This document shows, piece by piece, positions 1 through 31,541 of a stretch of DNA of 31,541 bases (positions are counted from its first letter, which is position 1; every line of letters starts with the position of its first letter). The position numbers were made by a program, and so were the translations under genes. This DNA is from Vibrio sp. 10N.286.49.B1. GTDB taxonomy: Bacteria > Pseudomonadota > Gammaproteobacteria > Enterobacterales > Vibrionaceae. Below the pieces are notes generated by a model, which did no database searches, was not told the origin of the DNA, and saw only the letters and a list, made by a program, of their open reading frames with translations. The stretch is taken from the NCBI RefSeq assembly GCF_002873335.1, contig NZ_MCUW01000016.1, positions 1 through 31,541 of the forward strand. The letters run 5' to 3'.

Positions 1-69
1 TACTTTGCAGCAGAAGCAAACATAATGATTATCATCAACAAGTGTCCACACAGATTGATATAGGCTAAA

Positions 70-82
70 TTGTTAAAGAACA
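70..82 (-). promoter_or_regulatory. rrn leader boxA antitermination element
   Basis: TGTTCTTTAACAA on the minus strand matches the boxA core (TGCTCTTTAACA) with one change. In rRNA operons boxA RNA is bound by NusB-NusE (S10), which helps RNA polymerase resist Rho termination on the untranslated transcript. Its place between the promoters and the expected 16S start fits. Confidence 0.8.
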
Positions 83-143
83 TAACTTCGATGAGTAAAC
101 TTTCGTTTTTAAGCCTTTCAGCTCTCTGTCGAAGTGGGCGGCC

Positions 144-171
144 ATTTTATCTAAATAACTTGTCGTGTCAA
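144..171 (-). promoter_or_regulatory. rrn P2-type promoter
   Basis: On the minus strand there is a perfect -35 hexamer TTGACA (166-171), a 16-bp spacer and a -10 TAAAAT (144-149) followed by GGCCGCC. It lies about 115 bp downstream of the stronger-looking P1, which is the usual P1-P2 layout of proteobacterial rRNA operons. Confidence 0.75.
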
Positions 172-258
172 ACACTTTTTCAAACTATTTCGATTTGGCT
201 CATTCCCTTCCAGGCCAGTCTGGCTCTTGCTTTGCTGCCTTCCCGTCTGGAGTGGCGC

Positions 259-286
259 ATTATAGGCAGATTGAACTGGTACGCAA
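259..286 (-). promoter_or_regulatory. rrn P1-type stringent promoter
   Basis: On the minus strand: -35 TTGCGT (281-286), a 16-bp spacer, a perfect -10 TATAAT (259-264), then the GC-rich discriminator GCGCCAC. The -10 plus discriminator is almost identical to E. coli rrnB P1 and is typical of promoters controlled by ppGpp/DksA and initiating-NTP level. The AT-rich tract at about 290-316 is well placed for an UP element. The start site is expected near 250. Confidence 0.85.
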
Positions 287-346
287 CCCCTAAATTGATT
301 TTTTTTCGAAAAAACGTTTGTTTGGTGAAAAGAACAGCAGAAAAAC

Positions 347-374
347 AAAAGGAGAGTATAAAAACTCTCCTTTT
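347..374 (-). terminator. Terminator of the ubiD-fdx-fre transcript
   Basis: Inverted repeat AAAAGGAGAG (347-356) / CTCTCCTTTT (365-374) with an 8-nt loop. On the minus strand it ends in TTTTGTTTTT. It starts about 20 bp after the fre stop and lies just upstream of the rrn P1 region, so it would insulate that promoter from read-through. Confidence 0.85.
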
Positions 375-393
375 CGGCCTGTTTTACTAAGAT

Positions 394-1107
394 TTATATA
401 AATGCGTACGCGTCTGAGTACATATGCTCAGGGGTCACCTGTTTATTTTGAGTAAACTGTTCACGTGCAGCCCCTGCCATTTCAAAGCGACCTGCAATAT
501 AAATATCAAAATCGGCTAATGACTCAAAGTCATCACCAACCGCTTGTAAAACATTTCCACGTTTACCATCCCACTCTGGATCCGCAATTTCAATAACTGG
601 AATAAATTGGATATGCTTATGCTGTTCTTCTATTGCTAGTAATTCGTCTTTTGCATATAGCTGGTTCTCATCACGGCCTCCCCAGTACAGATAAATAGGC
701 TGCACTATATTTTGGCTTATACAATGATCCAAAATAGAACGAACATAGCTAAAACCCGTGCCACCAGCAATTAATAATATTGGACGCTGACTGTCTTCTC
801 GAATCCAAGCATCACCATGTGGTGCATCGATGTTAATATCAGCGCCGCTTTCTAATGCCGCTTTCATCGCGTCAACGACTTCAAGCGCATATGCATTATG
901 TTCAGCAGCACCGATGTGTAGTTCGACCTCGCCTTCATGACGACAAGGGCTGCTTGCGATGGAAAATGGACGTTTATCTGACTCGCCCATCTCAACCATT
1001 AAGTACTGTCCAGCTTTAAAGCTAACAGGGTGCTCCGGGTGCAATAGGATTTGATAAGTATTTGAGGCTAATGGTTCTATGGACTTTACTTTAAATTTAA
1101 TTGTCAT
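394..1107 (-). CDS. fre: NAD(P)H-flavin reductase Fre
   Basis: A 237-residue ferredoxin-reductase-fold flavin reductase that passes electrons from NAD(P)H to free riboflavin, FMN or FAD in the cytoplasm. The N-terminal flavin barrel (about 1-100) has the RPFSIASSP motif. The NAD(P) domain has [15 protein letters not shown] near residues 111-125, and the C-terminal [15 protein letters not shown] closely follows E. coli Fre (233 aa), which ends DAFAFI where this ends DAYAFI. It lies 12 bp after the ferredoxin gene and is last in the ubiD operon, as fre follows ubiD in E. coli. Reduced FMN is needed by UbiX to make the prenylated-FMN cofactor of UbiD, so the linkage is sensible, though the coupling is inferred. 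Luminous Vibrio LuxG is a paralogue, but no lux genes are nearby. Confidence 0.95.
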
Positions 1108-1119
1108 TTTTTTTCTCTT

Positions 1120-1392
1120 TTATTCTTCACTAAAAGTAATCACAAGATCGCTTTCAGCGTGAGCAAGGCATGAAAACATCCAGCCTTGCTGTTTTTCTTT
1201 TTCAGTTAGCATAGGCTCAAGTTCATAATGAACCAGCCCAGTTCGAATACGGCATAGGCATGAAGCACAAGCCCCTACTTTGCAACGATGTGGGAACGCT
1301 ATATTTTGGTTGAGCGCTGCGTCTAACACCGTTTGTCCATTAGGAACGATAAACTCTAGCTTCTGCGGTAGCAGTGTTACTTTATGACTCAT
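1120..1392 (-). CDS. Small [2Fe-2S] plant-type ferredoxin
   Basis: A 90-residue protein with the plant-type ferredoxin signature: C37-x4-C42-x2-C45 and a distant C75 (FSCLAHA), the four ligands of one [2Fe-2S] cluster. A further Cys at 47 is not part of the standard set. Its ATG overlaps the ubiD stop in an ATGA, so translation is probably coupled to ubiD, and fre begins 12 bp downstream. Ferredoxin plus Fre-type reductase side by side equals, split in two, the fused [2Fe-2S]/flavin-reductase proteins such as the AscD type. A natural inference is that Fre reduces it or that it helps the UbiD/UbiX system. Its partner is not known from the sequence. Confidence 0.88.
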
Positions 1393-3254
1393 AGGATGTC
1401 TAATTCATCCCATATCTGGTCAATTTTCTCTACGACTAATGGATCTTTCTTAATTGGCACACCCCACTCTCGCAGCGTTTCTTTCCCTATTTTGTTGGTG
1501 GCATCTAAGCCAGCTCTTGAACCATGACTATCCAACATCATCGTATCTCTAGAAGGGTCCATTCTGGTGGTGATCGCCCAAATGACATCATTCCAATCAC
1601 GTACGTTGACATCCTCATCGCATGCAATAAGAAACTTTATATTCAGATGAGGCTGCACAATGTCCCATATCCGGTTCATGACAATGACAGCTTGCCCCGA
1701 TGACTGCTTCTCAATTGCCACCATCGCCATACGGCTTTCCCCCTGGCCTGGTGCTATATAAAAGTCGCGTATTTCTGGAAGTTGTAATTTCACTTCCTCG
1801 ATAACATCTGCCAGATTACTTTGGGACATTTGTACATAGGTGCTGGTGTCATTAACTTTAACCGTTCTCATAGCCAACTCAGCTTCCCATTTAACGGTAG
1901 CATCGAGCCCCATTTTTGAACCCAGCCCTACCACTGGAGAAGCAAAGTCTAAAGAGTCTATCGGTGTTGTATCGATCAACAATGTGTCGTTGGACGGTTC
2001 CATGTTGCTATTCATCGCCTGAGCGACGTCATCCCAGTCTCTTGCATTCACGCTTTCATCACACACAATCACAAACTTGGTGTACATAAACTGGCGTAAA
2101 AAAGACCACACTCCCATCATGACGCGCTTGGCATGCCCTGGATACTGCTTCTTCATCGTCACTACCGCCATCCGATAAGAGCATCCTTCCGGTGGTAGAT
2201 AAAAATCGACAATTTCAGGAAACTGCTTTTGTAGGATCGGAACAAACACCTCATTGAGCGCAACACCTAATACCGCAGGCTCATCGGGTGGACGCCCTGT
2301 ATAGGTACTGTGATAAATCGGGTCGTTTCTCATTGTCACATGAGTGATCGTAAAGACATGATGCTTTTCGACTTCATTGTAATACCCTGTATGATCACCG
2401 TAAGGGCCTTCATCAGCAAATTCTGCCGGGTCTATGTACCCTTCTAAGACGATCTCAGCACTGGCTGGCACCTCAAGGTCATTACTGATGGATTTTACAA
2501 CTTCCGTCTTTTCGCCTCTTAATAACCCTGCAAAAGCATACTCAGATAATGTATCTGGTACTGGTGTTACGGCACCTAAAATCGTAGCGGGGTCGGCACC
2601 AAATGCGACAGAAACAGGAAATGGCTTACCTGGGTGTGTTTCCATCCAATCTCTGAGATCAAGTGCGCCTCCACGATGAGCGAGCCAACGCATGATCACT
2701 TTATTCTTACTTAGCTTTTGTTGACGATAGATACCGAGATTTTGTCTATTTTTATTCGGCCCTTTGGTCACGGTCAGGCCCCATGTTAATAGCGGCGCAA
2801 CATCGTCAGCCCAACAACTCATCACTGGGACCTTATCAAGGTCAACCTGATCACCTTCCCATACTACCTGCTGACAAGCCGCTTTTTTTAGTCGCTTGAC
2901 TGGCATATTCAAGACTTGTCGGAATACTGGCAGCTTATCAAGGGCATCTTTAAATCCCTTCGGCGGCTCTGGCTCTTTTAAATAGGCTAATAATTTACCA
3001 ACTTCACGCAGCTCAGAGACATCTTGTCGACCCATCCCAATAGCGACACGCTCCGATGTGCCGAATAGGTTCGTCAAGACAGGCATGTCGTAGCCAATAG
3101 GGTTTTCAAACAGTAATGCGGGCCCACCAGCACGTAGAGTACGATCACTGATTTCGGTCATTTCATAATGTGGATCGACAGCATGAGTAATACGCTTTAA
3201 TAGCTGCTTACTCTCTAAGTGATCGATAAAATCTCGCAAATCCTTAAAATTCAT
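1389..3254 (-). CDS. ubiD: UbiD, 4-hydroxy-3-polyprenylbenzoate decarboxylase, with duplicated C-terminal module
   Basis: Prenyl-FMN-dependent, non-oxidative decarboxylase of ubiquinone synthesis. Residues 1-455 follow E. coli UbiD closely: NLGIYRQQ (172-179) and HRGGALD (193-199) of the cofactor pocket, and [12 protein letters not shown] (283-294) with the catalytic acid. The protein is 621 residues against about 497 in E. coli. The excess is a second copy of the C-terminal module: residues 344-428 align without gaps with 491-575 (about 39 of 85 identical). The second copy carries the family C-terminus ([11 protein letters not shown]...IWDELDIL). The start is set at [10 protein letters not shown], matching MKYNDLRDFL of E. 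coli; the open frame runs 24 codons further up but only through a promoter-region hairpin. It overlaps the ferredoxin gene by 4 bp. Confidence 0.93.
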
Positions 3255-3284
3255 AGGGTATACATCGCCTTGAAAGATGCAGGC

Positions 3285-3290
3285 ATTATA
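3285..3290 (-). promoter_or_regulatory. Candidate -10 of a ubiD promoter
   Basis: TATAAT on the minus strand, about 30 bp upstream of the chosen ubiD ATG. The -35 region falls inside the perfect inverted repeat at 3293-3322 and has no good hexamer, so the promoter, if real, may need an activator or be controlled by whatever binds the repeat. Confidence 0.35.
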
Positions 3291-3292
3291 TA

Positions 3293-3322
3293 CGCAAACT
3301 TCGCCAGTAGGCGAAGTTTGCG
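3293..3322. repeat. Perfect 13-bp inverted repeat upstream of ubiD
   Basis: CGCAAACTTCGCC (3293-3305) and GGCGAAGTTTGCG (3310-3322) are exact complements around a 4-nt loop. No T-tract follows on either strand, so it is not a standard intrinsic terminator. It lies between the upstream exported-protein gene and ubiD. It could be an operator dyad, an mRNA-stabilising or processing hairpin, or a Rho-independent element without U-tract. Confidence 0.75.
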
Positions 3323-3355
3323 GCAAAAAGGATGATATCCATCCACTCAGTTTAC

Positions 3356-4354
3356 CTAATTAGACAAGGCTCGAAGTATCAAACTCGCTTTTACATCATT
3401 GTTGGTAGAAACGACATCTCTAACCCAACCGCTATGGCCATTTTGTGCCAATTGCTTCGCGACAAAAGAAGCATCATCGGACAAGGTCATTCGAGAGACG
3501 AGGAATTGTTTCACTTCATCTGGCAGTGGGTTAATTTGTGCCAACTCAGATAACGCCTGCTGTTTTAAGCTTGGGTTCATCGCCGCCTGCATCATTTGTT
3601 GCTGTGCAAAGACACTCTGTACATCCGCTAAGCGCTCTAATTCAGCTTGACTGTTGTGATCGGCTCTCATTTTCCACAATAATTGATAGAGTTGCTCATC
3701 TTCACTCACCTGAGCCATCCTTACCAAAACTTGAGTCGAAGGAAGCCATTCCGTGACTTTAGTATTCGTCAGCTGACCAATGAGAAAATGACTGCCTTGC
3801 GGTGACAAACTATCAAACTCACTAACAAGTATGTTTTCTCGGCTTTGGCGATCATAATCACTCCCCTCAGATAACCACTCTCTTAAAGTCAGTTGACCAC
3901 TCTCTGCAAGCAAGATGAAATCTAGCGTCTTTTGGTCACTGTTCCATTGTTTGATGAGTCGTGCTGAAATTGCCGGATAATTAAAAGCTGGCACCGAAAA
4001 TTCATACCCTTCTCCTCTTTCCAAAACAGTATAGATAGACGGTAGTGACTTTTGGCTTTTAACGAAGATCGCCATTTTTGAAGTGAGTATCGTGTTACGG
4101 TGTTCAATATCTTGAAGCAGTAAGAAACGGGCCACCTCTTGCTGTGGCAACGCGAGACGATTCAAGGAAAACCTAAGGCTATCCACCTCATCCCTTTCGA
4201 CCAAATCAATGTACTCAGATACTTTCAGTTGGATTTGAGCACTGTTAAGCCAGTAATTGACCTCTTCTCTTGTCATTTCCTTAGACGCCATTGCAGATGG
4301 CACAACCAAGACTGCAAGACTCAGGAGAAACGACGCTAACCATCCTTGTAGCAT
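3356..4354 (-). CDS. Unrecognised exported protein, 332 aa
   Basis: I do not recognise a family. The N-terminus is a good Sec signal peptide: a hydrophobic stretch at about residues 5-20 followed by PSAMA|SKE, with predicted cleavage after residue 23. No lipobox cysteine is seen, so a periplasmic location is likely. The mature part is rich in predicted helices with many Leu, Gln and Ser and no cysteine, and short helical units recur (for example [27 protein letters not shown]), which suggests a HEAT-like or other alpha-repeat scaffold; that is only an impression. AGGAG lies just before the ATG. It is upstream of ubiD on the same strand, with a hairpin and a candidate promoter between them, so it may be its own unit. 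After rho's terminator it is the first gene of this minus-strand group. Confidence 0.8.
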
Positions 4355-4412
4355 TTCAACCTCCTGTTAACACTTTGTTAAGTGTGCGCCTGAAAAGGAG
4401 GAAGTGCAAACA

Positions 4413-4441
4413 AAAACGCCACCCTTGTTGGGTGGCGTTTT
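4413..4441 (-). terminator. Intrinsic terminator of rho
   Basis: AAAACGCCACCC (4413-4424) / GGGTGGCGTTTT (4430-4441), a perfect 12-bp stem with a 5-nt loop, followed on the minus strand by more T residues. It begins 21 bp after the rho stop. Confidence 0.92.
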
Positions 4442-4462
4442 AAATTTGAGAAATGCTATCCG

Positions 4463-5722
4463 TTATTGACGGCGCATTGCATCAAAGAATTCGTTGTTCG
4501 TTTTGGTCATCGCAAGCTTATCAATGAGGAATTCCATTGCATCCGCTTCACCCATTGGGTGGACGATTTTACGCAAAATCCACATCTTCTGTAGCTCATC
4601 AGGCTTCGTTAACAACTCTTCACGACGAGTACCTGAACGATTGAAATCAATCGCAGGGAAGATGCGCTTTTCTGCAATCTTACGGTTAAGGTGCAGTTCC
4701 ATATTACCTGTACCCTTAAACTCTTCGTAGATAACTTCGTCCATCTTAGAGCCTGTATCAACCAACGCTGTCGCGATGATAGTCAAGCTACCACCTTCTT
4801 CAACGTTACGAGCGGCACCAAAGAAACGTTTTGGACGATGCAGAGCGTTCGCGTCTACACCACCGGTCAGTACTTTGCCTGATGACGGTACAACGGTGTT
4901 ATAAGCACGAGCCAAACGAGTAATTGAATCCAGTAAGATAACGACATCTTTCTTATGTTCAACCAAGCGTTTTGCTTTTTCGATTACCATCTCAGCCACT
5001 TGCACGTGGCGTGATGCTGGTTCGTCAAAGGTTGACGCGACCACTTCACCTTTTACAAGGCGTTGCATCTCGGTCACTTCTTCTGGACGCTCATCGATAA
5101 GTAAAACCATCAACTCACAATCTGGATGGTTGTGCGCGATGCTTTGTGCAATATTTTGCAGCAACATTGTTTTACCCGCTTTTGGCGGAGCAACAATAAG
5201 ACCACGCTGGCCTTTACCGATTGGAGAAGCTAGATCGAGAATTCGTGCCGTAATATCTTCTGTTGCACCGTTACCACGCTCCATAACCATGCGCTCGTTA
5301 GCGTGCAGAGGAGTGAGGTTCTCGAACAAGATTTTATTACGTGCATTATCCGGCTTGTCGTGGTTAACCGTGTTAACTTTCAACAATGCGAAATAACGCT
5401 CACCGTCTTTTGGTGGACGAATTTTCCCGGCGATAGAATCACCAGTACGCAGGTTAAAACGGCGAATCTGACTCGGAGAGACATAAATGTCATCGGGACC
5501 AGCTAGATACGAGCTGTCTGCGCTACGCAGGAAGCCAAACCCGTCTTGAAGAATTTCTAGAACCCCGTCGCCAAAGATATCTTCACCACTTTTCGCATGC
5601 GCTTTTAAGGTGGCGAAAATAATGTCTTGCTTACGCAGACGAGCCAAGTTCTCTAGGCCTAATGATTCGCCAAGCTTGACGAGCTCAGAAACAGGTCTGT
5701 TCTTTAATTCTGTTAAATTCAT
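4463..5722 (-). CDS. rho: Transcription termination factor Rho
   Basis: A 419-residue hexameric RNA helicase/translocase, the same length as E. coli Rho and nearly identical throughout. The N-terminal RNA-binding domain has GFGFLRS (about 61-67) and the [19 protein letters not shown] primary-site region. The ATPase domain has the P-loop [10 protein letters not shown] (about 178-187), Walker B region [16 protein letters not shown], and the Q- and R-loop segments [26 protein letters not shown] in part. The start is placed at MNLTELKN as in E. coli; the frame extends 25 codons upstream only from a TTG without support. The roughly 150-bp leader after trxA is a likely place for Rho autoregulation, as in E. 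coli, but no leader peptide like RhoL was identified. Gene order trxA-rho matches enterobacteria. Confidence 0.98.
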
Positions 5723-5871
5723 TGTGGTGGATGTTTGTTTAGTCAAAATAGGATCTATTTTCTTATGTAAGATGGATTTGGTCTCAGGAACGACCAAGAA
5801 GTGAACGTTTGTTTAATTAACGTGCGATAAATTAGCACTAAAACTTATTCTAGTCTAGCTTTGGGAAAAAC

Positions 5872-5903
5872 AAAACCGTGTATTTGTTAAGATACACGGT
5901 TTT
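5872..5903 (-). terminator. Intrinsic terminator of trxA
   Basis: AAAACCGTGTAT (5872-5883) / ATACACGGTTTT (5892-5903), a 12-bp stem with an 8-nt loop, then TTGTTTTTC on the minus strand. It separates trxA from rho, so rho probably has its own promoter between 5723 and 5870. Confidence 0.88.
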
Positions 5904-5915
5904 CGTTACTTATCA

Positions 5916-6242
5916 TTATAGATTTGCGTCCAAAAACTCTTTTAATTGTGTTTTTGAAAGTGCACCAACTTTCGTTGCAGCAACCGCACCATCTTTAAAT
6001 AAAAGCAGTGTCGGAATACCACGAATACCGAATTTTGGTGGCGTACCCGCATTCTGATCAATATTAAGTTTACCGATAGTGAGCTTGCCTTCGTATTCTG
6101 TTGAGATCTCATCCAGGATAGGAGCAATCATTTTACAAGGACCACACCATTCTGCCCAGAAGTCAACAAGAACCGGGCCTGCAGCATTAATCACGTCAGT
6201 TTCAAAACCGTCATCAGTCAGCTGCAAAATCTTTTCACTCAT
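5916..6242 (-). CDS. trxA: Thioredoxin 1
   Basis: A 108-residue cytoplasmic thiol-disulfide reductant with the active site [10 protein letters not shown] (Cys 33 and Cys 36), the cis-proline region [11 protein letters not shown], and C-terminal [17 protein letters not shown], all as in E. coli TrxA. It donates electrons to ribonucleotide reductase, Msr and other thiol enzymes after reduction by thioredoxin reductase. GGAGTG lies 4 bp before the ATG. It is transcribed away from rhlB and ends in its own terminator before rho. Confidence 0.98.
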
Positions 6243-6350
6243 CTTTCACTCCGATATTTTTCGTGTTGATGAGATAATCACCAACAATTAGTTCTCCTAT
6301 TGGAAAGTATTTAACTTCGTATTGCAAGCTTAAGCTGATATTCTGTGCCG

Positions 6351-7646
6351 ATGAAAAAGACGCATATCACAGAGCAAAAATTCGCCGATTTGGATTTACA
6401 ACCGCAAATCATTGAAGGACTGGAAAAAAAAGGGTTCGAATTCTGTACCCCTATCCAAGCCTTGGCGTTGCCGGTACTGCTCACCGGCCAAGATATTGCA
6501 GGCCAGGCCCAAACAGGGACTGGGAAAACGCTCGCGTTTCTTGCTGCTACCTTTAACCACTTACTCATCACTCCTGAAAATGATGGTCGTACGCCTAACC
6601 AACCGCGTGCAATTATCATGGCCCCGACTCGTGAATTAGCCATCCAGATCCATAACGATGCTAAACCACTTATCGAGAGCACAGGACTAAAGACAGCACT
6701 CGCTTACGGTGGCGATAGCTACGACAAGCAACTAGCTCAGTTTGAACAAGGTGTCGATATCCTAATCGGTACCTGTGGTCGTATCATCGATTTCTACAAG
6801 CAGCGTGTTTTCAACCTAAACAATATCCAAGCCGTCGTTCTTGATGAAGCTGACCGCATGTTTGATTTAGGCTTTATTAAAGATATTCGCTTCTTGTTCC
6901 GTCGTATGCCTGAGCCAAAAGATCGTTTGAACATGTTGTTTTCTGCAACCTTGTCTTACCGAGTACAAGAGCTTGCTTTTGAACATATGCACAACCCTGA
7001 GCATGTCGTTGTTGAACCTGAACAAAAGACCGGACACCGCATTCAAGAAGAGCTTTTCTATCCGTCTAACTCAGAGAAAATGACTCTATTACAGACGCTG
7101 ATTGAAAACGATTGGCCAGATCGTGCCATTATTTTCGCCAACACTAAGCACAAATGTGACAAAGTTTGGGGACATCTCGCAGCCGACGGTCACCGTGTTG
7201 GCCTATTGACTGGCGATGTACCACAAAAGAAACGTGAAAAAATCTTGGAACAATTTACCCAAGGTGACGTTGACATCCTTGTGGCAACCGATGTTGCTGC
7301 GCGTGGATTACACATTCCTCAAGTCACACACGTGTTTAACTTTGACCTCCCTGACGATTGCGAAGATTACGTACACCGCATTGGTCGTACTGGTCGTGCT
7401 GGTGCGAGTGGACACTCAATCAGCTTTGCTTGTGAAGACTATGCGATCAACTTGCCAGGTATTGAAGAATACATTGAGCACTCAATCCCAGTATCGGATT
7501 ATGACTCAACGGCATTATTGACCGACCTACCGGCTCCCTTGACAACGATGAGACCTCGTAACTCAGGCCAACGTCGTACCAATACGGGCGGCCCTAGACA
7601 GTCAAATCGTAAACCACAAAGAAGACCAAGAGCACCACGCTCTTAA
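6351..7646 (+). CDS. rhlB: DEAD-box RNA helicase RhlB
   Basis: A 431-residue ATP-dependent RNA helicase that is part of the RNase E degradosome in gammaproteobacteria. Visible motifs: F-x-x-CTPIQ Q-motif, AQTGTGKT (motif I), PTRELAIQ (Ia), [10 protein letters not shown] (II), FSAT (III), [12 protein letters not shown] (V) and [10 protein letters not shown] (VI). The C-terminal tail from about residue 390 is rich in Arg, Pro and Asn and basic, as expected for an RNA-contacting tail. The ATG at 6351 ([11 protein letters not shown]) matches the E. coli start MSKTHLTEQKF; a GTG two codons earlier is possible. Ribosome binding sequence is weak. gppA follows after 19 bp, a conserved pair that is divergent from trxA-rho, as in E. 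coli. Confidence 0.96.
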
Positions 7647-7665
7647 AAGGAAGTAGCCACATTTT

Positions 7666-9162
7666 ATGAGTCAAGCAGTTAACTCTTCACCCTTGTATGC
7701 CGCGATCGATTTAGGTTCGAACAGCTTTCACATGTTGGTGGTTCGACATGTTGACGGTAGCATTCAAACCATGGCCAAGATAAAGCGTAAGGTTCGCCTT
7801 GCCGCTGGTTTGAATAGCACGATGGCATTAAGCCCTGAAGCCATGCAGCGCGGATGGGATTGTTTAAGTCTCTTTGCTGAGAGACTACAAGACATTCCTC
7901 AAGACAATATCCGTATTGTGGGAACCGCTACGTTGAGAACCGCCACAAATGTGGATATCTTTCTCGATAAAGCAAACGAAATTCTTGGCTATCCAATCCA
8001 GGTGATTTCAGGTGAAGAAGAAGCGGCGACAATTTATAAGGGGGTTGCCCATACCTCTGGTGGCACTGGCCGTAGATTAGTCGTGGACATTGGCGGTGCA
8101 AGTACTGAGTTAATTATCGGTGAAGGGTTTGAGCCTAAGGCATTAACCAGCTTAAAAATGGGTTGTGTGACATGGCTTGAGCGTCACTTCAAAGACCGCC
8201 AATTAAACAAGAAAAACTTTGACTGCGCCATCAACGCAGCCAAGGACACCTTGACACCAATACTCAAGCAATACCAAGAACTTGGTTGGGATACTTGTGT
8301 TGGTGCTAGTGGGACAGTACAAGCACTGCAAGAGATCATGCTCGCACAGGGTATGGACGAAGTTATCACGCATGCGAAACTCAAACGCCTCCAAAAACAG
8401 GCTATGCAAGCCGATCACTTAGAAGAGCTTGATATCGAGGGATTGACGCTTGAACGAGCACTTGTCTTCCCGAGTGGTTTATCGATTCTCATCGCCGTAT
8501 TCGAGCTATTAAATCTCGATTACATGACGCTTGCGGGCGGCGCATTACGCGAAGGGATGGTTTACGACATGGTCTCTGAGCTTCAGCAAGATGACATCCG
8601 AGCGCGAACGATCGGTAGCCTACAATCACGTTGTCAACTCGATGTCAGCTATGGTGAGCAAGTCGCAACAACGGCAAGCCAATTGCTGAGCGCCTGTGGC
8701 GGAACGACTTGCATCCATGAACCCCATGGTGAAACACTGTTAACAACCGCAGCGAAACTGCATGAAGTAGGACTCACCTTTGATTTTAAGAAAGCAGGTG
8801 AGCATGGTGCTTATCTACTTCAAAATATCGATCTCCCGGGTTTTACCCGTGCTCAAAAGCACTTTTTGGCCGAGGTTGTACGACGCTACAAAGATCAATT
8901 GAGTCCACTGCCACCGCAACATGCGGTCTCAGCACAAAGTGCGACACGTACACTGCGCTTACTGCGCCTTGCGGTGATCATTACGCACAGAAGACAAAGC
9001 AGCCTACAACCAAATGTCTCTCTGACCAGCCAAGATGATAATTTGATTTTGACGTTAGATAAGCAGTGGCTTGATAACAACCCTCTTACCGCTGCAGAGT
9101 TGGAGATCGAATCGAATCGTCAATCTGACTTGGGCTGGCCGTTAACCATCAATGCCGTTTAA
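7666..9162 (+). CDS. gppA: Guanosine pentaphosphatase / exopolyphosphatase GppA
   Basis: A 498-residue Ppx/GppA phosphatase that converts pppGpp to ppGpp and can hydrolyse polyphosphate. The N-terminal actin-like ASKHA fold shows [15 protein letters not shown] (about 12-26) and the second phosphate loop [14 protein letters not shown] (about 139-152), with TATLRTATN between them. The C-terminal half (about 310-498) is the helical HD-like part of the long form (E. coli GppA is 494 aa). AAGGAAG precedes the ATG. It is probably co-transcribed with rhlB and ends at a strong terminator. The paralogue Ppx is the alternative; rhlB linkage favours GppA. Confidence 0.94.
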
Positions 9163-9180
9163 GCGCTTTATTTGAACCCA

Positions 9181-9208
9181 AAAAAACCGAACATGCGTTC
9201 GGTTTTTT
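9181..9208. terminator. Bidirectional terminator between gppA and yhhQ
   Basis: AAAAAACCGAAC (9181-9192) / GTTCGGTTTTTT (9197-9208), a 12-bp stem with loop ATGC. T-tracts occur on both strands and the genes converge, so it can serve gppA (+) and yhhQ (-). Confidence 0.9.
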
Positions 9209-9225
9209 TATCTCTTTTAAACGTC

Positions 9226-9897
9226 CTATGCTTTCACACCCGTTATTTTAAACTCACCATTACTTGCGGTAAGTTTCTTCACTAAGTAATTCAGCAATAC
9301 CCCATACATCGGAACAAATAGCCCTAAACTGATCACAAGCTTGAAGCCATAATCAACTAATGCAATCTCAGTCCAATGCTCTGCCATAAATGGATCAGGG
9401 CTTTGGTAAAACGCGATAGCAAAGAACGCAAGTGTGTCTAGCGCATTACCAAACAACGTCGAACACGTCGGTGCTACCCACCATTTTTTCATTTGACGCA
9501 ATCGGTTGAAGACATGTACATCCAAAATCTGTCCCAGCAAGTAAGCCATAAAGCTAGCAGCTGCAATACGAGCCACAAACAGATTGAACTCACCTAAATG
9601 TAGGAAGCCTTGAAACTGTCCTTCAAAAAACAGTACTGATAGCCCGTAAGAGACCAGTAGAGCTGGGAGCATGACCAAGAAGATGATTTTTCTTGCCATT
9701 TTTGCACCAAAAATGCGAACCGTGAGATCCGTTGCCAAGAAAATAAACGGAAAGGTAAATGCACCCCATGTGGTATGAAAACCAAATACGGTAAAAGGCA
9801 GTTGTACCAAATAGTTACTTGAGGCAATGATGACCAAGTGAAATAAAACGAGAAGTGCTAACGCGTTGCGCTGTTGCGCAGGAGAAAAATGATTCAT
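9226..9897 (-). CDS. yhhQ: Queuosine-precursor transporter YhhQ
   Basis: A 223-residue inner-membrane protein with about six hydrophobic segments, of the YhhQ/COG1738 family that imports the queuosine precursors preQ0 and preQ1. Supporting motifs are ASSNYLVQLPF, FPFIFLATDLTVRIFG (TDL conserved), AASFMAYLLGQILDVHVFNRLR and STLFGNALDTLAFF. Length matches E. coli YhhQ (221 aa). A preQ1-I-like riboswitch lies directly before the gene, its 3' end forming the ribosome-binding GG six bases before the ATG, which independently supports this substrate. It is transcribed alone. Confidence 0.93.
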   Translation of the reverse strand: MNHFSPAQQRNALALLVLFHLVIIASSNYLVQLPFTVFGFHTTWGAFTFPFIFLATDLTVRIFGAKMARKIIFLVMLPALLVSYGLSVLFFEGQFQGFLHLGEFNLFVARIAAASFMAYLLGQILDVHVFNRLRQMKKWWVAPTCSTLFGNALDTLAFFAIAFYQSPDPFMAEHWTEIALVDYGFKLVISLGLFVPMYGVLLNYLVKKLTASNGEFKITGVKA

Positions 9898-9903
9898 ATT
9901 GTA

Positions 9904-9939
9904 CCTTTTTCGTTTTGCTTGGGGTGGAGGGAACCCAAG
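9904..9939 (-). ncRNA. PreQ1-I riboswitch (translational)
   Basis: On the minus strand the RNA reads P1 CUUGGG (9934-9939), loop UUCCCUCCA, the ligand-type C at 9924, P1' CCCAAG (9918-9923), an A-rich tail CAAAACGAAAA and AGG (9904-9906). The order and the GGUUC...CACCC words fit the preQ1-I H-type pseudoknot: CCU of the loop (9928-9930) can pair with AGG, which is also the ribosome-binding site 6 bases before the yhhQ ATG. The tail resembles the Thermoanaerobacter tengcongensis aptamer (ACAAAACAAGG). Ligand binding would therefore hide the SD and lower import when preQ1 is plentiful. Confidence 0.8.
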
Positions 9940-9971
9940 TGAGACAACGTCTCTAATGACAGTAATAAAAT

Positions 9972-9989
9972 ATCGATGTTTCCATCGAT
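9972..9989 (-). repeat. GAAA-capped hairpin in the yhhQ leader
   Basis: ATCGATG (9983-9989) / CATCGAT (9972-9978) on the minus strand, capped by GAAA, a stable GNRA tetraloop. It sits just downstream of the likely promoter and 5' of the preQ1 aptamer, so it may protect the 5' end of the leader. Confidence 0.6.
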
Positions 9990-10001
9990 TCGCGGCGGGC
10001 G

Positions 10002-10007
10002 ATTATA
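10002..10007 (-). promoter_or_regulatory. Likely -10 of the yhhQ promoter
   Basis: Perfect TATAAT on the minus strand (context TGTATAATCG). Start near 9995 would give a leader of about 97 nt holding the GAAA hairpin and the preQ1 aptamer. No clear -35 was found. Confidence 0.5.
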
Positions 10008-10069
10008 CATTAATCAATTCTAGGCGCAATAGAGGCCAGAAACGCAAACGTTTTACTCATCAAAATAGC

Positions 10070-10088
10070 GATAACGACATCCGTTATC
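10070..10088 (-). terminator. Possible weak terminator after the DUF3630 gene
   Basis: GATAACG / CGTTATC (10070-10076 and 10082-10088) with a 5-nt loop, followed on the minus strand by GCTATTTTG. Stem is short and the T-tract poor. Confidence 0.4.
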
Positions 10089-10090
10089 CG

Positions 10091-10393
10091 TTAAAAGCCT
10101 CGCTGAAAAAGTGTCGCAAGAAAATCAAGGTCTTCGATAGAATTCGTTTTATCAAGAGCTTCAAACCACATCAACTCACTGTAATGTTCGCCTTTTAATA
10201 ATAATCGACAGCCTTCAAAGTCCACCAGCCAGGTATGTAAATCAGCATCCCACTGTTTTTCAATCACTTGTGCCGACAACGCTGTAACCATTCGGTCAGC
10301 TAACACCTCGAAGCTATCGAAATCAAATGAAGGGGCTGCAATGAGCAACTTACCCTGGTCTTGGATGTATTCATGCAGTCCGAAATCAGCCAT
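10091..10393 (-). CDS. DUF3630-type small protein
   Basis: A 100-residue soluble acidic protein. It resembles the uncharacterised DUF3630 family found beside recQ in Vibrio and relatives; that assignment is from memory of the family and its context, not a search. There is no signal peptide or membrane segment. Trp and Phe are frequent ([33 protein letters not shown]). Its start overlaps the end of recQ by 8 bp, so it is translationally coupled to recQ. A role with RecQ is possible on context alone. Confidence 0.75.
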
Positions 10394-12221
10394 GGTTGGT
10401 TAAATGCTCCTGGATTAAATCTAAGAATGGATTCGCATATTTTTCTAACTTACGCTCTCCGACCCCATTCACCGCCAACATTTCGCCATACGATGTTGGT
10501 AATATCTCCGCCATATCAATAAGGGTAGCGTCACTAAACACCACATAAGGTGGCAAACTGTCTTCATCAGCAATCGATTTTCTTAGTTTACGCAATTTAG
10601 TAAACAGCTTTTTGTCATAGTGCTTGGATACCATTTTCTCTGACTTTGCCGTCCGAGCTGCAGTATCTAAACGAGGCACCGCAAGCTCAAGAGGCATATC
10701 CCCACGCAACACCGGACGAGCTTCTTCTGTCAATTGTAAGGTTGAATTACGCGTGATATTTTGGTTAAGCAGCCCCTTATGGATCAGCTGCCTAAAAATA
10801 CTCACCCAATAATCATGGCTATGATCTCGGCCAATACCATAGGTTGTCAGCTTATCGTGGCCATGCTCTCTGACTCGAATATTAGCCATACCGCGTAATA
10901 CCTCGACCACATAACCAATACCAAAGCTCTGGTTCACTCGATACACACATGACAAGGCTTTTTGTGCTTGTTCTGTCGCATCGAAACGTTTAGGAGGATC
11001 GAGGCAGATATCACAGTTACCACAAGGCTCTTCACGATACTCACCGAAATAGTTCAGCAGAACCTGACGTCGGCAGGTCTGCGCTTCAGCAAACGCACTC
11101 ATCGCGTTAAGTTTGTGGCTCTCGACTTGCTTCTGAGGGCCCTCATCCTTTTCATCTAGCATACGACGCAGCCAACCAATATCGGCTGGATCATAAAGCA
11201 TCATCGCCTCAGCAGGGAGACCATCTCGACCTGCGCGGCCAGTTTCTTGATAGTAGGACTCAATGTTACGCGGAATGTCGAAATGCACGACAAAACGGAC
11301 ATTCGGTTTGTTGATCCCCATACCAAATGCCACCGTGGCAACCACTATTTGAATATCATCACGCTGGAAAGCATCCTGCACATACGCACGCTCATCGGTA
11401 TCCAGTCCAGCGTGATAGCTGGCTGCTCGAATATGGTTATTGCAGAGCTTCTCCGTGACCATTTCTACTTTCTTGCGGCTGCCACAATATATAATGCCAC
11501 TGCCACCTTTATTTTCAGCAAGAAAACGAACCACCTGAGATACCGGCTTATGTTTTTCAACTAAGGTGTAACGAATATTGGGTCGGTCAAAACTGCCGAG
11601 GTATTCATGGGGATTTTGTAAGCTCAGACGCTGGATGATATCTTTTCGTGTTGCGTCATCGGCCGTCGCGGTTAGCGCGATCACCGGCACAAACGGAAAC
11701 AATTCTTTTAGTCGCCCCAGCGCCGCATATTCAGGTCTAAAGTCGTGCCCCCACTGTGAAATGCAGTGCGCCTCATCCACCGCTATCATTGAAAGCTCGA
11801 TGTGTTCAAGACGTTCAATAAAATCACGCATTAAGACACGCTCTGGTGAGACGTATACCAGCTTAATTTGACCGCTGTTCATACGACGGTAGGTGTCCAC
11901 CAACGCCTCTCGGCTCATCGTTGAGTTAATGCATTCCGCCGCTACGCCGTTCGCTTTTAGCTGATCAACCTGGTCCTTCATTAGTGAGATAAGCGGAGAC
12001 ACAACGATAGTAATGCCACTGCGCACTAACGCTGGGATTTGGTAACACAACGATTTCCCCGCGCCAGTCGGCATAATGATTAAGCCATCCAAGCCAGCGA
12101 TCGCGTTATCAATCACTTCTTGTTGACCGGGTCTAAAGTCTTGGTAACCGAAGACCGACTCTAGGATCGACTGTGAACTTGGTAATGATTCGGGCTGTTC
12201 AGCAAGTAACACAGCGGTCAT
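10386..12221 (-). CDS. recQ: ATP-dependent DNA helicase RecQ
   Basis: A 611-residue 3'-5' superfamily-2 helicase of recombinational repair (E. coli 609 aa). Helicase core: FRPGQQEVI (motif 0), [16 protein letters not shown] (I), [17 protein letters not shown] (II with aromatic-rich loop), ALTATAD (III), [18 protein letters not shown] (V) and [14 protein letters not shown] (VI). The zinc subdomain follows with C-R-R-Q...CGNCDIC (four Cys), then winged helix and a C-terminal HRDC domain ending [14 protein letters not shown] place the start at ATG 12221 ([12 protein letters not shown]), preceded by AGGATA; an upstream TTG five codons earlier is less likely. Divergent from rarD; overlaps the small downstream gene. 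Confidence 0.97.
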
Positions 12222-12425
12222 GCAATATCCTGACAATAAATGAAGGGCGAAAGACGCTACATTGTAGAGATGTTCTAGGGGGAATGAAACTGGAATTCGT
12301 TGACCGTGTGGATTAAACGTCGGCTATCATTCATACAATAATTAGTGCCACAGCCAGTGAGGAGCTATACTGCTCAGCTTCCCCTTTTTTAAGCCAAACT
12401 GGCTTTCGCTTTTGAGAACCACAGC

Positions 12426-13325
12426 ATGCCCTTAGAACAACAACGAGCCAAAGAAGGTATATTACTTGCCGTCGGTGCTTATACCATGTGGGGAATCGCC
12501 CCTATTTACTTCAAAGCACTGGGTGATGTCTCCCCTTTGGAAATCTTGAGTCATCGCATCATTTGGTCGTTCTTTTTACTGGCGGGACTGTTGCACCTAA
12601 GTCGCCGATGGCGCGGTGTGCGCGATGTTCTTAAATCTAAACAAAAAATGGTTTTCTTAATCACAACCTCTTTGCTTGTAGGCACAAATTGGTTGATCTT
12701 CATTTGGGCAGTCAACTCCAATCACATGCTTGATGCAAGCCTGGGTTACTACATCAACCCATTGCTTAATGTCATATTGGGTATGCTTTTTCTCGGTGAG
12801 AGACTGCGCAAAATGCAATGGTTTGCAGTTGCTCTCGCGGCCGTGGGGGTTCTCATTCAGTTATTCGTCTTTGGTTCTATTCCTATCGTTGCCCTAGCGC
12901 TGGCCACCAGCTTTGGCTTCTATGGTCTACTGCGTAAAAAAGTGAACTTAGACGCTCAGACGGGACTCTTTGTTGAAACCCTGGTACTCCTTCCTGTTGC
13001 CCTAATCTTTCTCACGCTGTTTGCGGATACTGCAACATCAAACCTGTTCAATAATGACATGAAGCTCAACCTGTTACTGATTTCGGCAGGGGTTATTACC
13101 ACATTACCATTACTGTGCTTTACCGGTGCGGCGACTCGCTTAAAATTATCCACACTGGGATTTTTTCAATATATTGGTCCAAGTTTAATGTTTTTGCTCG
13201 CGGTCTTAGTTTACGGCGAAGCGTTTGCGATGGATAAAGCACTGACCTTTGCATTTATCTGGGGTGCTCTATTAGTCTTCAGTTTCGATGGTCTTAAAAA
13301 TAGAACACAAAAGAAGTCTCAATAA
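12426..13325 (+). CDS. rarD: EamA/DMT-family transporter RarD
   Basis: A 299-residue inner-membrane protein with about ten hydrophobic segments arranged as two EamA repeats. It matches E. coli RarD over its full length: GAYTMWGIAPIYFK, HRIIWSFF, FIWAVNSNHMLDASLGYYINP, LGMLFLGERLRKMQW, LLCFTGAATRLKLSTLGFFQYIGP. The family includes drug/metabolite exporters; RarD was named from a chloramphenicol-sensitivity phenotype, but its substrate is not settled. Ribosome-binding sequence is weak. The stop overlaps the next gene's start (TAATG), so the two exporters are a coupled pair. Confidence 0.93.
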   Translation: MPLEQQRAKEGILLAVGAYTMWGIAPIYFKALGDVSPLEILSHRIIWSFFLLAGLLHLSRRWRGVRDVLKSKQKMVFLITTSLLVGTNWLIFIWAVNSNHMLDASLGYYINPLLNVILGMLFLGERLRKMQWFAVALAAVGVLIQLFVFGSIPIVALALATSFGFYGLLRKKVNLDAQTGLFVETLVLLPVALIFLTLFADTATSNLFNNDMKLNLLLISAGVITTLPLLCFTGAATRLKLSTLGFFQYIGPSLMFLLAVLVYGEAFAMDKALTFAFIWGALLVFSFDGLKNRTQKKSQ

Positions 13326-13993
13326 TGAATGAAATCACAATATTAATGACACTCGCGACCGTTCATTTTGTTGCCTTAATGAGCCCAGGCCCAGATTTTG
13401 CTCTTGTGGTACAAAATGCCACTAAATACGGAAGGCAAACTGGCTTTTATATCGCGTTTGGGCTATCGCTTGGTATCTTAATGCATGCCATCTTTAGCCT
13501 AACTGGGGTGAGCTACATCATCCATGAACATCCCGCATTATTTGCTTTGCTTCAGTGCGCTGGCGGGCTCTATCTTTTGTACCTTGGTATTGGTGCGCTG
13601 CGATCAGTTGCTTCTCGCTGGTCAGATAGAAATACCCAGGAAACGTTGCGCTCCGATAGCCGCTTACTGCTAAATAATCGAAGACAAGCGCTGTCACGTG
13701 GTTTCACAACCAACATTTTGAATCCAAAAGCGTTAGTGTTCTTTATTAGCCTAATGTCGAGCTTAGTCCCTGCCTCTATGTCGGTTCCGGGCAAGATCAG
13801 TGCCCTCTTTATATTATGGTCACTATCACTCGCTTGGTTCTCCTTTCTTGCTTGGGCCCTATCAACAAAAAGACTTCAACAACGTCTTTTATCCGTCTCT
13901 ATTTATATCGATGCGCTGTGTGGCATCTTGTTTTCGGGGATTGGTTTGGTGATCTTGTACCAAGTGACAATGACACTATCTGCATACAATTAG
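13325..13993 (+). CDS. RhtB/LysE-family amino-acid exporter
   Basis: A 222-residue membrane protein with about six hydrophobic segments. The N-terminal motif ATVHFVALMSPGPDFALVVQNA is the LysE/RhtB signature and is closest, by eye, to E. coli RhtC (VHIVALMSPGPDF). GGLYLLYLGIGALR and GFTTNILNPKALVFF are also typical. It should export an amino acid such as threonine or homoserine lactone, but the substrate cannot be read from sequence. Its ATG overlaps the rarD stop. In E. coli rhtC and rhtB sit next to recQ, so the neighbourhood supports the RhtC/B group. No clear terminator follows before the csrB promoter region. Confidence 0.9.
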   Translation: MNEITILMTLATVHFVALMSPGPDFALVVQNATKYGRQTGFYIAFGLSLGILMHAIFSLTGVSYIIHEHPALFALLQCAGGLYLLYLGIGALRSVASRWSDRNTQETLRSDSRLLLNNRRQALSRGFTTNILNPKALVFFISLMSSLVPASMSVPGKISALFILWSLSLAWFSFLAWALSTKRLQQRLLSVSIYIDALCGILFSGIGLVILYQVTMTLSAYN

Positions 13994-14011
13994 GCCATTC
14001 GACATCCTCTG

Positions 14012-14029
14012 TGTAAGAGATCTCTCACA
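14012..14029 (+). promoter_or_regulatory. VarA/UvrY (GacA) box of csrB
   Basis: TGTAAGAGATCTCTCACA is a near-perfect 18-bp palindrome matching the GacA/UvrY site (TGTAAGN6CTTACA; E. coli csrB site TGTGAGAGATCTCTTACA). It lies about 161-178 bp before the predicted csrB start, close to the far-upstream UvrY site position in E. coli. VarS/VarA is the Vibrio version of this two-component system. Confidence 0.85.
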
Positions 14030-14179
14030 AAGAAGTAGGCCATTAGCACTTTCGCTCGCACAAATAAGCCCAGAGAAAAACTTAAGTGCATGATAATTAA
14101 AAACTTTCAATTTAAGCCCTATCATTTGAGTGGTGGTTTTCTCTCTAAATCGGATTGTTCGATGCGCCATTTAGTTTAA

Positions 14180-14185
14180 TATTAT
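14180..14185 (+). promoter_or_regulatory. Predicted -10 of csrB
   Basis: TATTAT, followed five bases later by GTCGGAAGG, which matches the GTCGACAGG start of E. coli CsrB. A poor -35 (TTGTTC, 14155-14160) at 19-bp spacing fits an activator-dependent promoter. Confidence 0.55.
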
Positions 14186-14189
14186 CTGT

Positions 14190-14604
14190 GTCGGAAGGAT
14201 GCTGACACGGAACAGGAAACGCTCAGGGATTTGGGCATCTTCAGGAAGAAGATACGATTATTCAGGATGAATAGTCGGCATGGAAAGCGAATTGGACATT
14301 GAATGGACGCAATAGTAACTAGGATGGTTGCTACTAAGGAAAGACAATGGACACCTCAGGAAGAGGCAAGGACTTAACATCAGGATGATGTCAGGGACAC
14401 CGCTCAAGGAACAAGTGAAGCGAGCTAACGAGGATTGTTGGCAGGTCAGGATAAGACCAAGGACACCGCTAGGAAGGCGATGAAAGGAATACGCTGAAGG
14501 AACACAGCATACTATCAAGGATTAGATGCATGGAGCACCTATAGTAGCCGGATTGCTGCGAGTAAGACCATAACCCCAAGGGCGAAAGCTCTTGGGGTTT
14601 TTCT
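14190..14604 (+). ncRNA. csrB: CsrB-type regulatory RNA that sequesters CsrA
   Basis: About 415 nt with no protein-coding sense and more than 20 GGA motifs. Many sit in small hairpin loops where arms flank AGGA: CTTCAGGAAGAAG, TTCAGGATGAA, CCTCAGGAAGAGG, CATCAGGATGATG, GTCAGGATAAGAC. This is the mark of CsrB/RsmZ RNAs, which bind many CsrA dimers and relieve CsrA repression. It begins GTCGGAAGG and ends in a strong terminator (14572-14599), and a VarA/UvrY box lies at the expected distance upstream. Vibrio often has several such RNAs (CsrB, CsrC, CsrD), so which one this is cannot be told here. The opposite-strand open frame at 14258-14518 is an accident of the repeats. Confidence 0.92.
14572..14599 (+). 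terminator. Terminator of csrB
   Basis: AACCCCAAGGGC (14572-14583) / GCTCTTGGGGTT (14588-14599), a 12-bp stem with one G-U pair and a GAAA loop, followed by TTTCTTT. Confidence 0.92.
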
Positions 14605-14615
14605 TTATCTATTCT

Positions 14616-14664
14616 AAGTACTTAGGCTCTACGTACTTATGCGTTGTACGTACCTATGTGTGGT
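14616..14664. repeat. Three imperfect 15-17-bp direct repeats
   Basis: AAGTACTTAGGCTCT (14616-14630), ACGTACTTATGCGTTGT (14631-14647) and ACGTACCTATGTGTGGT (14648-14664) lie in tandem. The first unit sits in the palindrome CTAAGTACTTAG (14614-14625). No function can be assigned. The rest of 14665-14750 shows nothing I recognise. Confidence 0.5.
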
Positions 14665-14753
14665 GCCTACCAATAAGTTCGCTTTTATTTAAATGGTGTC
14701 TCGATGCCTTTCACCGGGGCTAATGTCACTGTCTCGCGATACTTCAGACATAA

Positions 14754-14777
14754 AAAAAGCAGCAACGGCTGCTTTTT
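14754..14777 (-). terminator. Intrinsic terminator of uvrD
   Basis: AAAAAGCAGC (14754-14763) / GCTGCTTTTT (14768-14777) with a 4-nt loop and T-tract on the minus strand, 15 bp after the uvrD stop. Confidence 0.88.
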
Positions 14778-14792
14778 CTCATCATATTTGTC

Positions 14793-16964
14793 TTAAAGCT
14801 GTTCTAATTTCGCATACTGGGTCACCAACCACTTAATACCTTCACCATTGAAGGCGACCTGCACTCGGCTTTGTGGACCACTGCCCTCGAAGTTAATGAT
14901 CGTCCCTTCACCAAACTTAGGATGCTTAACCCTGGCACCTAGATTAAACCCCGTTTCGTTAAAGTTTTGCTTCACTTCAGATTGGCTAAATCGACCTGTG
15001 CTTGTTGGTCGGCTGACCTGTGCCTTCATTCTCACTTCTTCTAAACACGTTTGTGGCAGTTCACGAATAAAGCGAGACGGCTTATGATACTTATCTTGCC
15101 CGTACAAACGACGCATTTCTGCATAGGTAATATGCAGTTTCACCATCGCCCGAGTCATACCGACATAACATAGACGACGCTCCTCTTCTAGGCGACCCGC
15201 TTCTTCTGCCGACATTTGGCTTGGAAACATACCTTCTTCGACGCCGACCATAAAGACCATTGGGAACTCTAACCCTTTAGCACTGTGCAGGGTCATTAAC
15301 TGTACGGCGTCATCAAACTCGTCAGCTTGTCCTTCCCCCGCTTCAAGAGCAGCATGTGTCAGGAACGACGTCAATAATGTCATGTCATCGGCTTCTTCTG
15401 GCTTTTCATACTGCCTTGTCGCGGTTACAAGCTCTTCCAAGTTCTCAATACGAGCCTTAGATTTCTCTCCCTTTTCTTGCTCGTACATGGCAAACAAACC
15501 CGACGTTTTGATGACGTGATCGGTCTGTTCATGAAGCGGAAGCTCAACCGTATCGTCTTCTAGTGCGTTAATCAGCTCAATGAAACGCGATAAAGCACCT
15601 GCAGCACGACCTGCCAATACTTTTTCTTCCAACAATGCGATGCTGGTCTTCCACATCGTCTCACCACGATCTCTCGCCGCATAACGAATAGTCTCAAGTG
15701 TCTTGTCACCCATACCTCGTGTCGGTGTGTTAACTATTCGCTCAAAAGCCGCATCATCATTGCGATTACCCATCAGACGCAAATAGCTCAACGCATCTCT
15801 AATTTCTTGACGCTCGAAGAATCGCATCCCGCCATAAATACGATAAGGCAATTGCGCCTGGATTAATGCTTCTTCAAGTACGCGAGATTGAGCATTGTTA
15901 CGGTACAACATGGCGCAATCGGTAAGGCTACCCCCCTTATCTTGCCACTCTTTTATTTTACTCACCGTAAACCGAGCTTCATCCAACTCATTGTAAGCAG
16001 AGTAAACCGAGATCTTTTCGCCTTCTTTACCGTCAGTCCATAACTCTTTGCCCATACGTTCAGTATTATTGGCAATAAGTTCATTCGCAGCTTCAAGAAT
16101 GGTTTTTGTAGAGCGGTAGTTTTGCTCAAGGCGAACCGTTTTCGAACCAGGATATTCATCAAGAAACTTTTGGATATTCTCAATTTTCGCTCCGCGCCAA
16201 CCGTAAATAGATTGATCATCATCACCGACAATCATGACCTTACAGTCTGGGCCAGCCATCATTCTGAGCCAAGCATATTGAATATTATTCGTGTCTTGAA
16301 ATTCATCAACCAAGATATGTTTAAAGCGAGCTTGATAGTGTTCACGGATAAATTTGTTATCGCGTAGAAGCTCATGCGCACGCAGTAATATCTCAGCAAA
16401 GTCCACCAACCCTGCACGATCGCATGCCTCTTGATAAGCGGTATAGATCTGTAGGTAAGTTTTGGTGATAGGATCTTGATAACTGTCGATATGAGAAGGA
16501 CGTAACCCCTCATCTTTTTTACCATTAATCCACCACGCTGCCTGCCGTGCTGGCCATTGCTTTTCATCTAGGTTTTGAGCTTTGATAAGACGTCGGAGTA
16601 GACGCTGCTGATCATCAGAATCAATAATCTGAAAATCTTCCAGTAATTTGGCATCTAGGTAATGTGCTCTTAGGATGCGATGACAAATACCATGGAACGT
16701 ACCATTCCACATTCCTGATGAGCTCCCCATCATCAACTCGTCAATCCGACCTCGCATCTCTGCCGCCGCTTTATTGGTAAATGTCACCGACATGATAGAA
16801 AACGGGGAAGCCGCCTCAACCGACATTAACCAAGCAATACGGTGAACCAAAACACGGGTCTTACCACTGCCAGCTCCAGCAAGAATAAGAAGATGTTCAA
16901 GAGGTGCGGCAACAGCTTCACGCTGTTTGTCGTTGAGGCCGTCGAGTAGAAGAGAAGGATCCAT
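14793..16964 (-). CDS. uvrD: DNA helicase II UvrD
   Basis: A 723-residue 3'-5' superfamily-1 helicase used in nucleotide-excision and mismatch repair (E. coli 720 aa). Motifs: LNDKQREAVAAP (Q motif), LILAGAGSGKTRVL (Walker A, about 26-39), SVTFTNKAAAEMR (Ia), LVDEFQDTNNIQY (II, about 217-229), GDDDQSIYGWRGA (III), RLEQNYRSTKTIL (IV), LMTLHSAKGLEFPMVF (V) and RLCYVGMTRAM (VI). The C-terminal tail ends in a short Tudor-like segment (VKHPKFGEGTIINFEG) that in E. coli binds RNA polymerase and partners. It is single-gene, with a LexA-like box 12-27 bp upstream of the ATG and its own terminator. Confidence 0.97.
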   Translation of the reverse strand: MDPSLLLDGLNDKQREAVAAPLEHLLILAGAGSGKTRVLVHRIAWLMSVEAASPFSIMSVTFTNKAAAEMRGRIDELMMGSSSGMWNGTFHGICHRILRAHYLDAKLLEDFQIIDSDDQQRLLRRLIKAQNLDEKQWPARQAAWWINGKKDEGLRPSHIDSYQDPITKTYLQIYTAYQEACDRAGLVDFAEILLRAHELLRDNKFIREHYQARFKHILVDEFQDTNNIQYAWLRMMAGPDCKVMIVGDDDQSIYGWRGAKIENIQKFLDEYPGSKTVRLEQNYRSTKTILEAANELIANNTERMGKELWTDGKEGEKISVYSAYNELDEARFTVSKIKEWQDKGGSLTDCAMLYRNNAQSRVLEEALIQAQLPYRIYGGMRFFERQEIRDALSYLRLMGNRNDDAAFERIVNTPTRGMGDKTLETIRYAARDRGETMWKTSIALLEEKVLAGRAAGALSRFIELINALEDDTVELPLHEQTDHVIKTSGLFAMYEQEKGEKSKARIENLEELVTATRQYEKPEEADDMTLLTSFLTHAALEAGEGQADEFDDAVQLMTLHSAKGLEFPMVFMVGVEEGMFPSQMSAEEAGRLEEERRLCYVGMTRAMVKLHITYAEMRRLYGQDKYHKPSRFIRELPQTCLEEVRMKAQVSRPTSTGRFSQSEVKQNFNETGFNLGARVKHPKFGEGTIINFEGSGPQSRVQVAFNGEGIKWLVTQYAKLEQL

Positions 16965-16975
16965 GAGCGTCGCTA

Positions 16976-16991
16976 CTGTTTATTTATACAT
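16976..16991. promoter_or_regulatory. LexA (SOS) box-like site before uvrD
   Basis: CTGT-N8-ACAT within TACTGTTTATTTATACATAT. It differs from the LexA consensus CTGT-N8-ACAG at one of eight core positions and has the expected AT-rich centre. It lies just upstream of the uvrD start; E. coli uvrD is an SOS gene. Confidence 0.6.
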
Positions 16992-17006
16992 ATTGGTTGA
17001 TTATAA

Positions 17007-17053
17007 CTCAAACAACTCTGAGTTTGAGAAAAAAAACTAATTTTGGCTCAAAC
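17007..17053. repeat. Three CTCAAAC copies, two forming an inverted repeat
   Basis: CTCAAAC at 17007-17013, its complement GTTTGAG at 17022-17028, and CTCAAAC again at 17047-17053. They lie between divergent uvrD and bufA. No T-tract in the right place for a terminator. Could be operator half-sites; unproven. Confidence 0.45.
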
Positions 17054-17120
17054 ATGAAATCCTTAAAAATCAACCATATAACATTTTATTTAACATTTAA
17101 TCAAATAATTTATCATTTTC

Positions 17121-17150
17121 TTGAAAGATTTCAGGTCGCTCTCCTATCCT
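17121..17150 (+). promoter_or_regulatory. Candidate sigma-70 promoter of the bufferin operon
   Basis: TTGAAA (17121-17126), 18-bp spacer, TATCCT (17145-17150), about 70 bp before bufA. In other bacteria bufferin operons can be read by an ECF sigma factor, and no ECF gene is nearby here, so a housekeeping promoter or a distant regulator is possible. Confidence 0.35.
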
Positions 17151-17221
17151 ATTGATTAAGCAAGTCGGAAAACAACGATTTGTGGTCATAATTACAAGGA
17201 TCAAGTCTCGAGGAATTTACT

Positions 17222-17482
17222 ATGAAATCATCAAATCTAGCTATCACTGCCGCTGTAACTGGTTTAATCGCTCTGGGTGGCACCATGCTCACTGCAGCCC
17301 CTGCTGTAGCCGCTGAAAAAGAAAAATGTTACGGCGTTTCAAAAGCTGGAAAAAATGACTGTGCAACCAAAACGAGCTCATGTGCAGGGACAGCCAAAGA
17401 AGATAATCAAACCGATGCCTTCGTCGTCTTACCAAAAGGTCTGTGTGGAAAACTCGCAGGGGGCAGTACTGAATCTGCGTAA
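17222..17482 (+). CDS. bufA1: Bufferin-type RiPP precursor (BufA1 family, DUF2282)
   Basis: An 86-residue precursor peptide. Residues 1-30 are a Sec signal peptide (hydrophobic core about 7-28, cleavage likely after APAVA). The roughly 56-residue mature part carries four cysteines, C36, C47, C54 and C75, in the DUF2282 pattern EKCYGVSKAGKNDCA...SCAGTA...LPKGLCGK. Families of this kind are now known as bufferins: exported RiPPs whose cysteines are modified by a DUF692 multinuclear-iron oxidase and which bind copper. AGGA precedes the ATG. The modifying enzyme gene starts 178 bp downstream, after a terminator-like hairpin. Copper binding here is inferred from family and context. Confidence 0.88.
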   Translation: MKSSNLAITAAVTGLIALGGTMLTAAPAVAAEKEKCYGVSKAGKNDCATKTSSCAGTAKEDNQTDAFVVLPKGLCGKLAGGSTESA

Positions 17483-17588
17483 TCACGCCTTTGCTATCAG
17501 ATTTAGCGTTTTTGCTTAGTTGATTTGTATCGAACCCAACAGCATCGCAGTGTTAAAGGGATTCGACTGACAACATAAGCCATGACAC

Positions 17589-17612
17589 AAAGGGCGTAAT
17601 GATGCGCCCTTT
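17589..17612 (+). terminator. Hairpin between bufA1 and bufB, partial terminator candidate
   Basis: AAAGGGCG (17589-17596) / CGCCCTTT (17605-17612) with an 8-nt loop, followed by TCGTTTTC. Its place between precursor and enzyme genes would let most transcripts end after bufA1, with some reading through into bufB-bufC-doxX. Confidence 0.7.
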
Positions 17613-17660
17613 TCGTTTTCTACAAGTTATTCACATTGCACAAAGATCTAGGAGATCGAC

Positions 17661-18518
17661 ATGGATCGACGTTCCGCCTTTAACCTCGTTGGCATTGGGT
17701 TGCGACACCCTCATTTGGATTATTTCCAACAACACATCAATGCAGCGGGCTGGCTTGAGATCCATAGTGAAAACTATTTCATTGCGTCATCACCGGCTAG
17801 GCAGCAATTAAGATCGATTCGTGAACACACTGACATTAGTTGCCATGGTGTAGGGTTGTCATTAGGTTCAGTCAGTCACGTTGATCCGTCTCACTTAACG
17901 TCTCTTGTACATTTAGTTAATGAGATACAGCCTACAATGGTGTCCGATCACCTCAGCTGGAGTGAACATGGTGGTCACCATTTTAATGACCTATTGCCCC
18001 TCCCATATACGGAAGAAGCGCTTGAGGTATTTTGTCGCAACGTGTTGCAAGTACAAGATGCCCTGCAACGCCCATTGCTTATTGAAAACCCGTCCAGTTA
18101 TTTACGATTTGAACACTCAGTAATACCTGAGTGGGAATTTCTATCTGAAGTTCAAAAGCGTACCGAGTGCCGACTGCTGCTCGACCTAAATAATGTCCAT
18201 GTTTCATGCTTCAACCATCAATACGATGCGATGACTTATCTATCCGCCATCAACGCCAATACGGTTGATGAGATTCACTTGGCTGGCTTTACCAAAAAAC
18301 AATTTGAACAGGGCGAAATTTGGATCGACACTCACAGTGACCGCGTCAGTGATGAGGTTTGGCACCTTTACAAAAGCTGGCTCGAACAACATGGTTCTAT
18401 GGCAACATTAATCGAATGGGACTTAGACATACCAGAGCCAGAAATATTGCTTGAAGAAGCAGATAAGGCCGTATCATTGCTCCTCGAAACAACCCATAAT
18501 GCAAAAGAGAGTGCCTAG
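17661..18518 (+). CDS. bufB: DUF692 multinuclear non-heme iron oxidase (BufB, MNIO)
   Basis: A 285-residue TIM-barrel protein of the DUF692/MbnB family, which oxidises cysteine residues of a partner peptide. Likely metal-ligand and active-site segments: EIHSENYF (33-40), SCHGVGLSLGS (60-70), VSDHLSWSEHGG (94-105), IENPSSY (141-147), LLLDLNNVHVS (172-182), EIHLAGF (204-210), DTHSDRV (223-229) and IEWDLDIP (251-258). AGGAG precedes the ATG. bufC follows after 2 bp. With the DUF2282 precursor upstream, the expected job is to modify the BufA1 cysteines before export. The exact product cannot be read from sequence. Confidence 0.9.
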   Translation: MDRRSAFNLVGIGLRHPHLDYFQQHINAAGWLEIHSENYFIASSPARQQLRSIREHTDISCHGVGLSLGSVSHVDPSHLTSLVHLVNEIQPTMVSDHLSWSEHGGHHFNDLLPLPYTEEALEVFCRNVLQVQDALQRPLLIENPSSYLRFEHSVIPEWEFLSEVQKRTECRLLLDLNNVHVSCFNHQYDAMTYLSAINANTVDEIHLAGFTKKQFEQGEIWIDTHSDRVSDEVWHLYKSWLEQHGSMATLIEWDLDIPEPEILLEEADKAVSLLLETTHNAKESA

Positions 18519-18520
18519 TT

Positions 18521-19300
18521 ATGACGACTCTCTATGACACGCAACAAGCATTTTCCCGTGCTCTTCGCTACCAAGCCTCAGGAAACGAGTGTGGTATTGC
18601 TGCCGACTACTTTTCAGCAGATGAACGACTCCAGATCTATCGCAACAACTTTATCATTAGCCTGACAGAGGTACTGCAGGCTTGCTATCCACTTTCTCTC
18701 GCGTTGGTTGGTGAGGAATGCTTTGCCTCGATGGCAAAGTTTCATATCACTCGTCATCCTCCAACATCTGGCAGTACTCTCGATTATGGTGAAGGGTTTA
18801 ATGAATCCGTATCGTTACTGGACAACATCACAAGCGCCGTTCCTTACCTACTAGACGTCATCGAACTTGAGTGGGCAATAGACCAAGCCAATAGCCTAGA
18901 GCCGACCTCGGATATTGACGACGTAGAGCCTATCGTCCGATTGGCAAACATCCCAGAAATGCAGCATGGCAATATCCGTCTTCACATCAGCCAAGATATA
19001 CAGGTTATAACGTCCGACTACGCATTACTCGATTTGAAACATGCCATCGAACATGAGCAATATGAATCATTAACCATTGAACTTCCACAAACTATCTTGC
19101 TACAAGGCAATACCTCTAAGCCGACCCTTTTAAGCAAAATTGAACCATCACTTGGGGCATTAATTGCTCAACTGCAAGCGCTTCTTCCCCTCAAATCAAT
19201 ACAGCCAGAGCTACTTACTCTGCTTCCTACTCTGCTATCCATGAATGTCGTTTCTGGGTTTAGCCTCATTGATAGTAAAGACCATGACCTAAAGGAGTGA
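18521..19300 (+). CDS. bufC: BufC-type MNIO partner protein (DUF2063)
   Basis: A 259-residue soluble protein. The N-terminal part (about 7-95) fits the DUF2063 domain: QQAFSRALRYQ, RLQIYRNNFIISLTEVLQACYPLSLALVGEECFASMAKFHI and HPPTSGSTLDYGEGFNE. Databases call this a putative DNA-binding domain, but beside DUF692 genes it acts as the partner that brings precursor to enzyme, as with MbnC/HvfC/BufC types. The C-terminal half is more variable. The start lies 2 bp after bufB, so the two are coupled. The N-terminal match is strong; the remainder is assigned by operon context. Confidence 0.85.
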   Translation: MTTLYDTQQAFSRALRYQASGNECGIAADYFSADERLQIYRNNFIISLTEVLQACYPLSLALVGEECFASMAKFHITRHPPTSGSTLDYGEGFNESVSLLDNITSAVPYLLDVIELEWAIDQANSLEPTSDIDDVEPIVRLANIPEMQHGNIRLHISQDIQVITSDYALLDLKHAIEHEQYESLTIELPQTILLQGNTSKPTLLSKIEPSLGALIAQLQALLPLKSIQPELLTLLPTLLSMNVVSGFSLIDSKDHDLKE

Positions 19301-19304
19301 AACG

Positions 19305-19760
19305 ATGAACAATGGACTATCTAATTTCATGAACGCTTACGACTCAGCCGTCAACAATATACAAAAAGGCTTTGTTCCTTTGCTTCTTCTGTTTTGCCGA
19401 CTCTGGGTCGCATGGGTATTTTTTAATTCAGGCCTCACCAAGATAGCGTCTTGGGACAGTACACTATATCTATTTGAATACGAATATCAGGTTCCGGTTA
19501 TTCCATGGCAACTTGCTGCTTACATGGGCACCGTTGCCGAACTCGTATTACCGGTATTTTTAGCACTCGGGCTTCTCTGTCGACCAATGGCTGCCATCTT
19601 ATTTGTCTTTAATATTACTGCAGTGGTGTCGTACCCTGTTTTATGGGAAAAAGGATTTTACGACCATCAGCTATGGGGGCTAATGATACTGATCGTCGTG
19701 GTATGGGGAGCGGGGCCATTATCTATAGATAAATTAATACGCAACAAGATGAATTCATAA
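19305..19760 (+). CDS. DoxX-family membrane protein of the bufferin operon
   Basis: A 151-residue inner-membrane protein with about four hydrophobic segments. DoxX-type features are LLLFCRLWVAWVFFNSGLTKI (about 26-45), the YQVPVIPWQLAAYMGTVAELVLPVFLALGLLCR region and an aromatic-rich end. DoxX proteins have been tied to quinone or redox membrane chemistry, without a general assigned reaction. It starts 4 bp after bufC, and DoxX genes commonly close DUF2282-DUF692-DUF2063 operons. It is the last gene before a strong terminator. Confidence 0.88.
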   Translation: MNNGLSNFMNAYDSAVNNIQKGFVPLLLLFCRLWVAWVFFNSGLTKIASWDSTLYLFEYEYQVPVIPWQLAAYMGTVAELVLPVFLALGLLCRPMAAILFVFNITAVVSYPVLWEKGFYDHQLWGLMILIVVVWGAGPLSIDKLIRNKMNS

Positions 19761-19781
19761 TCCTGTACCCTATTACATATT

Positions 19782-19813
19782 AAAAAACCCCGTCATTAAT
19801 AACGGGGTTTTTT
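19782..19813. terminator. Bidirectional terminator after the bufferin operon
   Basis: AAAAAACCCCGT (19782-19793) / ACGGGGTTTTTT (19802-19813) with an 8-nt loop. T-tracts on both strands; it lies between converging doxX (+) and the small gene at 19829 (-). Confidence 0.92.
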
Positions 19814-19828
19814 AATTGAGTCGCAGGC

Positions 19829-20113
19829 TTATTTATTTGCTAAAAATGCCTGAAGTTCTTCAGCTGAAATACCTTGCTCTGCAAGTTCTTTCGCTAAAGA
19901 TTGAACCTGCTCGCCTTTGCGAGATTCAATCACACGTTGAAATTGGTAAACGATGTCTTTCAGAACATGGATTGGCACTTGTTTCGCTGCGCTTCGTATC
20001 CGCTCTTCACTTTGATTACCAAGCTCAGCAAGTAACTTACCAAACATAATTTTTTCTGGAGACTCTTCCATCTGCTCAAGAATGCGAGCCATTTCGTAAG
20101 TAGTCAAAGACAT
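19829..20113 (-). CDS. Small protein resembling the H-NS oligomerisation region
   Basis: A 94-residue soluble, helix-rich protein that I do not firmly recognise. Residues about 48-94 (a run with VLKDIVYQFQRVIESRKG and then AKELAEQGISAEELQAFLANK) resemble the N-terminal dimerisation and linker part of H-NS, where a charged coiled coil is followed by MxADGIDPEEL. The DNA-binding motif of H-NS (TWTGQGRxP) is absent and the protein stops there. If the likeness is real it could form mixed oligomers with H-NS, as truncated H-NS proteins do. The remote similarity is by eye only. It is monocistronic, with a weak ribosome-binding sequence, ending at the shared terminator. Confidence 0.7.
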   Translation of the reverse strand: MSLTTYEMARILEQMEESPEKIMFGKLLAELGNQSEERIRSAAKQVPIHVLKDIVYQFQRVIESRKGEQVQSLAKELAEQGISAEELQAFLANK

Positions 20114-20215
20114 TGCTTTATAGATCCAGTTAATAATAGGAAGGAATATACTTTTAAATATACACCTGTTTCACTAATAGGAAAACCAAATCGTTTTCAA
20201 ATTAACCTATTTTTA

Positions 20216-21406
20216 CTATTTCTTTATAATAACCACTTGATGCCAAGCCTTTCCGTGTTGGCTACGCAATATAATGAGTGCAGGGAACGCCAACCACATT
20301 AGCAAGGCAACCATATATTGTGGCTCTAAGCCAACTCGCTGCATCGTGCCAACCAGCAGTCCCGCTCCACTCATTTGGAATAAACCAAGCAGCGCTGCCG
20401 CGGTTCCAGCTTTGTCTCCAAATGGCGCCAATGCTTTACCCGCCGCTGCACCTAGAATCAAGGCAAAACCTACCGAGCCAATAATAACGGGTAGCATGAA
20501 AGACAGCGGAGTATCCAACGACGCACCCAAAGCCATGAGAGTCCCTGCAACCAACAACACAGTAATACCCAGTTGCAATGTTTTGTGTGTGCCTATCCTG
20601 TCCATTAGTTTTGGCGCAAACATACAGGCAGCGATGTTAAACACAGCATTGAGTCCAAACCAGAATGTAAATTCAGACATACTAAGCCCCATGTGTTCCA
20701 TTAATAATACCGGAGCAGAGGTTACATAGGCTAGAATCACTCCCATCGCTAACAGACAAAGCGTTGCGTGAAAGAGAAATGTCGGTGTTTTTAATACATC
20801 GATATAACGAGATAAAGCAAAATAACGCTCACCTTGTTGTTTGGGATTGGTTTCTTTCATGTATAACAGAACGACCGCGCCAACCACTAACGCAAAACCA
20901 GCCATAAAACTAAAGTTTGCTCGCCAGCCAAACTGATGAGTCAGGTAGCTCCCTAATATCGGAGCAAGGGCGGGGATGAAGCAAATTGCTCCATTCAAGT
21001 AACTGATCATTTTCCCGCTTTTCTCTGGGCCGTAAAGGTCGCGAACGGTTGCGAAAGCAGCAACGGATGTGGCACAAGCGCCTAAGCCTTGTAGCAACCT
21101 TGCCGCCAACATCCAGTCAATAGATTGTGCTGCCCACGCCAAGCAAGCGCTCAATCCATAGATAGTAATACCAGATAACGCAACCGTTCGACGTCCAAGT
21201 TTATCCGCGAGTGGCCCTGCAAATAACTGCCCAACACCCATCGCAAACAAAAACCAAGTAATCGTATCTTGAACGAGAGTATGCTCAACCTGAAACGTAG
21301 TCGATATCTGAGGCAAAGCAGGTAGGTAGATATCAATCGCCAACGGGCTAAAAAACACCAACATTACTAAGGCTGCAATTTGTATCTTCGACGTACGTTG
21401 TTCCAC
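20216..21406 (-). CDS. Bcr/CflA-family MFS drug efflux transporter
   Basis: A 396-residue inner-membrane protein with about twelve hydrophobic segments, of the DHA1 drug:H+ antiporter group. Motifs: DIYLPALPQIS in helix 1, the MFS loop GPLADKLGRRTVALSG (about 64-79), ARLLQGLGACATSVA (about 102-116), and PALAPILGSYLTHQFGWRANF (motif C region). The start is a GTG at 21406; the next ATG would fall inside helix 1. It is divergent from a LysR gene that likely controls it. Substrate unknown; relatives export bicyclomycin or chloramphenicol. Confidence 0.88.
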   Translation of the reverse strand: MEQRTSKIQIAALVMLVFFSPLAIDIYLPALPQISTTFQVEHTLVQDTITWFLFAMGVGQLFAGPLADKLGRRTVALSGITIYGLSACLAWAAQSIDWMLAARLLQGLGACATSVAAFATVRDLYGPEKSGKMISYLNGAICFIPALAPILGSYLTHQFGWRANFSFMAGFALVVGAVVLLYMKETNPKQQGERYFALSRYIDVLKTPTFLFHATLCLLAMGVILAYVTSAPVLLMEHMGLSMSEFTFWFGLNAVFNIAACMFAPKLMDRIGTHKTLQLGITVLLVAGTLMALGASLDTPLSFMLPVIIGSVGFALILGAAAGKALAPFGDKAGTAAALLGLFQMSGAGLLVGTMQRVGLEPQYMVALLMWLAFPALIILRSQHGKAWHQVVIIKK

Positions 21407-21474
21407 TTAAGCTTTCTCTCTACAATTTTAATAGCAGGATGATAACGATAATATGATATGAATAGAAATGGTTT

Positions 21475-21488
21475 ATACTCATTAGTAT
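21475..21488. promoter_or_regulatory. Possible LysR operator (ATACT-N4-AGTAT)
   Basis: A perfect 5-bp dyad with 4-bp spacer, which also fits the LysR T-N11-A type motif. It lies 25 bp before the LysR gene in the 106-bp divergent region shared with the efflux gene. Confidence 0.45.
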
Positions 21489-21512
21489 TATTCCTCAAAG
21501 GAATTTCACTAG

Positions 21513-22454
21513 ATGAATCTCGAAACATTAAATAAAATTGACCTTAACCTTCTGTTATCACTAAGCGTATTGCTTGAGGAACGTAACGTGACTCGCGCGG
21601 CAAATCGCCTCTGTGTCAGTCAATCCGCCGTCAGCAAGTCACTTGCAAAATTACGATCTCTGTTTGATGACCCCCTTTTCACGCGTAACGCCCACGGTTT
21701 AACACCAACACCAAAAGCGATGTATCTAAAACCTAAGCTTGATGCGCTGATTACTCACTTACAAGCCATCACTCACCCCCCTGAGTTCTCACCTACCATT
21801 AGTGAATATCGTTTCCACATTGCCGCGGTAGAAAGTGTTTACCCGCTTATCATGCCGCACTTCTTACCGGCAATATTCAGCCAAGGCCCAAACCTAAGTA
21901 TTAGTACTCATGCATGGAATGAACGCACGTTTGAGCAAATGCAAAAAGGTGAGCTTGATCTTGGCATTACGGGTAAGGACATTGATATTCGTGATGCTAT
22001 TCGAACCATGTACCCCCCAGAGAACATACGAGAGCTCGAGGTCTATCGGGACACACAAATGTGCTTAGTTCGCGCCAATCACCCTATCCTGTCTAAACCA
22101 TGGAATTTGGAAACCTATTTATCGCTTCGTCACGTACAAGTTCGATGCGATGGCAGTGATCGCTGGCTTTTGGATTACCGCCTGTCCGACATGGGAAGAG
22201 AAAGAGACATCGCCATTACAGTGCCCGACTTTAATAACGCCGCAGCGTTGTGTTCATACACTGATTTCATTTTTACAGCGCCTCGTCATTTCGTTCATCT
22301 CGTTGCCGATCAATTGGGTTTGGTCGTATTGCCACTTCCATTAGAGTTTCCCCCTATGGCTTATACGCTATTTTGGCATAAGGAACGCGATAATGACCCT
22401 GCTCTAAACTGGTTGATTGAGATCATCAAACAAAAGACGCTGCACTTGCGTTAG
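21513..22454 (+). CDS. LysR-family transcriptional regulator
   Basis: A 313-residue regulator. The winged helix-turn-helix is at about 9-68 (IDLNLLLSLSVLLEERNVTRAANRL and SQSAVSKSLAKLRSLFDDPLFTRN), with the usual substrate-binding domain from about 95. By eye it belongs to the YbeF/LeuO/NodD-like branch (LFTRNAHGLTPTPKA). AAGGA precedes the ATG. It is transcribed away from the Bcr/CflA pump gene across 106 bp, the standard layout for a LysR protein regulating its neighbour. The effector is not known. Confidence 0.9.
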   Translation: MNLETLNKIDLNLLLSLSVLLEERNVTRAANRLCVSQSAVSKSLAKLRSLFDDPLFTRNAHGLTPTPKAMYLKPKLDALITHLQAITHPPEFSPTISEYRFHIAAVESVYPLIMPHFLPAIFSQGPNLSISTHAWNERTFEQMQKGELDLGITGKDIDIRDAIRTMYPPENIRELEVYRDTQMCLVRANHPILSKPWNLETYLSLRHVQVRCDGSDRWLLDYRLSDMGRERDIAITVPDFNNAAALCSYTDFIFTAPRHFVHLVADQLGLVVLPLPLEFPPMAYTLFWHKERDNDPALNWLIEIIKQKTLHLR

Positions 22455-22511
22455 CAAGAGATTCATCATTGCTAAGCCTGACCACTACTTGGAAGTAAAT
22501 AAAGCTGCAAA

Positions 22512-22530
22512 CATTATCTCCATGATAATG
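22512..22530. repeat. Hairpin or operator dyad upstream of the M24 peptidase
   Basis: CATTATC (22512-22518) / GATAATG (22524-22530) with a 5-nt loop, about 85 bp before the peptidase ATG. No T-tract, so more likely an operator than a terminator. Confidence 0.4.
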
Positions 22531-22614
22531 GATTGTAACTGACCATCAAAAGCGCTAGCTTATAGTGCAAATAACAGTAGGCCGAGCTCACTCGCCCAAT
22601 AGAAGGAATTACAG

Positions 22615-24402
22615 ATGCCAACTCTCATATCCGAACGTGTCTCCACACTCCAAGACTGGCTTGAGGCCAATCAACTCGACGCATTTATTGTTGCTCACGA
22701 AGATGAGTATTTGGGTGAGTACGTTCCTGAACATAATGAACGCTTACATTGGTTAACGGGCTTTACTGGTTCAGCTGGCGCCGCCGTTATCACCAAAGAT
22801 TCAGCGGCTATTTTTGTTGATGGGCGCTACACAGTGCAAGTCACGAAACAGGTGCCAGGCAACGTATTCGAATATTGCCATTTAATTGAAACACCTCCGA
22901 TTGAATGGTTGTTAAAAACCCTACCAGCAGGCTCAAAAGTTGGTCTCGATCCACGCATGCACCGCGGTCATTGGTATCATAATGCACAACATCAAGTTGC
23001 TGGACAATTGGCGCTAGTGCCATGTCCGGTTAACCCTATTGATGCAAACTGGACGGATCGTCCAGAACCCCAGTTAAGCCCCGTGACATTAATGTCTCTC
23101 GATTATGTTGGGCAATCAAGCATTGATAAACGTCTTGCACTAGCCGAACAACTCAAGGCTTCTGGCGCTAGTGCGGCAATCATTACTGAACTCGATTCGA
23201 TTTGTTGGCTATTGAATATTCGGGGCCTTGATGTCTCTCGCCTACCCGTTTTATTATCTCATGCCATCCTTTTCTCTGATGGCAGTGTTAAGTTTTTCAT
23301 TGATAAGCATCGAATTAGTGACCGCTCTTTATTTGATCAACACGTGGGTGACAAGGTCTCGGTTCACTCACCTGAGTCACTTGAAGGTGAACTACAAGCG
23401 CTTTCCAATAAAGCGGTATCACTTGACCTTGCCACCAGTAACGCTTGGTTCCAAATTACTCTTGAACAAGCAGGCGCAACAATCCTTCCATTAGCAGACC
23501 CTTGCTTGATGCCAAAAGCGGCCAAAAACTCAGTCGAGATTTCAGGCATGAAAGCAAGCCATGTTCGTGATGGTGTGGCGATGGTGAAATTTTTATCTTG
23601 GCTAGACCGCGAGGTCTCGAGTGGTGCTCAACAAGACGAGGCTTCTCTTTCTGATCAACTGGAGTTGTTCCGACGAGAAGATGCATCTCTGGTGGACTTG
23701 AGCTTTGATACAATCTCAGCGTCAGCTGGCAACGCAGCGATGTGTCACTACAACCACATGAACCAAGAAGTACCTGGATCTCTTGTTCCTGATACCTTGT
23801 ACCTTGTTGACTCAGGCGGTCAATACCCAGATGGTACTACTGACATTACGCGTACCATCGCTATCGGCCAACCAAGCGATGAAATGAAGCACCAGTTTAC
23901 CTTAGTGCTAAAAGGGCATATTGCTTTAGCGTCTGCGTTATTTCCGAAAGGGACGTGTGGTCATCAGCTCGATATATTAGCCCGCCAACACTTATGGGCT
24001 AATGGCTTCGATTACGACCATGGTACTGGGCATGGTGTTGGGCATTTTCTAAGTGTACATGAAGGCCCTCAACGTATCGCAAAGGCCGTAAATAACACAG
24101 CGTTAGTGCCGGGAATGGTACTATCCAATGAGCCTGGTTATTATCGCGCGGATGCGTTTGGTATTAGAATCGAGAACCTAGAGTTGGTTGTCGAGAAGCC
24201 AACCCAAGGTGACCTTACAATGTTGGGTTTTGAATCTCTAACTCGCTGCCCGATTGATAAGCGAAACATTGTCGTCACTATGCTTAGCCAGACAGAAATC
24301 GATTGGCTTAATCAATATCATCAAGTCGTATTTGAAGCGATCTCTCCATTAGTTTCAGGAGAAGCGTTAACATGGCTAACGGCATCTTGTCAGCCGATCT
24401 AG
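22615..24402 (+). CDS. Xaa-Pro aminopeptidase, M24B family, long form
   Basis: A 595-residue cytoplasmic metallopeptidase that removes N-terminal residues before proline. It has the three-domain form of eukaryotic-type aminopeptidase P (XPNPEP1-like): two creatinase-like N-terminal domains (about 1-300) and the pita-bread catalytic domain. Metal ligands are visible: D in LVDSGGQYPDGTTDITRT (two Asp), H in HGTGHGVGHFLSVHEGP, E in SNEPGYYR and E in GIRIENLELV. GAAGGAA precedes the ATG. It stands alone and ends at a terminator shared with the thi operon. It is longer than E. coli PepP (441 aa), so the symbol pepP is not used. Confidence 0.93.
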   Translation: MPTLISERVSTLQDWLEANQLDAFIVAHEDEYLGEYVPEHNERLHWLTGFTGSAGAAVITKDSAAIFVDGRYTVQVTKQVPGNVFEYCHLIETPPIEWLLKTLPAGSKVGLDPRMHRGHWYHNAQHQVAGQLALVPCPVNPIDANWTDRPEPQLSPVTLMSLDYVGQSSIDKRLALAEQLKASGASAAIITELDSICWLLNIRGLDVSRLPVLLSHAILFSDGSVKFFIDKHRISDRSLFDQHVGDKVSVHSPESLEGELQALSNKAVSLDLATSNAWFQITLEQAGATILPLADPCLMPKAAKNSVEISGMKASHVRDGVAMVKFLSWLDREVSSGAQQDEASLSDQLELFRREDASLVDLSFDTISASAGNAAMCHYNHMNQEVPGSLVPDTLYLVDSGGQYPDGTTDITRTIAIGQPSDEMKHQFTLVLKGHIALASALFPKGTCGHQLDILARQHLWANGFDYDHGTGHGVGHFLSVHEGPQRIAKAVNNTALVPGMVLSNEPGYYRADAFGIRIENLELVVEKPTQGDLTMLGFESLTRCPIDKRNIVVTMLSQTEIDWLNQYHQVVFEAISPLVSGEALTWLTASCQPI

Positions 24403-24424
24403 ATTATTATCTCTGATGAGAATA

Positions 24425-24454
24425 AAACAAGAGCTGCAAACGCAGCTCTTGTTT
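24425..24454. terminator. Bidirectional terminator, peptidase / thiH
   Basis: AAACAAGAGCTGC (24425-24437) / GCAGCTCTTGTTT (24442-24454), a perfect 13-bp stem with loop AAAC. It lies between convergent genes; the minus-strand side ends TTGTTTTATT. Its right arm overlaps the parS site by five bases. Confidence 0.9.
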
Positions 24455-24465
24455 CACGTGAAACA
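24450..24465. promoter_or_regulatory. parS: parS centromere site (ParB binding)
   Basis: TGTTTCACGTGAAACA is a perfect palindrome and a perfect match to the chromosomal parS consensus bound by ParB. V. cholerae chromosome 1 has the same sites near its origin. It lies between the peptidase and thiH genes, overlapping their terminator. Confidence 0.95.
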
Positions 24466-24502
24466 TCCCTATCATGACAATTAGAGACCACTTCTAATAC
24501 TG

Positions 24503-25615
24503 TTATCCTGAATAAGATTGATGCCAATCTTGCCAAACCGGTTCCATCCCACACTGCTTCACAGATAGCGACACGTCGTTAGCACTGCGTTCATCACTAA
24601 TCTCAAACTGTTCCAGTTCTTGTTCATCACTCGCGTAGCCACCAGGTTGTGTTTTGGAAGCCGCACTAATACTCGTTATACCTAGAGGGTAGACGTTATC
24701 TCTAAACTCAGGAGCCTCTCGTGTTGACAATGAAAGCTCTACTTCATGATTGAATAATCGATAAGCACAAATAAGTTGTACTAACTGTTTGTCCGTCATT
24801 ACCGATTTAGGCTGCACCGCGCCTTCACATGGGCGGAGCCTCGGAAACGAAATTGAGTAACGCGTTTTCCAATACTTATTTTCTAAGTATTGGAGATGTG
24901 CTGCCACAAAAAAACAATCTGTTCGCCACTCTTCCAGTCCAATCAAAGACCCTATTCCAATCTTATCAATACCGGCTTGAGCAAGCCTATCCGGAGTGTC
25001 CAATCGATAATCAAAGTCCATTTTGTTGCCCCGGAGATGATGCTCTGCATATGTTCTCCGGTTATAAGTCTCTTGATATACCATCACCGCATCGAGTCCT
25101 AACGATTTAAGATCTTTGTAGTCTTTAGTATCAAGAGGCTGTACTTCCATAGCAAGGTAACTAAAGCGACGTTTAATCGATGGCAGTACCTCTTTAAAAT
25201 ATCGCATTCCAACCTTGGTCTCGTGTTCGCCCGTCACCAGCAAAACACTATCGAAGCCCATATCTTTTATCACATCAGACTCTGCCGATATTTCATCGCT
25301 CGACAGGGTCTTGCGCTTGATTCTGTTTTCCATCGAAAAGCCGCAATAGGTGCAAGCGTTCGCGCAAAGGTTGGATAGATAGAGTGGAATGTACATAGCC
25401 ATTGTATGCCCAAAACGTTTACGCGTTAATGCGTAAGAACGTTGCGCCATTTGCTCTAAATAAGGTTCGGCTGCAGGTGAAATCAACGCTGTGAAATCAT
25501 CCAAATCCAACTTATCTTTACTCAGTGCCCGTTCGACGTCTTGAGCAGTCTTAGCATAAATCGACAACCTGACATTGTCCCAATCGTATTTTGCATGCTC
25601 GATTAAGAAGCTCAT
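24503..25615 (-). CDS. thiH: Tyrosine lyase ThiH (radical SAM)
   Basis: A 370-residue radical-SAM enzyme that cleaves tyrosine to dehydroglycine and p-cresol for the thiazole half of thiamine. The [4Fe-4S]/SAM motif is CANACTYCGF (C-x3-C-x2-C, near residue 85-92), on a barrel with MYIPLYLSNLC before it and later segments VYQETYNRRTYAEHH and SFPRLRPCEGA. It is the last gene of the operon and begins 9 bp after thiG, with which it works. Length is usual for ThiH (E. coli 377 aa). Confidence 0.95.
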   Translation of the reverse strand: MSFLIEHAKYDWDNVRLSIYAKTAQDVERALSKDKLDLDDFTALISPAAEPYLEQMAQRSYALTRKRFGHTMAMYIPLYLSNLCANACTYCGFSMENRIKRKTLSSDEISAESDVIKDMGFDSVLLVTGEHETKVGMRYFKEVLPSIKRRFSYLAMEVQPLDTKDYKDLKSLGLDAVMVYQETYNRRTYAEHHLRGNKMDFDYRLDTPDRLAQAGIDKIGIGSLIGLEEWRTDCFFVAAHLQYLENKYWKTRYSISFPRLRPCEGAVQPKSVMTDKQLVQLICAYRLFNHEVELSLSTREAPEFRDNVYPLGITSISAASKTQPGGYASDEQELEQFEISDERSANDVSLSVKQCGMEPVWQDWHQSYSG

Positions 25616-25624
25616 CGACCTCTC

Positions 25625-26392
25625 CTAATTGCTGTCTAAGAAAGAAGTCAAAGGACTCGATGCTACCGCATGATTAACGGTACCGGCTAGGCCACTTTCG
25701 TAAGCGAGACGACCAGATTCAACTGCCAGCCTAAAAGCTTTCGCCATTGCCGGTGGATTCGCAGCAGCAGCAATGGCAGTGTTGACCAACACAGCATCTG
25801 CGCCTAATTCCATCGCGAGAGCGGCATGAGAAGGCGCCCCAATGCCCGCATCAACGACAACTGGTACGTTAGCTTGCTCGATGATAATTTCAAGAAAGTC
25901 ACGCGTGACTAACCCTTTATTACTGCCAATCGGCGCACCTAGCGGCATAACCGCCGCACAGCCAACTTCCTCTAACCGCTTACACAAGGTTGGGTCAGAA
26001 TGGCAGTAAGGCAGAACAATGAAACCATCCTTAACCAATTGTTCTGCCGCTAGGAGCGTTTCAATCGGGTCAGGGAGCAAGTACTTAGGATCAGGGTGAA
26101 TCTCAAGTTTTAACCAATTGGTACCTAATGCTTCACGAGCCAAATGGGCCGCAAATATTGCATCTTTGGCATTTTTAGCCCCTGATGTGTTCGGTAGTAA
26201 ATTTATGCGACGTTCGATTAGAGGTCGAAGAATGTCATCATCTTGTGAATCTAGGTTGACTCGTTTTAACGCCATTGTCGCCAACTCAGAACCGCTCTCG
26301 ATAATAGCGTCGACCATCAGTGATTTATCAGCAAATTTACCTGTTCCAGTAAACAAGCGAGACGTAAATGTCTTTCCAGCTATTGTTAACAT
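25625..26392 (-). CDS. thiG: Thiazole synthase ThiG
   Basis: A 255-residue TIM-barrel enzyme that assembles thiazole phosphate from DXP, dehydroglycine and ThiS thiocarboxylate. It follows E. coli ThiG across its length: [48 protein letters not shown] (Schiff-base Lys in WLKLE), [20 protein letters not shown] and [12 protein letters not shown]. The start is the ATG at 26392, one base after the thiS TAA; five further in-frame codons from a TTG overlap thiS and are not used in E. coli. thiS and thiG are therefore coupled. Confidence 0.95.
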
Positions 26393-26393
26393 T

Positions 26394-26597
26394 TTAACCC
26401 CCGGCAATGGCTTGGAATACGTTGATATTCATGTCTTGCTTCAATAGGTATTCGTCCCAGGACGTACGCGCAACAATGTCATCGTTAACCGCGACTGCAC
26501 AACCATGGGTATCAATCGAAATCATTTCTAATAACCCCTTCAATGTCGTTGATTGCTCAACATCCATATCGGCATCATTAAGCCTTATCGTAATCAT
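26394..26597 (-). CDS. thiS: Sulfur-carrier protein ThiS
   Basis: A 67-residue ubiquitin-fold protein ending in the diagnostic Gly-Gly (FQAIAGG). ThiF adenylates this end and it is then turned into a thiocarboxylate that gives sulfur to ThiG. The start overlaps thiF by 20 bp and the stop nearly abuts thiG, so it is made in step with both partners. Length is normal for ThiS. Confidence 0.95.
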
Positions 26598-27369
26598 TTA
26601 ACTTTCCTTCCTGATATTCGTTGCAGCAAACGGTGCATGTCGGGTCTTTCTGTATGTTGAGCGACCGCCAATTCCCATTTAAGCCATCAAAAATCTTTAA
26701 TTTTGGGCTGGCACTTAATGAAACGTTGCCGGCAAGTTTTATCGTTTCAAGTGCTTGATATACTCCTATCATGCCCACTACCGGACCAATAACGCCGGAC
26801 TCAGAACAACGCTGTGCCGATGCAAGTTCATCAAAAGGATAAAGGCAGCGATAGCACGGTATAGACGTTTCTGTATTAAAGCGAAAAACACTTATCTGAC
26901 CGCCCCACCCAATCGCAGCCCCGGACACGAGATCTGTTTTGGTCATGTAACACGCTTTGTTTATCGCCTGGCGAGTTCGCATGTTGTCACTACAATCAAG
27001 CACAATGTCAGCAAGTGATACCTCTAATGACAATTGTTTTCCATCTAAATACTTGCTCACCGTACGAACGTTTATCTCTGGATTTCGGTCCATAAGTTGT
27101 TGCTTTAGTGCCTCTGTCTTTTTACTTCCAACGTCTTGTTGTCGATAAGCAATTTGACGAGGCAAATTAGACAATTCAATGACGTCCTGGTCTGCAATGA
27201 CCAAACGTCCAATACCTGCACCAGCTAAGTACAATGACGCTGCCGTTCCCAAACCGCCACAACCAATGATCAACACATGACTACTTAAAAGGCCTTGCTG
27301 TCCTGATTCGGCAATGTCTGGAACACTTATCTGTCGAACATAACGCTTAAATTGCAAGTCAGCCAACAT
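26578..27369 (-). CDS. thiF: ThiS adenylyltransferase ThiF
   Basis: A 263-residue E1-like enzyme. It has the nucleotide loop [13 protein letters not shown] (about 34-46), [28 protein letters not shown], zinc cysteines in CYRCLYP and CTVCC, and the Cys of [12 protein letters not shown] that matches the persulfide-forming Cys of E. coli ThiF. It activates ThiS. It overlaps thiE by 11 bp and thiS by 20 bp. MoeB is the paralogous alternative; the thi context decides for ThiF. Confidence 0.95.
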
Positions 27370-28588
27370 GAGAACGTTTCCTCATGATCATGGAAAACTT
27401 GTCAATCGCACCTGGTATGTCCTGCGCCAAGGTAATAGCTCTAACGACCGCTAGACTTGATACCCCACAATTCCAGACCGGTGCCGCTGTTTCAAGGTCG
27501 ATACCACCGATTGCAACAGTGGGATAGCCAACCGTGTCCGCGTAGCAAATCGTATCAATCAGTTGTTGGTACAATCCCAACCTAATCAACCCTTGTGGAC
27601 GTGAAGGCATATCCTTAGTGGTCGTCGGAAATATATGACCAAGCGCAATGTAGCTTGGGCTAATCTGGACAATTCGAAGTAGTTCATAATAGCCATGCGT
27701 TGATAGTCCGAGTCTGGTACCGGATTTAGCAATTCGATTGAGATCGGCAACCTCAATATCTTCTTGCCCGAGGTGCACTCCAAAGGCGTTATGCTTAAGC
27801 GCCAGCTGCCAATAATCATTGATGAACACTTGAGCGTCATATTGTTGACCAAGTTCAATCGCCTTTTTTATCTGAGACTCTAATGTTGAACAGGCCGGAT
27901 CTTTAATTCTCAACTGAATCGTTTTAATACCTAGCGGGAGTAATTTCGCTATCCATTCAACACTATCAACCACCGGATATAGACCAAGGTCCATTTTATT
28001 TAGGTGGGGAAATTCTGTTTCGCATGCCTTTACTGCCCACCCCACTTGTATGCCTAGTTCTTTGTCTTCAATAACTGGTACTGGAAAGTGTTGATGTTGA
28101 TGCGGCCATGTTTCACGTGAAACACTTCCCGCCCTCGCCAAAACCAGTGCATCTTCGAGAGGAAAGTCCAAGAGGAGAGACACTGCGAACCACGCTAAAT
28201 GACACGCAGTATCTTCAATAACGTTATCCCCTGATAACGCTCTAATACTTTCACTGTTGCAAGACCAAGCATCCAATATACCAACGGGATGTTTGACATT
28301 AAGGTACACACATCCAGGCCGAGCGCGATTCAACATCTCATAAACGGTCGCCTTTCCCATCTTATGCTCATAAAGCAGCGTGTAATCAACACGGCTAGAT
28401 GGGCTCGATGCCAAAACATCACTGCTCACAGTAGTTCGATAACCACCACTTACCAATTGAATATCCGACGTTAAGCTTGTCCCTAATTCCACTGCGTCGC
28501 TATCAAAACCCGCTACCTTCGCTAAACAAAGAACGGTTTCAATATGGCCTTTAATAAACGGATTGCTGACTGGCAACAGTATTTTCAA
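27359..28588 (-). CDS. thiE: Thiamine-phosphate synthase ThiE with an N-terminal ThiD-like remnant
   Basis: A 409-residue protein, about twice normal ThiE. Residues about 200-400 are a complete ThiE barrel: [18 protein letters not shown] (221-230), [16 protein letters not shown] (270-277), GLSTHG (294-299), [10 protein letters not shown] (316-325) and VAIGGI. It joins HMP-PP to thiazole phosphate. Residues 1-190 are not ThiE. The segment [38 protein letters not shown], in part, follows the C-terminal end of ThiD-like HMP-P kinases (GTGCTLSSAIAAELAKG...LEEAV), but the GTGC anion loop is lost (EDTAC). It may be a decayed ThiD domain kept for structure. Residues 156-160 (VSRET) are encoded by a perfect parS site. 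thiC stops 9 bp upstream; thiF overlaps. Confidence 0.9.
28109..28124. promoter_or_regulatory. parS: parS centromere site inside thiE
   Basis: TGTTTCACGTGAAACA, identical to the site at 24450-24465 and 3.66 kb away. Here it is inside the thiE reading frame, coding for Val-Ser-Arg-Glu-Thr. Confidence 0.95.
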
Positions 28589-28597
28589 TGGTAACTC

Positions 28598-30754
<2,157 letters not shown>

Positions 30755-30802
30755 TCATAAACGAAATTAAATAATAACGCTATTCGCTAAATGTTACATT
30801 GT

Positions 30803-31186
30803 TCAAGTTTTCATCAATAATTGAAAACCAATCCACGCAGCGGAAATACTCAGAACAACATTAAGCAAAACGTTTAGCCCCATTTTAAGAAATGCGCCTT
30901 GCTGCATAAGAAGCACGTTATCCATAGAAAAAGTAGAAAATGTTGTTAGGGCTCCCAAGAAACCTAACCCTATTATCTGCCTCCATGGCTCTGCTACCAT
31001 CAGTTCGGTTTCAAACGCTGCGATAAGTAAACCCATAATGAAAGAACCGATTACATTCACGGTAAGTGTACCGTAGGGAAAGCCTCGACCAAAAAGTGAC
31101 ACACATAGCTCAGAGATCAAATATCGAGAACAAGCACCAAATGCTCCCCCAATAGCGATAAAACCTAAAATTGAAAATTGCCCCAT
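30803..31186 (-). CDS. crcB: Fluoride ion exporter CrcB (Fluc)
   Basis: A 127-residue membrane protein with four hydrophobic segments, the usual length for CrcB/Fluc. Signatures: GGAFGACSRYLIS, FPYGTLTVNVIGSFIMGLL (conserved Asn) and GFLGALTTFSTFSMD (conserved Phe/Thr). Two copies form a dual-topology fluoride channel. The start is placed at MGQFSILGF; the open frame runs 22 codons further but those residues lie outside the family. The ribosome-binding sequence is weak. It lies upstream of the thi operon on the same strand, but no terminator is seen between the two. Confidence 0.93.
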   Translation of the reverse strand: MGQFSILGFIAIGGAFGACSRYLISELCVSLFGRGFPYGTLTVNVIGSFIMGLLIAAFETELMVAEPWRQIIGLGFLGALTTFSTFSMDNVLLMQQGAFLKMGLNVLLNVVLSISAAWIGFQLLMKT

Positions 31187-31486
31187 AAACTGAATCCAAA
31201 TTATAAAAAGATATTTAGCTAATAGTATACGACGAGATGATAATTTCGACACAAGAGTGCGAAATTTATATTTCCACCTTTAGCATATATCTACAACCAA
31301 GACGACAATATTTCAAACGTTACAGGCGTCACTTTACAAAGAGAATAATCATTTTCTATAAAGCCATTAGCATAAACGATGGCAAAACCTAGACGTTAAA
31401 GAAGATAGGCGATAGCTGAACAATTTTATTGGAGAGTCTATTTAAGCAGCGATGAGGAAGATTAGAGTGTATGTACAAATGTAAAA
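31187..31486. other. Intergenic region between crcB and the tRNA/rrn terminator
   Basis: About 300 bp without a credible gene. AT-rich. On the minus strand it must contain the crcB promoter; TATACT near 31226 and TATAAT near 31200 are weak candidates. I looked for a fluoride riboswitch ahead of crcB and did not find its conserved GGCGAUGG and CUGACG-like words. Confidence 0.5.
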
Positions 31487-31512
31487 AAGCCCTAGTCTTT
31501 CGACTAGGGCTT
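31487..31512 (-). terminator. Terminator downstream of tRNA-Asp
   Basis: AAGCCCTAGTC (31487-31497) / GACTAGGGCTT (31502-31512) with a 4-nt loop and, on the minus strand, a trailing run of six T. It follows the tRNA 3' end by 8 bp and probably ends an rRNA/tRNA transcript. Confidence 0.9.
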
Positions 31513-31520
31513 AGTATAAG

Positions 31521-31541
31521 TGGCGGAGTGGACGGGACTCG
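31521..31541 (-). tRNA. tRNA-Asp, 3' end only (partial)
   Basis: The minus strand reads CGAGTCCCGT, then CCACTCC, G and CCA at the end (31521): part of a T-loop, T-stem 3' arm, acceptor 3' arm, discriminator G and encoded CCA. This fits tRNA-Asp, whose E. coli form has GTTCGAGTCCCGTCCGTTCC before GCCA. Only 21 nt are inside the window; the anticodon is not visible. Confidence 0.8.

Follow-up and report, generated by a model that had tools for sequence, protein, structure and literature searches.

Bufferins are a large, little-studied class of copper-handling peptides, and the closest described relatives of the locus analysed here are the Buf1 operons. According to the accessible portion of PMC12452194, these have the core order precursor-MNIO-DUF2063-DoxX, with DoxX belonging to the core bufferin operon, and encode precursors with a signal peptide and four Cys, of which BufBC turns the central ones into thiooxazoles and the outer pair forms a disulfide; the product binds periplasmic copper. 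Preliminary results of Antoine et al. (PMC12452194) assign the signal peptide a role as recognition leader, and modification before export is the expectation of the authors of both PMC12452194 and PMC13097082. Buf2 (BufA2) precursors carry six or twelve Cys. Studied relatives, Buf1 among them, carry 5-thiooxazoles (PMC13097082, accessible portion): in the oxazolin (hvf), gonophorin (ngo), fontiphorin (fon) and bulbicupramide (mmr) systems, an MNIO and a DUF2063 partner convert Cys to 5-thiooxazole and the products bind copper, with thiooxazole versus oxazolone-thioamide not settled for the mmr product in the published text available to us.

The regulation of such operons is described for several bacteria. 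In Caulobacter vibrioides, CC3254-CC3257 encode DUF2282, DUF692, DUF2063 and DoxX proteins, a sigma F/DUF1109 pair (CC3253, CC3252) adjoins the operon, and the promoter reads GTAACC-N16-CGAA (PMC3511200, accessible portion). In other lineages, Sinorhizobium meliloti has RpoE7-induced DUF692/DUF2063 genes (SMb20530-20527) with rpoE7 (SMb20531) adjacent, and the Legionella GIG operon is metal-induced, with RpoS suggested there in the text available.

The Vibrio buf operon and its conservation

The window, by which we mean the whole 31,541-nucleotide stretch analysed, is an entire contig (C16) of a 5.15-Mb Vibrio genome in 89 contigs. The operon occupies 17222-19760 on the + strand, and it and its associated elements are as follows.

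17122-17150, + strand: putative ECF-like promoter, TGAAAGATTT (17122-17131) and CTATCCT (17144-17150)
17157-17183, + strand: predicted transcript start and 5'-end hairpin, TAAGCAAG, stem 17160-17167 / 17176-17183
17222-17482, + strand: bufA, 86-aa Buf1/DUF2282 precursor (PF10048, 4.6e-22)
17589-17612, + strand: bufA-bufB hairpin, 10-bp stem, and T-rich run; candidate attenuator, or candidate 3' terminus of a transcript covering bufA alone
17661-18518, + strand: bufB, 285 aa, MNIO (DUF692) bufferin maturase (NF050167 MNIO_BufB, PF05114)
18521-19300, + strand: bufC, 259 aa, DUF2063 MNIO partner, PME-type 1 (PF09836, 1.2e-21)
19305-19760, + strand: doxX (bufD), 151 aa, membrane protein (PF07681, 3.2e-18)
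19784-19811, + strand: terminator-like hairpin after doxX, -13.7 kcal/mol, z -2.86, ending in a T run

All four reading frames are intact in the window and lie exactly where the original prediction had drawn them, and their products exceed the Pfam cut-offs for DUF2282, MbnB_TglH_ChrH (the new Pfam name of DUF692), DUF2063 and DoxX, in the Buf1 core order and as in Caulobacter; bufA and bufB are each preceded by a ribosome-binding site recognizable by eye. Gene content, order and families match the Buf1 operons of PMC12452194, as far as that source is accessible, which supports the proposed bufferin-type RiPP, and we consider a Buf1 (captophorin-type) copper-buffering RiPP operon very probably the best explanation of the locus as a whole. 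Profile searches of the genome find a single MNIO and a single DUF2282 protein over cut-off. Our analysis covers genes, families, BufB motifs, synteny, promoter conservation and hairpins; the chemistry, export and copper binding of the Vibrio operon would follow from its likeness to studied relatives, and the sigma factor, the precursor excess and the role of DoxX are matters that we infer indirectly.

BufA scores 78.2 bits against PF10048 (cut-off 22.4) and, as predicted, has exactly four Cys (C36, C47, C54 and C75) behind a putative Sec-like signal peptide of approximately residues 1-31, recognized by eye, with an AxA-type site before EKEKC, like the Buf1 precursors in the literature. With four Cys and 24.5 bits against NF050166 (BufA2; cut-off 60), it does not belong to Buf2. 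EGKCG repeats are absent from BufA, which is a DUF2282 protein, whereas hvf, ngo, fon and mmr precursors have these repeats and no DUF2282, so that BufA falls outside the EGKCG captophorin/oxazolin (Hvf) group and its Cys neighbours differ from those of the substrates with the most closely re-examined chemistry (PMC13097082, accessible portion). The original prediction had left the exact Cys modification open; it is less open than that, given the 5-thiooxazoles of the studied relatives. All 67 BufA sequences read have four Cys, with identical spacing in 63 and one extra residue between the second and third Cys in the remaining four, and the median BufA is 87% identical to that of the window (62 loci, excluding four operons of another type described below). 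The BufA signal peptide is under purifying selection (pN 0.118, pS 0.561; 63 sequences, 1953 pairs), which fits a double role as recognition leader, and mature BufA is more constrained still (pN 0.052, pS 0.723; 63 sequences).

BufB matches PF05114 at 5.6e-101 (337.7 bits) and passes the NCBIfam bufferin-maturase model NF050167 (361.8 bits vs. a cut-off of 310), a sign that databases, most of which were said earlier to call these genes hypothetical, are beginning to cover them. Scores fall below the NCBIfam cut-offs for BufB/HvfB (224.3 vs. 360 bits), HvfC (23.2 vs. 142 bits) and the HvfX family NF050144, matched by DoxX (47.5 vs. 80 bits). BufB resembles the solved MNIOs 3bww, 8hci and 7dz9, and residues H62, H97, E142-N143, D175, N178, H206, D223, H225 and E252, invariant in 22 sequences, are what we take to be the MNIO metal site. 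Its identity to the window is 59-80% in 20 aligned uvrD-type loci and 43% in L090; the overall median of 68% is rough, with starts mis-picked in some loci and a minimum identity of 0. At 259 aa, BufC has the length expected of a PME-type 1 partner, a class that joins DUF2063 to an RRE-type domain (PMC12452194, accessible portion), and its AlphaFold model (pLDDT 90.8) has a helical N-terminal half and a mixed alpha/beta C-terminal half. A profile search of solved structures for an RRE-type C-terminal domain in BufC gives an unrelated protein as its best match (E 0.15), and one with DoxX finds no relative. Relative to the window and with the same four operons excluded, BufC evolves fast (median identity 37%, 62 loci) and DoxX stands at a median of 74% (61 loci).

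Of 296 genomes of the family that were sampled, 251 have MNIO genes. We fetched 66 loci, comprising 60 same-genus loci picked non-randomly from about 150 listed and six named loci, and among the latter Vibrio qingdaonensis (80%) and V. methylphosphonaticus (79%) have the closest BufB proteins. All four proteins are detected together in 65 of the 66, which argues that their grouping is not due to chance; the sole exception, L072, has no DoxX match. In L099, the BufB and BufC matches lie within one open frame, and in L060 doxX is in two pieces. The operon adjoins uvrD in 62 of the 66 loci, and the other four (L090, L095, L097 and L099) represent another Buf1 operon, which shares the DUF2282-type precursor, MNIO, DUF2063 and DoxX proteins but has a different BufA and no TGAAAG motif, with no uvrD found; inspection of one of them, L090, shows its bufA immediately preceded by an ECF sigma gene. 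The window operon is thus an ordinary, widely conserved Vibrio form of the recently described Buf1 type, and as such unsurprising to a specialist.

Promoter conservation and candidate sigma factors

Less expected, the operon has a conserved promoter whose cognate sigma factor did not emerge from our searches. The statement that the operon has no dedicated sigma factor holds for the window, where none of the genome's 14 Sigma70_r4_2 matches lies, but is incomplete, as a conserved ECF-like promoter stands 5' of bufA. In the window 16 nt separate TGAAAG from CTATC, an ECF-type layout as read from the sequence. TGAAAG is found 5' of bufA in 61/61 uvrD-linked Vibrio loci (the window counted in, two Photobacterium loci left out), at a spacing of 16 nt in 60 and 17 nt in one; CTATC at 16 nt is exact in 44, has one change in 15 and two in one, and is exact in the 17-nt locus. 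Sites were picked by TGAAAG, and its invariance is partly by construction, yet not one of the 61 loci was without it.

A strict form of the pattern yields 24 matches in 23 of 118 genomes of the genus, 23 of which precede a bufA, and a reversed-pattern control yields none. This pattern occurs in about one-fifth of the genomes; another target of equal conservation would be expected to turn up at a similar rate, and none did. A looser pattern occurs at three places in the window's genome, bufA and two others, with no evident sigma or copper gene behind the latter by eye. Outside the genus, 32 loci were scanned (30 from other genera and two from Photobacterium), 18 of which yielded a precursor by pattern, and the promoter match is weaker there, reaching at best 13 of 15 positions in L023, L033, L038 and L039 and 10-12 in the others, relative to a background of 9 to 12.

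We conclude from these sequence comparisons that the ECF-like promoter likely transcribes the Vibrio buf operon, and that a conserved promoter of this kind with no linked sigma gene makes an unlinked sigma factor likely. This differs from Caulobacter, where the sigma F pair adjoins the operon and the promoter has other elements (GTAACC-N16-CGAA vs. TGAAAG-N16-CTATC; PMC3511200). In the published text accessible to us, no bufferin operon was found that has the conserved Vibrio promoter lacking a linked sigma gene together with transcript hairpins.

An alternative is that the conserved motif is a sigma-70 promoter (TTGAAA-N18-TATCCT), with another regulator or none, and since the window motif is readable as a poor sigma-70 promoter (9/12 in a consensus scan), we regard this as unlikely but deserving of real weight. 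It gains from the six ECF genes of the genome (the 14 region-4 matches sorted by eye), none of which has the motif upstream, the best match being 11/15 positions; neither a linked nor an autoregulated sigma factor sharing the promoter is found. Against it, the first position of TTGAAA varies, being T in 23 of 55 distinct sites, unlike the conserved TGAAAG-TTT and CTATC, whose invariance we judge unusual for sigma-70; sigma-70-like sites number five in the window vs. 6.9 expected by chance; and the Caulobacter Buf1 operon is served by a similarly laid-out ECF promoter (PMC3511200, accessible portion).

Returning to the ECF reading, presence/absence profiles were compiled for the SigZ-like factor of L129 (the others of SigZ-like type being those of L128 and L132), a ChrR-type factor and the PRK12517/DUF3379 sigma factor. 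The L129 factor is rejected, with no close match in the promoter-bearing genomes G124, G165 and G179, and the ChrR-type ECF is unlikely, with no match at 1e-30 in promoter-bearing G219. The RpoE consensus, GAACTT, misfits the bufA promoter. PRK12517/DUF3379 is present in 19/19 operon-bearing and 12/18 operon-lacking genomes, all hand-picked, a distribution weakly compatible with its being the bufA sigma factor; across 20 genomes, the sequence upstream of its own gene fits the motif at no more than 12/15 positions, which is not a good match. We tentatively envision, as a possibility that we favour less than not, a single-target module for the ancestral bufferin operon of Vibrio, in which an unlinked ECF factor, perhaps PRK12517/DUF3379, drives solely the bufA promoter, and the 5' and internal hairpins yield peptide in large excess over its enzymes.

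Transcript hairpins

The predicted start, TAAGCAAG at 17157, lies approximately 7 nt past CTATCCT and is itself a conserved block. The hairpin that it opens folds at -9.3 kcal/mol in the window (z -3.78), with GCAAG pairing with a downstream CTTGC-like arm at a variable distance, and the variable loop length favours a hairpin in RNA over an operator in DNA. A stem of at least 5 bp forms in 43 of 54 distinct leaders, vs. 5.4 expected from shuffling. Over 14 sequences, the covariation score is 0.367, a value reached by none of 500 shuffles and by no slid version of the alignment; for pairs changed on both sides, 92 of 500 shuffles score as high.

The bufA-bufB hairpin of the window folds at -15.2 kcal/mol, which is above chance (z -3.89). 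In a control applied to gaps of at least 50 nt (relatives and window), 44 of the 54 distinct sequences have a hairpin that no more than 5 of 100 shuffles equal; 11 loci with shorter measured gaps were left out, some of these reflecting a bufB start set too far upstream. The ten gaps that fail this control are those of L053, L061, L062, L063, L065, L071, L072, L076, L078 and L084. By itself, a terminator consensus scan does not exceed chance (two found vs. 3.3 expected) and misses the hairpin after doxX. By eye, many relatives have the gap stem with no subsequent T run, and the element may thus stabilise the bufA message instead of terminating it. Together the two hairpins suggest a way to make far more precursor than enzyme.

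A conserved GCTCAA in the loop was considered as an RNA motif of the bufA-bufB hairpin and dropped: of 512 occurrences in the loci, 28 are in strong stems, and of these 15 are flagged in the gap (with apparently two more, in L056 and L074) and the others lie outside it; the window's own hairpin does not contain the sequence.

Proposed mechanism and its rivals

We propose that transcription would start from the ECF-like promoter by a sigma factor encoded elsewhere, and that BufA would be made in excess of BufB and BufC because a stable hairpin opens the mRNA and a fraction of the transcripts stops at the hairpin before bufB. A cytoplasmic complex of the iron oxidase BufB and its DUF2063 partner BufC would hold BufA, probably via the signal peptide, and convert Cys47 and Cys54, the central pair, to 5-thiooxazoles by oxidation. 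The modified peptide would then be exported by Sec, the Cys36-Cys75 disulfide would form, and BufA would chelate excess copper in the periplasm, with DoxX in the inner membrane assisting somehow, perhaps in redox or hand-over.

The same RiPP might instead serve Vibrio against another stress (gold, cadmium, chromate or oxidants) and bind copper only incidentally, which we hold to be improbable but a serious contender. Dichromate and cadmium induce the Caulobacter Buf1 operon via sigma F (PMC3511200), gold as well as copper induces the Legionella GIG operon, and DoxX is tied to oxidative or sulphur stress elsewhere (PMC12452194), all according to the accessible portions of these sources; Buf1-type operons thus answer other metals, and the main signal in Vibrio may be something other than copper. 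On the other hand, what the studied products have in common as a measured property is copper chelation (PMC13097082 and PMC12452194, accessible portions), and nothing seen in the window points to another metal. That the operon is decayed or unmodified, with BufA a plain thiol peptide, is highly improbable: the fast divergence of BufC could stem from loss of constraint and lends this a little support, but the four frames are intact in the window, the BufB motifs are invariant and the four proteins occur together in all but one of the fetched loci.

The genus is a convenient model, as many vibrios carry the operon, in most cases at the same chromosomal position and behind a single conserved promoter; the sigma factor, the signal and the role of DoxX are each testable in a fast-growing laboratory strain.

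As to precursors elsewhere in the sample, tandem bufA genes are present in the Photobacterium loci L038 and L039, and six-Cys Buf2-like precursors occur in some loci of another genus.

Divergence of the operon proteins

We find that BufC, the DUF2063 partner protein (18521-19300 in the window), diverges far faster among its relatives than the substrate BufA, with median identities to the window proteins of 37% vs 87% (62 loci each). Among the related buf loci, doxX is split into two pieces in L060 (L060:2233-2708), and a search for all four operon proteins detected no match to it in L072; DoxX may therefore be dispensable, judging from these sequences.

Alternative operon layouts

L090 carries a Vibrio Buf1 operon of a second type (4374-5555, minus strand), in which an ECF sigma gene sits immediately 5' of bufA. 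Tandem bufA genes precede a single bufB in two Photobacterium loci (L038:5426-6000 and L039:5404-5979), and likewise in L019, L023, L024 and L033.

Neighboring genes and structured RNAs

Convergent with doxX is a small minus-strand ORF (19829-20113) that weakly matches the H-NS N-terminal domain (31.2 bits; cut-off, 24.5). The window also encodes a CsrB-family small RNA (RF00018; 14297-14608, plus strand; 98.1 bits), a family likewise present near uvrD in L034 and L036, and a TPP riboswitch (30648-30748, minus strand; 77.5 bits), which overlaps the start of a called ORF (28598-30754) that appears thiC-like by eye and is followed by other ORFs of thiamine-like appearance.
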